Made by a program: the position numbers and the translations under genes
Assembly: GCA_949741925.1 (NCBI GenBank)
Contig: CATJOY010000047.1
Span: forward strand, 1 to 64,000
DNA length: 64,000 nt
Direction: 5' to 3'
From: an uncultured Desulfovibrionaceae bacterium
Lineage (GTDB): Bacteria; Desulfobacterota; Desulfovibrionia; Desulfovibrionales; Desulfovibrionaceae
Notes under the pieces: generated by a model
What the model saw: only the letters and a program-made list of their open reading frames with translations
Told to the model about the DNA's origin: nothing
The model's database searches: none
In this document: one piece after another, positions 1 to 64,000 of the stretch
Position numbering within the stretch: position 1 is the stretch's first letter
Layout: each line of letters starts with the position of its first letter

Positions 1-210
1 ATTTGTATACCAGTTGTGGTATTCCCTGTCAATGCGTGCCGCCGCGGGCGTCTCGGGAGTGCAGGGGGAGCCATTTCCCTGCCGGATGCTTGGTCAGCAG
101 CCCCGAATGGTGCCCTACCCCGTTCCCTTTTCCTCCCGGCGCTTTTCTTTTTTCGCAGGCCGGTGTATAGAGCCGATTCCCTCGAGTACCTGCAACATGC
201 GATAGAAATC

Positions 211-2208
211 ATGCGTCTTTCTATTCAGAACCTCAGCAAGTCTTTTGGCGGCCGGGATATTCTCAACGATTTTTCTTTGGAGATTCAGTCCGGAGTACGT
301 CTGTGCGTGGCTGGACCTAATGGTTCCGGCAAATCCACGCTTTTGCGTATTTTAGCCGGGGTGGAACCCGCTGATGCGGGCAGGGTGGTCATGCCCCGCA
401 CTGCCCGGTTGGGGTTTGTGGAGCAGGAATTGAGCGAGGCCGCCCTGGAGAGGAACCTGCTGGATTTTGTGCTGGATGTGCTGCCGGATTGGAATAGCTT
501 CTGGCAAGATTGGGAGGAAGCGGCAGCGTCCCGGGATGAAACTGCCTTGGTTGGTCTTGCGCACCGTCAGGCCGAACTGGAGCAGCTTTATGGATACAAC
601 CCGGAGCACCGGGCCAAGGCGGTGCTTTCGGGCCTGGGGTTTGCTGAAGGGAACTGGATGCGTCCCTTGCGGGAGCTTTCCGGAGGCTGGCGGGAACGGG
701 CCAAACTGGCCAGGGTGCTGACGGCCGGAGCCGATGTGCTGTTGCTGGATGAGCCGACTAACCACCTTGATTTGGAAGCCGTGGAGTGGCTGGAATCGTT
801 TCTGATGGAGTACCAGGGGGTTCTGGTGTTTGTGGCCCACGATCGGGTGTTCATGGATTCTGTCAGTACGCATATTTTGTATCTGGGCCTGGGTAAGCCC
901 TTGTTTCGCAAGGGGAACTTTAGCCAGTTTATCAGCCTGCAAGAAGAAATGGAAAGCCAGCAGGAACGGCTAGCCGCCCGGCTTCAGGATGAAATTGAAC
1001 GGAAGATGGCCTTTGTGCGCCGGTTTAAGGCCAAAGCCACCAAGGCCCGGCAGGCCGGTTCCCGGCAGAAAATGGCCAGAAAGCTGGAAAAAGAGCTGGA
1101 AGGCATTGAAAAGACGGTCCGGCCTAAGGAGCTGGAATTCAAATGGCCCGAGCCGCCGCAGTCCGATAGAACCGTGCTCTCGGTGGCGGATCTGGCTTTT
1201 CATTTCCCCGATGGGAAGCGTATGTGGGAAAAGCTTTCCTTTACGCTCTATAGGGGCCAAAAGATCGCCTTGGTGGGCCATAACGGCTGCGGCAAATCCA
1301 CGCTGCTTCGGCTGCTGGTGGGCCGGCTGGAAAAGGCCGGAGGCAGTGTCCAGGTAGGGCAGTTGGTCAAGCTTGGGTATTTCAGCCAGCACCAGTTGGA
1401 AACCCTCAACCCGGCCAACACGGTGCTCGGCGAGATACGCCGCCTGGCTGATCCCAGAACGACCGAGGAGGAGCTGATGAGCGTGCTCGGGCTTTTCCTG
1501 CTGGGGCAGAAGTTTTTTGACCGGACTGTTGAAACTCTTTCCGGCGGGGAAAAAAGTCGCCTTATCCTGGCTTCCCTGTTTTTGGCCCGGTGCAACTTTC
1601 TGGTGCTGGACGAACCGACCAACCATCTGGATTTAGAAAGCCGTGAAGCCCTGGTAGATGCACTTGCCGATTTTCCCGGGACCATCTTGCTGGTGGCGCA
1701 TGATCGCTTTTTGCTCGCGAATGCGGTAGAGGAGATCTGGCGGCTGGATGATGGAAAATTTACTGTTTTCAGTGGCGGTTATGATGAATATGCTGCCGCC
1801 CGTAAGGAAGTTCTGGAAAACGCCTCTTCAAGCCCTTTGCGGGGCGGAGCCGGGCAGCGGGCAGGGGGAGAGAGCGGACAGCGCAGCGCGCTTTCCCGTG
1901 AGGAGCAGAAGAAACTCAAGCGAGAGCAAGCGGAACTGCGCAACGCCCTTTACAAAGAAATGAAGCCGCTTCAGGAACGCTATGCTGCCCTTGAAAAAGA
2001 GCTGGAAGCGACACTGGAAACCCAGGCGGAAACCGAGAAAAGCCTGGCTGATCCTGAGGTTTACGCGGACGGGGCTAGGACAACGGAATTGTTGAAGCAG
2101 TTCCATGCCTTGCAGGCCAAGGGTGAGCGTCTTATGGAGGAGCTGGCCGGCCTGGAGGAACAGTTGGCGGTATTTGAACGCCGTAGGGCTGCTTTGTCCG
2201 AAGACTGA
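211..2208 (+). CDS. ABC-F family ATPase (Uup/YheS-like ribosome-associated)
   Basis: Soluble protein of 665 residues with two ABC ATPase domains and no membrane segment, the hallmark of ABC-F proteins that act on the ribosome. The first domain has Walker A GPNGSGKST (residues 35-43), signature LSGGW and Walker B LLLDEPTNHLD. The second has GHNGCGKST, LSGGEKS and LVLDEPTNHLD. A charged linker between them fits the P-site tRNA interaction motif, and the last ~90 residues are Lys/Glu-rich and probably a coiled coil, as in Uup. The open frame extends upstream to base 16, but the ATG at 211 begins directly with the conserved first strand and was chosen for that reason; its ribosome-binding site is poor. 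The exact subfamily (Uup, YheS or another) is not certain. Confidence 0.9.
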   Translation: MRLSIQNLSKSFGGRDILNDFSLEIQSGVRLCVAGPNGSGKSTLLRILAGVEPADAGRVVMPRTARLGFVEQELSEAALERNLLDFVLDVLPDWNSFWQDWEEAAASRDETALVGLAHRQAELEQLYGYNPEHRAKAVLSGLGFAEGNWMRPLRELSGGWRERAKLARVLTAGADVLLLDEPTNHLDLEAVEWLESFLMEYQGVLVFVAHDRVFMDSVSTHILYLGLGKPLFRKGNFSQFISLQEEMESQQERLAARLQDEIERKMAFVRRFKAKATKARQAGSRQKMARKLEKELEGIEKTVRPKELEFKWPEPPQSDRTVLSVADLAFHFPDGKRMWEKLSFTLYRGQKIALVGHNGCGKSTLLRLLVGRLEKAGGSVQVGQLVKLGYFSQHQLETLNPANTVLGEIRRLADPRTTEEELMSVLGLFLLGQKFFDRTVETLSGGEKSRLILASLFLARCNFLVLDEPTNHLDLESREALVDALADFPGTILLVAHDRFLLANAVEEIWRLDDGKFTVFSGGYDEYAAARKEVLENASSSPLRGGAGQRAGGESGQRSALSREEQKKLKREQAELRNALYKEMKPLQERYAALEKELEATLETQAETEKSLADPEVYADGARTTELLKQFHALQAKGERLMEELAGLEEQLAVFERRRAALSED

Positions 2209-2243
2209 GGGCCGCGTACTCTTCGGCCCGAACGGGATATGGA

Positions 2244-2681
2244 ATGAGCACCTATTTTGAGCAATTGAAGCGAGAGGGGCAGAAGGTTAATCCTCTTTTT
2301 GCCTTTCTCGGTATGCGTCTGATTAGCGCCGGCAATGGCGAGGCGGAGATCCGCCTGCCTGTCAGAAAAGAGCTGACCCAAGGCGTCGGCCTGGTGGCCG
2401 GAGGTATCCTGGCTACGCTGGCTGACGAAACCATGGCCCATGCGGCACTGGCGGATTTGCCGGAAGGTCTGGCCCTGGTCACCTCCGAGATGAATATTCG
2501 CTACCTTCGGTCCGCTGACCCGTCCAAGGGGGGCGAATTGGCGGCCAAAGCCAGGATCGTCAAACAGGGCAGGCAGGTGATAACCGTGGAAAGCTCGGTT
2601 TTTGATCTGGAGGGACGCTTACTGGCGACGGCCGGCGGCAGTTTTTGGCTTCAACAGCGCAAACTGGGCCGGCAGGAATAG
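2244..2681 (+). CDS. PaaI-type hotdog-fold acyl-CoA thioesterase
   Basis: Protein of 145 residues with the sequence plan of PaaI/YbdB-like thioesterases: NPLFAFLGM near residue 18, then the central helix region VAGGILATLADETMAHAA, which carries the acidic residue expected to act in catalysis, and the strand pattern VTSEMNIRYLR. These enzymes hydrolyse acyl- or aryl-CoA esters in the cytoplasm; the substrate cannot be read from the sequence. It starts 35 bases after the ABC-F gene on the same strand, so the two may be co-transcribed. Confidence 0.8.
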   Translation: MSTYFEQLKREGQKVNPLFAFLGMRLISAGNGEAEIRLPVRKELTQGVGLVAGGILATLADETMAHAALADLPEGLALVTSEMNIRYLRSADPSKGGELAAKARIVKQGRQVITVESSVFDLEGRLLATAGGSFWLQQRKLGRQE

Positions 2682-2748
2682 CCTGCCGGCCCGCTGCGGC
2701 TGGTGGGTTCCGAGGCGAAAACGATGTTTTGCTTTTTCCGGCAGAGCG

Positions 2749-3117
2749 CTACGCTTCTTGCTCGGTCAGGATCGTGCCCTCGTGGGTATAGCCCGGGCAA
2801 CAGATGCAGAGCAGGCGCAGACGCGTTGCGGCGTTGAGCCGATGCCTGCTGCCCGCTGGCAGCAAGTAGCAACTGTGCGGGATAAAGGACTGTTCCTTGC
2901 CGTTAATGAAGAGGGAGCCGGCGCCTTCCAGGCAATAGTAAACTTCATCAAAATTTGAATGGTAGTGTTCCTCGGTGCTTTCCCCTGGGTTTACGATGGC
3001 TTCGGCCAGACTCAGGCCGAGCCCCGAGATGCGGGAGGGGTGAAGCAGTTCGCGGATAAAGCTTTTATCCTTGGTGATGTAGGCTGGAATTGGGGGCGTG
3101 TCTGTGACGTTATCCAT
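2749..3117 (-). CDS. Small cupin-domain protein
   Basis: Single-domain cupin of 122 residues. It shows both cupin motifs: PGESTEEHYHSNFDEVYYCLEG (two His and one Glu as metal ligands) and, about 20 residues on, PHSCYLLPAGSRHRL with the last His ligand. The start at 3117 is chosen because an AAGGAG site lies just upstream; the frame stays open further up with a proline-rich stretch that does not look coding. Small cupins of this type can be isomerases, dioxygenases or sugar binders, and nothing here decides which. It converges on the thioesterase gene. Confidence 0.75.
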   Translation of the reverse strand: MDNVTDTPPIPAYITKDKSFIRELLHPSRISGLGLSLAEAIVNPGESTEEHYHSNFDEVYYCLEGAGSLFINGKEQSFIPHSCYLLPAGSRHRLNAATRLRLLCICCPGYTHEGTILTEQEA

Positions 3118-3454
3118 GGCTTCTCCTTTGCGGGCACGGCATAGCATGGTCTTTCCGGAAACGCCAGGAAGAGGGGGCGGTATCCTTAGAGGATGTGGGG
3201 TGCTGCCCGTGCTTTGCTGAGGGGATGCTCCCCCGGGTTCCTGTTTAAGGGGGCGGCGCACAGTCCCGCGTTTCGGATGGCAAGGAAATGTTCCGCGTTG
3301 GCGGCCCGGGGCGGGTCGCCTTCAACATGTTCCCTTGGTTGCCGCCTGTTCGGAAGATCTGAGATAAAGGCTTGACAGCAGACGGATGAAAGTGCATAGT
3401 ACCGCTCTATCGCGTGCTTTTCTTGTAAAAAAATGAAGAAAAGCCGTTATATGC
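3118..3454. other. Gene-free region upstream of the tRNA-Asp pair
   Basis: No convincing protein gene. It holds the leader of the cupin gene on the minus strand and the tRNA promoter on the plus strand; the rest is GC-rich DNA without a recognisable feature. Confidence 0.6.
3372..3400 (+). promoter_or_regulatory. Sigma-70 promoter of the tRNA-Asp genes
   Basis: A perfect -35 box TTGACA (3372-3377), a 17-base spacer and a -10 box CATAGT (3395-3400). Transcription would begin near 3407, about 48 bases before the first tRNA. Confidence 0.7.
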
Positions 3455-3531
<77 letters not shown>

Positions 3532-3608
3532 AAGAATTCCGGGTACTGCCCGTCAGCATATTTCCGACCTTGTAGTGTCGGAAGAAACAGGCCGTAAGGC
3601 CAGGTTAC

Positions 3609-3685
<77 letters not shown>

Positions 3686-3701
3686 TTTGCCCCCAAGGGC
3701 C

Positions 3702-3743
3702 AAAAGGCTGAAAACTCGTGAAAATCGAGATTTCAGCCTTTTT
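3702..3743 (+). terminator. Terminator of the tRNA-Asp transcript
   Basis: A 12-base stem AAAAGGCTGAAA (3702-3713) pairs with TTTCAGCCTTTT (3731-3742); an inner CTCG/CGAG pairing extends it. The stem ends in a T run. Confidence 0.8.
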
Positions 3744-3973
3744 GTTTTAGCAGGTTGCGGCTGTTATTCCTCCGGGGCGTCCGTCGGTGTTGTCTGAACA
3801 ATGGCCTGGCGCGTTGCGTTTGCTTTTATTTTTACACCTTATATCTTGCATTCGCTTCTTTTTTCAGTAAGAACGGTATGGAGGTTCTGCCCATGCGGGT
3901 GGGGCTATGTTCAGGCTTGCCGCCCCGGCTGAGAGGGCGGGCTTTACGGTGTTTAACGCCAGAGAGTAGAATG

Positions 3974-4246
3974 ATGAGCGCGCAGGATAACATGCTGCAA
4001 GAGCTGCAAGGTGATGTGGTTCTGGTTCCCGGAGAGACCGGAAAGCGCTGTGGAGGAGCCAAGGTGGCTCTGGTCACTGACAGCGGAGATGAGTATGTCA
4101 TTATCCCCAAAGGAGCGGGGGCGGATCTGGCCGGATACCTCAGTGCAAGGATATCGGCCCTGGCCGTGATCGAAGAACGGGATGAAGAACTCTACTGCAT
4201 TCAGGTGCGAAGCTATCGGCTGGCCGATGATTTCGTTGATGCCTGA
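3974..4246 (+). CDS. Small protein of unknown function
   Basis: About 90 residues, starting at one of two adjacent ATGs (3971 or 3974) after a purine-rich AGAGAG. It contains a compact beta-rich section (QGDVVLVPGETGKRCGGAKV, then EYVIIPKGAGADL) and an acidic end with an isolated Cys. No signal peptide or membrane segment. I do not recognise the family. The frame is open much further upstream (to 3755), but that part is Cys/Arg-rich and unlike protein. The gene stands alone between the tRNA terminator and the phospholipid-transport operon. Confidence 0.5.
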   Translation: MSAQDNMLQELQGDVVLVPGETGKRCGGAKVALVTDSGDEYVIIPKGAGADLAGYLSARISALAVIEERDEELYCIQVRSYRLADDFVDA

Positions 4247-4705
4247 GGTCGGTTTTCGATGGGTCTGCTTGAGGCAGTGTTTCTGAATATATTTTGTCCG
4301 CGAAGCGTCGTTTTTCCCTGTACGAACAAGGAACAAAAACGGGTAAAGGCCTGGGGGCCTATGTCGAGAGCGTTTTTTTCCTGTTGATGGCGCCAAGGGA
4401 ACAAGGTCGACTTTGCAGCAACTCGGTATGAGGGAACAACTGCGAGTATACCGGCGCTCTTTTGGCTGGCTTGCAGGGGCGTTTGGGAATGTTAAGGCTT
4501 TACGCCGTTTCGTTCGCACGCCTGCAAGTACGCGGCAGAGGGCCGTTTTATCATGAGAACGTTTTGAGTTCCTTCCGCATGGGCATGGGAAGATGAGTCC
4601 CTTTTCCGGGATGCGCCGATGCCTTCGTTTCGGGCCTTGTCAGGCCCAAGGCGCTTTTTTACTCCTGGCGGCCAAAGGATCTCGTGACTATACCGGAAGG
4701 AGACC
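4247..4705. other. Gene-free region before the mla operon
   Basis: No convincing gene on either strand. It includes the GGGCCT-TGTC-AGGCCC hairpin near 4632-4647 and, at its end, the GGAAGGAGA ribosome-binding site of mlaE (4694-4703). A promoter for the operon should lie here but no clear pair of boxes was seen. Confidence 0.5.
4632..4660 (+). terminator. Possible terminator hairpin
   Basis: Stem GGGCCT (4632-4637), loop TGTC, stem AGGCCC (4642-4647), then seven bases and a run of six T. The gap between stem and T run weakens the call. Confidence 0.4.
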
Positions 4706-5875
4706 GTGGCGGAACAAACAATTGATATGCAACAGCATTTTGCTGGAGACGGCGAACGAGACCCGGATATAACCACGGTTTCAGGGCCCGATGGTGTATT
4801 TATTTCCTGTACGGGAGCCTGGGTTGTTCTGCGGCTGCACAAGGTTGTGGCCAAACTGCGGGAGCCTTCGCTTCTCGCCGCGCGGCCTGTCGCCATTGAT
4901 TGTACCGCGATAAGCAGCCTGGATACGGCCGGAGCCTTGCTTTTGGAACGCCTGCGCTGTGGCTATAGCGGTAATCCGGCCATGCGCTTGAAAGATCGGC
5001 GGCAGCAGGATCTCTTTGCCACGGTAGCTCCTGGGGCCTGCCTTCCGGAGCCTTTGGAACCTGATTCGCCGCCGCCGTTTGTGCAGTTCCTCAATACACT
5101 CGGCGGCACCATTATTACTCAGTTTCATCAGACAAAATCGTTGATCAATTTTCTCGGCGCTTTTCTGCTCAGTTTGGTTGGTCTGTTGCGCCACCCTGGC
5201 AGGTTGCGCCTCACATCCCTGGCCTACCACATGGAGCTGGTAGGGCTTGCAGCCGTGCCCATCGTGGCCTTGCTTTCCTTTCTCATCGGCGTGGTTGTGG
5301 CCTACATGGGAGCGCAGCAACTGCGGCTCTTCGGCGCGGAAATCTATGTCATTAACTTGGTAGAGATCACTACGCTTCGTGAGCTGGGCGTGCTGATGAC
5401 CTCCATCGTCGTGGCCGGGCGCTCCGGTTCGGCCTTTACCGCGCAGATCGGGGCTATGCAGGCCAATGAAGAAGTGGACGCCATGCGCACTATGGGGCTT
5501 GATCCGATGCGTCTCCTGGTGCAACCGCGGGTGGTGGCTTTGATCCTGATGCTGCCGGCCTTGGTCTTTCTTTCGGATATCATGGGGCTTTTAGGCGGCG
5601 CTGTGGCTGTAAAGGCCTCTATCGGTCTGGGTATAGACGCTTTTGCCGAGCGACTGCAAGCAAGTATGAACCTTAACCATTTTTACATCGGTTTGGGCAA
5701 GGCTCCGGTATTCGCCCTGATTATCGGTGTTGTTGGGTGTTTTCAAGGCTTCCGGGTGACCGGCAGCTCGGATTCCGTGGGCAGGTTGACCACACAAGCT
5801 GTGGTGCAGGCCATTTTTTTGGTCATTGTTTTTGACGCGGCGTTTGCCGTCTTTTTTGCGGCTCTGGGGGTGTAG
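4706..5875 (+). CDS. mlaE: STAS-MlaE fusion: phospholipid-transport ABC permease
   Basis: Inner-membrane permease of the Mla pathway, which moves phospholipids between inner and outer membranes. It has 389 residues, well over the ~260 of a plain MlaE. Residues ~30-108 form a STAS-like domain (IDCTAISSLDTAGALLLERL), the role played by separate MlaB in E. coli. Residues ~130-389 form the MlaE permease, with FLIGVVVAYMGAQQLRLFGAE and the EITTLRELGVLMTSIVVAGRSG region that contacts the ATPase. GTG start after GGAAGGAGA. The stop is immediately followed by the mlaF start, so translation is probably coupled. Confidence 0.9.
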   Translation: MAEQTIDMQQHFAGDGERDPDITTVSGPDGVFISCTGAWVVLRLHKVVAKLREPSLLAARPVAIDCTAISSLDTAGALLLERLRCGYSGNPAMRLKDRRQQDLFATVAPGACLPEPLEPDSPPPFVQFLNTLGGTIITQFHQTKSLINFLGAFLLSLVGLLRHPGRLRLTSLAYHMELVGLAAVPIVALLSFLIGVVVAYMGAQQLRLFGAEIYVINLVEITTLRELGVLMTSIVVAGRSGSAFTAQIGAMQANEEVDAMRTMGLDPMRLLVQPRVVALILMLPALVFLSDIMGLLGGAVAVKASIGLGIDAFAERLQASMNLNHFYIGLGKAPVFALIIGVVGCFQGFRVTGSSDSVGRLTTQAVVQAIFLVIVFDAAFAVFFAALGV

Positions 5876-6700
5876 GTGGACGAGAGCGAGATCATCGTTT
5901 CCTTACGCGGCGTGTCCAACCGTTTCGGGAGCCACGTGGTTCACGAAAACCTTGATCTGGATATCCGCCGGGGGGAAATCCTCGGCCTTATCGGGGGCTC
6001 GGGGTCAGGAAAATCCGTGCTGCTTCGTTCGATCCTCTGGTTGCGTCCTCCGGATGCCGGCGAGGTAACGGTTTTGGGTACCCCTTTGCGTCAGGCCGAT
6101 GAAAGGGCTTGGCGAGAGATCCGCCGCCGCTGGGGCGTGCTTTTTCAGGATGGGGCGCTCTTTTCTTCGTTGACGGTGACGGAGAACATCCAGGTGCCGC
6201 TCAGGGAGTTCGCCGCCCTGGATAAGCGGACCATGAACGACATCGCGGCCCTGAAGATCGTTCTTTCCGGCCTGCCCCGCGAAGCCGGGGCGTTGCACCC
6301 GGAGGAACTTTCGGGCGGCATGCGTAAGCGGGCGGGCCTGGCCAGGGCCCTGGCTCTGGACCCGGCTATTTTGTTTCTGGATGAGCCGACAGCCGGGCTC
6401 GACCCCATCGGCGCCGGCAGTTTTGATGAACTGCTGCTCTCCCTTAAAGAAGCCATGGGATTGACCGTTTGTATGGTCACCCATGATGTTGATTCCCTCC
6501 ATACCGTATGTGATCGAGTGGCCGTTCTGGCGGATAAGCATATTGCCGCCATCGGCACCATTGAGGAGCTGCTGCAGGTGGATCACCCCTGGATCAAAGA
6601 ATATTTTTCAGGCCCGCGCGGCAGGATCGCCGCGGCCTGTCATGAACGCTCGACGGCGTCTTCCGCCCCTTACAGGAAGCCCGGAGAGCAAGGAGAATAG
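5876..6700 (+). CDS. mlaF: Phospholipid-transport ABC ATPase MlaF
   Basis: ATPase of 274 residues that drives the MlaE permease on the cytoplasmic face of the inner membrane. Walker A GGSGSGKS (residues 40-47), signature LSGGMRKRAGLARAL and Walker B ILFLDEPTAGLDP are all intact, followed by the His switch in VTHDVDS. GTG start with no gap after the mlaE stop. The tail beyond residue ~245 is Arg/Ser-rich and variable. Confidence 0.92.
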   Translation: MDESEIIVSLRGVSNRFGSHVVHENLDLDIRRGEILGLIGGSGSGKSVLLRSILWLRPPDAGEVTVLGTPLRQADERAWREIRRRWGVLFQDGALFSSLTVTENIQVPLREFAALDKRTMNDIAALKIVLSGLPREAGALHPEELSGGMRKRAGLARALALDPAILFLDEPTAGLDPIGAGSFDELLLSLKEAMGLTVCMVTHDVDSLHTVCDRVAVLADKHIAAIGTIEELLQVDHPWIKEYFSGPRGRIAAACHERSTASSAPYRKPGEQGE

Positions 6701-6701
6701 C

Positions 6702-7619
6702 ATGGAAACTCGGGCAAGCTACCTGCTGGTAGGAGCATTTTCCTTGATTGTCGTCGTGGGAGCGCTGTTGTTTGTGCTCTGGTCGGCCAACCACCAGGGA
6801 GAAATAACCGAATACGAGATCAACTTCACCAGAGGGGTTTCCGGTCTTTCCGTGGGCAACGACGTTGTTTTTAACGGGGTGCGGGTTGGTCAGGTTTCGG
6901 ATATTCTCATCAGCCCTAAAGACCCCTCTTCGGTTATGGTGCGTATCAAAGTGGCCTCGGATACCCCGGTTCGCAGAAATTCCGAGGCCAGTCTGGAGGT
7001 GCGGGGTATCACCGGGCTTTCGGTGGTTAACATCAGCGGCGGCACAGTGGATAGCCCCCTGGTGCCCAAGCTTCCGGATGACCAGGTGTATATGATCCCC
7101 TCCAAACTCTCGGGCATTCAGACCATCATTGCCTCGGCCCCTGATGTGCTGACTGCCCTTAATACTCTGGTAGAGCGGGCAAACAGCGCGTTAAGCCAGG
7201 AAAATATTCAATCGCTGACGACCATCCTTGATTCCGCTGCCAAAATTGCGGAAACTATGGCAGATAACCGCAAAACCATCACTGATGCGGCGAAAGCCAT
7301 TGAGCAGGCCGGAGAGATCTTTGCAGAAGTGGGAAATTCCGTGGATTCCCTGGCGAAAACCACCAGAAAGGTCATCTCCGAGGATTTCCGCCAGGCCGCG
7401 GCCGGGGTTAACCAGATGGCCTCCATGGTCAACCGGGTTGTGAGTGAAGCGGAGCCGGGCCTCAAACGGTTGAGCCGCGAGGGGACGGATGAGTTGCAGC
7501 GGCTGTTGACGGAAGCCGGGAACCTGATGCGTCAGATACGTCATCTGGTATTACAGATAGAAAGAGATCCCCGGCGTTTTCTGCTTGGGGATCCCGTACC
7601 GGAGTATACATTGCCATGA
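6702..7619 (+). CDS. mlaD: MlaD/MCE-domain phospholipid carrier
   Basis: Membrane-anchored periplasmic protein of 305 residues: one N-terminal membrane helix (residues ~7-28), then a single MCE domain (FTRGVSGLSVGNDVVFNGVRVG ... VRGITGLSVVNISGG), then a long helical part to the C-terminus rich in Ala/Ser and likely coiled. MCE proteins form hexameric rings with a lipid tunnel. The start at 6702 follows an AAGGAG site; the upstream open frame is inside mlaF. Its stop overlaps the next gene by four bases (ATGA). Confidence 0.92.
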   Translation: METRASYLLVGAFSLIVVVGALLFVLWSANHQGEITEYEINFTRGVSGLSVGNDVVFNGVRVGQVSDILISPKDPSSVMVRIKVASDTPVRRNSEASLEVRGITGLSVVNISGGTVDSPLVPKLPDDQVYMIPSKLSGIQTIIASAPDVLTALNTLVERANSALSQENIQSLTTILDSAAKIAETMADNRKTITDAAKAIEQAGEIFAEVGNSVDSLAKTTRKVISEDFRQAAAGVNQMASMVNRVVSEAEPGLKRLSREGTDELQRLLTEAGNLMRQIRHLVLQIERDPRRFLLGDPVPEYTLP

Positions 7620-8281
7620 AGCGGATATATGTTAGTTTTTTTCTTGCCCTCCTGGTGTTAGGCCTTTCCGGCTGTTCTGTGCTCAACCCGGGACCGGCCC
7701 CGGCCCAATTGGTGCTCTCGCCGGAAATGCCGGTCGCCTCAGGCGGAAAGATGGTGCCTCGGCAGCTTGTTGTTGCGGAAGCCACCGTCGAATCATCATT
7801 GGATTCGGATCGTATTGCCGCCGTGTTTAACGGCTTTGAACTACGCTTTGTCCATGATTTGCGTTGGTCGTCGCCGGTACCCTGGATGATGAAGCGATTT
7901 TTGCTCAACGCCCTCCAGGCCACGGGCCGTTTTGAAGGCGTAGCGGAGGAAGATAGCGGCATCCGGGCCGGCATCGGATTGCTCACAGATGTGAAATGCT
8001 TCAATCTGCGCTATCCCCCCGACGGGGGGCCGCTGGCCGAGGTGGAATTCCGCCTCGCTCTACTGGATAAGCGGACAGGTTCTGTCGTGGGCTCGTTGGT
8101 TATCCGTGAAGAAGAGGCCCTCCAAGGTCAGGATCCCGGGTATATTGCTTTAGCCTTCAACAGCCTGTTGACAAGGGCTATGGATAAGGCCGCGGTTTGG
8201 ACTGTTGCAACGGCGTTCCAATCCCTGGAAGCCGGGAAGGATGCCCCACAGCCGGGGCAGCAGGCTGCTCTGGCTCGGTAG
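7616..8281 (+). CDS. ABC-type transport auxiliary lipoprotein (PqiC-like)
   Basis: Lipoprotein of 221 residues: signal peptide with lipobox LSGC (Cys near residue 20), then a PqiC/ABC-transport-auxiliary-like domain with the usual opening about LVLSPEMPVASGGKMVPRQLVV and the FNGFELRFVHDLRWSSP strand. Members of this family are outer-membrane partners of MCE systems. No mlaC or mlaA lies next to the operon, so this lipoprotein is the likely outer-membrane end of the pathway. Last gene of the operon, with ATGA overlap to mlaD. Confidence 0.8.
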   Translation: MKRIYVSFFLALLVLGLSGCSVLNPGPAPAQLVLSPEMPVASGGKMVPRQLVVAEATVESSLDSDRIAAVFNGFELRFVHDLRWSSPVPWMMKRFLLNALQATGRFEGVAEEDSGIRAGIGLLTDVKCFNLRYPPDGGPLAEVEFRLALLDKRTGSVVGSLVIREEEALQGQDPGYIALAFNSLLTRAMDKAAVWTVATAFQSLEAGKDAPQPGQQAALAR

Positions 8282-8420
8282 CCGAGCGGCTGGCTTGTTC
8301 CCGGCGGCTTCAGATAGAAAAAACGATCTTGGCGTATGTCAAATACGCCTTCGTTTTCTCTCGTCTTTCCATCAGGGGAAAATACGGCTTTTTACGGGCG
8401 AAATGTCTACGGAAAATCCC

Positions 8421-9419
8421 CTAAGCATGGAGCCAACACCGGCAGCCATGCCCCTCTCCCAGTCTGAGCAAGGGAGGCTCCTGATCGCAGGATGCAAAGG
8501 CCTTGGGGCAGCGGTCGCGAAAGGCGCAACCTGAGGGGCGCTCAAGGGGGTTGGGCACTACGCCGGGGATTGTCGGCAGACGTTTGGCCCTGCCGGTAGG
8601 GTCAAGGGACGGCCGTGACTGCATCAGCCCCACGGTGTAGGGGTGACCGGGCTTGCTGAAAAGTTCTTTGGCCGGCGCTTCTTCTACGATCCTGCCGCAA
8701 TACATGACCCCGACCCGGTCTGCGCTTTCGCGCACCACGCCCAGATCATGGGTAATCAGCAGGAGCCCCAGACCTTTGGCTCTGACCAGACCATGGAGCA
8801 GGGCCAGCACCTGTTTTTGAATAGTCACATCCAGAGCCGTAGTGGGTTCATCCGCAATGATCAGGCTGGGTTCACAGGCGATAGCCATGGCAATCATCGC
8901 TCGCTGGCGCATGCCTCCGCTCATCTGGTGGGGAAAGTCGCGGATTCTTGCCTCGGGCCGGGGTATGCCTACATCATTGAAAAGCGCAGCGGTTTTTGTC
9001 AGGGCCTCCGTATCCGAAAGACCGCGGTGCAGCCGCAGTACTTCGGCAATCTGTTCGCCGACGCGGAAGACCGGGTTGAGCGAGGTCATGGGTTCCTGAA
9101 AGACCATGCCGATGCGGTTGCCCCGGATACGGCGTAGTTTTTTCTCCGGCAGGGCCAGGATGTCTATTCCTTCCAGCGTAACGCTTCCCCTGACGATTCG
9201 GCCGGGAGGATCGGGCACCAGCCTTTGGATGGAATGGGCGGTGACGCTTTTGCCGCTGCCGGATTCCCCGACAAGGCAGTAAATCTCTCCGGCGGCAAGA
9301 CTGAAGCTGACCCCATCCACAGCGGGCGCCGGTCCGGCGTCGGTTTCAAAATGCACGGCCAGATCATCCACCTGCAACAGAGGCGGGGCGGCAAGAACAG
9401 GAGGGCTGTGCTGGATCAT
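8421..9419 (-). CDS. Oligopeptide/dipeptide ABC transporter ATPase, OppD/DppD type
   Basis: ATPase of 332 residues. Walker A GESGSGKS (residues 51-58), signature MSGGMRQRAMIAMAIA, Walker B LIIADEPTTALDV, and the C-terminal oligo_HPY extension ending in the cysteine-containing CAFRDRCPKAFASC, typical of OppD/DppD subunits. The ATG at 9419 is preceded by GTGGAGAATGC, a good ribosome-binding site; a GTG four codons upstream is the alternative. No permease, binding protein or OppF partner is next to it, so it is an orphan. It converges on the mla operon. Confidence 0.85.
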   Translation of the reverse strand: MIQHSPPVLAAPPLLQVDDLAVHFETDAGPAPAVDGVSFSLAAGEIYCLVGESGSGKSVTAHSIQRLVPDPPGRIVRGSVTLEGIDILALPEKKLRRIRGNRIGMVFQEPMTSLNPVFRVGEQIAEVLRLHRGLSDTEALTKTAALFNDVGIPRPEARIRDFPHQMSGGMRQRAMIAMAIACEPSLIIADEPTTALDVTIQKQVLALLHGLVRAKGLGLLLITHDLGVVRESADRVGVMYCGRIVEEAPAKELFSKPGHPYTVGLMQSRPSLDPTGRAKRLPTIPGVVPNPLERPSGCAFRDRCPKAFASCDQEPPLLRLGEGHGCRCWLHA

Positions 9420-9531
9420 GGCATTCTCCACAATGTGAAACCGGAGTTCGACCGGTTCGGAAAAGGACGGGGTGCAGTCTGTCGGAGCGGGAAGCCGGTC
9501 CGACAGGGGGTAACGGAAAAAGCAGGGCCTG

Positions 9532-10224
9532 TCAGAAATTGACCTTCAGGCCGATAGATAGGTTGTGCGTGGTTCTGTGGGGCTGCTCGTTCCGGTAAGC
9601 GGACCAGAGGTTCGGTCCGACCGAAGGGGTCCGATCCACACCGGAAATACGGTAGCCGAGATCCAGGCTCACATCCTCCGTAGCCTGCCAGCCCAGGCCT
9701 ACGCCGGCGTTCCAGGCAAGGTTGGTGTCCACGCTGGAACAGGGAGGCGAGGCCTGCCGTCCGTTGCGGCCTATGCCGGTAATGGCTGCGAACTGCGCGT
9801 CTTCCCTGGAAATCTCCCGACTCACCACAACCCCGACGCCACCGCCGATATACGGTTTGACCGCGCCTTGGGTGTTGGCCTCATGGTAGAGGTTCATAAA
9901 GATGGTTTGGGTGGCGGAGGGGCCGTGCTCAAGAGGGGGGGAGGCGATAAGCGAACGACGGAGGTTTATGCTCAAGGGATCGGCGCCGATCCCTTGAAAG
10001 GGGTTATATTCATCAATTTCAACCGCGGCATGGGTATCCGTACGCAAATCCACCCGGTGGGCCTCGGCAACCTTAAGGGTATCCGTCCACTCCGCCACGG
10101 GAGAGCGGCTCTGGTCGGCCCTTGAGGCACGCGGAGCGCCTGCGGCCCGCGCGTCGCTCCAGGTCGCCTGGACGACCTGGAGCAGGAAAACCGGGATAAG
10201 GAGGTATTTTCGCAGGATTTCCAT
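9532..10224 (-). CDS. Outer-membrane beta-barrel protein (OmpW/OmpA-like barrel)
   Basis: Protein of 230 residues with a probable signal peptide (LLIPVFLLQVVQATWSDARAAG) and alternating strands: YIGGGVGVVV, WNAGVGLGW, VSLDLGYRI and a last strand LSIGLKVNF ending in the terminal Phe used for barrel assembly. Small eight-stranded barrels of this kind serve as porins or surface proteins; its specific role is unknown. A GAGG site precedes the ATG. It lies 7 bases after the upstream lipoprotein gene, so they form one operon. Confidence 0.7.
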   Translation of the reverse strand: MEILRKYLLIPVFLLQVVQATWSDARAAGAPRASRADQSRSPVAEWTDTLKVAEAHRVDLRTDTHAAVEIDEYNPFQGIGADPLSINLRRSLIASPPLEHGPSATQTIFMNLYHEANTQGAVKPYIGGGVGVVVSREISREDAQFAAITGIGRNGRQASPPCSSVDTNLAWNAGVGLGWQATEDVSLDLGYRISGVDRTPSVGPNLWSAYRNEQPHRTTHNLSIGLKVNF

Positions 10225-10231
10225 ACTATCC

Positions 10232-11008
10232 TCAGAAGGCCGGTCGGCTGTTTCCCTCCATTTTCACAGGCGGCTTGGCCAGCTCATCTCTATTCCACAA
10301 GCTTTCAATATTTTTTTCAAGATTTTTAGCAGCGCTGTCAGGTCCGGGAGGATTCAGCCAGTTGCGGATCTGCATGCCCATGTCCCCAGCTATGGCTATC
10401 GTGATGGCTGCCATGGGATCGGTGGGCATCCTGGTTTTTGTGGAAAAAAGGATATAATCTTTGGTCATGCTGGACGGCATCAGCGCAGACTGGGACATGG
10501 ACCAGATAAGCTGCCCTGAGTGGGTATCGTATATTTCTATCTGGAGGGCAAGCTGGTTCTCGGCCGTGCTGCCGCCCGCCAGATAGTGGGTGACAAAACC
10601 GCCGATCATTAGATCCGCGCCGCTCGCCCTGGCCCTGGCCAGGGCGCGATCCCGGCGGTAGGGCTCCAGGTTGGAAGCGAATTCCATAGCCGGGAAAAGC
10701 TCCATGCTGAGCCAGGTCTGGTAGACCATACGGGCCTCGGCATACCCGACTATTTCAGGATCAGATATCTGCTGGGTTACCCGGAAGGGGACAAAATAGG
10801 CCGTAGGCGCAACGGAAACCCGCTCCTTGGGATATACATGGATCATCGGCGGCGCACGGCGGGTCCATTGGTCGCGGTAGAATACCGCCCCGCTGGCGAT
10901 ATCCACGGAGCTGTGGTCTTCAGCCGCCTGAATAGTGGAGCAGCCCGGAAGCCCGGTCAGGCAGGAGAGGATAAGAACCGGCAGCAGGAGCAATCGTAGA
11001 ACGTTCAT
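10232..11008 (-). CDS. Putative outer-membrane lipoprotein
   Basis: 258 residues with a lipoprotein signal peptide (MNVLRLLLLPVLILSCLTG, lipobox LPGC). The mature part has a mixed alpha/beta pattern, including ARASGADLMIGGFVTHYLAGG and a strand of LALQIEIYDTHSGQLIWSMSQ. That plan is seen in lipoproteins with a TolB-N/CsgG-like fold, but the match is by eye only. Start 11008 has an AGAGGT site; the longer open frame to 11137 lacks a signal peptide. First gene of a two-gene operon with the barrel protein, suggesting a shared envelope task. Confidence 0.65.
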   Translation of the reverse strand: MNVLRLLLLPVLILSCLTGLPGCSTIQAAEDHSSVDIASGAVFYRDQWTRRAPPMIHVYPKERVSVAPTAYFVPFRVTQQISDPEIVGYAEARMVYQTWLSMELFPAMEFASNLEPYRRDRALARARASGADLMIGGFVTHYLAGGSTAENQLALQIEIYDTHSGQLIWSMSQSALMPSSMTKDYILFSTKTRMPTDPMAAITIAIAGDMGMQIRNWLNPPGPDSAAKNLEKNIESLWNRDELAKPPVKMEGNSRPAF

Positions 11009-11289
11009 GCGGACCTCTATTCTTACGCCGCAAACCTGACGGTCTTTTGGCGCGATGGATTTTCGAGAAAAATTTTGCAAAATAAATACCAAGAACAGCC
11101 CGCCGACGCCATGGCGGCAGGCTGCCGGTCTCTCCACCGGATCATTCCCCTATCGACCTCTGGCCGTCAGTTTGGCGTGCTTATGGCCGTTCACCTTCTC
11201 CCACGGACGGTTCCCGGCGCCTTGGCAAGGCCGGCTTTGGCGGTCGGGGGGACGGTGAGCGCTTCCTTGCAACAGCCCATTGAATGCGC

Positions 11290-12342
11290 CTAAGGCGCCA
11301 TGGGAACAAACTGGAGGCCGCTTTCCAGCGGCAGGCCGCTCATGAGGTTTGCGTTGGCGACGGCCTGGCCCGACGCGCCCCGGCAGAGATTATCGATGAT
11401 AGAAATGATGATCAGGCGCCGGGTGCGCTGATCCAGCGCCAAGGCGATATCGCAGTACATGGTCCCGCGCACGTTGCGGAGTTCCGGAAGCTTGCCCAGG
11501 GGCAGAATACGCACGAAGCGATGGGAGGCGTAGGCCTTGGTATAGGCGGCATGGATCGCCTCAAGAGAGGCATCCGTAGCCAGGCGTCCGTATATGGTGG
11601 CGTAGATGCCTCGATTGACCGGCAGAAGATGGGGATTGAACGAAAGGATGATCTCCCGCCCGGCTACCAGGCTGAGCTCCTGCTCAATTTCCGGGGTGTG
11701 GCGGTGTTTGGTCAGGTTATAGGCCTTAAAGGTATCTGCAACTTCACAGTAGAGGGAACCGACGGCGGCTTTGCGACCTGCCCCGGACGTGCCGGATTTG
11801 GCGTCAATGACAATGCCGTCTGATTCGATAAAGCCGTGGCGCAAGGCCGGCGCAAGCCCGAGAATTGAGGCGGTGGGATAGCAGCCGGGGTTTGCCACCA
11901 GCCGGGAACCGGCAATTGCTTCAGCGTAGAGTTCGGGCAGCCCGTATACAGCTTCTTTGAGGTATTCCTGTTGGCTGTGCTCGCTATTATACCAGGCTTT
12001 AAAAACGGCCGGATCGCGCAATCTGAAATCAGCGGAGAGATCAACTACTTTGAGTCCTTTGTCGCGCAGGGCGGCGGCTGTTTCCATGGCCGCGCCGTGG
12101 GGCACGGCCAGAAAGACAAGCTCACAGTGGGCCGCCAGATCGGCCGGGGCAGGCTCGGTAATTATTATCTCCCCGCTCTCCAGCCCCTGAAGAAAGGGGT
12201 AGATCTCCCGCAAGGGCTTGCCCGCTTCGGAACGGGAGGTGACCCGGGTAAGACGCATAGCCGGATGGCCTTCAAGAATCCGTGTCAACTCCATGCCGGT
12301 ATACCCGGTGACTCCCACCAATCCAACCGAAATCATGTTCAT
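11290..12342 (-). CDS. argC: N-acetyl-gamma-glutamyl-phosphate reductase
   Basis: Third step of arginine synthesis: NADPH reduction of N-acetylglutamyl phosphate to the semialdehyde, in the cytoplasm. 350 residues, the usual length. The Rossmann motif GLVGVTGYTGMELTRIL opens the protein and the catalytic Cys is Cys154 in NPGCYPT; LSADFRLRD and AKSGTSGAGRK are also conserved. No other arg gene is nearby. It sits 208 bases downstream of the DUF1844 gene on the same strand, so co-transcription is uncertain. Confidence 0.95.
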   Translation of the reverse strand: MNMISVGLVGVTGYTGMELTRILEGHPAMRLTRVTSRSEAGKPLREIYPFLQGLESGEIIITEPAPADLAAHCELVFLAVPHGAAMETAAALRDKGLKVVDLSADFRLRDPAVFKAWYNSEHSQQEYLKEAVYGLPELYAEAIAGSRLVANPGCYPTASILGLAPALRHGFIESDGIVIDAKSGTSGAGRKAAVGSLYCEVADTFKAYNLTKHRHTPEIEQELSLVAGREIILSFNPHLLPVNRGIYATIYGRLATDASLEAIHAAYTKAYASHRFVRILPLGKLPELRNVRGTMYCDIALALDQRTRRLIIISIIDNLCRGASGQAVANANLMSGLPLESGLQFVPMAP

Positions 12343-12550
12343 AGGTGCATTCCGTTAGCGTATTGTGGGCTTTATGGCGCTCCCTCAGGCTCTGTCTGGA
12401 GGCGCTTTGCCCGAAAACATCTTTCCGTGTGCGCCGCCGCAGGCGGTGCGCACGGAGCCTTGACCATGCTTCAACGTTTGCCGCGCCGCCGCAGTGTCGG
12501 CCAGACATACCGTTACGAAGCTGCAATTTTTTGTTGTCGCGCCGTGAGCG

Positions 12551-12907
12551 CTATTTGGCTTTGATTACAAACTTCATACGTACTTCATAGAGAATTTCGT
12601 TGAGCAGCCTGTCTTCGGCTTCGTCAAGATTCCCTTTGGTTTTTTCATACAGCATGGTGAGAACATCGATGCTGTGTTTTGCCAGGCGTAAGTCGGTCAC
12701 TGTCCGGCCGGTTTCCGGATCAGGAACTTCCCCCAGCTGCACCAGCGCGGAAGAGCCGATGGACATGGCAAAGGTGGTAAAGGTTACCTTAGGCAGGGGA
12801 ATATCCTGGAGCGACGCTGCCTGTTCGTAGGCTTGCCGGGCAGTTTCCTCATGAACGCTTTCGGAGGCTCCCGGGGCGGGCGTACCGGTAGTGGTGGAAT
12901 CGGTCAT
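12551..12907 (-). CDS. DUF1844 family protein
   Basis: 118 residues matching the DUF1844 pattern: FTTFAMSIGSSALVQLGEVPDPETG followed by LRLAKHSIDVLTMLYEKTKGNL and a C-terminal LLNEILYEVRMKF. The family is widespread in Desulfobacterota and related groups and its function is unknown. The ATG at 12907 has an AGGAGA site; the frame upstream enters the aminotransferase gene end. It follows that gene by 44 bases on the same strand and is probably in its operon. Confidence 0.8.
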   Translation of the reverse strand: MTDSTTTGTPAPGASESVHEETARQAYEQAASLQDIPLPKVTFTTFAMSIGSSALVQLGEVPDPETGRTVTDLRLAKHSIDVLTMLYEKTKGNLDEAEDRLLNEILYEVRMKFVIKAK

Positions 12908-12951
12908 AACTGGTTCTCCTGCGGAGGAAAATAGGAAGTATTTTTCCGGGG

Positions 12952-14127
12952 TCAAGAGGAGGTTCCCGCAGGAACCGGCCCGACCAGGGCTTCTTCATAG
13001 GCCTTTAGGGCCTGCTCGAGGTAGTTTTCGGCGCCGATATAGCCGCCGAGTTCCTGGAAGCTCCAGGATAAGGCGTGCAACCCGGCGACCAGGTCGGCCC
13101 AGTCCACCCAGCCCATATGCCCGATGCGCACCACAGAATCCTCCTGATGCCCCATGCCCTTGGCCATGATTACCCCGTGCTCGTCCGCGGCCCGGGCCAG
13201 AAGGGGGCCGGAGCCCATACCGGGCGGGAGAATCAGGCTGGTCAGCCCCCACGTATAATTATCTTTGGCCAGCAAGGCAAAGCCAAGGGCGCGCACGCCC
13301 GCGCGGGCAAGGCAGGTCAGAGCCCATTGTTTTCGATAGATGGCCTCCAACCCATCTCCGGCAAACATGGCCAGGCTTTCCCGGAGCCCATAGAGAAGAG
13401 AAATGGCCGGGGTAAAGGCGGTCTGCCTTTTGGCGCAACACTCTCGTTCCTTGAGGAGGCAGAAATAGAAATCGCGGGCGGGCAAACTTTCGGCTTTAGC
13501 CCAAGCCCGTGGGGAAAGCGCGATGAAAGAAAGTCCGGGCGGGAGCATAAGGCCTTTCTGGGAACCGGTGAGCAGAACGTCGATGCCCCATGCATCCATG
13601 GGACAGGGCGAGATGCCCACCGAGGATACGCCGTCGGCAACCAGCAGGACATCGCGTTGACGGGTGAGGGCGGCGATCTCCCGTACCGGGTGCATAACTC
13701 CGGTTGAGGTTTCGGAAATCTGCATCAACACGCCGCTAATCCCGGGATTGGCGTCCAAGGCTTTGCGGAGCGCTTCAGGGGTGACGGCTTCTCCCCAGGC
13801 CAGGCTGAGCGGAAGAGCCGTAACCCCGGCAGCCCGGCAGATGCCGCTCCAGCGTTGGCCGAATTTTCCTGCTTCCACGGTGAGCACGGTTTCTCCGGGA
13901 GCGAAAAGGTTGGTCACGGCGGCGGTCATAGCGCCGGTGCCCGAGGCCGCCAAACTGAGTACCGGTCCGGCTGTGCCGAAAAGCGCGGCCAACCCGGTTT
14001 GAATATCGGCAAGCAATCTCTTGAATTCGGGCTTACGGTGATGGATCATGTCGCCGGCCATGGCCAAGCGTACCTGTTCGGGAATCGGGGTGGGACCGGG
14101 GGTCAGGAGGCGAAGTTTATTGCGCAT
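12952..14127 (-). CDS. Class V aminotransferase (alanine-glyoxylate/serine-pyruvate type)
   Basis: PLP-dependent aminotransferase of 391 residues in the alanine-glyoxylate / serine-pyruvate / phosphoserine branch. Opens with LLTPGPTPIPEQV, the family's mark; Asp165 in VADGVSSVG holds the PLP nitrogen and Lys191 in GSQKGLM forms the internal aldimine. Candidate reactions are glyoxylate or hydroxypyruvate with alanine, serine or aspartate; sequence alone does not choose. In Desulfovibrio-like genomes this type is often annotated as a soluble hydrogenase small subunit, an old misannotation to avoid. Weak ribosome-binding site. Confidence 0.88.
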   Translation of the reverse strand: MRNKLRLLTPGPTPIPEQVRLAMAGDMIHHRKPEFKRLLADIQTGLAALFGTAGPVLSLAASGTGAMTAAVTNLFAPGETVLTVEAGKFGQRWSGICRAAGVTALPLSLAWGEAVTPEALRKALDANPGISGVLMQISETSTGVMHPVREIAALTRQRDVLLVADGVSSVGISPCPMDAWGIDVLLTGSQKGLMLPPGLSFIALSPRAWAKAESLPARDFYFCLLKERECCAKRQTAFTPAISLLYGLRESLAMFAGDGLEAIYRKQWALTCLARAGVRALGFALLAKDNYTWGLTSLILPPGMGSGPLLARAADEHGVIMAKGMGHQEDSVVRIGHMGWVDWADLVAGLHALSWSFQELGGYIGAENYLEQALKAYEEALVGPVPAGTSS

Positions 14128-14608
14128 CTTCTCTCTTCCGTCTGTTCACACTATGGCTGGCCCTGGAAATATTGCCGCGGCCGGACGCCGCCGCAACAAT
14201 CCGGCAGCGCATTCTTTGGGTAGGGCCTGCCCGGGAAAAAGATTTCAAGGCTTGAGGGGGCCCCTCCATTTCCCCTGCCACGCCGTCTTTTTCCCTCTGG
14301 CGGCATGAGCCGGAAAAAATTGAGCGCGGCGTCTTCAGTGTCCTCCTCGCTGCCTTTTTTCGGTTTTTCCCGGCCAGGGGAAAGTACGCGACGCTTTATG
14401 GACACTTTTGAGAAATACCCTCGAGGCAGAAAAAAATTTTAAGCGTTACGGGGTGCTCTGTCCAGCCGGAACTTTCGGTCATTCCGATGGGGAGACTCCA
14501 TCGCGCAGGGGCAGAGCGCGCTCTTGACGCGGCCGGAACATTGCCGCAGGCGCGGTTCGGGCAAGCAGTTCCCGGGCCCGGGTTGCTCCTTGGGCTGTCG
14601 GGCCGGAA
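14128..14608. other. Gene-free region between polA and the aminotransferase
   Basis: No credible ORF on either strand. It contains a purine-rich/AT tract (about 14427-14445) that could belong to the aminotransferase promoter on the minus strand, but no clear -35/-10 pair was found. Confidence 0.5.
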
Positions 14609-17416
14609 TCAATGGGCTTCGTTCCAGTTTTTGCCGCAGCCCCAGTCTACGGCCAGGGGAACCGTCAGTTTTTCGCCGCCGGGCTCGACGCTGCGCATCA
14701 GTTCGGTCAGGCGTTCTCCGGCCCGTTCGGCATTCTGGGCGGGCGCCTCCAGAATAAGTTCGTCATGGATTTGCAGGATCATCCGGGCGTACAGCCGTTT
14801 TAGCTCCGGGTCGTTGAAGCTGCGCAACATGGCGATTTTGATGACGTCGGCAGCGCTGCCCTGGACACGAGCATTGATGGCCTGCCGCCGGGCCTGGGAA
14901 CGGAGCTGGGTATTTTGGGAAGAAATATCCGGTATGTAGCGCCTTCTCCCGGCCATGGTGGTGACGTAGCCGTGTTCGCGGGCTTCGTTCTCTACGGCGT
15001 TATAGAAATCGCGCAACGCGGTCAGATGTTCAAAGTACCGGGCGATAAAGCCCTTGGCCTCGCTGAGGCTGATGCCGAGTTCCTGGCCGAGTTTTTGCGG
15101 CCCCATGCCGTAGATCAGGCCGAAGTTGATGGTTTTGGCCTGGCGGCGTTGTTCCGGGGTAACGGATTCCGAAGAGGTGTCAAAAAGAAGCGCTGCGGTG
15201 CGGCTGTGGATATCTTCGCCGTTCTGGAAGGCTTCGATGAGGATTGGCTCGTGGGCTAGGTGGGCTAGGATGCGCAATTCAACCTGCGAGTAGTCGGCGG
15301 AAACCAGCTTTTTCCCCGGGGCGGCGATGAAGCAGGCCCGCATCCGGCCACCCATGGGACCGCGTACCGGGATGTTTTGCAAATTGGGGTTACTGGAGGA
15401 AAGCCTGCCGGTGGCCGTGGCCAGCAGGTTGAAGGTGGTGTGGATGCGGTCGTTTCGGTCGGCCAGCTTGGGCAGGGGCTCCAGATAGGTGGAGCGCAGT
15501 TTTTCCAGCTTGCGGTATTCCAAGATAGCGTCCACAATGGCGTGTTTTCCTGCCAGTTTTTCCAGCACTTCCTGGGAGGTTGAAGCGGAGCCGCCCTTAG
15601 TCTTGCCGCCTGCGGGCAATGCTAACCGGGTAAAGAGAACCTCGGCTAGTTGTTGGGAGGAACGGATGTTAAAGGGGCCTCCGGCGAGGTCGTTGATGGT
15701 TTTTTCCAGGCGTTCAATATCCGTCTGGACTTCGGCCAGGAAGGAAGCAAAGGCCTGGCGGTCGATGCGTACTCCGGCTTCTTCCATATCCGCGAGCACC
15801 GGCAGCAGCGGCATTTCCAGATCGCGCATCAACGTGCTTTGTTGAGCCGCTCCCAGGCGTTCCTCAAAAAGGCGCGCCAGCGCCAGGGCGAGCAGGCCCG
15901 GCCGAGAAGGGGGGATATCGTCCGGCACCTGGTCGCGCCAGCGGCTGACCAGGTGGGGCCAGGCATAGCTGCGGTCTTCGGGATTCAGCAGATAGGCGGC
16001 CAGGGAAAGATCAAAAAAACGGGCAACAGGAATGGCTTTCCAGCCCCGGCAGGCGGCATATAGAGCCTTGAGATCCGGGGTGACAAGCCGCAGATCCTGC
16101 CGCGCTTCAAGAAGCAGGGCCAGATGCCCGGCCAACTGTTCCGGCGGTCCGGTGAACAGGCATTCGGAAGCGGCGCCCAGAATCAGGCCTTTTTCCGTGG
16201 GCAGGACGGCGACAGCCGGAGTTTCGAGAGGCGGCAGGGAGGGTATGCTTGAGACGGCCGGCAGGTCGTCTTCTCCCGGCTCGAAGGCGATATCCAGAAG
16301 GCTGGCTTGGCCTTTGGAGTTCGCAAGGCGGGCGGGAACCCAAGGAACAGTAGCCGGCGGGGAGGGGATCTGTTCCTCCTCCGCCGTGGCTGCAGCGGAA
16401 GCTGTCCGGTAAGCGGCGGGAGGTTCTGGGGCCTCGGCGGCGGGGAGATTCGGTTCCTGGCCGTCCGCAATACAGCCCCTGCGCGCCTCCGGCGCGGCCG
16501 CGCCGGGGGAGGCAGTACGGATGAGGCCGGATCGCGCGGCTGAGGCCAGTTCCCGGGCCAGGGAACGGAGTTCAAATTCTTCCAGTACGGCAGTGGCTGC
16601 CGCCATATCCACGGGGTGGAGAATCAGGGATTCCGGCGGCAGGGCGGCGCAGGCGTTCAGGCTCAGCGTCGTGAGCTTGCGGTAGAGAAAGGCCTCGTCG
16701 AGGCGTCCTTCAAGTTTTTTGCGGATTTTGGGCGGTACGGCGGCAAAGCGATCACGGATTTCTTCCAGGGTTTTGAAATTTCTGAAGAGTTCTTGGGCTG
16801 TCTTAGGGCCGATGCCAGGCACGCCGGGGATGTTATCACTGGAATCGCCTATAAGCGCTTGAAAATCCGGCCACGATGCAGGCTCCATGCCGTTTTCGGC
16901 TCGAAAATCGGCTATGGTGAGCAGTTTTTCTTCTTTGCCCGAAGGATCCCAGATGACCACATTCTCAGCAAGGCATTGTTTCAAGTCTTTATCCGCGCCG
17001 ATGATGACGACGGGACGCTCCCGGCGGTAACGGGCCGTGAGCGAGGCAATGCAGTCGTCCGCCTCGCAGCCGTCTGAAACAATAACCGGCAGCCCCAGAG
17101 CGCTCAGAGCGCGGCGCAACGGTTCCAGTTGCATGACTAACGGCTCCGGGGTTGCTGAACGTTGGGCTTTATAGGCTTGGTACAGCTCATGCCGAAAGGT
17201 AGGCCCCTTGCCGTCCATAATAAAGGCGAAGGATACGGGCTGCTCTTCGCGTAGCAGCTTGATCAGCAGGCGAGTGAGGATAAACAGCACATTGGTCGGG
17301 AAGCCGTCGCTTCTGGCCATGTTTTGGTAAGCGTAAAAGCTCCGGAAGATGAATGCCGAACCGTCCATCAGGTACAGCGGGTCGCGGTCAACGTGCAGGC
17401 GCTCGCGCAATGACAT
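14609..17416 (-). CDS. polA: DNA polymerase I, 3'-5' exonuclease domain apparently inactive
   Basis: 935 residues. N-terminal 5' nuclease (FLAP) domain (~1-300: LYLMDGSAFIFRSFYAY, SDGCEADDCIASL, LIGDSSDNIPGVPGIGPKTA), a Pro/Ala-rich linker (~315-420), a reduced exonuclease-like domain, and an intact polymerase: motif A VSADYSQVELRILAHL, motif B RRQAKTINFGLIYGMG, motif C QIHDELILEAP. The exonuclease DxE motif is missing (AVLPTEKGLILG in its place), so proofreading is probably lost, as in several bacterial Pol I. The start at 17416 has an AGGAGT site; the frame extends 24 codons upstream without a better one. Confidence 0.95.
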   Translation of the reverse strand: MSLRERLHVDRDPLYLMDGSAFIFRSFYAYQNMARSDGFPTNVLFILTRLLIKLLREEQPVSFAFIMDGKGPTFRHELYQAYKAQRSATPEPLVMQLEPLRRALSALGLPVIVSDGCEADDCIASLTARYRRERPVVIIGADKDLKQCLAENVVIWDPSGKEEKLLTIADFRAENGMEPASWPDFQALIGDSSDNIPGVPGIGPKTAQELFRNFKTLEEIRDRFAAVPPKIRKKLEGRLDEAFLYRKLTTLSLNACAALPPESLILHPVDMAAATAVLEEFELRSLARELASAARSGLIRTASPGAAAPEARRGCIADGQEPNLPAAEAPEPPAAYRTASAAATAEEEQIPSPPATVPWVPARLANSKGQASLLDIAFEPGEDDLPAVSSIPSLPPLETPAVAVLPTEKGLILGAASECLFTGPPEQLAGHLALLLEARQDLRLVTPDLKALYAACRGWKAIPVARFFDLSLAAYLLNPEDRSYAWPHLVSRWRDQVPDDIPPSRPGLLALALARLFEERLGAAQQSTLMRDLEMPLLPVLADMEEAGVRIDRQAFASFLAEVQTDIERLEKTINDLAGGPFNIRSSQQLAEVLFTRLALPAGGKTKGGSASTSQEVLEKLAGKHAIVDAILEYRKLEKLRSTYLEPLPKLADRNDRIHTTFNLLATATGRLSSSNPNLQNIPVRGPMGGRMRACFIAAPGKKLVSADYSQVELRILAHLAHEPILIEAFQNGEDIHSRTAALLFDTSSESVTPEQRRQAKTINFGLIYGMGPQKLGQELGISLSEAKGFIARYFEHLTALRDFYNAVENEAREHGYVTTMAGRRRYIPDISSQNTQLRSQARRQAINARVQGSAADVIKIAMLRSFNDPELKRLYARMILQIHDELILEAPAQNAERAGERLTELMRSVEPGGEKLTVPLAVDWGCGKNWNEAH

Positions 17417-17665
17417 GAAGACTCCTGAGGCTTGAGGATAAAAAATCATCTGACCACGAGGAGGCCGCCATGTCGAGAATTTTTTCACCGGCGGGATGAT
17501 CTATCATGAAGGCTAAAGCGTGATCCGCTGCGGGCCTGGGTCGGGAATCAGCCTGGACATGCCGGGCGGATCATGGTTTCACCGGCTTATGGCCGGTGTT
17601 CCGAAAAACAACCAGTAGACCGGCGGCTCGGGGGGAACAGCCGCGCCGCGAAGGGGGATACCATC

Positions 17666-18394
17666 ATGGCCCGATTCAAAGCCGGCAAGGCCTATCTGCG
17701 CCGTGCCCTGAGAAGCCGGGAAGCTTCCTGGCGCGTTGAAGACCTGTGGAGCCCTGCCTCGCCGTTGGGTGAAACACCGGATATGGATTCTGTCAGTCCC
17801 TTGATTGCTTTACTCCCCGAAGGCGGCCTGGTGATGTGGCGGGCCGTGCTGGGCTTAGGTCGGGTCATTCCGGCCCTTGTGGATCGGGGCGTTCCGGAAA
17901 AAGCCAGGGAATGCATGCGTCGGCTGATGTGGCAGGTGAATGAGGATTCAGGGAATCTCGGCTGGGGCGCGCCCGAAGCCATGGGCGAGGTTTTGGCTCG
18001 TAGCCCGCTTCTGGCTGGGGAATATGGGCGCATCCTTTTTTCCTATGTTCGGGAAACCGGCGCGACGGATAATTATATCGATCACGCCCCCTTGCGAAGG
18101 GGCGTCTACTGGGCAGTCGGCCGCTTGGGAAGTTCCTTTGAGCCGTTGCAGGGGGCGGCCCTGCTGCTGGCCCTGCGCGGGCTGGGCGATGCCGACGACA
18201 TCTGCCGCGCCTATTCTGCTTGGAGTCTGGGCAGACTCGCTCCCTCTCTCGCCCCCGCAGACCGGGAAAAGGCCGCTGAGACGCTGGGCAGGCTCACCGT
18301 CCGGGAAACCCCCTGTGACTTGCTGGAAGGCGAAACTCTGCGCCAGGGCACGGAGGCCTCCTTTGCCGCCGAGGCGCTTGCTCTTCTCCAGTGA
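17666..18394 (+). CDS. HEAT-repeat-like protein (DVU0298 family)
   Basis: 242 residues, wholly helical in appearance, with repeated helical pairs of HEAT character (for example GVYWAVGRLGSSF, AAYS-type turns and AAETLGRL). It resembles a family I know from Desulfovibrio as DVU0298-like, whose function is undefined; some of its members are linked with sulfate-reducer electron transfer only by name. The ATG at 17666 follows AAGGGGG. Diverges from polA across a 249-base gap. Confidence 0.6.
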   Translation: MARFKAGKAYLRRALRSREASWRVEDLWSPASPLGETPDMDSVSPLIALLPEGGLVMWRAVLGLGRVIPALVDRGVPEKARECMRRLMWQVNEDSGNLGWGAPEAMGEVLARSPLLAGEYGRILFSYVRETGATDNYIDHAPLRRGVYWAVGRLGSSFEPLQGAALLLALRGLGDADDICRAYSAWSLGRLAPSLAPADREKAAETLGRLTVRETPCDLLEGETLRQGTEASFAAEALALLQ

Positions 18395-18514
18395 GGCCAG
18401 GGCAGGGCCTGGAATGCCCTATGTGGGCAGGCCTCCGGCGGCCGGCGTATTACCCCGATGGAATGAAGAATGGAGAAGCATCCCCCGGAGCTGAGGTTAT
18501 TTCCCAAGACATCG

Positions 18515-18540
18515 CATCCGCCAAAAAGCGGATGTTTCCC
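18515..18540. terminator. Possible bidirectional terminator between convergent genes
   Basis: Stem CATCCGC (18515-18521), loop CAAAAA, stem GCGGATG (18528-18534), then TTTCCC. It lies between the convergent HEAT-like and AlaX genes. Confidence 0.4.
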
Positions 18541-18607
18541 GGCACGGAAGCTGGAAAAAAGGCGGCTTGGCAGCCGAAACGGAGGAGAAACAGCGCGTTC
18601 TCTCTGC

Positions 18608-19084
18608 CTAGGGGCGCGGTTCGAGTTTGAAGCGAAGCCGGAGGATAGAGCCCTTGTCTTCCTGGCCTTCTTTGGGAGGCAGCAGGTCGTGGGAGCCGAG
18701 ACGGAAAATGCCGACCTCGGCGGTAGAGGCCACATGGGCGCCAATGCAGGGGCAGATATCGTAATCACCCACGGTAACGATGCGGATGGGGGCATCAGGA
18801 CCGACCGAGGCGGGCAGTTTGGAGAGATTGACCAGTGTTTCCGCTTCGCTTCTGGGGAGAGTCCGCTCCTTGACCGGCAGATTTTGGGCAAGCACGTCAT
18901 TGACGGCCGATTCAAGATCCCGGGCTTCGGCTTCCGTCAGGTCGCGGGAGAAGTGGAAGTCAAGGCGGGCTTTGCCGGGGTTGAGGTGTGAACTGAAACA
19001 GCGGCCGCACCCGAAATGGCGGACCATAGTCTGATTGAGGACGTGCTCGGCGGTGTGCATCTGCGGATCATAGTCTTTGGCCAT
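18608..19084 (-). CDS. AlaX-type alanyl-tRNA editing protein
   Basis: Free-standing editing domain of 158 residues, related to the alanyl/threonyl-tRNA synthetase second additional domain, which hydrolyses mischarged Ser- or Gly-tRNA(Ala). Zinc-type ligands are His10 and His14 in HTAEH and Cys113 and His117 in CIGAH (CxxxH). The usual CGGTHV motif is CPCIGAHV here, so it keeps the metal pattern with an altered centre. Start 19084 has an AGGAGG site. No alaS is near. Confidence 0.8.
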   Translation of the reverse strand: MAKDYDPQMHTAEHVLNQTMVRHFGCGRCFSSHLNPGKARLDFHFSRDLTEAEARDLESAVNDVLAQNLPVKERTLPRSEAETLVNLSKLPASVGPDAPIRIVTVGDYDICPCIGAHVASTAEVGIFRLGSHDLLPPKEGQEDKGSILRLRFKLEPRP

Positions 19085-19272
19085 ACTGCCTCCTAGAAAA
19101 TTTTTATCCACCACGGCCTGTACACCCTGGATGATCCGGCGGCAAGCCCGGAATCGCAGGCAGCCTTTCCCCGGCTGAGAGCAAAAAATCATTGCGGGAG
19201 TAGCGAGTGGAAAAATAGGGGACAGCTCATTCTCAAATTTTCATGCCCCCTGCTTCCTTTTTACGGCGATGC

Positions 19273-19302
19273 TTGACAGGTCAGAGGAGGGTAGAGTACA
19301 CA
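19273..19302 (+). promoter_or_regulatory. Promoter of tRNA-Leu
   Basis: TTGACA at 19273-19278 is a perfect -35 box. The -10 is less clear: TACACA at 19297-19302 (18-base spacer) is the best placed. Lies just upstream of the tRNA. Confidence 0.5.
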
Positions 19303-19312
19303 CTACCTTCAC

Positions 19313-19398
19313 GCCGGGGTGGTGGAATGGTAAACGCAGCGGACTCAAAATCCGCCGGCCGCAAGGCCTTGAGAGTTCGAGTCTCTCTCCCGGTACCA
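19313..19398 (+). tRNA. tRNA-Leu (CAA)
   Basis: An 86-base class II tRNA with encoded CCA. Anticodon CAA at 19346-19348 in loop CTCAAAA, closed by GCGGA/TCCGC; T arm GAGAG-TTCGAGT-CTCTC. Acceptor strand GCCGGGG pairs with TCCCGGT, with G-T wobbles at both ends. A short variable arm (GCCGGCCGCAAGGCCTT region) fits leucine. Confidence 0.93.
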
Positions 19399-19812
19399 GC
19401 GAATTGTAGGGGGGCTGCAAGAATGCAGCCTCCCTTTCTTCTATGGGAGAAAACCTCCCGCTCCTCGGGAGGTTCAAAAGAACTTATACACGTGTGGTAT
19501 GAGAACCTCTTTTGATTTATCAAAAGGTGGATGCAGTCTAGCGACTGCATCCCGAAGATACATCAGAAGGAAGCCACAATAGGAAAGAATGAGAAGAAGA
19601 TTCAGGAGTATATCCGGGGATAGTTCAGGACACGTTGGTGGACCAATTGTGTTTGCTCCTTGAGGGGAGCCCATTTACAGGCCGTCGGTACCGGACATGC
19701 CAATGTCAATCCATGCCTGCCTGGTAGGGCGCTGCTGGCAAAAGAGCTTTACAAGTGCATATAAAGATCCCCCTAGCTACGCCGGGGGGTCCTTTTGTAC
19801 TTACCCTCACCA
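19399..19812. other. Gene-free region between tRNA-Leu and the AT-rich block
   Basis: No convincing gene. Immediately after the tRNA come hairpin GGCTGCA-AGAA-TGCAGCC (19413-19430) followed by TCCCTTTC, a plausible tRNA terminator, and CCTCCCG-CTCCT-CGGGAGG (19454-19472). The end of the stretch holds a further hairpin, listed separately. Confidence 0.5.
19766..19797. terminator. Bidirectional terminator
   Basis: Stem GATCCCCC (19766-19773) with GGGGGGTC (19784-19791), followed by CTTTTG on the plus strand and TTTATAT on the minus strand. It can end transcripts from either side, including the broken GYF-RDD gene. Confidence 0.6.
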
Positions 19813-21033
19813 TCACAAAATAGTTTTCCATAGTTCTTTTTGCATTTTTAATACCAGCTCCTCAGAATCTTTAAATGGCATTTTTTGTATAGTTATAATT
19901 CGCAAAAAATTATTTTTTACTTTAATTATTTGAATATGAATTCTATTATCTGTACTTATTGCAGTCATATACCCATAACATTGCCATACTTGATTTCCTA
20001 ATTTTTCAAAATACTGTCCTTCATCAATAAAATGCATAGTATCATCTTTACTTTTGAGGAATATGTGAACATAATCTTCCAATGTGAAGATTGTAGGGGC
20101 TGTTTCAATGTCTAAGATAAAAAGAGCTCTCCCTGCACGCTCGCTAAATGCATAAACAGTATTACTATGAGTATTCGATTGCCCGACACGTTCCCAATGT
20201 GAATCAATTCTAGCACTTTTGTGGGTAACAGGATTAACCCATAAATAATCATGCTGATAAATATCTACTGTAGAATTATAATATGGATTATATTGTTTCA
20301 ACACAGGTATAAGAAAGAAGAGTATTAAAAAAATAAGAGTGAATATTACTCTTCTAATCCATCCTATTTTTTTAGCTTTTACTTGGTGGTTTGGCTTTAC
20401 ATCATAGCTGGCCTGTTGATTTTCACCAAGTCTAATAGCTTATCTCATCATAGTAAATAGGTTTATAGTGGGAAATCCAAAAGCAAGACCACTCATCCAT
20501 AGTGATAAATTGCGCATCAAGTACTGTCGTAAGTTCAAATATAAATTATTATTCTGTACTACTATTATACATAAAATATATTTTCCTGGAGTATTTCCAA
20601 AAATTTTATATATAATCGCATCTACAACTAAAACTATTGGGCAGTATAATAACCAAACTGCTATAGGATTTGATATTGAGTTTTTTAATATCCATTCAGT
20701 AAACGGGGAGTACGGCCCTAATAAAAATCCAAGTACATAAGATACAAAAAGAGTTTCCCAAATAGTATCAAACATTCTTGCAAAATAGCGTCGCCATCTT
20801 GATGCAAGGAAATCTGTATCAACATTTTCTTTTCTGTTTGGTACAGGAGGCGGGATCATGGATTGTATTACTTGCAATTCATCTATTTTATGAAGCGGTA
20901 ACCAGGATTCCATACCTTTTTTCCAAAGTAGAGTATTTAAATCAACTGTTCCGTTTAGAGCGAGAGAAATGATTGATTCAACTGAGACTGGGCCGGTTTT
21001 TTGATTTTTTGTTATATACCACCAAGTCTCCAT
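19813..21033 (-). pseudogene. GYF-RDD membrane protein gene broken by an in-frame stop
   Basis: Two pieces lie in one reading frame, separated only by a TAA at 20442-20440. Piece 1 (start 21033, GGAGGG site, 197 residues) has a GYF_2 domain (residues ~1-48, WWYITKNQKTGPVSV) and an RDD membrane domain (~80-197, RYFARMFDT, GNTPGKYIL). After the stop the frame continues with LGENQQASYDVKPNHQVK, a typical RDD tail, then a membrane helix and ~165 further residues. The first start codon after the stop is a GTG at 20304, beyond the helix. The gene was therefore probably one 406-residue protein, now split. AT-rich unlike its neighbours. Confidence 0.7.
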
Positions 21034-21751
21034 ATTCCCTCCGAAATAAAGGTATTCTAACGGTAACAGATGACAGGATACCTACAGGGTTTTTTCAATC
21101 TGTCCTCTCACCTCGAAAAATTCACCATGCCAGTTCCGGTTCTCATGACCTCCTCAACCTCAATCCCTCTACTGCCTACAAAACATTGTGAATCCTAACA
21201 TGTCCTTGTGTTTAGAAATACCTGACTAGCCTACGTTTGAACTGAGATTGTGGCGGTGAATTGAACATGAGAAAAGAGAGTCAACTTTCGCTGACTCCCT
21301 TTCAAGTGTGGTTGATGAAGTTGAAGAGAATTGAACTTATAACTTCATTTCTGCATCAAATTTGCGCCAAACTTAGAGTCATGAGGTGTCCGTCTGATTT
21401 TCAGTATCCAAATCGGGCATGAACACCGCTATCCTCGCCTTCCCCGGCAGTGCAGGGGCGTAGATACCCCTTGTGGTAGCTATAGTGCTGTGACCGTGCT
21501 AGGCGGCAGTGGCGGCAAGGCCGCCAGCATTGCCGCCGTGGCGATGTGGCCGGATGCCATACGGCGGAGCGACACGCCAGGGCGCTTGCAGGCTAGTATC
21601 CATGCCATGCAAACCGAGTGCGCTCGTTGGGGAGATGCCAAGAATCCAGAGAACTTTCCGCGATAAAACAATTGCTTTCGATGGGAACGACTTTATGGTG
21701 GTTTTATGCGCCCTGGTACGGCAGGGAGTAATTTGAAAAGGCGGTGAAACC
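21034..21751. other. Region with possible gene remnants
   Basis: No complete gene is convincing. It begins AT-rich and becomes GC-rich near 21430. A hairpin AAAGAGAGTCA/TGACTCCCTTT occupies 21273-21302. On the plus strand 21496-21666 encodes 56 residues (from GTG; includes MWPDAIRRSDTPGRL) with no recognised match, and a short frame opens at 21419 in another phase. These look like decayed pieces. Confidence 0.4.
21273..21302 (+). terminator. Hairpin, possible terminator
   Basis: AAAGAGAGTCA (21273-21283) pairs with TGACTCCCTTT (21292-21302) with one mismatch and an eight-base loop. The downstream T content is low. Confidence 0.3.
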
Positions 21752-22168
21752 ATGTTCCGTAGCTCTCTTCTCTGTGTCTGCGCGCTTTTGCTCTGCGTCT
21801 CCTGTGCTGCCCGTTATCAGACCCAACTGGATTCTTTGAAGGGCAAACCCATTAGCGCAGTCCTTGCCCAATGGCCCTCGCCGACCTATCACCTCGGAAA
21901 CCAGTATGTCTGGAAAACGGATGCCCTGGAACAGCGGGGAGGCTACTGGGAACGGCGGCCCGAGATGATGCGCGATTATTCCGGCCCCGCTTTCGGCCCC
22001 GGGCTGATGCTCTTCCCCCCGATGGAGTATGTGGAACCCTACTCTGTGCGGGTATGGTGTCATACCACACTGTACACCAATGAGGCTGGGGTGGTTGTGG
22101 ATTCCCGGGTTGAGGGGAATAACTGCGGTAAGGCCCCCTGGTTCACCCTGGGGCAGAGTGGGCAATAG
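21752..22168 (+). CDS. Small putative lipoprotein
   Basis: 138 residues: signal peptide ending in lipobox CVSC (Cys near residue 18), then a mature part with SLKGKPISAVLAQWPSPTYH, a sequence plan often seen in small lipoproteins of Desulfobacterota. The rest is Gly/Tyr/Pro-rich and has two further Cys (in VWCHT and NNCGK). Function unknown. Ribosome-binding site weak (AAAGGCGG). GC content is back to that of the main chromosome. Confidence 0.6.
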   Translation: MFRSSLLCVCALLLCVSCAARYQTQLDSLKGKPISAVLAQWPSPTYHLGNQYVWKTDALEQRGGYWERRPEMMRDYSGPAFGPGLMLFPPMEYVEPYSVRVWCHTTLYTNEAGVVVDSRVEGNNCGKAPWFTLGQSGQ

Positions 22169-22572
22169 GCGTTTGGTGGCCCACCCATTTTACCCGCAAG
22201 GCGCACATCTGATTTTTATCCTCTGTTTTTCATCCTGCTGAAGAACGAAAACGTACCGGTAAGCGTTTTGTTGCCTTGAACCTGGGAGCAGAAAGGGAAT
22301 TTCTTTAGACTTCACAAGCACTCTTTGGAGGGCTGCTCGCAAAGGAGATGTTAGGGACAACCTTTCCCGCACCTTGTGCAGGTATGCTGAGACTATGGTC
22401 CTGCTCCTCTCAAAAAAGAGGTCGCAGGCAGCCAGCCTCGGCAGCGCAGACAGCAATGTTTATGGGGAAATACGCTTCGCTGGCTTTCGGCTTTAAGGGG
22501 AGAATTGGCAAGGGGAAGCGGCCCGGTCGGGTCGCTTCCCCTTCTTGCTATCGGGAGGAAGAACGCGCGCCG
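22169..22572. other. Gene-free region downstream of hutU
   Basis: No credible ORF. Contains the hairpin listed below and otherwise nothing recognisable. Confidence 0.5.
22512..22549 (-). terminator. Hairpin after hutU, putative terminator
   Basis: Stem GGGGAAGCG (22512-22520) with CGCTTCCCC (22533-22541), with an inner CCC/GGG stem. It lies 31 bases beyond the hutU stop; the T tract after it is poor on the minus strand. Confidence 0.45.
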
Positions 22573-24594
22573 CTATTTCTCAGGCAGCAGGGCTTCCAGG
22601 AGCCCCTCCCTGACCAGATAAGGCAGGGTGACATGGTATAATCCCTTGCCGTTTTTGTTGAAGTCGGCGCAAACCTCCATGGCCCCTGCGTTTCTGGCCC
22701 AACTGCGCTTGGCAACGCCGCCCATGACATCCCAGGTTATGGCTGAACGCAGGATGGCATCCACGCGCTGGGAGCCATCCAAAACCATGCCGAAGCCGCC
22801 GTTGATGGCGTTGCCGATGCCTACACCGCCGCCGTTATGCAGGGCCACCAGGCTCATGCCGCGCGCGGCGTTGCCCGCGTAGCACTGAATAGCCATGTCG
22901 GCGGTCATGTTGCTGCCGTCGCGGATATTGGCGGTTTCACGGAAGGGGCTGTCTGTTCCGGAGGTATCGTGGTGGTCCCGGCCGAGCATAACCGGCCCGA
23001 TAATCCCTTTCCGAACCATGTCGTTGAAGCGCAGGGCAATGCTCAGCCGGCCGGCCGCGTCTTGGTAGAGGATACGGGCTTGGGTTCCGACTACCAGGCG
23101 ATTCTGTTGGGCATCGCGGATCCAGACCCAGTTATCCCGATCCTGCGGGCGGCGGGTCGGATCGATGCAATCCATGGCTGCCGCATCCGTTTTGGCGAGA
23201 TCTTCAGGGTTTCCGGAGAGGCAGACCCAGCGGAAAGGCCCATAGCCGTAGTCAAAGAGCAGCGGCCCCATAATGTCTTCCACGTAGGAGGGAAAGATAA
23301 AGCCGTCTTTATCATCTTCGCCGTTTTTAGAAATCTCCTTGACGCCGGTATCATAGACAGCCTTGAGAAAGGCGTTGCCGTAGTCGAAGAAGTAGGTGCC
23401 CTTATCTACCAGGCTTTTGATCAGCCGGAAATGCTTTTGCAACGTGGCATCGACCATCTGGGTAAAGGCGGCCCGGTCGTTCCTGAGCATCTCGGTGCGC
23501 TCCTCGAAGGTCAGGCCTTGCGGGCAGTAACCGCCATCATAGGCCACATGACAGGAGGTCTGGTCAGAAAGCAGATCGATATGGATATTATTATCAAGGC
23601 AGTACTGCAAAAGATCAACAATATTGCCGTGGTAGGCGATGGACATGGGTTCTTTTTTGGCCTGGGAATCCTTAGCCCAAGCAAAAACCTCAGCCAAATC
23701 GGCAGAGTATTTTTTTGTCCATCCCTGGTCCAGCCGGGTTTTGATGCGGCTGAAATCTACCTCGGCGATGACCCCGACTGCCCCGGCGATTTCAGCGGCC
23801 TTGGGCTGGGCTCCGCTCATGCCGCCAAGTCCGGAGGAGACAAAAAGATACCCCGCGAGATCTTGTTCCCCGGTAATGCCGAGATGAAGGCGTCCGGCGT
23901 TGAGAAGGGTGTTGAAGGTGCCGTGCACGATGCCTTGCGGGCCGATGTACATCCAGCCCCCGGCAGTCATCTGACCGTAGTTGGTAACGCCGAGTTGGGC
24001 GGCATGGTGCCAATCGTGCATGGTATCATAGAGGCCGACCATCAGGCCGTTGGTGATGATCACCCGCGGCGCTTCCGGGCGGGAGGCGAAAAGCCCCAGG
24101 GGGTGGCCCGATTCCACAACCAGGGTTTGGTCACGGGTCATGACTTCCAGATATTTCTTGATGAGCCGGTACTGCATCCAGTTTTGGCAGACTTGGCCGG
24201 TTTCACCGTAAGTCACCAACTCGTAAGGATACAGGGCCACCTCAAAATCGAGATTGTTGTCAATCATTACCTGGAAGGCTTTGCCCTCTATGCAATTCCC
24301 TTTGTACTCGTCAATGGGTTTCCCTTTGATCGGGCCTTCGGGGCGGAAACGGTACCCGTAGATGCGGCCTCTGGTCCGCAGTTCTTCCAGAAATTCCGGG
24401 GCGAGCGTTTCATGGTATTCTTCAGGAATATAGCGCAGAGCATTTTTCAAGGCGACGAGAGTCTGGGCGCGGTTGAGGGTATAGCCTCGGTCCGGCGCGC
24501 GACGGATGCCCGGTTGAAAGGGTTTGGGGGCGGGCAGGGGGCCGTCCAATTTGATTTCCATGGCCTGGGAAATGGTCTTGTTGTCAAGATTCAC
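22573..24594 (-). CDS. hutU: Urocanate hydratase (urocanase)
   Basis: Second step of histidine breakdown: urocanate plus water gives 4-imidazolone-5-propionate, with NAD+ bound as an electrophile. 673 residues, longer than the ~555 of the classic enzyme but in the range of the long form seen in anaerobes. Conserved parts include ESGHPLGLF, NYGQMTAGGWMYIGPQGIVHGT, GLGGMSGAQPKA and the C-terminal GDQTSCHVAYDGGYCPQG-type block. GTG start at 24594 after an AGAGGAG site. Last gene of the hut cluster; 241 bases separate it from fchA. Confidence 0.95.
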   Translation of the reverse strand: MNLDNKTISQAMEIKLDGPLPAPKPFQPGIRRAPDRGYTLNRAQTLVALKNALRYIPEEYHETLAPEFLEELRTRGRIYGYRFRPEGPIKGKPIDEYKGNCIEGKAFQVMIDNNLDFEVALYPYELVTYGETGQVCQNWMQYRLIKKYLEVMTRDQTLVVESGHPLGLFASRPEAPRVIITNGLMVGLYDTMHDWHHAAQLGVTNYGQMTAGGWMYIGPQGIVHGTFNTLLNAGRLHLGITGEQDLAGYLFVSSGLGGMSGAQPKAAEIAGAVGVIAEVDFSRIKTRLDQGWTKKYSADLAEVFAWAKDSQAKKEPMSIAYHGNIVDLLQYCLDNNIHIDLLSDQTSCHVAYDGGYCPQGLTFEERTEMLRNDRAAFTQMVDATLQKHFRLIKSLVDKGTYFFDYGNAFLKAVYDTGVKEISKNGEDDKDGFIFPSYVEDIMGPLLFDYGYGPFRWVCLSGNPEDLAKTDAAAMDCIDPTRRPQDRDNWVWIRDAQQNRLVVGTQARILYQDAAGRLSIALRFNDMVRKGIIGPVMLGRDHHDTSGTDSPFRETANIRDGSNMTADMAIQCYAGNAARGMSLVALHNGGGVGIGNAINGGFGMVLDGSQRVDAILRSAITWDVMGGVAKRSWARNAGAMEVCADFNKNGKGLYHVTLPYLVREGLLEALLPEK

Positions 24595-24835
24595 GGCAAT
24601 CTCCTCTTTAAGGAAGATATGGTGCGCGGGAAACTTCGCGCATTCGGGAAATCCGGCGGGCTTTTCGGCGCTCCGGCGCGGTTCTGCTCCCCTTGCTGAA
24701 GCGTTTGAAAGCCCTCGCTTTTGAGAAATATTTTGGCATCCGGCACGGCGAAAAGGACCCTCCGCGACCCTTTATCTGACCAGGTAGGTAGCGAAAGCGG
24801 GCCGAGCGCGCCATGCCGGTGCGCCCCGGCATTCC

Positions 24836-25465
24836 TCAGGCGGAGAGGCTTTGCATAACGGCGGCATCCACCCCGCGAGCGATTTCTTCGACTTCAGCCA
24901 TAATCCGCGCGGTTTCTTTACGCGTATCCTCAACAAAGGCCTGGTCGGCAATGCCGGGCAGGTTGATGAGGACATTGTACATGGCGGCCGCAGCGGCGGA
25001 GCGGGCCAGCATGGCGGCCGTGGCGGCATCGGTGACGGCGTTGGGGTTGCCGCAGGCGGCGGCTGTGGCGGCTATCCGGGCCATATCCAAGCACAGCTCC
25101 ATGGTCCTCAAGGGCACCTGAGCAGTTTTCAGAGCCGCCGCGTCTACGGCCAGTTTGCGCACGGCCTTTTGTTCCTCGGTGTCTTTGGGAAGTTTGCGAG
25201 CGGCCATGTATTGGTTGAAAACTTCGGTATCCTTTTCCATCAGTTCAAGGAGTCGGGCCGTCAGCTCATCGCCTTTGGTCAGCACTTCCTGCATACTCTC
25301 CCAACAATCCTTGTACTTTTCCCGGCCGATGGTCAACCGGGCGACCATGGCGGAGAGCCCTGCGCCCAGGGCGCCGCAGAGGGCGGCAACACTGCCGCCG
25401 CCTGGTGCGGGGGCATCCGAAGCCAATTCGCCGATAAACTCTTTGACGGTTTTTTGTGAAAGCAT
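24836..25465 (-). CDS. fchA: Formiminotetrahydrofolate cyclodeaminase
   Basis: Cyclodeaminase of 209 residues: formimino-THF gives 5,10-methenyl-THF plus ammonia. The helical FTCD_C/cyclodeaminase plan is clear, opening with DAPAPGGGSVAALCGALGAGLSAMVARLT, and continuing with a later Ala-rich helix set. It is a stand-alone version of the domain fused to the formiminotransferase in mammals. The ATG at 25465 is better placed from its AGGAAC site than the GTG one codon upstream. Works directly after ftcD in the same cluster. Confidence 0.9.
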   Translation of the reverse strand: MLSQKTVKEFIGELASDAPAPGGGSVAALCGALGAGLSAMVARLTIGREKYKDCWESMQEVLTKGDELTARLLELMEKDTEVFNQYMAARKLPKDTEEQKAVRKLAVDAAALKTAQVPLRTMELCLDMARIAATAAACGNPNAVTDAATAAMLARSAAAAAMYNVLINLPGIADQAFVEDTRKETARIMAEVEEIARGVDAAVMQSLSA

Positions 25466-25617
25466 CACACGTTCCTGTTATGCACTCCAGTGCGTTCTTT
25501 TTCGGTTTCCCGGTGTTGTTGCATGGCGGCCTTGGTCCCGCCGCAGGGTGGTTTGTTTCAGCCGTTTTTATCTCAGGAAAAGAGCTTACGAGGGCAAGCA
25601 GCTTCTCCGTCTCCGAT

Positions 25618-26877
25618 CTACTGGCAGTACTGGCCGTTTTTCGCTACCAGAACGCCTCCCTTGTATACCCGGGTAACGCTCCGGCCGCCCGCGTGGTAGG
25701 GGATGGCGGCCGGAGTCCGGCCGTCCAGCACCAGAAAATCCGCGGCCTTGCCGGGCTCCAGACTGCCGACTTTGTCAGCCATGTTCACGGCATAGGCCGC
25801 GTTGAGCGTGCAGCCGACAAGGGCTTCCTCCGGGGTCATGCCCATGGCCAGTACAGCCAGGCCCATAACAAAGGCCATGTTTTCGCAGAAGCAGGAACCG
25901 GGGTTGCAATCTGTAGCCAGCGCAATGGGCACGCCCAACTGCTGCATCCGTTTTGCGTTGGCATAGGGCTTGCCCAAGCTATAGGCGGTGCCGGGCAGCA
26001 GCACGGCGATGGTGCCGGATTCCGCCATAGCGGCCAGGCCCTCCGGGCTGGCCGCCAACAGATGCTCAGCGGTGACGGCTTTCATCTCGGCGGCTAAAGC
26101 CGCCCCGCCCAGATCGTTGACCTCGTCGGCATGGATTTTCAGGGCAAGGCCCAACCTTTCCGCGGCTTCCATGATCTCTCTGCTCTGTTCAAGGCTGAAG
26201 ACGCCTGTTTCGCAGAACACATCGCAGAAGGAGGCCAGATTTTCCCGGACCACAGCAGGCAGCATCTCCTTGATGATGGCTCGCACAAAGAGCTGAGGAT
26301 TCTTCTTATGCTCCGCAGGTATTGCGTGGGCCCCCATGAAGGTGCTGACCACATCCAGCGGGCTTTCCCGGCGGACCCGGGCGATAACCCGCAGCATACG
26401 CAGTTCGGTTTCTGTATCCAGCCCGTAACCGCTTTTGATCTCCACGGTGGTTGTGCCCTGACACAGGGCATTCAGGGCGTTGCCCATGGTCATGCGGAAA
26501 AGGTGCTCATTGTCGCATTCCCGCACCGCCCGGACCGAGGAGAGAATGCCCCCGCCCTGGGCGAGAATCTCCAGATAGGTTTTGCCTGCCAGGCGCATCC
26601 GGAATTCTTCCTCCCGGCGGAGCGCGAAGCACATGTGGGTGTGTGGGTCCACAAACCCGGGAATGACGCAGGCTCCTTGCAAATTAACTTTCTTGGCCCG
26701 ACGCCCTCCGGGAAGTGAGCTGATTTTTACCTCAGGTCCCAGGGCTTGAATACAGCCGTTTTCCACCAGGATGGCTGCGTGGTCATACTCCCGCACCAGC
26801 CCCTGTTCCCTGCCGGAAAGGGGCTTTCCCGGGTCCTCCGGGGTAACGATGCGGCAGTTGAGAAAAAGAGTGGTCAT
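25618..26877 (-). CDS. hutI: Imidazolonepropionase
   Basis: Third step: hydrolysis of 4-imidazolone-5-propionate to N-formimino-L-glutamate. Amidohydrolase of 419 residues with the metal-binding DPHTHMCF near the start, a conserved KIHADEVNDLGG with further ligands, and the C-terminal ALATDCNPGSCFCENMAF. Start 26877 overlaps the ftcD stop by the ATGA arrangement, showing coupled translation. Substrate comes from HutU in the same cluster. Confidence 0.95.
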   Translation of the reverse strand: MTTLFLNCRIVTPEDPGKPLSGREQGLVREYDHAAILVENGCIQALGPEVKISSLPGGRRAKKVNLQGACVIPGFVDPHTHMCFALRREEEFRMRLAGKTYLEILAQGGGILSSVRAVRECDNEHLFRMTMGNALNALCQGTTTVEIKSGYGLDTETELRMLRVIARVRRESPLDVVSTFMGAHAIPAEHKKNPQLFVRAIIKEMLPAVVRENLASFCDVFCETGVFSLEQSREIMEAAERLGLALKIHADEVNDLGGAALAAEMKAVTAEHLLAASPEGLAAMAESGTIAVLLPGTAYSLGKPYANAKRMQQLGVPIALATDCNPGSCFCENMAFVMGLAVLAMGMTPEEALVGCTLNAAYAVNMADKVGSLEPGKAADFLVLDGRTPAAIPYHAGGRSVTRVYKGGVLVAKNGQYCQ

Positions 26878-27794
26878 GCCCGCTCCATCATCATTTTCAG
26901 CAGCCTGAGCTCCAGAACCTGTTCGGGGTCAAAACCGTTACTTTGCAGATAATAGGAAGCGGAATCCAGCATTGCGGCGGCGGGCACCATACCATAAATT
27001 TCTGTTTCTACAACGTTGACGCCCCACCGTTTGGCTTCCATACGGGCCATTTCCAACACCCGATATATGGAGTTTTTCTCGTAATCGGTCAGATTCATGC
27101 TGACCTGCACCATCCCCTTATCTTCAAGGGAGAGGCCGATGCCCTTGACATGGCAGAAACCGCCTGAGGAAGCGCGCAGGTATTTAGCAATCTCTTTGGC
27201 AATGGCCACGTCGGTGGTGCCCAGGTTGATGTTGAAGGCTACCAGGAATTTTCTGGCCCCGACCACGGAAGCACCGGCCGTGGGATGCAGCCCGGGGCCG
27301 CCGACATCCGGATGCCGGGCAGGGTTGGTCTTGGCTTCCTCCTTAAGCACTTCATACTGGCCTTTGCGGATAACCTCCAATTTTTTGCGCTCAGGGTTCT
27401 TGGCGGCATCCTCGTAAAAGTAGACCGGGATGCCGGTTTCTTTGAAGTAGCGTTCTCCAAAGGCATGGGCCAAGGAGACGCATTCCTCCATGCTGATGCC
27501 GGAAATCGGGGTGAAGGGGATAACATCCACAGCCCCGATGCGGGGATGCGCGCCTTGGTGGGTGTTCAGATCGATGTGCTTGAGGGCGATTGTAGAGGCC
27601 TTGATCAAGGCGTTCTGCACTTCTTCAGGATGCCCGACCAGGGAGACGACCAAACGGTTGTGGTCTTCGTCGGCGCGGTAGTCAAAAAGATACACACCGG
27701 CTGTGTTTTTGAAAGGGGCGACGATTTCCTCGATGATTTCAGGCCTGCGGCCCTCACTGAAATTAGGAACGCATTCCACGAGCGGTCTTGCCAT
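26874..27794 (-). CDS. ftcD: Glutamate formimidoyltransferase
   Basis: Transfers the formimino group from N-formimino-glutamate to tetrahydrofolate, releasing glutamate. 306 residues, corresponding to the stand-alone transferase domain (MARPLVECVPNFSEGRRPEII at the start, HQGAHPRIGAVDVIPFTPI in the middle). GGGAGG-type ribosome-binding site. First gene of the cluster ftcD-hutI-fchA-hutU; a promoter is expected between 27795 and 28255 but no clear one was seen. Sends one-carbon units into the folate pool. Confidence 0.95.
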   Translation of the reverse strand: MARPLVECVPNFSEGRRPEIIEEIVAPFKNTAGVYLFDYRADEDHNRLVVSLVGHPEEVQNALIKASTIALKHIDLNTHQGAHPRIGAVDVIPFTPISGISMEECVSLAHAFGERYFKETGIPVYFYEDAAKNPERKKLEVIRKGQYEVLKEEAKTNPARHPDVGGPGLHPTAGASVVGARKFLVAFNINLGTTDVAIAKEIAKYLRASSGGFCHVKGIGLSLEDKGMVQVSMNLTDYEKNSIYRVLEMARMEAKRWGVNVVETEIYGMVPAAAMLDSASYYLQSNGFDPEQVLELRLLKMMMERA

Positions 27795-28255
27795 GTTACC
27801 TCCCCGTCCTAGGACGGCTTGTTATTTCGATATGCATCCACATTTTTGGGAACCATGCAATGAGAAGCTACGGCTCTTGAAGATTTCCAGGCAAAAAACG
27901 GTCCGGAAAGTTCTACTCCTTCATTGCGACACAGCTTCTTGAACCGGACAACAGCCCGGAGCGCCGCGGTCCGCGGCGGAATTTCACAACCATAATGTCG
28001 GGCGGCGTAGCCGGTTGGCAGTATCCCCAGAGGGTGGCTGCCTGCGCTCTCCTGACACGTTGCCTATGCCCTTCCCCCCGCTCGGGGTCAAGCGGCATCT
28101 CCATTCTTACGGGCAAAGCAAGCTCTGAAGCTGCCGCCGCGTTCCAGGAAGCGACTCCTTCCCGGAGCGCGGCGCGCAGACCGTGCAAGCTAACCTTCCC
28201 TTCCGGAAACTGCGCGGCAGAGGAACATGCCGGCGGCGCTTCAGATGCGCCACGC
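27795..28255. other. Region upstream of the hut cluster
   Basis: No convincing gene. Its minus strand must carry the hut promoter. A perfect inverted repeat CGCCGCGG-T-CCGCGGCG is at 27962-27978. Confidence 0.5.
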
Positions 28256-29263
28256 TCAGCGGAAACGCAAGGTTTGGCCGATGCCCGTTTTATCGGCCTT
28301 TTCGAGCATGGCCATGCCCAGGGCAATATCGGTAGTGGGCATGCCGCGATGCCAGAAGAGGATGGTCTCCTGGTCATTTTCTCGGCCCGGCTTTTTGCCG
28401 GCCACGATTTCGCCCATTTCACCCAGGGCGGTTTCCGGGGAAAGCTTGCCGCAATCCACATGGGCACGCATGGAGCCGTAGGGCAGCCCCTTACGGCACT
28501 GGCTCCAATCATCCACAACCATTTTATCCATGATGTCGGTCAGGGAAAGCTCCACTGCGCTCATGGTGCCGTAGGGCACAACAAAAGCGCTTTTTTTGAT
28601 CCACCGGGTTTTGAGCAGCGGTTCGGGGGCGGGCAGGCGAGAAGCCTCCACCACGATATCGGCCCCGACAACACAATCTTCCCAGGTATCCACCACCTTG
28701 ACGGGCTTGCCGAGATCTTTAGAGAGCTTTTCGCCAAAGGCATTACGGCTTTCGGGGCGGCGGGAGTGAACGCGGATTTCCTCAAAATCAAAGAGGTGGT
28801 CCAGCAGACGTACATTCCAATATGCCGTGCCGCGGGCTCCAATATGGGCGAGAATCTTGGAATTTTTACGGGCCAGATATTTAGCCCCCACGGCCGTGAC
28901 TGCTCCAGTGCGCATATCGGTGATGGCGGATGCATCGATAACAGCCCTGGGGATGCCGTTTTCCGGGTCAAAAAGGTTGAGCAAGGCCAATTCAGAGGGC
29001 AAACCGAGCTGGTAGTTATTGACAAAGTCGCCGACGATTTTGACTCCGGCGATGTTCAGCGGCTTGATGTAGCCGCGCAGGATGTTGAAGTGCCCCTTGG
29101 AGGAATCCTCGGGCACCAGGTGCATTCTTGGTTCAATGACGGTCTCGCCGTTGCCTTGGGCCCGCAAAGATTCTTCTACGGCGGCGATGATTTCCGCATC
29201 GGTAAGCGCAAGCGCTTCAATATCCGGTCCGTTCAGATACCTGAGATAGAGTTCCTGGCTCAT
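28256..29263 (-). CDS. Ornithine cyclodeaminase / mu-crystallin family protein
   Basis: NAD(P)-dependent family member of 335 residues. Typical elements are the lysine-rich substrate region (LNIAGVKIVGDFVNNYQ), DMRTGAVTAVGAKYLARKNSK and the dinucleotide motif AHIGARGTAYWNVRLL (GARGTA instead of the common GxGxQA). Relatives include ornithine cyclodeaminase, alanine dehydrogenase and imine reductases, so the substrate is open. It follows tctA by 18 bases in the same operon, and a tricarboxylate transporter next to it suggests it works on an imported carboxylate or amino acid. AAGGAG site. Confidence 0.75.
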   Translation of the reverse strand: MSQELYLRYLNGPDIEALALTDAEIIAAVEESLRAQGNGETVIEPRMHLVPEDSSKGHFNILRGYIKPLNIAGVKIVGDFVNNYQLGLPSELALLNLFDPENGIPRAVIDASAITDMRTGAVTAVGAKYLARKNSKILAHIGARGTAYWNVRLLDHLFDFEEIRVHSRRPESRNAFGEKLSKDLGKPVKVVDTWEDCVVGADIVVEASRLPAPEPLLKTRWIKKSAFVVPYGTMSAVELSLTDIMDKMVVDDWSQCRKGLPYGSMRAHVDCGKLSPETALGEMGEIVAGKKPGRENDQETILFWHRGMPTTDIALGMAMLEKADKTGIGQTLRFR

Positions 29264-29281
29264 GGGAATGCTCCTTGCTGG

Positions 29282-30778
29282 TTATTCAGTTACTTGTTTT
29301 TGGGCGGCCTTCCGGATGGTTACTACCACAGTGAAGAGCGTCAGGGCGAGAATGACCGCGCTGATGGGCCTGGTGACAAAGATGGTTATATCCATCTTAT
29401 GCACGGTCAAGGCGTCGCGCAGGTTTTTTTCAATAATCGGACCGAGCACCAACCCCAGAACCAACGGCGGCATAGGCAGCCCCAGGGTGCTCAAGTAATA
29501 GCCGGCAACGCCGAGAATGCCCATTAAGGCCACGGGAAATGCTGTATTGCTGTCGGCAAAGCAGCCGGTGGCCGCGAAGACGCCGATCAATGGCAAGAGC
29601 ACGGGCATGGGAATCTTTAAAAAGAGCGGTAGAAAACGGCGCATGCCCAGACCGAAGGCCAGCAGCCAGACGTTGCTGAGCATGAGAATGCCGACGAGCA
29701 AAACAAAGAGATTGCCGTTTTCAATAATGAACAGCGGCCCCGGGGTGATGTTTTGGATGGTCAGGGCGCCGAGAAGCACGGCGGTAACGGTATCCCCGGG
29801 GATGCCCAGCGTCAGTAGGGGCACCAGCGCGCCGCCGGTGACAGCGTTGTTGGAAACCTCAGAGGCAATAATACCCCGAGGCGCGCCTTGCCCCAGAGGC
29901 GGTTCCTCCGGGTCTTCCCGCCGCGACATTTCGCTGTAGCTCACCCAGGAAGCGATAGTCGGTCCGGTGCCGGGCAGGATGCCGATTCCCATGCCGATAA
30001 GGCCGGCTTTAAGGGCCCCCCATTTATGCCGCAGAAAACTGCGAAGGGCTTCGGCAATACTGGCGCGTTCCTGTGGCGGCAGCTCCCGAACTTCTGCCGT
30101 GGAGCCCTGGTTGAGCATCTCGGCAATGGCAAAAAAGGCGATAAGCGCCGGGATCAAGGGCACGCCGGTGAGCAGTTGGGGCAGGTCAAATGTGAGCCGA
30201 ATGACGCCGTCAACGGGATCAATCCCCACGCAGCCGAGGATCATGCCCAAGGTGGCCGCCACGCAGCCGCGCAGAATGGAACCGCCGGAGATGGCCGCTA
30301 CACAGACCAGCCCGAAGATGCCAAAACTGGCGTATTCCACGGCGGTAAACATCAGGGCCATGGAGGAAAGAGCCGGAGCCAGAAACAGCAAAACCGCTCC
30401 CGAGAGGATGCCCCCGACGAACGAGCCCAGCACGGCCAATACAAAGGCCATATCTGCCCTGCCCTTGCGGGCCATGGGGTAGCCATCCATAGTGGTGGCC
30501 GCGTTGCCCGGAGCTCCGGGGGTATTCACCAGAATAGCCGGGATTGAACCCGCGAAGTAGCCGCCGCAATAAATACCGAGCAAAAGACTCATAGATTGAT
30601 CAAAGCTAACCCCAAAGGTCAAGGGCGTAGCAATGGCAACGCCCGCGGTAGCCGTAAGGCCCGGCGCGGCGCCAAAAATGAAGCCAATCATAACGCCCGC
30701 GGCGGACCAGAGCAGAACTTTCGCGCTGGCCAGGCCTGAAAGCCCGGCAAGAACATCCTGGAGTGAGGCAAATTCCAT
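29282..30778 (-). CDS. tctA: Tripartite tricarboxylate transporter, large permease TctA
   Basis: Large inner-membrane subunit (498 residues) of a TTT-family secondary transporter. The TctA pattern is clear: GAAPGLTATAGVAIATPLTFG, the NTPGAPGNAATTMDGYPMA motif and TLGIPGDTVTAVLLGAL. About twelve hydrophobic segments. Starts 11 bases after tctB; together they make the membrane part that works with the periplasmic TctC. The substrate (citrate, tricarballylate, other carboxylates) is not readable. Confidence 0.93.
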   Translation of the reverse strand: MEFASLQDVLAGLSGLASAKVLLWSAAGVMIGFIFGAAPGLTATAGVAIATPLTFGVSFDQSMSLLLGIYCGGYFAGSIPAILVNTPGAPGNAATTMDGYPMARKGRADMAFVLAVLGSFVGGILSGAVLLFLAPALSSMALMFTAVEYASFGIFGLVCVAAISGGSILRGCVAATLGMILGCVGIDPVDGVIRLTFDLPQLLTGVPLIPALIAFFAIAEMLNQGSTAEVRELPPQERASIAEALRSFLRHKWGALKAGLIGMGIGILPGTGPTIASWVSYSEMSRREDPEEPPLGQGAPRGIIASEVSNNAVTGGALVPLLTLGIPGDTVTAVLLGALTIQNITPGPLFIIENGNLFVLLVGILMLSNVWLLAFGLGMRRFLPLFLKIPMPVLLPLIGVFAATGCFADSNTAFPVALMGILGVAGYYLSTLGLPMPPLVLGLVLGPIIEKNLRDALTVHKMDITIFVTRPISAVILALTLFTVVVTIRKAAQKQVTE

Positions 30779-30789
30779 ATGCTACCTCT

Positions 30790-31227
30790 TCAGAAAAGCG
30801 TGGGCAGAAGCACCAGGAAACCGTACCGGAAGATTCCGTACATGACGGCCGTGGCCAGAACCGGAACTGTCAGAAAGAGCGTACGGCTGCGGCAGCCGAG
30901 AACTCCCATGACCAGAGCGATGTACATAACGGTGTTGAGGCGGTAGTCGCCGTAGCCGAAGGCACAGGTGTAGAGCAGCGTCAGGCCGACAACGGCAAGG
31001 TTTCTGCTCTGAAAAACCTTTGCGGCCACCGGGGGCAGCGGGCGGCCCTTGCCCTGGATCAACAGGCCGATGCCGAGAAGACTGAGCGCCACTGCTAAAA
31101 GTTGAGGGAAAAAATCAGGCGACAGAGTTCGAGTATCGGGCAGAGTGTCGATGCCCCGGCAGAGCAAAAAAATAACTATGCCTGCGCCCAGGGTGATGCC
31201 CCCGAGGAGTCTGTTGGAGTCGTTCAT
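30790..31227 (-). CDS. tctB: Tripartite tricarboxylate transporter, small subunit TctB
   Basis: 145 residues with four likely membrane helices, the length and plan of TctB (DUF1468). Signature features include the opening GGITLGAGIVIFLL and LSPDFFPQLLAVALSLLGIG. Ribosome-binding site GAGGAA. Sits between tctC and tctA in the usual gene order, with a 158-base gap from tctC. Confidence 0.85.
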   Translation of the reverse strand: MNDSNRLLGGITLGAGIVIFLLCRGIDTLPDTRTLSPDFFPQLLAVALSLLGIGLLIQGKGRPLPPVAAKVFQSRNLAVVGLTLLYTCAFGYGDYRLNTVMYIALVMGVLGCRSRTLFLTVPVLATAVMYGIFRYGFLVLLPTLF

Positions 31228-31385
31228 AAAAATTCCTCGTATCCGCAGGAGAGTGGCAAACCTTCCATAGCCGCCTGCTCGGCAATACGGCAGACAACGC
31301 CGGGCGGATTCCGGACCGCCCGGCGGGCACGTGCCGTAAAGAGCCGGAAAGGCTTCCCCGGCTTTTCATGCGGCATCCGCGCGCA

Positions 31386-32339
31386 TCACTTGATCAGGCC
31401 GAGATCCTTAAGAATAACGGCGTTTTGTTCAATATTACTTTCGATGAGTTTGGCGAACTCAGGCCCGGGAAGATAGCTATCTGTATACCGCAATGTAGTA
31501 TACAGCGCCTTGGTCTCCGGCTGGGCGGCGGCATCCCGAACCGCATCGGCCAAAATAGCGATGCGGTCGGCGGGCACTTCCTTGCGCACGACCAGGCCAA
31601 ACCAGAGCTGGTCAGGCGTCGTATAGCCGAGTTCTTTAAAGGTTGGCGTATCGGGGAGGTAGGGAACCCGCTCCTCAGAGCCGACCGCCAGCACCCGCAG
31701 CTTGCCGGCCTTGGCCAGCGGCTCGAACACGGGAGCGCCGACACAAACGAAATCCACTTCGCCGGTCATGGCCTTTGTGGCGGCATCGGACCCGCTTTTA
31801 CCGGCGATGTGCACAAACGTAAGTCCGTTTTCTTTAGCAAAGGCGGTCATGGAAATGCGCTGTTTGGTGCTGGCCCCCGGGGTGGAGAAGGAAAGTTCTT
31901 TGCTTTTGCCGGCTTCCGCCAGATCGGCCATGGTTTTGTAAGGGCTGTTTTCCCCCACGGCCACAGCGATGGGCATAGATACAAGTTCGGCCAAAGGGAT
32001 AAAGTCGGAAGGCATGAACCCCGAGTTGCTGATCAGCGGACCGGCGGTTATCGCGCCTGCTGAGACGATGACCAGCGTGTAGCCATCCGGAGCGGCCTTT
32101 TTGCCTTCGGCAATGCCAAGCGCGCCGCCGCCGCCCGCGATATTCTGGACCACCACGGAAACACCGAGCACTGTGCGCATGCGTTCAGCAAGCACCCGGG
32201 CGGTGTTGTCTATGGCGTCGCCTGCCCCAAAGGGACAGATGATCCGAATGGGGTTTTCGGGGAATTTGGCCGCCCGGGCTATAGCGGGCAGCGTGAAGAG
32301 CAAGCAGGCAAGCACGGTAAGATACACGATTCGTTTCAT
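31386..32339 (-). CDS. tctC: Tripartite tricarboxylate transporter, periplasmic binding protein TctC (Bug family)
   Basis: Extracytoplasmic solute receptor of 317 residues. N-terminal signal peptide (MKRIVYLTVLACLLFTLPA) and the Bug-type core: IICPFGAGDAIDNTARVLAERM, VVVQNIAGGGGALGIAEGKKA, PDGYTLVIVSAG. Start at 32339 chosen for the GGAGGTTC ribosome-binding site; the longer frame adds 15 residues before the signal. Binds the substrate for TctAB; the first gene of the operon tctCBA plus the cyclodeaminase-like gene. Confidence 0.92.
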   Translation of the reverse strand: MKRIVYLTVLACLLFTLPAIARAAKFPENPIRIICPFGAGDAIDNTARVLAERMRTVLGVSVVVQNIAGGGGALGIAEGKKAAPDGYTLVIVSAGAITAGPLISNSGFMPSDFIPLAELVSMPIAVAVGENSPYKTMADLAEAGKSKELSFSTPGASTKQRISMTAFAKENGLTFVHIAGKSGSDAATKAMTGEVDFVCVGAPVFEPLAKAGKLRVLAVGSEERVPYLPDTPTFKELGYTTPDQLWFGLVVRKEVPADRIAILADAVRDAAAQPETKALYTTLRYTDSYLPGPEFAKLIESNIEQNAVILKDLGLIK

Positions 32340-32561
32340 GGAACCTCCTTTACGATCCAAAACTTCCCCTGCCGGAGAAACCAACGTCTTTTCGCCTTAC
32401 AATGATTCGTTATCGCTTTATTAGGGGCTGCGCACGCGAGTGCTTCACGGCCTGCCGGGGGTCTCGCAGGCAAAAGAACACCCCACACACACGCTATGCA
32501 ACAAAAGAACAGGCGGCACCACCGCTACAATGGGTTTTGCAGCCTCTTCCTCAGGGCGCAG

Positions 32562-33452
32562 TCACGGATGAGGGATAACGGGCGCATCGCCGCCGAGACA
32601 TTCATAATCAGCGGGGCGGGGCCGGATAAACCCGGAGACGCATAGCGTTTCCAGAACATCCGCAAAGGTTGTGGCCGCGGCGGCAGACTGAAAGGCATCA
32701 GCGATATCATTACAGAGCGCATCATCCACATCCGGCGAAGCCGCCAAAAAGGGTATGGGATAAGGCCGGGTGGAGGCGATGACCCGCGTGCCGGCCAATT
32801 TTTCAGGAGCATTTTTCTCCAGCAGGGAGCGGTAATAGCCATCCAGGGGAACGATATCGGCCTCTCGTTGTTTCAGGGCTTCGAGGCAGGCCGGGGGGGT
32901 ATGCAGCGGGCCGCGCAGGCTGAACACGGAGGTTGCCGGAAGGCCGAAGACATCGGCTATATATTCAAAGGGGGCAATACAGCCTGAATGGGAATGCTCA
33001 ACCGTCCAGCCCAGGCGGAGGCCGGCGGCTTCCTGCAGAGTACGGCAGGTTTCATCTTCTCGGACCAGCAAATCCGTATGGTACAATGGGGAAGCATGGT
33101 AGCCCGGCCCGGAACGCAAGGGGGCGGCCAGGGGCTTATGGCGCATGCCCTCCAGGGCGTAGGCCCGGCCGCAAATAAAAACCAAAGCAAGACGCGGTCG
33201 GCGCCACAGGGCAGCGATATCAGCGGGAAAACGGTAAGGAATAATATCCAGGGCGATGCCCGCGAGACGGGCTGTTTCCTCGAGCAGCGCCGTCCACCCG
33301 GCCTCCGTTTGGGGCGTGGCGTTGTACATGCGGGTACAGGCGGTAAAGCAGTGGTTGGACATGGCCGTATTCTCGCAGTGGAAGGAAACGGGTCCGGGGG
33401 TGCGCTCGACAGCAGAAAGATCGAATTGAAAGCGAACTGTCTGACGAGGCAT
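32562..33452 (-). CDS. PhnD-like phosphate/phosphonate ABC substrate-binding domain protein
   Basis: About 296 residues with the PhnD/ABC-substrate-binding fold: MYNATPQTEAGWTALLEE near the start, ALVFICGRAYA and the LKQREADIVPLDGYYRSLLEK segment. There is no signal peptide, so it may act in the cytoplasm as a sensor or belongs to the thiaminase/ABC-like group. The ATG at 33452 is used, but a later ATG at 33362 fits the first beta-strand and may be the true start. It diverges from a LysR gene, hinting that the two form a pair. Confidence 0.65.
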   Translation of the reverse strand: MPRQTVRFQFDLSAVERTPGPVSFHCENTAMSNHCFTACTRMYNATPQTEAGWTALLEETARLAGIALDIIPYRFPADIAALWRRPRLALVFICGRAYALEGMRHKPLAAPLRSGPGYHASPLYHTDLLVREDETCRTLQEAAGLRLGWTVEHSHSGCIAPFEYIADVFGLPATSVFSLRGPLHTPPACLEALKQREADIVPLDGYYRSLLEKNAPEKLAGTRVIASTRPYPIPFLAASPDVDDALCNDIADAFQSAAAATTFADVLETLCVSGFIRPRPADYECLGGDAPVIPHP

Positions 33453-33507
33453 ACTCAAAAGTATTTTTTCCTATTAAACGTTTTCATCAATACACAAAAA
33501 ATATCGA

Positions 33508-33536
33508 TTGTCAAAAAAAATATAAATAGATAATAT
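33508..33536 (+). promoter_or_regulatory. Sigma-70 promoter of the LysR gene at 33575
   Basis: TTGTCA (33508-33513), 17-base spacer, TAATAT (33531-33536). It lies in an AT-rich gap between the divergent PhnD-like and LysR genes; start expected near 33543. Confidence 0.6.
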
Positions 33537-33574
33537 TAATAAGCACATCGAAAACTTTTACTTGGGAGCGGCAC

Positions 33575-34585
33575 ATGCTGGAGAGGCTGGGAGGCGACTT
33601 CCTGCAGTGGCTCAGAGGCTTTTACTATGTTATGACCCTCGGCAGTATTTCCGCTGCGGCTCAGCATATGGGGCTCAGGCAACCCACGGTCAGCCACCAG
33701 ATTCAGATGCTGGAGGGGGAGCTTGGGGTTCAGCTTTTCCAGCGGGCACCCAGGCGGATGATCCCCACGCGTGAAGGGGTGGCTCTGTATGAGCGGGCTA
33801 TCGGCGTTTTCGAGCAAATCCGCGGGATCAAAACCGAGATCGGGCGGGAACAGGAAGGCCGCGTCAAAGGGGAGATTTGCTTGGTGACCACCCATTCGGT
33901 GGCCAGCAACTACCTGCCTCCGCTGATCCAAGGCTTCAGCGAGGCCAACCCGGAGACCTTTTTTACCATTACCGGAGCCACAGAGGCCTCGTTTATTATT
34001 AATAAGGTGGTGAGCTCCAGCATTGAAATGGGCATTGTCCTTGGCCAAGGGTTCCCGCCTTCTATCTGCGCGCAACCGTTGTTTTCCTCCCCTTTGGCTT
34101 TGATTGTGGGGAAAAAACAGGCTAAGGCCAAGGGCTGGATCTTCAGCCGCGACAGCAACGGCAATTTGGAACGGCTGGATGAGCTTTCCGGCGTGCCCTA
34201 TGTGGGCTTTGCTCCGGATGCCGGGCTGACCCACTATCTGCACAATCTTCTGGCCAGCCACAATGTGGAGATCGTGAGCACGGTGACGGTTAACACCTCA
34301 ACCCTGGTTGTTCGCTATGTGGAGCAGGGGTTTGGGGTCAGCATCATTGATAGTTTTACCGCCCTGGCTGCTCCGGAAGGCTGTTTTGATATTTATCCGC
34401 TGCGTTCGGTGTTCCATGCTCGACCATACCATCTGATAACCAGGGAAAAAAGCTATCTCTCCCCCCAGGCTCTGGCTTTTATCCAGTACCTGCGGAGAGA
34501 AAACAACCAGATTCCGGGAACCTTGCCCGCCGGAGGCGGAGGAGCAGCCACGCGGCCGGGGCCGGCTAGGGCTTCAAGGCCCTAA
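33575..34585 (+). CDS. LysR-type transcriptional regulator (CysB/CbbR-like)
   Basis: 336 residues. N-terminal winged HTH (about residues 10-70: FYYVMTLGSISAAAQHMGLRQPTVSHQIQMLE), then a LysR substrate domain of about 200 residues with the opening GRVKGEICLVTTHSVASNYLPPLI, close to the CysB/CbbR pattern. The C-terminal tail is Gly/Pro-rich. It probably controls the divergent PhnD-like gene or the downstream PanE-M20 pair. The AT-rich intergenic DNA and promoter box are listed. Confidence 0.88.
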   Translation: MLERLGGDFLQWLRGFYYVMTLGSISAAAQHMGLRQPTVSHQIQMLEGELGVQLFQRAPRRMIPTREGVALYERAIGVFEQIRGIKTEIGREQEGRVKGEICLVTTHSVASNYLPPLIQGFSEANPETFFTITGATEASFIINKVVSSSIEMGIVLGQGFPPSICAQPLFSSPLALIVGKKQAKAKGWIFSRDSNGNLERLDELSGVPYVGFAPDAGLTHYLHNLLASHNVEIVSTVTVNTSTLVVRYVEQGFGVSIIDSFTALAAPEGCFDIYPLRSVFHARPYHLITREKSYLSPQALAFIQYLRRENNQIPGTLPAGGGGAATRPGPARASRP

Positions 34586-34795
34586 AGTCTGCTATGGTTT
34601 TGAAGCCGCCAGCCAGAAAGGGGACTAGCCCGGTTTCCGCGCGAGGTACATGAGGTTCTATGAAGAGTGGCGGTTTTCCGCGCGGGAGCAGATGCCCCGG
34701 CCCGCAACGCGGAATCCTGAGCGGCTCGTTGCCGTTTCCCCACGCGGCCGGGCTCCGGCAGCGCGTTTATTATGCCAAAGAGAACGGAGGCGGTC

Positions 34796-35779
34796 ATGCG
34801 CATTACTCTTCTTGGAGCGGGAGCCATGGGCTGCCTTTTCGGCGGCCTGCTAGCAGAACAAGGGAATTCCGTTACTCTGGTGGATTCGTGCCCAGAGCGT
34901 CTCAAGGCCGTTGCCGACCAGGGATTGCTCCTGGAAGAGCAGGGCCGGGAGCGTCGAATTCGCGGGCTGCTGACGGCCGCCCCCCCACACGGCGCTGAAG
35001 ACGCGGAGCTATTGGTAGTCTTTGTTAAGTCTTCGGATACGTTCGGGGCTGTTTCAAGCCTTCGGATTCCTCCGAACACTGTTGTCCTGACGCTGCAAAA
35101 CGGTTTGGGCAACATCGAGGCCATACGGCGGGCCGGAATCTCCCGCCTGGCGGCGGGGGTTACCGGCAACGGGGCCTCGTATTTCGCCCCGGGCGCTGTT
35201 CGCTTCGCCGGCAGAGGGGAAACCGTTATCGGTTGGGCAGCCCCGGATCAAGAGGCTCTGTCGCAGGCAGGGCAGCCCGAGAGTATGCCCCTCTCCGCTC
35301 CAGGCCTTGAGGATATCCGCGTAGCCTTTGAAAGGGCAGGGCTTCCCACCCGGATTGTCAGTGATATCAAGGGGCCGATATGGACAAAGCTTCTGGTCAA
35401 TGCGGGCATCAATGCGGCCACGGCGTTATGCCTGGCGCCTAACGGCGTTATGGCGGAGCATCCCGAGGCTGCGGCCCTTTTGCGCGCGGTGGTGGAAGAG
35501 GGTTGGCAGATTGCCCGTGCTCTTGGCGTCAGCTTGGATACTGCCGATCCCGTGGCCCACGCTGTGGCGATCGCCCGGGCCACAGCTTCCAATCGTTCTT
35601 CTATGCTCCAAGATATTCTGGCCGGGCGGAGTACGGAAATTAACGTCATCAACGGCGCTCTTGCCGCCTGTGCGGCTGAACTCGGCATGGTCGCTCCGGT
35701 CAATGAGACATTGGCCAGATTGGTTCGGATACGGGAAGAGGCCGGCATGGTCCTGCCGGCACAGTGCGGAACCCTATAA
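34796..35779 (+). CDS. Ketopantoate reductase family protein (ApbA/PanE-like)
   Basis: 327 residues with the N-terminal Rossmann motif ITLLGAGAMGCLFGGLLAEQG and the ApbA C-terminal part (KLLVNAGINAATALCLAPNG, NRSSMLQDILAGRSTEINVINGAL). The panE name would imply pantothenate synthesis (NADPH reduction of 2-dehydropantoate), but the same fold reduces other 2-oxoacids. Start 34796 uses a GGAGG site. The gene is followed 35 bases later by an M20 peptidase on the same strand, which points to a catabolic role rather than cofactor synthesis. Confidence 0.75.
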   Translation: MRITLLGAGAMGCLFGGLLAEQGNSVTLVDSCPERLKAVADQGLLLEEQGRERRIRGLLTAAPPHGAEDAELLVVFVKSSDTFGAVSSLRIPPNTVVLTLQNGLGNIEAIRRAGISRLAAGVTGNGASYFAPGAVRFAGRGETVIGWAAPDQEALSQAGQPESMPLSAPGLEDIRVAFERAGLPTRIVSDIKGPIWTKLLVNAGINAATALCLAPNGVMAEHPEAAALLRAVVEEGWQIARALGVSLDTADPVAHAVAIARATASNRSSMLQDILAGRSTEINVINGALAACAAELGMVAPVNETLARLVRIREEAGMVLPAQCGTL

Positions 35780-35814
35780 ATCCGTTCAGCGGGAACGGTA
35801 GAGGAGGAAAAGGC

Positions 35815-37074
35815 ATGGTTTATGAAGTAGAGGATAGGGTACAGAAATGTATTGAGGCGCTGTTGGCGGATGAAAAGATCCAAAAGGCCATGGAATTCCT
35901 GGTGCAGGATCAAGCTGCCCGCACCGAAGAGAACAAGGAGATCGCCCTGGTTCAGGGTGAAACCGGCAAGGAGGCCATGGGCCGTGCCCCCTTGTTCAAG
36001 CGGAAACTGGAACAGTATGGCGCTCAAGATTGCGCCGTTGACGGCATCGGCAATGCATACGGCTATAGTTACGGCACGCGAAAGGATACCAGGCCGTTGA
36101 TTATGCTGGAAAGCCACCTGGATACCGTGTTTACGGAAGATACCCCGCTGGCCATTGTTGAAAAAGACGGCAAAATTTTCTGTCCCGGCATCGGGGATAA
36201 CGCCTCGGCCCAGGCCCAGACCTTGAGCATTATGCGGGCCCTCAGGCACGCCGGGATTGTTCCGGTGGGCACCATCATGCCCATGGGAGCGGCCCGCGAG
36301 GAGGGCCATGGCAACTTTGACGGCATGCGTTTCTTTCTCAAGGGCCGCAACGACATTGACGCGGCGGTTATCGTTGATGGCGGCGGAACCGAAAATCTCG
36401 GCTGGGGCGGCATCGGCATCAAGCGGTATGAATTCATCTTTACCGGGCCCAAAGGCCATAGCTGGCACCGAGCCGGTTCTCCCAGCACTATCCATGCCAT
36501 GGGCCGGACCGTGGCCAAAATCGCCGAGATTCCGATGATTCCCGATCCTCGGACCACTATCAACGTAGGCATCGTTTCGGGTGGTTCCACCGTCGGGGCC
36601 ATTGCCGGAGAGTGCCGCATTCAGGTTGACATGCGCTCCGCCAGCGCGAAACATTTGGCTGACCTTGAAGCCAAAGTCCTCAAAGCTGTGGCAGACGGCG
36701 TTGCCGGAGAAAACGACTTCAAAAAAGACCAGCCTGACAAGGTTAGCGTGGCTACGCGCTGTTTCGGCGATATGCCCGCGGGAGAGGGGCTGGCCGACCA
36801 TGAAGCCGTTCAGGCGGCCCATTACCTGACCGTCAAACTCGGCAAAAAGCCCAATATGGAGGGCGGCACCTGCACCAACGGCAATATTACCGTGGATAAA
36901 GGCATACCCACCATTATCATGGGGCACGGCGGCTTCAACGGCGAGAACCATTCTCTGAATGAATGGTACGAACCACGGGATAACTATATTGCAGCCCAGC
37001 GGGCCATGCTTACGGTCCTTGCCCTGACCGGAGTTGACGGCCTGAGCGAACCCTTGGCGACGCCCCGGCGATAA
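35815..37074 (+). CDS. M20 family metallopeptidase
   Basis: 419 residues. Di-zinc ligands and catalytic residues of the M20 peptidase family are seen: His101 and Asp103 in ESHLDT, Asp128 in GIGDNAS, and Glu162/Glu163 in REEGHG. The dimerisation domain follows (GHSWHRAGSP ... GGSTVGAIAGECR), and a C-terminal His in NEWYEPRDNY. Relatives hydrolyse dipeptides, N-acylated amino acids or similar amides. Start chosen at 35815 after GAGGAGG. Probably in an operon with the PanE-like gene upstream. Confidence 0.85.
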   Translation: MVYEVEDRVQKCIEALLADEKIQKAMEFLVQDQAARTEENKEIALVQGETGKEAMGRAPLFKRKLEQYGAQDCAVDGIGNAYGYSYGTRKDTRPLIMLESHLDTVFTEDTPLAIVEKDGKIFCPGIGDNASAQAQTLSIMRALRHAGIVPVGTIMPMGAAREEGHGNFDGMRFFLKGRNDIDAAVIVDGGGTENLGWGGIGIKRYEFIFTGPKGHSWHRAGSPSTIHAMGRTVAKIAEIPMIPDPRTTINVGIVSGGSTVGAIAGECRIQVDMRSASAKHLADLEAKVLKAVADGVAGENDFKKDQPDKVSVATRCFGDMPAGEGLADHEAVQAAHYLTVKLGKKPNMEGGTCTNGNITVDKGIPTIIMGHGGFNGENHSLNEWYEPRDNYIAAQRAMLTVLALTGVDGLSEPLATPRR

Positions 37075-37096
37075 GAAATCCTAAACCGGAACAAAC

Positions 37097-37137
37097 GAGC
37101 GCCCGGGGCTCCAGCCGCGGGCGCTCGGCAATGCTTT
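37097..37137 (+). terminator. Terminator after the M20 peptidase
   Basis: Stem GAGCGCCC (37097-37104) with GGGCGCTC (37119-37126), followed after eight bases by CTTTTTCC. Confidence 0.6.
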
Positions 37138-37303
37138 TTCCACCTCTGGGCGCGCGGGGTATCTCCCATACCGTTCTGCTGCGTAGCCGTCTTTTTTTCT
37201 GTGCAGCCTCAGCCGGGAAAACCGATACCGGCTTTTCTTCAGGAGGCCTTTGTCTCTTTTTTCGCCTTGCCGGGCAGAGCATGCGGCTGCGCGCTGGATT
37301 CCC

Positions 37304-38227
37304 TTACGGAGAAGCTGATTCCGCAGAGGAGCCCGGCGTATCCTTCCAGCCGCGGCAAAAGGCCAGGAAACGGCGGAGCGGAGTAGAGAGGTATTTGCGC
37401 GAATGATAGCATAGCGTAAAAGTTCTGGGAAACGTCTGTTCCAGACTGATGACCTTAATCTTATTGCGGGCCAGAAGTTCTGTGGCGCTGAGTCTGGAAG
37501 CGAACGTGATACCTAACCCCTGGGCCACGGCTTCGGTAATGGCCGCCGGAGAATTGAGGGTCATGGCAATGGTATGCTGCCCCAAGTGGGGGGCTAGGGT
37601 ATGGGCGAAAAATTCCCGACTGCCTGAATCCTGTTCGCGCAGAATCCAGGGCTCCCCGGCCAGCGAGGAGAAGGGGAGAGGCGTACGCGTGGGCAGAGGG
37701 TGGCTATGCGGGGCCAGGACCACCATTTCATCCGCAATCCAGGGCTCAAAAATCAGCTCCGGGTGGCGTTCCTCTCCTTCGATCAAAGCGATATCCAGGG
37801 CAAAGGATGCGATCATGCGCAGCAGGGCGCGGGTGTTGGCGATGCGGACTGCCGGCAGCCAGCCTTCCCGGCGCTTAAAGGCGGCGTAGACCCTGGGCAT
37901 GAGGTAGTTGCCGATGGTCTTGCTGCATCCGGTCAGCAGGAGATGGTCATCAGGGTCAACGCTGCCTTGGGGCCTGAAGCTCCGTTCAATATCAACAGCT
38001 CGCTCCACCAGTTCATCCGCCAGCGGCAGGAGCCTCCGGCCTTCGTGGTTAAGGCTCAGACGCGGATGGGCCCGGTCAAAGAGCTGAACTCCCAGCCGCC
38101 GCTCCAGCTCCTGCAAAGCCTGGGATACCGCTCCCTTCGTCATGAACAGCTTTTCCGAGGCCCGAGAAAGATTTTCATGCCGTGCCAACACAGTAAAAAC
38201 CTGGAGCTGCTTTAAGGTGATATTCAT
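37304..38227 (-). CDS. LysR-type transcriptional regulator
   Basis: 307 residues. HTH at the N-terminus (LKQLQVFTVLARHENLSRASEKLFMTKGAVSQALQELE), then the LysR effector-binding domain (LLTGCSKTIGNYLMPRVY). Diverges from the TDT-type carrier gene across about 100 AT-rich bases, so the carrier is a likely target. Overlaps no neighbour. Confidence 0.88.
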   Translation of the reverse strand: MNITLKQLQVFTVLARHENLSRASEKLFMTKGAVSQALQELERRLGVQLFDRAHPRLSLNHEGRRLLPLADELVERAVDIERSFRPQGSVDPDDHLLLTGCSKTIGNYLMPRVYAAFKRREGWLPAVRIANTRALLRMIASFALDIALIEGEERHPELIFEPWIADEMVVLAPHSHPLPTRTPLPFSSLAGEPWILREQDSGSREFFAHTLAPHLGQHTIAMTLNSPAAITEAVAQGLGITFASRLSATELLARNKIKVISLEQTFPRTFTLCYHSRKYLSTPLRRFLAFCRGWKDTPGSSAESASP

Positions 38228-38251
38228 TGTTTAGTTTTCCTTAACAACCCG

Positions 38252-38281
38252 TTAATTTTATTTCGATATACTGGATATAAT
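38252..38281 (+). promoter_or_regulatory. Promoter of the TDT carrier
   Basis: TTAATT at 38252-38257, 18-base spacer, TATAAT at 38276-38281. Perfect -10 box, weak -35. Lies 48 bases before the start at 38330. Confidence 0.45.
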
Positions 38282-38329
38282 TCCTATGGCAAGTTGCCCC
38301 GATGCATCAAAAAGAAGAGGTTTATTGCC

Positions 38330-39343
38330 ATGGTTCGCGCTGCAATTACTGAAGCTTCCCGAATTCCTACGCCCTTGGGCGGTCTGGCCCTGGGCATCGC
38401 CAGCCTGGGCTGGTGTCTTGAAAACGTCTTTCCCCTTGGCGGCCTGGGACAACTGGCTGGAGCAGCCGCTGCCGCTATTTTGCTGTTGTTGCTGGTTGCC
38501 AAGTTTATTCTGCATCCTTCGCGTCTGGGTGAAGATCTGGCCCATCCTGTGGCCGGCAGCGTTTTGCCCACCTTTGCTATGGCGGCAATGGTCATATCCA
38601 GGTGCGTCGGGCTGGGGCTGCCCGAGGTTGGCCGGATTATCTGGCTCATTGCTGTTGGCCTGCATCTGACGCTGCTTGCGGCCTTTATCGGCCGTCGTTT
38701 GTTGGACCCCCAGTTCAAGCAGATGGTGCCAAGCTGGTTTATCCCGCCCGTAGGTATTGTTACTGCCGCACTGACTGTTCCCGACGGAATGAGCGGAGAC
38801 AGCTTCCATGCTTTGGCTTACGGCCTGATGACCTTTGGGGTGCTGAGTTATTTTCTGTTGCTGCCCCCCATGGTGTACCGGATGATTTTCCACCACCACG
38901 AGATCGTGGATGCGGCCAAGCCGACCATCGCTATTCTGGCGGCCCCGGCGAGCCTTTCGCTGGCGGGGTACCTCAGCGTGGAGTCGGACCCCTCGGTTGT
39001 CCTTTGCGCCGCGCTCCTGGGCATCGCCCTGTTGATGACCGCGGTTATTTACCTGACGCTTGTTCGTCTGCTGCGGTTGCCCTTTAGCCCAGCCTACGCC
39101 TCTTTCACCTTTCCGCTGGTCATCGGAGCGACTGCGTTATTTAAAGCGAGCGAGTTTTTTGCCGCCTTCCCGGGCCACGAAGAGTTTGCCGGGATCGTGC
39201 GCCTGCTGGCGGCGGGAGAACTGACTGTAGCCATACTGGTGGTAGGCTTTGTCTGCGCGCTGTATCTCAGAAGTGGTATCTGCGCGCTATCCATTTCGGA
39301 AAGAGCCTCCGAAAGAAAGAGCAACGTTCTGGTCAAATTGTAG
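38330..39343 (+). CDS. TDT/SLAC1-like carrier (TehA-type)
   Basis: About 337 residues, almost entirely hydrophobic with ten likely membrane segments, as in the tellurite/dicarboxylate transporter family (TehA, Mae1, SLAC1). Typical motifs are TPLGGLALGIASLGW and the WFIPPVGIVTAAL segment. Start 38330 follows AAGAAGAGG; an upstream TTG is less good. Substrate may be a C4-dicarboxylate, sulfite or other anion. Probably controlled by the divergent LysR gene. Confidence 0.8.
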   Translation: MVRAAITEASRIPTPLGGLALGIASLGWCLENVFPLGGLGQLAGAAAAAILLLLLVAKFILHPSRLGEDLAHPVAGSVLPTFAMAAMVISRCVGLGLPEVGRIIWLIAVGLHLTLLAAFIGRRLLDPQFKQMVPSWFIPPVGIVTAALTVPDGMSGDSFHALAYGLMTFGVLSYFLLLPPMVYRMIFHHHEIVDAAKPTIAILAAPASLSLAGYLSVESDPSVVLCAALLGIALLMTAVIYLTLVRLLRLPFSPAYASFTFPLVIGATALFKASEFFAAFPGHEEFAGIVRLLAAGELTVAILVVGFVCALYLRSGICALSISERASERKSNVLVKL

Positions 39344-39782
39344 ATATCTTTACGCCGGGCCGATTCCGGTCAGCCCGGCTGCCCCTCTCGGTTGCGGCAG
39401 GTGTGGCCTTGGAGGGGGCTGGCTCCGGTTCCGGGATGTCTCCAGCCGGACCGGGGCCGGCAGTATTTTTAAAAATATTTTTTGTCCGGTCCGCAGGTGC
39501 AGGACCATGCCGCCCCCCTTCTGCGGCATACGAAGGCTTTGGGGATCAACCCCGGTCCGGAATCGCCCGGTCCGGGGCTTTTTTGCGGGAGAAAATCGCC
39601 TGAGTACCCTACCCAGGGGGAATAGCCGGAAAAGTGCTTATAGCTGGCATACCAATTTGACGAAAGGATAAAATTTTTTTATTTCTCATCGCGCGCATTT
39701 TTTCCTAGTACGCATGGAGAAGAGAGCTAGGAAGCGACTGTTTTGTCTATATTTTTTAACCGTTTTACAAGGAGACTTTGCT
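39344..39782. other. Gene-free region before the permease
   Basis: No convincing ORF. Contains the terminator of the carrier gene (separate entry) and, for the permease, a possible weak promoter TTGACG (39657-39662) with TATTTC 17 bases on (39680-39685), plus a T-rich leader and the AAGGAG ribosome-binding site. Confidence 0.5.
39550..39583 (+). terminator. Terminator
   Basis: CCCCGGTCCGG (39550-39560) pairs with CCGGTCCGGGG (39567-39577) with one central T-T mismatch; loop AATCGC; then CTTTTTTG. Confidence 0.75.
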
Positions 39783-41066
39783 GTGGATACCATGATCCTG
39801 GCACAAATTCTGATGGGCGCTACCCTGATTTTGATGGTTACAGGCCTCACTCCCCTGTACACCACAGCTATTTTGGGGTCCGCCATAGCAGGCATCGTGG
39901 CCGGGTTTCCTCTGGCCGGAAGCGCTGAGATCACTATCGCCAAACTGATTAACAGCGGTTTGAACCCCGTTATTGCCGATATGACCGGTGTGCTGCTGTT
40001 TATCGGGGTTATGTCGTCCGCGGGCTTTTTGGACGTGATCATCAAAACTATTATTCGCGTAGGTCGTAAAATGGGCGGCGGCCCGGGCGTAGCCACCGCG
40101 GGCGGCATTGCCGGCGGCATCATCGGCGCCTTGACCGGTTTCACCCAACCCGCCATTACCGGCGTTATTACCGGCCCGGCTGCTATCAAGCTGGGGGTTG
40201 ATCCGAGTAAGGCCGCGGGCATCACTGCCCACGCCGGCCACTTCGGGAACTTCGCCGGTTTCACCCACCCCACTCAGGTTGCTCTGATTGCCGCGGCGGG
40301 TATCGGCTTCGGGGCCATCAACGTTGCCGGGGCCATTGTCGCCCTGACCATTTTTGCCGTCAGCTTTATCCGCTTGCAGCGGCAGATGAAGGCCAGCGGC
40401 TCGATTATGACGCCGGAACAGATGGAAGCTGCCGCTGCTGAATACGAGCGCAGCGATAGGGGAATTTCCGCGCCTGTGGCCTTTGCTCCGTTTCTCGTGC
40501 TCTTTGTCGGCTTTATTGCCGGTTTCCCCATCTTCCTGGTTGGTCTGATCGCCGGCCTTGTCACCATCGGCTTGGCCAAGCTCAATCCCAAACAGGGTGA
40601 AGCCGCTATGTTGGAAGGCGTCAACAAAATCGCTACGCCTATTGTTGCCACTATCGGCTTTTTGTTCATGTCCGCCATGATCGGCAAGGTTGGGCTTACC
40701 GGTCTTATCGGCAAGGCCATGGCGCCGCTGCTCGATGTTTCCCCGCTGTTGGTCATGTGGATCGTGGCCGCCCTTACCGGCCTGCTGACCCAGTCTTACG
40801 GTGCTTCCAGCGCTGTTATCCTGCCTATTTTCCAAGTGGTGGTGCAGGCCGGCGCTGATCCTCTGGCTGCGGTTATTGCTGCGGGCGGTGGCGCTTCGAC
40901 CATGCAGTATTTCCTGACCGGCGGCCCGGTAGCTGCTCTGGCTACGGTTATCCCGGTCATTCCCGGTTCTGATCTGCGTCAGGCCAATAGGTTCCAGCGC
41001 CCCTCCATTCTCTGTGGAACGTTTATGGCCCTTGTGTTGTGCATGATCGTGGGCTCGTTCTCGTAA
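39783..41066 (+). CDS. Putative permease of the ion transporter superfamily (GntP-like)
   Basis: 427 residues with about eleven membrane segments and two conserved blocks: ALTGFTQPAITGVITGP and GITAHAGHFGNFAGFTHPTQ (with the mirrored SYGASSAVILPIFQ in the second half). This is the plan of the gluconate/citrate-type permeases (GntP and related). Substrate unknown; the neighbours (unknown protein, L-asparaginase) suggest an amino acid, amide or organic acid. Starts at GTG 39783, eight bases after an AAGGAG site. Confidence 0.6.
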   Translation: MDTMILAQILMGATLILMVTGLTPLYTTAILGSAIAGIVAGFPLAGSAEITIAKLINSGLNPVIADMTGVLLFIGVMSSAGFLDVIIKTIIRVGRKMGGGPGVATAGGIAGGIIGALTGFTQPAITGVITGPAAIKLGVDPSKAAGITAHAGHFGNFAGFTHPTQVALIAAAGIGFGAINVAGAIVALTIFAVSFIRLQRQMKASGSIMTPEQMEAAAAEYERSDRGISAPVAFAPFLVLFVGFIAGFPIFLVGLIAGLVTIGLAKLNPKQGEAAMLEGVNKIATPIVATIGFLFMSAMIGKVGLTGLIGKAMAPLLDVSPLLVMWIVAALTGLLTQSYGASSAVILPIFQVVVQAGADPLAAVIAAGGGASTMQYFLTGGPVAALATVIPVIPGSDLRQANRFQRPSILCGTFMALVLCMIVGSFS

Positions 41067-41471
41067 TATAAGATGTAACAACCAATCCCTAACGAGTGCT
41101 GTGGGAAGATGGATTCGGGCCGTTCCGGTCCTTGCTCTGCGGGGCACAGGAACAATGTTCTTGTGTCCCCTTCCGCTCTCTTGCGGAGGGGGGCCGGCGC
41201 GGTCCGGGCAACGCCCCGGCTGCCTGGGGCATAAAAAAAGAAGTGTGGCCCGCACAAATTCTTGTAGTGGGCTCGTTTTGTGTTCCCGAGGCCGCTGAGG
41301 AAGTTTCTTTTGTCGGCAGTCCCTAAAGGCTCAGGCGGCAAGCCGTGCCGCCGCCAGTGTGCTGGAGCGCGTTTCTGCACTGCCCGGCTTCGCGGGGCTC
41401 CATCAATTAGAGGCGCGTAAGGCGTGCCCGGCTTTTTCCCCGAGTACGGGGTGTTCATTCGGAGAACTACC
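41067..41471. other. Gene-free region between permease and unknown gene
   Basis: No convincing ORF on either strand. GC-rich, with a short GCCCC/GGGGC hairpin near 41212-41229. The unknown gene's ribosome-binding site CGGAGA is at its right end. Confidence 0.5.
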
Positions 41472-42713
41472 ATGCGTATCCGTTTCAGCGAACAGAAAAA
41501 AGGCGTTATCGCTGTTGCCGGTCATGCCGGAAGCGGCCATTGCCATAGTCATAAGCAGTATTTGCAAGAAGATTCCGGCGGCTTGGCCACTGTTTTAGCC
41601 CTGTTTCAGGAGGCTACGGGCCTTTCTCTCACTATCAAGGAAATTCGGGTTTCTCCAGGGATACAAGGGACTATCACTGTGGAAACCGTATCGGGCGGCA
41701 TTGGTTTCTGCGCGCCACGGCGCGGGGTGACAGTGCATGAAGCGCGTCTGGCCAAAAATCTTGAGGGACGTGACGCCATCCGTACCCAAACCTTGGTTAT
41801 GGAGGCCTTTGGCCGTTTTTACGGCCAAGGAATCCACGAAACGCCGGTGGCGCTGCAAACTGCCATAGCCAATGCGGCTGTTGATAGCTTCATAAAGAAT
41901 TATCCGGGTCAGTTCATTCATGCTACTGAGGATATCGACCATTGCTGCGGCAAGATCGCGGGCGCGATTTTTGATTTTGGCGATATTCCCGTGGCGGTGC
42001 TGGCAACGGTTAACGCGACGCCCGACGGAACCGGTCCGGTGGAGGATATGGAAGGCAACGCCGCCATCGGGGCCAAGAAAAGGGTTATGGAAGCCCTGGG
42101 GATGTGCGCTGTGCCGACCATCGAGGTGGAAGGCAAGGTGTATTCGCCGGCCTATTCCGATACGGCTGAAGCCCCCTATTTTATGATCCGTGCGGATAGA
42201 GAGGATGATAACCCGGTTGTGGCCGAAGCCCTTGTAGCGGGTGGGAAAAAGATCGGCTGCCCGGTTGTTTTCCGTGATGACGTCATGAAACGCGTTGCCG
42301 GAGGCCTGGAAGATGGCGTCAAAGCCCTTGGAGACGCCATTATTGCTGCCGGCCGGGAGCTCAAGGAGGCGCGGTATTCTCAGCACAAGATTGCGGCTCT
42401 TGCCAAGCTGGCTCGGCTGATCAGCGAAGACGGCGCCGGCATAAGCTTTATGTCCGACAGGCTCCATGAAGTTATTGGCGGAACGGGCATCATGCCGGGC
42501 ATGGGCGCAGTCATGAACTACATTGTGCCGAAATCATATCGTGATGCTTACATCTTTCCCTTTCTCACGGAAGACGACATTATGCGGTATACGGCTCTGG
42601 TCAAGGCCGGCGTTGTTGCATTGAACGCTGTTTTGCCGCAAGCCGTAGAACATTTACACCGCTACGCCTACCAAGGCGATATCGAGACCATGGTTCTGTT
42701 TCCCCCCAAGTAA
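41472..42713 (+). CDS. Unrecognised 413-residue protein between a permease and L-asparaginase
   Basis: I do not recognise the family. No signal peptide and no strong membrane helix, so probably a cytoplasmic enzyme. It has clusters that could bind metal: GHAGSGHCHSH near residues 17-27 and DHCC at 156-159. A Gly/Ala-rich central part is followed by a helical C-terminus with ISFMSDRLHEVIGGTGIMPGMG. The reading frame is intact, with normal codon use, a CGGAGA ribosome-binding site and only 13 bases to the asparaginase start, so it is certainly expressed with its neighbours. An amino-acid or amide enzyme working with the permease and asparaginase is an inference from position. Confidence 0.7.
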   Translation: MRIRFSEQKKGVIAVAGHAGSGHCHSHKQYLQEDSGGLATVLALFQEATGLSLTIKEIRVSPGIQGTITVETVSGGIGFCAPRRGVTVHEARLAKNLEGRDAIRTQTLVMEAFGRFYGQGIHETPVALQTAIANAAVDSFIKNYPGQFIHATEDIDHCCGKIAGAIFDFGDIPVAVLATVNATPDGTGPVEDMEGNAAIGAKKRVMEALGMCAVPTIEVEGKVYSPAYSDTAEAPYFMIRADREDDNPVVAEALVAGGKKIGCPVVFRDDVMKRVAGGLEDGVKALGDAIIAAGRELKEARYSQHKIAALAKLARLISEDGAGISFMSDRLHEVIGGTGIMPGMGAVMNYIVPKSYRDAYIFPFLTEDDIMRYTALVKAGVVALNAVLPQAVEHLHRYAYQGDIETMVLFPPK

Positions 42714-42726
42714 AGGAGTATGTGTC

Positions 42727-43707
42727 ATGAACGGAAAAGTTGTTGTGTTTACTACCGGCGGCACCATCGCCATGCGCTATGATCCTGAGATCGGCGGTGC
42801 TGTGCCGGCCGTCAGCGGGCCTGAGCTGATTGAAGCCGTGCCGCCGCTCGCCGATGTTTGCCCTGTGGAAGTGAGGGAGTTCAGCAACATCCCCAGCCCG
42901 CACATGACGCCGAAACGCATGTTTGATCTGGCCAAACAAGTGGAAAAGGCCCTTGAGGAACCGGATACGCTCGGGGCGGTCATTACCCACGGCACGGATA
43001 CTCTGGAAGAAACGGCCTATTTCCTCGATCTTTGCATCAAGAGCGATAAACCCGTTTGTTTGACCGCCGCTATGCGCAGCGCGGCGGAAATCAGCCCGGA
43101 CGGGCCGAAGAATATCCTATGCGCCGTCCGTTGCGCGGCCTGCCCGGAGGCTCGCGGCAAAGGTGCGTTTGTGGTCATGAATGAGGAAATCCACGCGGCG
43201 CGCGAGGTGACCAAAACCCACTCCGCCAACCCCAAAACATTTGCTTCTCCCTTCTGGGGGCCGGTGGGCTATGTGGATGCGGACCGGATTATTTTCCGGC
43301 GTGACTCCATCGAGCCGCAGAAAATCCACCCCGAAAGCATTGTCGATGACGTGCACCTTATCAAACTGGTGGCCGGCGCCGACGATTTCCTGTTCAACTA
43401 TCTTGTGGATAAAAAAGTAAAAGGCATCGTGGTGGAAGGCTTCGGACGCGGCAATGTCTCCCCCGGCGCCTTTTCCGGTATGAAGCGCGCTGTTGAGAAC
43501 GGCATTCCCGTCGTGCTCACTACCCGTTGCCTCGGCGGCCGGGTTTTGGATGTCTACGGCTATGAGGGCGGCGTTATTCGTCAGAAGGAAGCGGGCATCA
43601 TTCTTGGCGGCGAAATCAACGGACAAAAGGCGCGGATCAAGCTTATCCTTGCCCTGGGCATGACTCAGGATCGGGAAAAGCTTGCCGAGTACTTTGACAG
43701 GCCGTAA
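42727..43707 (+). CDS. L-asparaginase
   Basis: Hydrolyses L-asparagine (perhaps also glutamine) to the acid and ammonia. 326 residues, the normal length. Active-site signatures are TTGGTIA (residues 9-15, nucleophile Thr) and HGTDTLEETA (88-97, catalytic Thr/Asp). There is no signal peptide, so it is the cytoplasmic type. AAAGGAG site. Third gene of the cluster with the permease and the unknown protein: the group can import an amino acid and deamidate it, though the exact links are inferred. Confidence 0.93.
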   Translation: MNGKVVVFTTGGTIAMRYDPEIGGAVPAVSGPELIEAVPPLADVCPVEVREFSNIPSPHMTPKRMFDLAKQVEKALEEPDTLGAVITHGTDTLEETAYFLDLCIKSDKPVCLTAAMRSAAEISPDGPKNILCAVRCAACPEARGKGAFVVMNEEIHAAREVTKTHSANPKTFASPFWGPVGYVDADRIIFRRDSIEPQKIHPESIVDDVHLIKLVAGADDFLFNYLVDKKVKGIVVEGFGRGNVSPGAFSGMKRAVENGIPVVLTTRCLGGRVLDVYGYEGGVIRQKEAGIILGGEINGQKARIKLILALGMTQDREKLAEYFDRP

Positions 43708-44506
43708 CGCCCTTTGCTTTGCCGGGGGGGCTTCCCCCATGCTCTTGCTCTTTTTAGCGAAGACGGCCGGAGCGCTCTTAAACCCCAATGCTGCGGGCGC
43801 CCTCATTCTCCGGGGGCACCCGCAGTTGTTACCGAAGCCTGTTGTGGCAAGGGCCGCTCCGCAGGCCCGGGGTGGCGCCCTCCCGGGCCTGCGGGAGCAT
43901 GTCTCCACCAACTCCGGCGTTAAGGAAGGCCTCATCTCCCCGGAGCCTCTCCAGCCTTTGGGAATGCCCCGGCTCCCCCGAGCAGGGGGGGCCGTTGCCG
44001 GAGGCTGCCCCGGTCACTTGCCGGCAAAGCCCGGCGAGCAGCTCGCAGCTTCCCCGCTCCCTGATCGGCCGGAATTCTCGGGCCACAGGGTTCGAGGCTC
44101 GGCCCATCTGCAAAGGCTGTATCCTGCCTTCCGCGATTTTTCCTCAACCTTTTTTTATTCTGCAGGCAACACACCGGACAGTAGGAACGCTCAGCTCTCT
44201 TCTTGGGGCGTGCTTATGGCTTCCCCGTTTGAAAAAAGCATACCTGTGTTCTCTGCCAGATAATGCGTTGAGGAGGGAATCAGATGAAATACGATTGTAT
44301 GTGAAAAGTTACTCTTGCAGAAAAAAAGAGAATAGGGATTGAGCGAAGGCTGAAAGTGATCTATGAAAACGGAACCGTATTATTGAAACCATGCCCCGAT
44401 TCTTTTTCTCGGCATGGAGCGGCTTCGGAACCGGCCGGAACAGGGCGCGCCCGCTCCGGCTCCTACGCTAAGGCTGCTTGACGGCAGACCGGCTAAAGGT
44501 GATCTC
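43708..44506. other. About 800 gene-free bases before korD, with a micro-ORF
   Basis: No credible gene, despite length and GC content (open frames present are shadows without codon bias). At its end are a seven-codon ORF (stop included) at 44284-44304 encoding MKYDCM after a strong GAGGAGG site, and a bulged hairpin at 44389-44417 (separate entry). A promoter for korDABC should lie in the last part. Confidence 0.45.
44389..44417 (+). other. Hairpin upstream of korD
   Basis: CCATGCCCCGA (44389-44399) pairs with TCGGCATGG (44409-44417), bulging two C; loop TTCTTTTTC. No T run follows, so it may be a structural element rather than a terminator. Confidence 0.4.
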
Positions 44507-44749
44507 ATGAAAAGACTGGCGATTCAACGAAGCTGGTGCAAGGGCTGCTCTATTTGCGTGGCCTTTTGCCCCAAGGATGTCCTGGCGCTTGACAGCGAGG
44601 ACAAGGTGTATGTGAAAAATCCGGAGGCCTGCATTTTTTGCAGAATGTGCGAATTGCGTTGTCCGGATATGGCCATTGAGGTCAGGGAGGATGGGGAGGA
44701 AACGGCTTCCTGTTCTACCCCTGCCGACAACGCGCGGCCCGGAGCCTAG
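44507..44749 (+). CDS. korD: 2-oxoglutarate:ferredoxin oxidoreductase, delta (ferredoxin-like) subunit
   Basis: 80 residues with two 4Fe-4S clusters: CKGCSICVAFCP (residues 11-22) and CIFCRMCELRCP (42-53). Passes electrons from the KorAB core to free ferredoxin. ATG at 44507 behind AAAGGTGAT. First gene of korDABC, nine bases before korA. Confidence 0.9.
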   Translation: MKRLAIQRSWCKGCSICVAFCPKDVLALDSEDKVYVKNPEACIFCRMCELRCPDMAIEVREDGEETASCSTPADNARPGA

Positions 44750-44758
44750 GAGGAAAGT

Positions 44759-45907
44759 ATGAGCAATGATATTCGTTTCGTCCAAGGCAATGTCGCCTGC
44801 GCGGAAGGGGCGCTTTACGCGGGCCTGGATTTTTTCGCGGGCTATCCCATCACTCCCTCCACCGAGGTAGCCGAACATCTGGCCGAAGAGCTGCCCAAGC
44901 GCGGCGGCAAGTTTATCCAGATGGAAGATGAAATTGCCTCCATGTGCGCCGTTATCGGCGCCTCGCTTGCCGGCTCCAAATCATTGACCGCTACCTCCGG
45001 GCCGGGGTTTTCCCTGATGCAGGAGGCCCTCGGCTATGCTTGCATCGCCGAGGCCCCTTGCGTGGTCTGCTCTGTCATGCGCGGCGGGCCTTCTACGGGG
45101 CTGCCTACCAAAGTTTCTCAGGGCGATGTAAACCAGGCCCGCTGGGGTACCCATGGCGACCATGCCATTATTGCCTTGACCGCTTCCTCGGTACAGGATG
45201 TTTTCAGCGTCACCGTGGAGGCCTTTACGCTGGCTGAAACCTACCGCACTCCGGTGATTCTGCTCTTTGACGAGGTTATCGGGCACATGCGTGAAAAACT
45301 GGTTGTGCCCCCGGCGGGAGAACTTGCGGTAGCTCCGCGCCTGTATACGGAGGTTCCCGCCGGTCAGGCCTTCCACCCCTATCTGCCCCGTGAGGACGGG
45401 CGTTTGCCCATGGCTGACTTTGGCAGCCACCACCGCCACCATGTCACCGGGCTGTTCCACGATATCTGGGGCTTTCCCACGGAAAAGCCCGAGGCCGTGG
45501 CAAAGCTGCTGCACCGCCTGGTGGATAAGATTGAAAGCCACAGCCAGGAGATAGCCCGCTGGAAGGAATACTTTCTTGAAGACGCCCGGACTCTGCTTAT
45601 TTCCTACGGCTCTTCCGCGCGCACGGCCCGGCATCAGGTTGAGATCATGCGGGCCAGGGGAGAAAAGATCGGGCTTCTTGAACTGCAAACCATCTGGCCG
45701 TTCCCGGCGGAACTGGTGCGGGAACACGCCGCGCGCTGTAAAAACGTCTACGTGGTGGAAATGAACATGGGACAGCTCTTCTCCACCGTAAAACGCACGG
45801 TGGAGAAGCCCGAACGGGTCTACCTTGTCAACCGCATCGACGGCGAACTGGTTAAGCCCATGGATATTGAAAATGTCGTGCGTACCGTCGAAGGCAAGGG
45901 GGTATAG
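44759..45907 (+). CDS. korA: 2-oxoglutarate:ferredoxin oxidoreductase, alpha subunit
   Basis: 382 residues. Large subunit, with the CoA/TPP-domain signatures GNVACAEGALYAGLDFFAGYPITPSTEVAE and SGPGFSLMQEALGYAC and the C-terminal part (VYVVEMNMGQLF). The reaction is 2-oxoglutarate + CoA + oxidised ferredoxin to succinyl-CoA + CO2 + reduced ferredoxin. Could also use another 2-oxoacid, but the adjoining sucCD supports 2-oxoglutarate. AGGAGG site. Confidence 0.92.
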   Translation: MSNDIRFVQGNVACAEGALYAGLDFFAGYPITPSTEVAEHLAEELPKRGGKFIQMEDEIASMCAVIGASLAGSKSLTATSGPGFSLMQEALGYACIAEAPCVVCSVMRGGPSTGLPTKVSQGDVNQARWGTHGDHAIIALTASSVQDVFSVTVEAFTLAETYRTPVILLFDEVIGHMREKLVVPPAGELAVAPRLYTEVPAGQAFHPYLPREDGRLPMADFGSHHRHHVTGLFHDIWGFPTEKPEAVAKLLHRLVDKIESHSQEIARWKEYFLEDARTLLISYGSSARTARHQVEIMRARGEKIGLLELQTIWPFPAELVREHAARCKNVYVVEMNMGQLFSTVKRTVEKPERVYLVNRIDGELVKPMDIENVVRTVEGKGV

Positions 45908-45909
45908 CC

Positions 45910-46725
45910 ATGTCCAGTGATCGTTTTATCCGGGAACGTTTTTTCCCGCAAATCTGGTGCCCCGGCTGCGGCCACGGCACCATACTTAATAACCTGGTGC
46001 GCGTGGCCCGGGAAATGGGTCTGGATCCGGAAAAGGTCTGCACTGTTTCCGGCATCGGCTGCTCGGCCCGTATCTCCGGCTACCTGGATTTTCACACCAT
46101 GCATACCCTGCACGGCCGGGCCTTGGCCTTTGCTACCGGAGTTAAGCTGGCTCGGCCCGAGCTGACTGTTTTGGTTCCCATGGGGGATGGCGATGCTCTG
46201 GCCATTGGCGGCAACCACTTTATTCACGCTGCCCGCCGCAACATCAACATGACCGTCTTTGTCATGAACAACCGCATTTACGGCATGACCGGCGGGCAAT
46301 ATTCGCCCCTTTCCGGAACCGGCGTCCTGGCTACTACCGCTCCGTACCGCAGTATTGACCGCGATTTTGATGTGGTCAAGTTGGCTATGGGCGCCGGTGC
46401 TACCTTTGTTGCCCGGACTACTGCCTACCACGTGCAGGAAATGGCTAAGCTCATGAAGAAGGCCATCAGCCACAAGGGCTTTGCCGTGCTGGAGATCCTC
46501 AGCCAGTGCCCCACGTATTTCGGCCGTAAGAACAAACTCGGCGGCCCAGTGCAGATGCTGGAGTATTTCAAGGAAAAAACCGTACCTCTCGGGTCGGATA
46601 AACTGAACCAGGATCCTACCCTGATCCCGCGCGGCATTTTCGTGGAAGAAACCATTCCCGAATACTGTGATGAATATGCCAAGATAGTCGCCCTCGCTCA
46701 GGAAGGCGCCAGGAAGAGAGGCTGA
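45910..46725 (+). CDS. korB: 2-oxoglutarate:ferredoxin oxidoreductase, beta subunit
   Basis: 271 residues: TPP-binding subunit. WCPGCGHGTILNNLVRVA near the start and the metal/TPP motif GDGDALAIGGNHFIHAARRN with NNRIYGMTGGQ. It carries the active thiamine and a 4Fe-4S ligand set. Two bases after korA. Confidence 0.93.
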   Translation: MSSDRFIRERFFPQIWCPGCGHGTILNNLVRVAREMGLDPEKVCTVSGIGCSARISGYLDFHTMHTLHGRALAFATGVKLARPELTVLVPMGDGDALAIGGNHFIHAARRNINMTVFVMNNRIYGMTGGQYSPLSGTGVLATTAPYRSIDRDFDVVKLAMGAGATFVARTTAYHVQEMAKLMKKAISHKGFAVLEILSQCPTYFGRKNKLGGPVQMLEYFKEKTVPLGSDKLNQDPTLIPRGIFVEETIPEYCDEYAKIVALAQEGARKRG

Positions 46726-46727
46726 TC

Positions 46728-47273
46728 ATGGAGAAGAACCGCTTTTTACTGTCCGGCTCCGGAGGCCAAGGGGTCATCACTATGGGCATTCTTCTGGCCG
46801 AGTCTGCAGCGCTCCATCAGGGGCTGGAAGCCATCCAGTCCCAATCCTACGGGCCCGAGGCCCGGGGCGGCGCCACGCGCTGCGATGTGCTCATTGACCG
46901 GGTCCCCATCGCCTTCCCTAAGGTTCTGGAAGCCAACGTGCTGGTTTGTTTGACCCAGGAAGCCCTGAACAAATACCTTCAGTTTCTGCGGCCGGGCGGC
47001 CTCCTGCTGACCGATTGCACCCTGGTGAAAGCCCCCTCCCGGGTAGATGCCGAGCACATCGGCTTGCCCATGCATGATTCGGTCATCAAAGAAATCGGAA
47101 AAATTCAGACCTTCAATATCTGCGTTCTGGGAGCGCTTCTGGAACTGACCAAAGTCGTCCAGGCCTCGTCCGTTGAGAAAAACCTGGAAGCCCGCTTTGC
47201 CTCGCAGTTCCACGCGGCCAACAAGCAGGCGCTGGATCTCGGCATCAGCCTGGCCAAAGCCTGTACGGCATAA
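46728..47273 (+). CDS. korC: 2-oxoglutarate:ferredoxin oxidoreductase, gamma subunit
   Basis: 181 residues, POR_N/gamma-type: FLLSGSGGQGVITMGILLAESA, then SQSYGPEARGGATRCDVLI, both typical. Completes the four-subunit complex. Two bases after korB and 145 bases before sucC, from which it is separated by a strong hairpin. Confidence 0.92.
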   Translation: MEKNRFLLSGSGGQGVITMGILLAESAALHQGLEAIQSQSYGPEARGGATRCDVLIDRVPIAFPKVLEANVLVCLTQEALNKYLQFLRPGGLLLTDCTLVKAPSRVDAEHIGLPMHDSVIKEIGKIQTFNICVLGALLELTKVVQASSVEKNLEARFASQFHAANKQALDLGISLAKACTA

Positions 47274-47289
47274 GTAAAAGCCGTGGCGA

Positions 47290-47323
47290 CCACGGGGAGG
47301 GCAGCGCCCTCCTCGTGGCTTTT
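47290..47323 (+). terminator. Strong hairpin between korC and sucC
   Basis: CCACGGGGAGGGC (47290-47302) with GCCCTCCTCGTGG (47306-47318), 13 pairs including one G-T, loop AGC, then CTTTTGG. May act as a partial terminator so that sucCD and kor levels can differ. Confidence 0.65.
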
Positions 47324-47418
47324 GGGGCCGGGGAGCGCAATTTTGGGGTAGGGAGACCCCCCGGCTCCTGCGAAATAGGGTATTTCGTTTATTGTAACCG
47401 GTTTACTGTGAGGCATGC

Positions 47419-48585
47419 ATGAATATTCATGAGTTCCAGGCAAAAGAACTGTTGCGCCGCTACGGCGTGCCCACTCCCAAAGGGAGTGTGGCGCGTTCTG
47501 TGGAAGATGTGGCGCGGGTGGGGGCTTCTCTGGCTCCCGGCAAGCTGGTGGTAAAAGCTCAGATCCATGCGGGCGGTCGGGGCAAGGCTGGAGGCGTCAA
47601 GCTGGTCAATTCCGTGGAAGAGGCTAAGGAGGCGGCTGCTTCGCTTCTTGGGGCGACTCTGATTACCCCCCAGACCGGACCGGGCGGCAAGGTTGTGCAC
47701 GCCGTGCTGGTGGAGGAGGTTGCCCCCATTGCCAAGGAATACTACGCAGGCATTACCCTGGATAGGGAGAGCCGGAGAATGTGCTTGATGGTCAGCCGCG
47801 AAGGCGGCATGAACATCGAGGAAGTGGCCGAAAAGTTTCCGGAGAGCATCGTCAAGGTTTTCATTGACCCGCGTTTCGGTCTGCAAACCTTTGAGGCTAG
47901 AGCATTGGCCGAAGGACTCGGCTTGAGCGGCAAGGAACTCTTTGCGGGCGCAGCGGTCTTTATGAACCTGTACAAAGCCTGCCTGGAGCTGGATGCCTCG
48001 CTGGTGGAAATCAACCCCCTGGTCAGGACCGAAGCCGGGGCCATTGTAGCCCTGGACGCCAAAATCTCCTTTGATGATAGCGCGCTTTTCCGCCACAAGG
48101 ATTTGTTGGAACTGGAGGATCTGACGGAAATTGATCCCCAGGAATACCGCGCCTCCTCTATCGGCATGAAGTTTATTAAGCTGGATGGCACTATCGGCAT
48201 GATGGCCAACGGCGCGGGGCTGGCTATGACCACCATGGATATTATCCAGCAGATGGGTGGCAGAGCCGCGAACTTTTTGGATGTTTCCGGCGGGGCCTCC
48301 GAAGAAATGATCGCTGAGGGCACCAGGCTGATTCTGGAAGATCCGCGGGTGAAGGCGATCTTTATTAATATATTCGGCGGCATTCTCCGGGGCGATATCC
48401 TGGCCCGCGGGCTGTTGATGGGCTTGGAAGGAAAAGCCAGCCCTGTGCCTATCGTCATGCGGCTGGTAGGCACTAATGCCGAAGAAGGCAGGCAGATTCT
48501 CAGGGATTCGGGCCTGCCCTTCACTGTGGCGGAAAATCTGAGTCAGGCGATGGAGCGGATCGCCGAGATAGTGAGGCAGCAATGA
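47419..48585 (+). CDS. sucC: Succinyl-CoA synthetase (ADP-forming), beta subunit
   Basis: 388 residues. ATP-grasp beta subunit: [22 protein letters not shown], ending in [11 protein letters not shown]; the core has [27 protein letters not shown] and the NIFGGI loop. With SucD it converts succinyl-CoA + ADP + Pi to succinate + ATP + CoA. GAGG site 5 bases before the ATG; overlaps sucD by four bases. Confidence 0.95.
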
Positions 48586-49457
48586 GCATTCTTGTCGATT
48601 CCTCAACCAGAGTTCTTGTGCAGGGTCTTACCGGCTCCGAAGGGAAATTCCACGGCGAGCGCATGATGCAGTATGGAACCAAGGTCGTGGCCGGCGTCAC
48701 CCCCGGCAAAGGCGGCCAAGAAGTTTTGGGGCTGCCGGTTTTCAATTCCGTGGCCGAAGCGGTACGGGAGACGGGGGCCAACACCTCGATCATTTTTGTG
48801 CCTCCAGCGGCCGGGGCCGACGCTATCATGGAATCGGCGGCGGCGGGCGTTGCTTTGTGCGTCTGCATCACTGAGGGCATACCGGTGCTGGATATGGTCA
48901 AGGCCATGCATTTTCTTGAAGAGCACAAGGGGATGACCCTGATCGGTCCTAACTGCCCCGGCGTTATTTCCTCAGGCAAATGCAAAGTGGGCATCATGCC
49001 CAACCATATTCACAAGGAAGGTTCCGTGGGTGTCATCTCCCGCAGCGGTACATTGACGTATGAAGTGGTTGGCCAATTGACCGCGGAAGGCCTGGGCCAA
49101 TCTACATGCGTCGGCATCGGGGGTGACCCTCTGATCGGCACCTCTTTTGTGGATGTGCTCCGCCGTTTTAAAGACGATGAACAGACTGAGGCTGTGGTGC
49201 TCATCGGCGAGATCGGCGGTTCCGCTGAGCAGGATGCTGCCGCGTACATCAAAGAGGAATTTGGTAAGCCCGTCTTTGCCTTTATCGCCGGGCGCAGTGC
49301 TCCCAAAGGCAGGCCCATGGGCCATGCCGGCGCGGTTATTTCCGGCAAATCCAGCACGCCGGAAGAGAAAGTTGCCGCCCTTAAGGCTGCTGGCATCCAC
49401 TATGTGGAATCTCTGGCCGAAATTGGAGCCACTGTGCGCAAGGTTTTGCGCGGCTGA
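48582..49457 (+). CDS. sucD: Succinyl-CoA synthetase, alpha subunit
   Basis: 291 residues, CoA-binding subunit. Opens with [16 protein letters not shown]; the phosphorylated catalytic His is His248 in [15 protein letters not shown]-type CoA site and [19 protein letters not shown] are conserved. Translation coupled to sucC. Pairs with KorDABC so that glutamate-derived 2-oxoglutarate yields reduced ferredoxin and ATP. Confidence 0.95.
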
Positions 49458-49868
49458 GTTTGCCGACCGGTCCTCCGGGCCTGTTGTCCTCCCCGTACCC
49501 TGGCGCTGCCCCGGAAGAGGGGGAATTCCCTGTACCGGTACGGGCGGGCCGCGCTCCGGTTCCGGTATGTGACTTGAGCCATACCGCCTTTGATTACCTG
49601 GGGCCGTCCGGTGAACCGGGCGGCCCTTAGGGTATGCTCTCTCCGCTATGGCGTTCCCTTTAAGACAGTAAAATTTTCTCCGCTTGCCCGGTATTTTCAG
49701 GGAGAACTGTACCAAGCGCAAGGAACGGCAGTGCATAATCAAGGCTCTTTTATGCGGACCGGCGTTTACTGCACAGGAACCAAAGCGGCTCTCCGATAAG
49801 GAAAACAAAAAATTCCCCCGACCGTCTATGACGGCCGGGGGAAAGGCTGTGGTAGAGACTGGCGCAGC
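49458..49868. other. Region between convergent sucD and the Sel1 lipoprotein
   Basis: No gene. Contains GGGCCGTCCGG/CCGGGCGGCCC hairpin (49601-49626, one G-T pair), a plausible sucCD terminator without a good T tract, and the terminator listed next. Confidence 0.5.
49807..49843 (-). terminator. Terminator of the Sel1 lipoprotein gene
   Basis: On the minus strand, a 14-pair stem (TTCCCCCGGCCGTC with GACGGTCGGGGGAA, one G-U) followed by TTTTTTG; it spans 49843-49807. Confidence 0.8.
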
Positions 49869-51260
49869 CTATTTCAGGCGCTGGAGGGCGGCTTTTGCCT
49901 TACGTTGTACCGTGCTGATATCCTCCGGCTGAAGCGAGGAATACTCCAGCGGGCTGTGGTCCACAACGTGCTGGTACCAATCGCGCGCCGCCTCGATATC
50001 CGGCTCAGTGCCCAGGCCACGCTCGTACATGGCGCCGACCATATACATGGACTGAGCGTCCCCCTTGGCGGCAGCCAGTTTATAGAGGCGCAAGGCTTCG
50101 GCGTAATTGAGTTCGGTTCCCAGGCCCTGTTGCAGCATTTCGGCGTAATAGCGTTGACTGCGCGCGTCATCCAACTGCGAACCGGCAATAAAGGCCTGCA
50201 CGGCGGCGGGCATATCGCGCGGCACGCCGCGGCCATAGCGCAAACAATAGCCAAGCATAGCGAAGCCTTCGCCGCTGCCTGCGCGGGAGGCCTTGCTGAA
50301 CCATTCGGCGGCGGCCGCGTCATTGCGCTTTATCCCTTTTCCCTGGAGGCTGGCGATGCCCAGCATGGTTCCGGCGTCGGCAATGCCCTTTTCTTCCGCC
50401 TGCGTGAACAACCTCACGGCCTCTTGGTAATTGCGGTACGGCGGCGGCGCGTAATAGCGGAGCAGCGCCAGCCCGAAAAGCGCGGCGGGGTTATCCTGTT
50501 CGATGGCCCGCTTGTACAGGGCAATGGCCCGGTCGTAGTCGCGGCGATAGCCCCGCCCCTGCGAGTACATGGAGGCCAGAGCGTTCATCGCGCCGGATAC
50601 GCCCTGACGGGCAGCCAGATAATTCCATTTGGCGGCCTGCACGTAATCCTTTTCTATACCTTGTCCGCGTTGGTACAAATGACCAATGGCCACCTGAGAT
50701 TCGGCGTTGCCGCCCCGCGCCGCCTTGAGGTGCCAGTACGCAGCCTGAGCATAGTCCTGCTGCACGCGGGCATTGGCGTTTTCTCCGTATTGGTAGAGCA
50801 TGCCGAGAAAGCGTTGGGCCAGTGTATTGCCGTTTTCCCCGGCCTGCTGGAGCCAGTATATGGCTTTATCTTGATCAGGCTCTACACCCTTGCCCTCGCC
50901 ATAGAAGATCGCCAGTTCGTATTGGGCTTGGGGCAATTCGCCGATAGCCGCTTCATGCATCCAGAAAAAGGCCTCTTTTTTAGCGGCTTCGGGATCATCG
51001 CTGATGAGCCGGGAATCCCTGTACAAGGTCGCCAGAGCATAGGCAGAATCAACACTGCCGGAACGGGCGGCCCGCTCAAAGAGATCCGCTGCCCGCCGAT
51101 AGTCTTGATTCAGAACTGCCTGTTGGCCTTTAGCGTATAGATCTTGGCAGTAGGCAACCCTATCGCTGAGTAGGGGACCGCTTATACTGGCGCAGCCTCC
51201 AAGCGCCAAGACCAGTACGAGCAGGGCGGCCGGGACAAAGAAACGTAAGGCGTTTCGCAT
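49869..51260 (-). CDS. Sel1-repeat (tetratricopeptide-like) lipoprotein
   Basis: 463 residues. Lipoprotein signal with lipobox LGGC, then about ten Sel1/TPR-like repeats, each ~36 residues with the A-x-W-x-x-x-A-A-x-x-G-x-x-x-A pattern (for example AIYWLQQAGENGNTLAQRFL and AAKWNYLAARQGVSGAMNAL). Such proteins act as scaffolds at the envelope; partner unknown. Start 51260 has a CAAGGAG site; the longer frame has no signal peptide. Confidence 0.8.
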   Translation of the reverse strand: MRNALRFFVPAALLVLVLALGGCASISGPLLSDRVAYCQDLYAKGQQAVLNQDYRRAADLFERAARSGSVDSAYALATLYRDSRLISDDPEAAKKEAFFWMHEAAIGELPQAQYELAIFYGEGKGVEPDQDKAIYWLQQAGENGNTLAQRFLGMLYQYGENANARVQQDYAQAAYWHLKAARGGNAESQVAIGHLYQRGQGIEKDYVQAAKWNYLAARQGVSGAMNALASMYSQGRGYRRDYDRAIALYKRAIEQDNPAALFGLALLRYYAPPPYRNYQEAVRLFTQAEEKGIADAGTMLGIASLQGKGIKRNDAAAAEWFSKASRAGSGEGFAMLGYCLRYGRGVPRDMPAAVQAFIAGSQLDDARSQRYYAEMLQQGLGTELNYAEALRLYKLAAAKGDAQSMYMVGAMYERGLGTEPDIEAARDWYQHVVDHSPLEYSSLQPEDISTVQRKAKAALQRLK

Positions 51261-51690
51261 TGAGATCTCCTTGCTTCCATAAATGTCGTCACACTCTTCT
51301 TCCCTACAGTGATGGCCTGGAAAACACAACTCAAAAGGGAAACCGCGGAGCAATTGACAGAAATTTATTACAAATTTTGGGAGCTGCCTGCTTCAAGTCG
51401 CCTCAAGGGAAGGATTGCCCTGTACCCGCGAAAGGGCCTTCGGCCTTGTGCGCCAGGCCGTCACCCCGGGGGCATCCTCTCCCCGAAGGGGCATAGGGCA
51501 GAGCTCTCCCCCCGGAGGCGGGACCTGCCCGGAAACCCGATGCCGAACGCGTTCACGTTTTGACAGAAGCGGTCCAGAGGGCTAGAAGCGCTGGAATGGC
51601 GTTTCTCTTCTGCCGTCGGGCAACGGCGACCGTATAGATGAGGTTTTTTTAGGGATGCCGTTTGCGACGGCATCAGAAGCCGGAGAGTTC
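51261..51690. other. Divergent gap between the Sel1 and GH13-like lipoproteins
   Basis: No credible gene. It has a TTGACA at 51354-51359 but no properly placed -10 box. Part of it is AT-rich, the rest GC-rich; promoters for both neighbours should be here. Confidence 0.45.
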
Positions 51691-54039
51691 ATGGTCTTAC
51701 AAAAAATTGCGGGATACCTGCTATGGGGCGTACTGTTTGTTGTGGCCGGCTGTGCCTCCCGCCGGCAGACAACGGAAATTCCTGCCCCCGGTGATCCGAC
51801 GACGTTGCTTACAGCCGCCCGGCGGGCCGATCCGGGCTATATCCACTATCTGGAGAAACAATCTCTGCTGGGGGCCTCTTACGAGGCCGCGCGCATCGTC
51901 TCTGGCAGTGGGCTTGCTTGGCAGCGTCCGGCTTCGCCGCCGTCTCCGGAAGGGGTGTTGCACGAGGCCGACAGTTGGCTTTATGTGCATCCGCTCTCCC
52001 TGGTGACCACTCGTGATCTGCCCGTCTTTGGCCAGCTTGGCAGCCCGGATCTGGGCCGCCTTTTAGAGAGAAGCGCCCTCAAGGGATTGTATATCGCTCC
52101 GACCAGCGGCAGCGGGCGGCTATGGGCTTATGACCGCAATGCTGGTCCGGAGGGCGAGGATAGCGTTCAGTTCGGTTTTTCTGAAGCCGTGGGCGGCGAA
52201 AAGGAATATAACCGGCTGCTGCAAGCATCTCTGGATGCCCATAGGCTCCTGGGCATGGATATACTGCCCGCCGCTACCGGCCAGGGGCCGGATTTTTTCC
52301 TGGCTGCGCGAAACGTGCGTTCGTATCCCGGGCTGTACTGCATGGTGGAGGTTCCTCAGGCTGCCTGGCGGCTCCTGCCGGATGTTCCGAATCAGTGGAG
52401 CGGCGCGGCTCTGGAACAGGATCGGGTGTTGGAGCTGGCAGAGCTGGGGCTCCTTCCCCCGGCTATGGCGTCGGATTCGCCGGCTTTTCTTCTGCATGGG
52501 GAAAAAGCGGGCGGCTGGGCCGCTACCGGGGCAATTATCGGTATAGACGGTTTGCCTCGGCGCTGGGCGTATCGCTTTCATGGAGATCCGACCCGGCCTG
52601 TGCTGCACTGGGAAGATCCCTCACAGGCTGCCCGGCAAGTCCTTTCTGCCGGAATCATTCACAATGTGGGCCTACGGGGGAGCGCCTTAGCAGGCATCAG
52701 GTTGGAAGGCCTGTACGGGTTGGAAGCGGCGGCTCCTACTCGTGTGGGAGCGCAGGGCGCGCCGGGTATTGAGGCGGCCGTCAGTCTCGGTCGGGAGATC
52801 CGGCGCTACGGCGGCTGGAGCTGGCTGCGCGATCCTCTGCCCTTGTCGGTGCTGGAGCCGCTGCTACGCGAAGGTCCTGATTTTCTTACGGATAGCATAA
52901 CCTCCCCGGCGGCCGAGCACGCCTTACTGACAGGCGATACCGCGCTTTTGCGTTTTATGATGGATGCCGCGTTAAGCCGGGGTGTGGATAGCCGCCGCCT
53001 GGCGCATGCCATGCCGGCCTATGACGGAATCCCTTATCACTTGCCTTTTCTGGCCGATCTGGCAACGCGGGCCTCCACTCCGGAAATGGCCCGGCAGGCG
53101 GCCGCGCTACGGGAAAAAACCTTGCGGGAACTCCGGGAAATTCTTGAAGCCTCGTGCCGGGTTGGCCCCAAGGGGGTGGACCCGCTGCCTCTGTCGGGAG
53201 GCACTCTGTACACCACCTCCGCCGGACTCGCGGCCCTGGCTCTTGGCGCGGGCAATGCCGAAGCAGTCACCAGGGAGATGCTGCCGATGATCCGCCGGGG
53301 GCATTTGCTGCTGGCCTTTTTCAAGGCCATGCAGCCGGGCTTGTTTCTTGTTTCCGGCCAGGATCTTGTGGGAACCCTGCCCCTCTCCTGGTGGGATATG
53401 GCCGATAGCAGCCGGGATTGGGATGTTTCCCTCGCGTGCCGCGGAGCATATTCTCTTGTGAAGAGCGGGGCCGCTCTGCCGGCGACCGCCCGGGGCATAC
53501 CTCGAGCCAAAACTGTGTACCCCGCGCCGGATGCCCAGATGCAGGACCGGGATTCGTTTCTGGTCAGCCTTTCCCGCATGCTGGCCTTGCGGTCTCGTCT
53601 GGCTGTAGCCAGAGGGGCGTTGTACGGTCGTTTTTCGGTCAGTCATGGCGGCAGTCTGGCCTTTGCCGTGCTGTTGCCGCCGGGGAAGACTGCCGTGGCA
53701 GCCCGGCAAGGTTCATTAGCCGGAGCGGTTTCGTTACCGGGACAAGGGGGAGCATTTTTCGCTCGTCGGGAACAGGAGGGGAAACGCTCGGTTACAGCGG
53801 ATACCGGAGTGGATTCGGCGCTGGTTGTGGTCTGCAATTTTTCCCGTCGCAGAGTAAACGAGAGCATTGATCTGGCCGCAACCCCTCTTTTGGCGCAAAT
53901 TCTCGAAAAAGGCGACATGACGGCCTTTTCCTGTGAAGGCACGACAGCCGTAGTCGCTGGACGCCGTATACTCAAGCTGACACTGGATCCCTGGCAAGCC
54001 ATTGGCGTTGTTATCGGCCGGGAGGGAGGAACGCGATAA
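51691..54039 (+). CDS. Large lipoprotein, degraded GH13-like protein
   Basis: 782 residues with a lipoprotein signal (lipobox VAGC, Cys near residue 21). The middle and C-terminal parts recall GH13 trehalose-synthase-type proteins: QPGLFLVSGQDLVGTLPLSW followed by a RGAYSLV-type helix, DSFLVSLSRMLALRSRLAV, and a final beta-sandwich piece (ALVVVCNFSRRRVNESIDL). The usual catalytic Asp/Glu/Asp were not seen, so it may have lost enzymatic activity. This assignment is by pattern only, and I keep it low. Start 51691 follows CGGAGAG. Confidence 0.5.
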   Translation: MVLQKIAGYLLWGVLFVVAGCASRRQTTEIPAPGDPTTLLTAARRADPGYIHYLEKQSLLGASYEAARIVSGSGLAWQRPASPPSPEGVLHEADSWLYVHPLSLVTTRDLPVFGQLGSPDLGRLLERSALKGLYIAPTSGSGRLWAYDRNAGPEGEDSVQFGFSEAVGGEKEYNRLLQASLDAHRLLGMDILPAATGQGPDFFLAARNVRSYPGLYCMVEVPQAAWRLLPDVPNQWSGAALEQDRVLELAELGLLPPAMASDSPAFLLHGEKAGGWAATGAIIGIDGLPRRWAYRFHGDPTRPVLHWEDPSQAARQVLSAGIIHNVGLRGSALAGIRLEGLYGLEAAAPTRVGAQGAPGIEAAVSLGREIRRYGGWSWLRDPLPLSVLEPLLREGPDFLTDSITSPAAEHALLTGDTALLRFMMDAALSRGVDSRRLAHAMPAYDGIPYHLPFLADLATRASTPEMARQAAALREKTLRELREILEASCRVGPKGVDPLPLSGGTLYTTSAGLAALALGAGNAEAVTREMLPMIRRGHLLLAFFKAMQPGLFLVSGQDLVGTLPLSWWDMADSSRDWDVSLACRGAYSLVKSGAALPATARGIPRAKTVYPAPDAQMQDRDSFLVSLSRMLALRSRLAVARGALYGRFSVSHGGSLAFAVLLPPGKTAVAARQGSLAGAVSLPGQGGAFFARREQEGKRSVTADTGVDSALVVVCNFSRRRVNESIDLAATPLLAQILEKGDMTAFSCEGTTAVVAGRRILKLTLDPWQAIGVVIGREGGTR

Positions 54040-54144
54040 CGGGGCTTGCGGGAATTCCTTTGCTCAGTTCCGGCGGGGTTGAATACGCCGTGTCTCTTCA
54101 GAGTTCTGCCGCAAAACGGGCATCCGGCGAACGCTTTTGAGGGA

Positions 54145-54161
54145 TGGCACGGTTCCTGCTT
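54145..54161 (+). promoter_or_regulatory. Sigma-54 promoter of flgE
   Basis: TGGCACGGTTCCTGCTT: TGGCACG, four bases, then CTGCT in the place of TTGCW, with the -24 GG and -12 GC ten bases apart. It lies about 55 bases before the flgE ATG, so transcription would start near 54173. Confidence 0.65.
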
Positions 54162-54215
54162 TGGAGAGCGCGAGGGAAGTTTTTTCCCTCAGTATCCGAC
54201 AGGAGAAGATCTCGT

Positions 54216-55730
54216 ATGATGAGTTCCTTGTATATTAGCGCAACCGGGTTACGGACGCACGGCGAAGGCATGGCTTCAATAGGCAATAATCTGGCCAACG
54301 TGAACACTGTCGGCTTTAAGCAGTCCATGATGCTTTACGAAGACCTGCTGAGTAGCGGAGTCAACGCCTCATCCAACTATGTCACCAACATGTCTCAGTG
54401 CGGTATGGGCTCGAGCGTTCTGACCAACCGGACGTTGTTTCTTCAAGGAGGCTTTGAAGCCGGCAACGATCCCATGGATTTAGCCATATCGGGAGGCGGT
54501 TTCTTCGGAGTCGCCAAAGATTCAGTTCTGGAATATACCCGAGCCGGGAACTTCCGTTTTGATAAAGAGGGCAACCTGATCGATCCCAGCGGCTTTAGCC
54601 TGATGGGGCACAAAGTCACTAACGGAGTTGTCTCCGCCGGGGCAGAGCCCATTAAGCTGGACCTTGTTTCCGATAACGGTGAGGGCCGCATGCCCGCTAA
54701 AGCCACCGGTTTTGTGAGCCTGATTGAAAATCTGGGCAGCACGGAAGATAGGAGCGGCGGCGGGGAGAGCCCCTTCTTCAGCCTGGCCGCAAATTGGAAT
54801 GGCACCTCCGAGACCGATCCGCTCAGCGCTTCGCAGTATAGCCACGCATCGCCCATCACCGTGTATGACGATGCCGGAAACATGCATACGCTGACGGCCT
54901 ATTTTGACTATGTCGGAACCAGCGACGGGAAAAAAGTTTACGAGTATGTGCTTGGCGTGGACCCGGCCTCCGATGCCTCCGCCGCCGCAGGGACTGTGGG
55001 AGCCGGTTTGCTCGCAGCAGGCACGCTGACCTTCTCTGCGCAAGGAAGCCTTGAAGATATGACCATGTTCAATGCCCCTTCCGACGGCAATCCTGCCAAT
55101 CTTTCGGGGTGGACGGCGGCTTCTTTCAGCGCAGACGGAACTCCCAGAATTACAGCAAACCTCGCCGGTGCTACAGCGGCCCAAAACATCAGCATAGATT
55201 TTGGTCTGGAGATGGGAGGGAGCTGGAGCGGCGGCTATGCCACGGCAGCCGATCTGGCGGCGAATCCCGAGGGTGTGTATGCCGGAACCGGGAAACCTGC
55301 CCGGGCTTCCTCGTGCACAAGCTACGAGGGCGCTTCGGCCAGCGTCAGCCAGAGCCAGGATGGCTATACCGAGGGCTTTATCCAGAGCCTCGCCGTGGAT
55401 GGAGAAGGCTACCTGACCGGCAAGTACAGCAATAACCAGAGCATGCAGCTATACCGTATTCCGCTGTACCGTTTTACCAGCCAGGATAACCTTACCCTGG
55501 AGGGCAGCAACCACTATTCGGCGTCGGATGAAGTTGGGGCTATTGAGTCGGGATTTCCCGGTGAAGAGAATTTTGGTGCGATTCGTGGCCAGGAACTCGA
55601 GCAATCCAATGTGGACATGGCCAGGGAATTCACAACCATGATCACGACCCAGCGCGGTTTTCAGATGAACAGCAAGGTTATCACCACCTCAGACCAGTTG
55701 CTTCAGAAGGCCTTGGAAATCAAGCGCTAG
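54216..55730 (+). CDS. flgE: Flagellar hook protein FlgE
   Basis: 504 residues. N-terminal Flg_bb_rod (MSSLYISATGLRTHGEGM, ANVNTVGFKQSM), a central variable hook domain rich in Ser/Gly/Thr, and the C-terminal Flg_bbr motif (EQSNVDMAREFTTMITTQRGFQ ending in KALEIKR). Exported through the flagellar type III machine, it polymerises into the hook. Two ATGs are adjacent (54216, 54219), behind an AGGAGAAG site. No other flagellar gene is in the window, so this is a lone flagellar gene with its own promoter. Confidence 0.9.
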   Translation: MMSSLYISATGLRTHGEGMASIGNNLANVNTVGFKQSMMLYEDLLSSGVNASSNYVTNMSQCGMGSSVLTNRTLFLQGGFEAGNDPMDLAISGGGFFGVAKDSVLEYTRAGNFRFDKEGNLIDPSGFSLMGHKVTNGVVSAGAEPIKLDLVSDNGEGRMPAKATGFVSLIENLGSTEDRSGGGESPFFSLAANWNGTSETDPLSASQYSHASPITVYDDAGNMHTLTAYFDYVGTSDGKKVYEYVLGVDPASDASAAAGTVGAGLLAAGTLTFSAQGSLEDMTMFNAPSDGNPANLSGWTAASFSADGTPRITANLAGATAAQNISIDFGLEMGGSWSGGYATAADLAANPEGVYAGTGKPARASSCTSYEGASASVSQSQDGYTEGFIQSLAVDGEGYLTGKYSNNQSMQLYRIPLYRFTSQDNLTLEGSNHYSASDEVGAIESGFPGEENFGAIRGQELEQSNVDMAREFTTMITTQRGFQMNSKVITTSDQLLQKALEIKR

Positions 55731-55798
55731 ATACAGATTCTCAAGGAAGCATTTACGGCCAATCCGCCGCTACAAGGCAGAGCGCCGCGAAGAAGAGT

Positions 55799-55834
55799 CC
55801 GGCAAAACCAGCAGGTTTTGCCGGGCAATTTTTT
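55799..55834 (+). terminator. Terminator of flgE
   Basis: CCGGCAAAACC (55799-55809), loop AGCA, GGTTTTGCCGG (55814-55824), then GCAATTTTTT. A strong hairpin. Confidence 0.85.
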
Positions 55835-56007
55835 CACCGGGCGGCAACGCAAACACATTCTCCAGGCGATAGGTGCTTTGATCAAGTCTTTGTCGGCATC
55901 AGGGGTGCCCCAAGTACATCGTTCCCCCCTTGATCCGGTGAGCCCGCTTGGGCGTCTCTGCGCGAGAGCATTGAGGAATCCGGCGCTCGAGCCGTTGCCG
56001 AGATGCT

Positions 56008-57441
56008 CTACTTGCCAATACAGAACTTGGAAAAGATCGTGCCGAGGATATCGTCAGGGGTGGAAACGCCGATGATTTCTTCCAGAAAGGCGGCCATGGA
56101 ATCCAGGCGAAGCCCTAAGAGATCAGGCGGAACGCTTGCATCCAGATCATCCAGCAGGGCCTCTCCTTCCTCGATAGCCCGGGCCAGCAGCCGGGATTGA
56201 CGGAGGTTGGGGGTGGTGTCCGACGCGCCGATGCCGCCCTCAAGCTCGGCCCGGCGCATAAGCAGCTCCCGGAGCCGGGAGGCCAGCGCCTCAAGACCGG
56301 TGCCCAGTTTGGCGGAAACTGCGGCCTGGGGCAGACCGAGCAAGGAAGCGTTTGCAAGAAGGAAGCGCCGTTGTTCTTCCGGCAAGGCGTCTATTTTGTT
56401 GGGCACCAGGAGAATTTTTTCTCGGTAGCGCTCAATGAATTTATGGTCCTGGCTGCCAAGGCCGCGCCCCGCGTCGAACAACAGCAAAATGACGTCTGCC
56501 TGGTCAACCAGATCCCGACCCAAGCGCAGCCCTTCCAACTCCACGCTATCCGCTTCGGCCGGCGAGGCCCGAAGCCCCGCTGTATCCACGAGCCGCAGGG
56601 GCAGGCCTTCAAGATCGATGGATTCTTCAATAAAATCACGGGTGGTGCCCGGAACCGGGGAGACAATGGCCCGTTCCCGGCCGAGCAGGGCATTGAGCAG
56701 GCTGGATTTACCCATGTTGACCTGTCCGGCTAATACGGCCAGGGCTCCTTCGCGCCAGAGGCGGGATCTTTTATAGCCCGCGAGCAGATCGGCAGCCTCC
56801 TGCAGAAAGTCTTGTAATCGGGTGCGAAGAGCCGGGGCATCAAAGTCGCTGGTATCGTCCTCGGCAAAATCCACGGCCAGGGTTACTTCTGCACGCAGGG
56901 CATCCAGGGTTGAGCGCAGGGTGTGGATGCGTTTCCCCATGGCTCCGGCAAGCCTGGCCCCGGCCAGACGCAGACCATCGCGGCTCGGGGCCGCGATCAT
57001 TTCGGCAATGGCCTCGGCTTGGGGCAGATCATATTTACCGTTGCAAAACCCTCGGTAGGTGAATTCCCCGGGCCGGGCAGTCCTGGCTCCTGAGGCGAGC
57101 ACCGCGTCCAGAATGGCCCGCAGAATGGCCGGGCCACCGTGACAGTGGATTTCCGCCACGTCTTCGCCGGTGGCTGTGGCCGGACCAGGCATAAAGACTA
57201 CCAAAACCTCGTCGATGCGCTCGAGGCGCCGTGGGAGGGAGCCGGGCCCGGCGCAAGGGGCGCCGTAAATCCAACCGTGGTGGAGCATTCTGGGGGTAAA
57301 GGAAAAGCCCGGTTTATCGGAAACCGGGCGAAAGAGACGTTCAAGAATAGCCCGGGAATACGGGCCGCTGATGCGAATAATGCCGAGAGCCGCTTGCCCG
57401 GGCGCTGTAGCAACGGCGGCAATGGTATCGTTCTCAAACAT
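56008..57441 (-). CDS. mnmE: tRNA modification GTPase MnmE (TrmE)
   Basis: 477 residues, making the cmnm5 group on uridine 34 of tRNA together with MnmG. N-terminal folate-binding domain (FENDTIAAVATAPGQAALGIIRISG), helical domain, G domain with GQVNMGKSSLL (G1, slightly unusual), DTAG (G3) and NKID (G4), and the invariant C-terminal CIGK. Last gene of the rpmH-mnmE block. Confidence 0.95.
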   Translation of the reverse strand: MFENDTIAAVATAPGQAALGIIRISGPYSRAILERLFRPVSDKPGFSFTPRMLHHGWIYGAPCAGPGSLPRRLERIDEVLVVFMPGPATATGEDVAEIHCHGGPAILRAILDAVLASGARTARPGEFTYRGFCNGKYDLPQAEAIAEMIAAPSRDGLRLAGARLAGAMGKRIHTLRSTLDALRAEVTLAVDFAEDDTSDFDAPALRTRLQDFLQEAADLLAGYKRSRLWREGALAVLAGQVNMGKSSLLNALLGRERAIVSPVPGTTRDFIEESIDLEGLPLRLVDTAGLRASPAEADSVELEGLRLGRDLVDQADVILLLFDAGRGLGSQDHKFIERYREKILLVPNKIDALPEEQRRFLLANASLLGLPQAAVSAKLGTGLEALASRLRELLMRRAELEGGIGASDTTPNLRQSRLLARAIEEGEALLDDLDASVPPDLLGLRLDSMAAFLEEIIGVSTPDDILGTIFSKFCIGK

Positions 57442-57464
57442 GATGTGCGGCTGCCCCTGCAGAC

Positions 57465-58652
57465 TCAGCGCTCTTCTCCGGCGCCGGCTGCCGCCTGCTC
57501 AGCGCGCCGTCCGGGCTGGCCGGAGGCTTGGCGGCGCGGGGCGATGATGACGCGTTTCATTTCGCCATCGCCTTTGCTGTGCGTCTGCACAACGTCATCA
57601 TCTTGAAGCGTCAGGTGAATGATGCGCCGCTGATAGGAGGAAAGAGGCCGGGTCATTTGGGTCCGCCCACTTTCCCTAACCTTTCCGGCCAGGGAAAGGG
57701 CCAGTTCCCGCAGGCGTTCATCCTGGCGCTGGCGGTAGTCTCCGGCATCGACGTGGACCCGAGCCAGGCATTGCAGCTTATTGGAAATAATGCGGGTAGC
57801 CAGATACTGCACCGAGGCCAGGGTTTGGCCGTCACGGCCGATCAACAGGCCGGGATCATCCCCCCCGTCAACGGAAACATGGATGGTGTTTTCCGCAACG
57901 CGCACACTATATTCGGCTTCTCCCAAGAGCGGGGCGACCAGCCGTTGCAGGGTTTCCCGGGTCACGGTGATGATTTCTTGTTCATTCAGCTCTGTAAGCG
58001 GGCGACGGGGCAGATCCTCAACACCGGCGTCATCGTCATCGCTATTTCTTTCGGGCCCTTTGTTTCTTGCTTCCCGGGCCGGGCGTTCATTCCGCTCCTG
58101 CCCGTCAGCGCTTCCTGCGGCTTTGGCACGGCCGCGGGTGGCGCGTTGCATGGAACCGACTGAGCGGCTCCGGCCTTTGCTCCGGGGCTTTTCTTCGCTT
58201 GTCGGCAGTCCCTCAGGCTCCTGAGATTCGGTACTGGGAGAATTTTCAGCCGGCGGCATCTCCCGGGCTGCAAGGGCATCGCTTTTCCGTTTTTCCGAGA
58301 GAGCGGGGCGAGTGCTCCGGGAGGAGGCGGCCTGGGCTTTGGGGCGCGGAGAATCTTCCGCTACCGGCCGGGCCGGGGCGGGTTTGGGGTCCGCCTGCCT
58401 GCGGGAAGAGGGGGCTTTAGCGGTTTTTCCCTGTTTGACGCCGCTGCGGGGGAGGGAGTCGATAACACTTTCAAAAGCTACCCGGCGCGCCCTGATGGTG
58501 GCCTTGCGAGCACCCACCAGGCCGAAAATGCCGGCTTTGGCGTCGCTAATAATATCTATTTCCAGTTTTTCCCGGGGCTCATCAAAAAACGAACAGGCTG
58601 CCTGTATTGCGGCGTCAAGAGTTTTCCCCTGAAATTCCTTATATTCGCTCAT
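57465..58652 (-). CDS. jag: Jag/KhpB RNA-binding protein
   Basis: 395 residues: Jag-N domain (residues ~1-50, DAKAGIFGLVGARKATI), a long Ser/Lys/Arg-rich disordered section (~80-230), a KH domain with GRDGQTLAS, and an R3H domain (DDDVVQTHSKGDGEMKRVII). Jag proteins bind RNA and affect cell elongation/membrane insertion. Start 58652 has AAGGAC. Sits directly after yidC, its usual partner. Confidence 0.9.
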   Translation of the reverse strand: MSEYKEFQGKTLDAAIQAACSFFDEPREKLEIDIISDAKAGIFGLVGARKATIRARRVAFESVIDSLPRSGVKQGKTAKAPSSRRQADPKPAPARPVAEDSPRPKAQAASSRSTRPALSEKRKSDALAAREMPPAENSPSTESQEPEGLPTSEEKPRSKGRSRSVGSMQRATRGRAKAAGSADGQERNERPAREARNKGPERNSDDDDAGVEDLPRRPLTELNEQEIITVTRETLQRLVAPLLGEAEYSVRVAENTIHVSVDGGDDPGLLIGRDGQTLASVQYLATRIISNKLQCLARVHVDAGDYRQRQDERLRELALSLAGKVRESGRTQMTRPLSSYQRRIIHLTLQDDDVVQTHSKGDGEMKRVIIAPRRQASGQPGRRAEQAAAGAGEER

Positions 58653-58713
58653 GCTTTTTAGTCCTTGAACGAGCGGAGGCCGGATTCGGCCCCCGCCCGC
58701 TTCGGCTGAAATC

Positions 58714-60303
58714 TTAGGCTTTGCGCAATTGCCACCACTGCTGACCAATAGAAATAATGTTGTTGGTCAGCCAGTAGATGACCAGACCGGCGGGGAAGTT
58801 CAAAAAAAGGAAGGTAAAGACGACCGGCATGATCATCATAATCTTCCGCTGGGTAGGATCGCCTGTGCTGGGGGTCAGCCATTGTTGCAGGAACATGGTG
58901 CCGCCCATGAGAATCGGGGTGATATAGTAGGGATCTTTAGCGGAAAGGTCGGCCAGCCAGATCAAGTCTGTAAAAGGAAGCGTCGGGATAAACGAAGCGT
59001 GGCGCAACTCGATGGCTCCAAGCAACCCTTGGTACAGGCCGAAAAAGACCGGAATCTGCACCACAATGGGCAGGCAGCCGCCCATGGGGTTGACCTTATA
59101 GGTCTTGTAGAGCTGCATTATCTCCCTGTTCATAGCCTCTCTATCATCCTTGTGCTTTTCCTTGATCTTCATCATCATGGGCTGGAGCTTCTTCATCTGC
59201 TGCATCGATTTATAGCTTTTATGGGAGAGAGGCCAGAGAATGATTTTTACCAGCAGAGTCAGCAGGATGATGGCAACGCCGTAGTTGTGGACAAAGCCAT
59301 AGAAAAAGTTCAGCAGCCAGATCAGAGGGCGGGATATGAAGCTGAAGAACCCGTAGCGCATGATTGAGGACATTTTTTCCGGCAGCATGCTGATCTGCTG
59401 CTGATCTTTGGGGCCAAGGTAATAGAGGCAGGCGACCTCTCCGGGGATATCCGCCCGCACGGCAGTCGTTTCTTCAACAGCCACCCGGTAGACGCCGTTT
59501 TGGAGTTTGGCGCGCACGGCCAAGGCATCGGCTTGGGGGCTGACAACCGCCGCAAAATAGTTGCTCATGATCCCGGCCCAGTTGATTTTTCCGCTGGGGT
59601 TCAGGCCTTTTTCAAGAGAGTTGTTATCCGTCTCTTCGCTAAAGCTGCCGTCCAGATCATAGGCAATGCGGGTGAAGTTATGGTCCGCGCCGGTGATATC
59701 GAATCTAGCGGTATCCACGGTAAACCCGAGGCGAATCTCCCGAGCCGAGTCCGCAAGCAGGGTTACTTTTTCCCTGATGGCGTAACTGGCGGCGTCAAGC
59801 GTCAAATCCCGGCGGATTCGCAGACCGTTGACCTCACCGTGAAACGTCAGGGTGGCGGTTTGCCCTTCGCTAAGGGTTACGTCGCCGCCGTCATAGCTCC
59901 ATGAGCCGGTGTGCCACGAGGGGGCTCCGTTGACCAACAGCCCTAACGGGGCCATGGCTGAGGCCGCGGCGTTGATCATCTCCACAGGCGGTGAATTAGG
60001 TTCAAGGCCGGCGTTGTATTTTTTGAGGCTGAAGCTGTGCAGAATGCCGCCACCGGTATAGAAAGCGGCGGTATAGAGCGGGGTTTCAACCTGGATTACC
60101 CGGCCGGCGGAAGGCGGGTACACCGGAATGGGCGCGGCGGGGTCCGGAAGAGGGGCCGGAGTGTTTTCTCCGGATAGTGTTGCAGGTTGTTCCTGCGGCG
60201 GCGGGGGCGGGGTTATCCAGCCCATATACGTGGCCAAATAGTTCCAGCCGATAAGAATAACAAGGCTTGCGGCAATGGCGATAACGGTTCGTTTAATTTC
60301 CAT
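58714..60303 (-). CDS. yidC: Membrane protein insertase YidC
   Basis: 529 residues: an N-terminal anchor, a large periplasmic domain (~60-320) and the five-helix core with FYGFVHNYGVAIILLTLLVKI, KSYKSMQQMKKLQPMM and GGCLPIVVQIPVFFGLY. Inserts small inner-membrane proteins, with or without Sec. Follows yidD by 6 bases. Confidence 0.95.
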   Translation of the reverse strand: MEIKRTVIAIAASLVILIGWNYLATYMGWITPPPPPQEQPATLSGENTPAPLPDPAAPIPVYPPSAGRVIQVETPLYTAAFYTGGGILHSFSLKKYNAGLEPNSPPVEMINAAASAMAPLGLLVNGAPSWHTGSWSYDGGDVTLSEGQTATLTFHGEVNGLRIRRDLTLDAASYAIREKVTLLADSAREIRLGFTVDTARFDITGADHNFTRIAYDLDGSFSEETDNNSLEKGLNPSGKINWAGIMSNYFAAVVSPQADALAVRAKLQNGVYRVAVEETTAVRADIPGEVACLYYLGPKDQQQISMLPEKMSSIMRYGFFSFISRPLIWLLNFFYGFVHNYGVAIILLTLLVKIILWPLSHKSYKSMQQMKKLQPMMMKIKEKHKDDREAMNREIMQLYKTYKVNPMGGCLPIVVQIPVFFGLYQGLLGAIELRHASFIPTLPFTDLIWLADLSAKDPYYITPILMGGTMFLQQWLTPSTGDPTQRKIMMIMPVVFTFLFLNFPAGLVIYWLTNNIISIGQQWWQLRKA

Positions 60304-60309
60304 AACGGG

Positions 60310-60567
60310 TTAACGGCTCCTGTGAGAATCGGGCAAGGGCGGCACCGGGTCATAACCGCAACCGCCCCAGGGGTGACAGCGAAGAATGCGGCGGATGGCG
60401 TAAAAGCCGCCGCGGACAATGCCGTGACGCAGGATAGCCTCAAGGGCATAGCTGGAACAGGTGGGCCGGTAGCGGCATGCCGGCGGCAACAGCGGAGAGA
60501 TGCAGTATTTATATATCCGTATAGGGATGACGGCTGCCGCGCGCACATACTGAAGAAGCTTTGTCAT
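60310..60567 (-). CDS. yidD: YidD, membrane protein insertion efficiency factor
   Basis: 85 residues with the three-cysteine core ([17 protein letters not shown] and [13 protein letters not shown]) of the YidD/Haemolysin family. Works with YidC. Sits between rnpA and yidC as usual. Confidence 0.93.
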
Positions 60568-60603
60568 AGCATTCTCGGCTGCCCCGCACCGAATATCCTT
60601 ATT

Positions 60604-60984
60604 TCAGGGTGCGGGAGAGGAACCCCGCCCGCGGTTCTTGCCCGCCAGGTTCGCGAAAAGGGGCAGCAATTCCTGTTCCACAAGGCGCAAAGTAAGAGTA
60701 TCCGGCTCCAAACCACGTTTGGGCAGGATCACCATATCAACACCATATGGAAGAAGAGCAGCATGCAGACGAAACGCCTCCCGCAAAAGACGCCTTACGC
60801 GGTTACGCCGTACGGCGTTTCCTGTCTTTCGGGTCACGGTAATTCCGAGACGCCACGCCTTGCTGTTCTCTTCCCGGCGCAGAACAAAAAGAACAAAATT
60901 CCGGGAATAAAAACGGCGGCCTGCGTCATAGCACAGGAGAAAGTCAGGCCGCCGGGTCAAGCGATGTGAGGCCGGAAGACTCAA
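60604..60984 (-). CDS. rnpA: Ribonuclease P protein component
   Basis: 126 residues. Conserved RNR-type helix [14 protein letters not shown] and the [10 protein letters not shown] strand. Starts at TTG (60984) which overlaps the rpmH stop. RnpA partners the P RNA to cut tRNA precursors. Confidence 0.93.
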
Positions 60985-61115
60985 ACGCTTAATCTTTTGC
61001 GGCCTTTGGCTCTTCTGCGGCGCAGGATGGCGCGGCCGCCGGGAGTGCTCATCCGCGCGCGGAAACCGTGAGTTCTTTTGCGCTTGATCCGGCTGGGTTG
61101 ATAGGTTCTCTTCAT
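60981..61115 (-). CDS. rpmH: 50S ribosomal protein L34
   Basis: 44 residues, [20 protein letters not shown] at the start and GRKRLSV at the end, the classic L34 sequence. AAGGAG ribosome-binding site upstream of the ATG at 61115. It opens the conserved rpmH-rnpA-yidD-yidC-jag-mnmE block. Confidence 0.97.
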
Positions 61116-61395
61116 ACTCTGCTCCTTGAGAATTATATGAACGGGATTACTTACTGGTTTCCTTGGCCCGAGTCAAGGAAGCTTGCCCGGAATTCCCAAA
61201 AAAAGCGCATATAGTCCCGCTAAAGAGGGGGGGGGGAGGCTTGGCGAGGGGATAGAGGGAAGGGAATCATTCTCCTGATGGGGATAGGGGTGAGCACTCC
61301 CCGAACGGCGCCCCTGCCCACCTCCGCGTTCATTGACAAAATAACAGATTCCGGTCATAGCCGAAAAACGTTATTTTTTTCCTCCAGGAGGACTT

Positions 61396-62133
61396 ATGCG
61401 TAAGAAGAGTATCCTAATCTTTGTTGTTCTGTTCGTCCTCGCGGGCTGTAAAGTCGGCTCTATGGCTGACGCGGGAGCGGATCTTTTTACCGCGGCAACG
61501 ATCAGTAACGAGGAACTGATCCAAGTTTCTCAGGAGATGCGCGCTCAGGGCGATGCTGAAGCCAAGGTGGCCCCGGCCGGCAATAAATACGCCAAACGGC
61601 TTGACCGGCTGATCAAAAAACACCGGAATGAGGATGGTCTCAGCCTAAACTATAAGGTCTATCTTACTCAAGATATCAACGCCAACGCCACGGCCGATGG
61701 CTCTATCCGGGTCTACTCGGGCATCATGGATATGATGACAGATCAGGAATTGTTGTTCATTCTCGGTCATGAAATAGGGCACGTCAAGGATGGCGACAGC
61801 TTGGATAAAATTCGTACTGCCTACACGGCTTCGGCGGCGCGCAAGGGGGCTTCCGCCCTCGGCGGAGCGGCAGGGGCCCTCAGCGATTCCGTGCTCGGCG
61901 ATTTGCTGGAGACCGTGCTTAACGCGCAGTTCTCCCAATCTCAGGAATCGGATGCAGATGCCTACGGCTATGCTTTCATGAAGAAGTACGGCTACGATAC
62001 CAAGGCTGCTGTTTCTGCCCTGAAAAAGCTTGAAAGCCTTGGCGCGAGCGGCGGTTTCCTTTCCAGTCATCCCAACTCAGGCGAGCGGGCCAAGGCTGTT
62101 GAGGCTATGATTCAGGCCGACGCAAAGAAGTAG
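61396..62133 (+). CDS. M48 family metalloprotease lipoprotein
   Basis: 245 residues. Signal with lipobox LAGC (Cys18), then the zinc motif HEIGH (His125, Glu126, His129) and the third ligand Glu in ESDADAYGY, as in LoiP/YcaL-type envelope proteases. Helps in outer-membrane protein quality control. AGGAGG site. Diverges from rpmH across 280 bases that include a G8 run (about 61227-61234). Confidence 0.87.
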   Translation: MRKKSILIFVVLFVLAGCKVGSMADAGADLFTAATISNEELIQVSQEMRAQGDAEAKVAPAGNKYAKRLDRLIKKHRNEDGLSLNYKVYLTQDINANATADGSIRVYSGIMDMMTDQELLFILGHEIGHVKDGDSLDKIRTAYTASAARKGASALGGAAGALSDSVLGDLLETVLNAQFSQSQESDADAYGYAFMKKYGYDTKAAVSALKKLESLGASGGFLSSHPNSGERAKAVEAMIQADAKK

Positions 62134-62522
62134 GTTCTTTCCAGGTCCGGTATCTCCGGCCGCGTTGGGACGCGGCCGGAGGTAGGCCGATTTACGCGGA
62201 TTAGTCATTGCAGGCGGGAGTACTCCCGCCTCTTTTTTTATCCGGGATCGGTGGCGCAGCATGGTGTTGCTCCCAGGGTAAGAGGATGATTATCGGCAAG
62301 CCTTTCTTGATATGGTCTTTTCCGGCTGGTACGTTGGGAATACCCTCGGCCTGCGCTCAAGGGGAAGCCATTCCGTGAGAAACAGTACCCGTCCGACAGG
62401 AAAATCGGTTGCGGTCGCGCCAAGCTCGAGTCTTGCTGTGGGGCTTCTCGTGCTCTCGGTCTCATGGTCAAAGGGGAGAGAACAGCTGCAAACGGCGGGT
62501 AGATGACCGCAGAGGAGGAAGA
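62134..62522. other. Gap between the M48 protease and the antiporter
   Basis: No gene. Has a strong hairpin CTCCGGCCGCGT/ACGCGGCCGGAG (62154-62181) without T run, then the terminator listed next. The GAGGAGGAAGA site of the next gene is at the end. Confidence 0.5.
62212..62239 (+). terminator. Terminator of the M48 protease gene
   Basis: Perfect inverted repeat AGGCGGGAGT/ACTCCCGCCT (62212-62231), then CTTTTTTT. Confidence 0.8.
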
Positions 62523-64000
62523 ATGCATTCATACCCATTGTTGGAAATTCTCGCTGCGGGTTTTGGCGCGGCTTTGCTGTTCGGCTATATTGCCCACCGC
62601 CTGCATCTTTCCCCCCTTGTGGGCTATCTTGTGGCGGGCTTTTTGGTTGGACCGCAAACGCCCGGTCTGGTTGTGGATATGGCTCTGGCTCATGAGCTTT
62701 CCGAAGCCGGAGTTATCCTTCTCATGTTCGGCGTGGGCCTCCATTTCAACCTGAGCGATCTGCTGGCGGTCAAGCGGGTGGCTCTGCCGGGCGCACTCGT
62801 GCAAATAGCGGCGGCCACCACCCTTGGGGCTTGCGCTGGCCTGGCTTTCGGTATGAGCCTCCCGGCCGGGCTGATGTTGGGGCTGGGTCTCTCCGTGGCC
62901 AGTACCGTGGTCTTGCTGCGGGTTCTCAGCGATGCCAAAGTGGTGAACACAATTCACGGCCATGTGGCCATCGGCTGGCTGGTGGTTGAGGATATTTTTA
63001 CGGTACTGGTGTTGGTGCTATTACCGAGTTTGGCCGTGCTCCTGGCCGGGGAAAGCGGCGGGGCGGGTTCCATGCTGGCCGCCTTCGGGCTGGCTCTTGT
63101 TCGGTTGATCGCCCTCTGGGTGCTTGTGCTGGTGGTCGGGGGCAAGGTTGTGCCTTGGCTGCTTATCAAAGTTGTGCGAACGCGTTCTCAGGAACTTTTT
63201 ACCCTGACGGTTCTTGTGGCCGCCTTTGCCACGGCTGTGGGCGCAGCTGTTTTCTTTCAGGCTTCCATGGCATTGGGCGCGTTTCTCGGCGGCATGGTTG
63301 TGGGCAAAACCAAGCTCAGCCACCAGGCGGGGGCAGATTTGCTGCCTTTGAAAGATGCGTTTGCCGTTCTTTTTTTCCTTTCGGTCGGCATGCTTTTTGA
63401 TCCGGTTTTTCTGGTGAAGCAACCGCTGCTGGCGCTTTCCTGCCTGGGGATTGTGCTTATTGCCAAACCCCTGACCGCCTTGGTCGTGGTCAGCCTTCTG
63501 GGGTATTCGGCCCGCACAGCCCTGACCGTGGCCCTCGGCCTGGCCCAGGTCGGCGAGTTTTCTTTTATTTTGGCCCAGCAAGCCCAGGCCCTGGGCATGA
63601 TTCCCGGCGATGTTTACAGTGTGCTGGTTATCTGCGCGTTGATTAGCATTACGCTGAATCCCGGGGCATTTCGCCAGATTCTTCGGATCGAGACCCGCCT
63701 CAGGAGCCACCCGCGCCTTTGGCGTCTGATGAACTCCCGGGCGGATGCCAGGGCAGCCAAAGGCAATGCCGAGCATTTGGCTGCCCCCGATCCGGAGGAT
63801 GCGCCCGGGGAAGGCGAGGAGATAGCCTTGGTCATTGGCTATGGGCCTACAGGCCAAAGTGTGACCGAAGCTCTCCGGGCCAAGGGGGTGACGCCTGTGA
63901 TCATTGATATGAATGTAGATACTGTCAATGCGTTGACCGACCGGGGCGTGTGGGCGATTTTCGGTGATGCGGAGCGCAGGGAGGTTTTGCTTGCGGCGGG
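62523..64000 (+). CDS. Kef/CPA2-type cation:proton antiporter with TrkA-N domain (3' end cut)
   Basis: Only the first 492 codons are in the window. Residues 1-~380 are the Na+/H+ exchanger domain with the NhaA/Kef patterns HRLHLSPLVGYLVAGFLVGP, GWLVVEDIFTVLVLV and LFFLSVGMLFDP, about twelve membrane segments. From ~440 begins a TrkA-N Rossmann domain, VIGYGPTGQSVTEAL, that binds NAD and gates the channel. ATG at 62523 follows GAGGAGGAAGA. Role: K+ or Na+ export coupled to H+. The missing end is beyond base 64000. Confidence 0.9.
   Translation, partial: MHSYPLLEILAAGFGAALLFGYIAHRLHLSPLVGYLVAGFLVGPQTPGLVVDMALAHELSEAGVILLMFGVGLHFNLSDLLAVKRVALPGALVQIAAATTLGACAGLAFGMSLPAGLMLGLGLSVASTVVLLRVLSDAKVVNTIHGHVAIGWLVVEDIFTVLVLVLLPSLAVLLAGESGGAGSMLAAFGLALVRLIALWVLVLVVGGKVVPWLLIKVVRTRSQELFTLTVLVAAFATAVGAAVFFQASMALGAFLGGMVVGKTKLSHQAGADLLPLKDAFAVLFFLSVGMLFDPVFLVKQPLLALSCLGIVLIAKPLTALVVVSLLGYSARTALTVALGLAQVGEFSFILAQQAQALGMIPGDVYSVLVICALISITLNPGAFRQILRIETRLRSHPRLWRLMNSRADARAAKGNAEHLAAPDPEDAPGEGEEIALVIGYGPTGQSVTEALRAKGVTPVIIDMNVDTVNALTDRGVWAIFGDAERREVLLAA

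Follow-up and report, generated by a model that had tools for sequence, protein, structure and literature searches.

A protein family absent from the searched libraries and encoded beside carriers, L-asparaginase or D-cysteate sulfo-lyase is a possible racemase of aspartate-like amino acids

What is the function of the gene that lies between a permease and an L-asparaginase on a contig of an uncultured Desulfovibrionaceae bacterium? The stretch of 64,000 nucleotides that was analysed (called here the window) carries the three genes on the same strand (Table 1), and the original prediction described the middle one, called here W, as an intact coding frame with a normal start. This description holds, since the reading frame is unbroken and begins with ATG. 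An in-frame GTG further upstream would yield an alternative product of 429 aa, whereas most relatives start at or near the position of the W ATG. Compared with the homologues of loci L002 and L004, to which it is 66-68% identical, W differs by 0.57-0.59 per site at third codon positions and by 0.24-0.27 and 0.16-0.17 at the other positions, with a dN of about 0.23-0.25 and a dS of about 2-2.8, a saturated value. Because of this third-position bias and of a dN close to one tenth of the (saturated) dS with respect to its nearest homologues, W is a real gene under purifying selection. Scans for promoters and terminators gave counts no higher than in shuffled sequences.

Table 1. Gene W, its two conserved signatures and its adjacent genes in the window
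Feature	Position	Strand	Remarks
Permease	39714..41066	+	405 bases from permease end to gene W ATG
Gene W	41472..42713	+	413 aa, enzyme-like, in an unnamed family; putative racemase or epimerase for aspartate-like amino acids
N-terminal signature (G)HxGxGHxxSHxxxxQxDS	41523..41579	+	codons 18-36; invariant H18, H23, S26, Q32, D34
Signature NxxxxGxGPxEDxEGN...K	42012..42077	+	codons 181-202; invariant N181, E191, D192, E194, K202
L-asparaginase (PF00710 + PF17763)	42727..43707	+	13 bases 3' of gene W; no evident signal peptide

The spacing and identity of the asparaginase were as predicted. The upstream gene is a permease, as had been claimed, but the label GntP-like is unconfirmed because the protein has no match in Pfam or NCBIfam and its homologue in locus L013 is weakly CitMHS-like, with a score below threshold. 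Upstream of the permease, a LysR regulator is divergent from a gene for a SLAC1/TehA-type anion channel (37304-39343); sulfite exporters are among the members of the wider TDT family. After the asparaginase, genes for a ferredoxin, subunits of a 2-oxoacid:ferredoxin oxidoreductase and succinyl-CoA-ligase-like proteins follow on the same strand (44414-49457).

To assign W to a known family, searches were carried out with single sequences and with a set or profile of 29 members, W and 28 relatives. No credible match was obtained for the 29 members in Pfam and NCBIfam, for the window protein, searched alone, in PHROGs, or for W among PDB sequences. The only Pfam match of W, to MR_MLE_N (PF02746), is sub-threshold (E 0.021, residues 53-139) and was taken as due to chance because it is present in one of the 29 members, and the enolase superfamily (MR/MLE; PF02746/PF13378) was consequently rejected. 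W thus belongs to a family that is unnamed in every library searched, in agreement with the original prediction of no recognised family, and the profile search that it had proposed returned no strong match to a characterised family. Regarding racemases, none of the 29 members matches the CuyB and Asp/Glu racemase profiles (PF01177, NF052483) at E 0.1, and W cannot be the published CuyB since NF052483 describes the Asp/Glu-type protein. A distant kinship of W to CuyA, CuyB, the asparaginase or the permease received no support from hhalign. An AlphaFold2 model built from four input sequences (pLDDT 36, pTM 0.29) gave no usable fold.

Conserved residues were then sought among the 29 sequences. 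Besides those of the two signatures listed in Table 1, Q119, E220, R240, D246, N247 and R274 are invariant, and these many acidic, basic and histidine residues point to an enzyme. The original prediction had drawn attention to His/Cys clusters near residues 17-27 and 156-159 and to a Gly-rich C-terminal piece. The first cluster survives through H18 and H23, its other residues being conserved to various degrees (H27 in 26/29, H25 in 17/29 and C24 in 5/29). By contrast, H157, C158 and C159 of the second are unconserved; C159, the best-conserved cysteine of W, is found in 15 of the 29 sequences and no cysteine is conserved family-wide, so a catalytic Cys cluster at 156-159 was rejected and the second cluster has no family-wide function. 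The Gly-rich piece (about 336-346) is conserved in part, with G339 invariant and P342 and G343 nearly so. The usual PLP-independent racemases employ two-cysteine chemistry. With no conserved cysteine, W cannot share this mechanism with the racemases and epimerases for Asp/Glu, proline and DAP, and the proline racemase/DapF type was also rejected for want of a Pfam match. PLP-dependent racemases are marked by a Schiff-base lysine; Pfam ties W to none of the known PLP folds, whereas the family has a single invariant lysine, K202, and a new PLP fold is conceivable for W.

How widely is W distributed? The gene is present in single copy in the window's genome. Among 84,980 species genomes, scanned at a depth that reaches only close relatives, three relatives of 67-68% identity were recovered, in two MAGs labelled Accumulibacter and in one Spirochaetia bacterium. 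A profile search in the window's family revealed a patchy distribution, with a copy in 31 of 288 genomes, one of the 31 being a fragment; a 32nd match (G649, E 4e-4) was rejected. Outside this family W is rare: in order and phylum samples, convincing copies were found in G071 and G184 and an unconvincing one in G363. Apart from the queries, no copy was detected in 198 genomes of the phylum of the Spirochaetia bacterium and no convincing copy in 398 genomes of the phylum of the Accumulibacter MAG. IMG/VR and phage collections contained no relative, and a single plasmid record, from Fusobacteria (CP102408.1), carries W. A 58-aa piece resembling the W C-terminus (41% identity) is found downstream of an SDF-like symporter gene in G392:C40 (L152 2637-2810) and is probably a gene remnant.

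The neighbourhoods of W were compared in 32 loci. Six resemble the window in having the permease, the asparaginase or both; in 23, W immediately follows DctM, the large permease of TRAP transporters, in two it follows an NhaC-type carrier, and the remaining one is on the Fusobacteria plasmid. The pair formed by W and an asparaginase recurs outside the window in four loci (L003, L004, L012 and L013), two of which are outside the window's family and which extend to other phyla; in L003 and L004 the paired genes share a 4-base overlap. A homologue of the window permease accompanies W in full length in L002, L012 and L013 and as a fragment in L003, and in L002 the contig ends where the asparaginase would be expected. 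The order permease, W, asparaginase proposed as a test by the original prediction therefore recurs, but in a minority of loci, most relatives being placed behind TRAP transporters and often beside D-cysteate sulfo-lyase. Neighbours that would not be conserved among relatives were looked for and not found.

In nearly every locus W sits immediately after a carrier, DctM, NhaC or the CitMHS-like permease, frequently no more than 60 bases away, an arrangement that a non-catalytic protein assisting or regulating the carrier would also display. Such a role is nevertheless very improbable: the same W accompanies three unrelated carrier types, in L004, where the gene order is reversed, W follows the asparaginase instead of the permease, and the dense invariant polar residues are typical of an enzyme.

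Among the 25 loci with TRAP or NhaC-type carriers, 16 contain the D-cysteate sulfo-lyase gene cuyA, usually together with ridA; the CuyA of L024, for instance, reaches 520 bits with the D-cysteate sulfo-lyase profile NF052482, whose cut-off is 450. NhaC-type carriers also directly adjoin CuyA in L116, L117, L121, L124, L130, L073 and L074, and these may transport cysteate or sulfite instead of acting as Na+/H+ antiporters. In the tree of W sequences, the asparaginase-type copies group with the Fusobacteria copy (support 100/100), and this group is sister to the main TRAP-CuyA group. CuyA linkage appears on further branches too (L014, L016, L073/L074), with at least three separate branches in total.

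A 2024 paper (PMC11382572) describes CuyB as the enzyme that interconverts the two cysteate enantiomers and states a preference of CuyA for D-cysteate. The profile NF052483 (racemase_CuyB) matches an Asp/Glu-type racemase encoded next to many cuyA genes that lack W. When the presence of CuyA was scored in the window's family, it was found in 30 of 31 W-bearing genomes and in 56 of 257 genomes without W (Fisher test, 7e-17, kinship ignored); the former count takes in the window's genome, whose CuyA is alone on another contig. An Asp/Glu-type racemase is encoded near CuyA in only one of 16 W-bearing loci compared with 24 of 41 W-less loci (p 3e-4, phylogeny ignored), and an SDF-type symporter is often present at the racemase-bearing W-less loci. 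Genome-wide, with the CuyB class defined as 150 bits or more, a line set after the scores had been seen (the curated cut-off is 190), a CuyB-class racemase occurs in 4 of 17 genomes with CuyA-linked W versus 41 of 56 genomes with CuyA and no W (p 4e-4, phylogeny ignored). CuyB is thus mostly missing where W sits with CuyA. Among genomes carrying W with CuyA, G036 has no CuyB-like protein at E 1e-10, G740, G741 and G749 have none better than about E 4e-12, and G184, from outside the family, has none of the CuyB class. CuyA-linked W and a CuyB-class protein occur together in five genomes: both W and CuyB adjoin CuyA in G071, the sole such case among the 16 loci, and in G702, G703, G704 and G039 the CuyB-class proteins are encoded elsewhere. 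G392 and G393, which are outside the family and whose W is of the asparaginase type, encode a CuyB next to CuyA.

Because its relatives hold the usual place of CuyB in cysteate operons, W may be a second, unrelated amino-acid racemase. From the family, the conserved residues, the operon settings and the pattern of CuyB replacement that we observed, we infer the reaction, its substrates, direction and chemistry as follows. W would belong to an undescribed family of racemases or epimerases acting on aspartate-like amino acids and bearing no sequence relation to Asp/Glu racemases, a reading to which we give a probability of roughly 0.42. In the operons with TRAP transporter, W, RidA and CuyA, W would convert imported L-cysteate to D-cysteate and stand in for CuyB, CuyA would cleave D-cysteate to sulfite, ammonia and pyruvate, and RidA would clear the enamine intermediate of this reaction. 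For the window, we envisage uptake of one asparagine enantiomer, D-asparagine for example, through the permease, followed by D/L interconversion by W (which might instead act on aspartate) and hydrolysis of L-asparagine to aspartate and ammonia by the asparaginase. Both partner enzymes, asparaginase and CuyA, act on substrates of aspartate/cysteate shape, and since cysteate is the sulfonate analogue of aspartate, one active site, modestly changed, could serve both. More tentatively, W could have founded a racemase family devoid of catalytic cysteines that took over from the Asp/Glu-type cysteate racemase in anaerobes that degrade sulfonates and was re-used alongside asparaginase for the catabolism of D-asparagine or a related compound.

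A hydrolase, possibly metal-dependent, that frees an amino acid from an imported conjugate, which could be an N-acyl or peptide-linked form of cysteate for the relatives encoded with CuyA and of asparagine for the window copy, would equally be expected between a carrier and the next catabolic enzyme, and the invariant H18, H23, D34, E191, D192, E194 and D246 would suit a metal site. We consider it rather unlikely, because a hydrolase releasing L-cysteate would leave CuyA in need of a racemase while CuyB is mostly absent from the W-CuyA loci; CuyB replacement would be explained only if the conjugate contained the D form.

The nine TRAP-W loci with no CuyA nearby (L017, L051, L066-L072) often contain a GntR regulator, and W is apparently the only enzyme encoded in them; its substrate there may therefore not be cysteate. 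Eight of these nine genomes carry CuyA elsewhere, six of them together with an Asp/Glu-type racemase, and in these six W could duplicate an existing activity or act on a different substrate. On the Fusobacteria plasmid (L011 2336-11182, CP102408.1), the W homologue is divergent, behind a Crp-like regulator, from a (2S)-3-sulfopropanediol dehydratase cluster with a TauE-type exporter, in which no CuyA was found. These nine loci, this plasmid and G394, which has W and asparaginase but no CuyA, would all fit an enzyme, for example a lyase, mutase or isomerase, that carries out a different step on an aspartate-like acid in a separate pathway supplied by the TRAP transporter. The link to CuyA would then reflect general sulfonate metabolism, and the CuyB pattern a lineage bias. 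This reading is less likely than the racemase, given that CuyA is encoded elsewhere in eight of the nine genomes and that CuyA linkage arises on several branches of the W tree.

Does the racemase reading extend to cysteate in the window itself? Linkage to CuyA with CuyB missing, as would suit a cysteate racemase, is found for the W family and not for the window copy. The full-length D-cysteate sulfo-lyase gene of the window's genome (G000:C52:50215-51204; L107 9171-10229) is isolated: in the 9 kb upstream and 3 kb downstream of it, neither a racemase nor a fitting carrier gene was found. The same genome encodes, on the minus strand of G000:C68 (L150 7661-11099), a CuyB-type protein that scores above the NF052483 cut-off. 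Since the window copy is on the asparaginase branch and its genome also holds this protein, W need not act on cysteate there. The G000:C68 gene adjoins two tandem methylaspartate ammonia-lyase genes and not cuyA, and for its product the NCBIfam label cysteate racemase is perhaps overly specific.

The original prediction had proposed a new enzyme of amide or amino-acid catabolism. A catabolic role is supported by context, as the wider W family is tied to cysteate catabolism through CuyA and the pair with asparaginase recurs; a functional Cys cluster was not retained. Cysteate is a common organosulfonate whose anaerobic breakdown feeds sulfite and sulfide production. If the racemase reading is true, the pathway would be completed by a non-homologous racemase in those family genomes that have D-cysteate sulfo-lyase and W but no detectable CuyB, and W would represent a further enzyme family for a type of reaction to which few cofactor-independent solutions exist.

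Among known systems, CuyB (NF052483, of the Asp/Glu/hydantoin racemase family PF01177) occupies the same niche, beside CuyA and a carrier, and the reaction proposed for W, L/D-cysteate interconversion, is the same. By contrast, CuyB is about 240 aa long compared with 413 aa for W, hhalign with 15 CuyB-type sequences gave a probability of 0.4%, and the catalytic cysteine pair of the CuyB family is absent from W, whose cysteines are unconserved. CuyA (D-cysteate sulfo-lyase, NF052482, PLP-dependent), the operon partner of 16 W relatives, is a different protein with no hhalign similarity to W. Likewise, the type II-like L-asparaginase (PF00710/PF17763) that accompanies W in the window and in four other loci gave an hhalign probability of 0.5%, and W is not an asparaginase.
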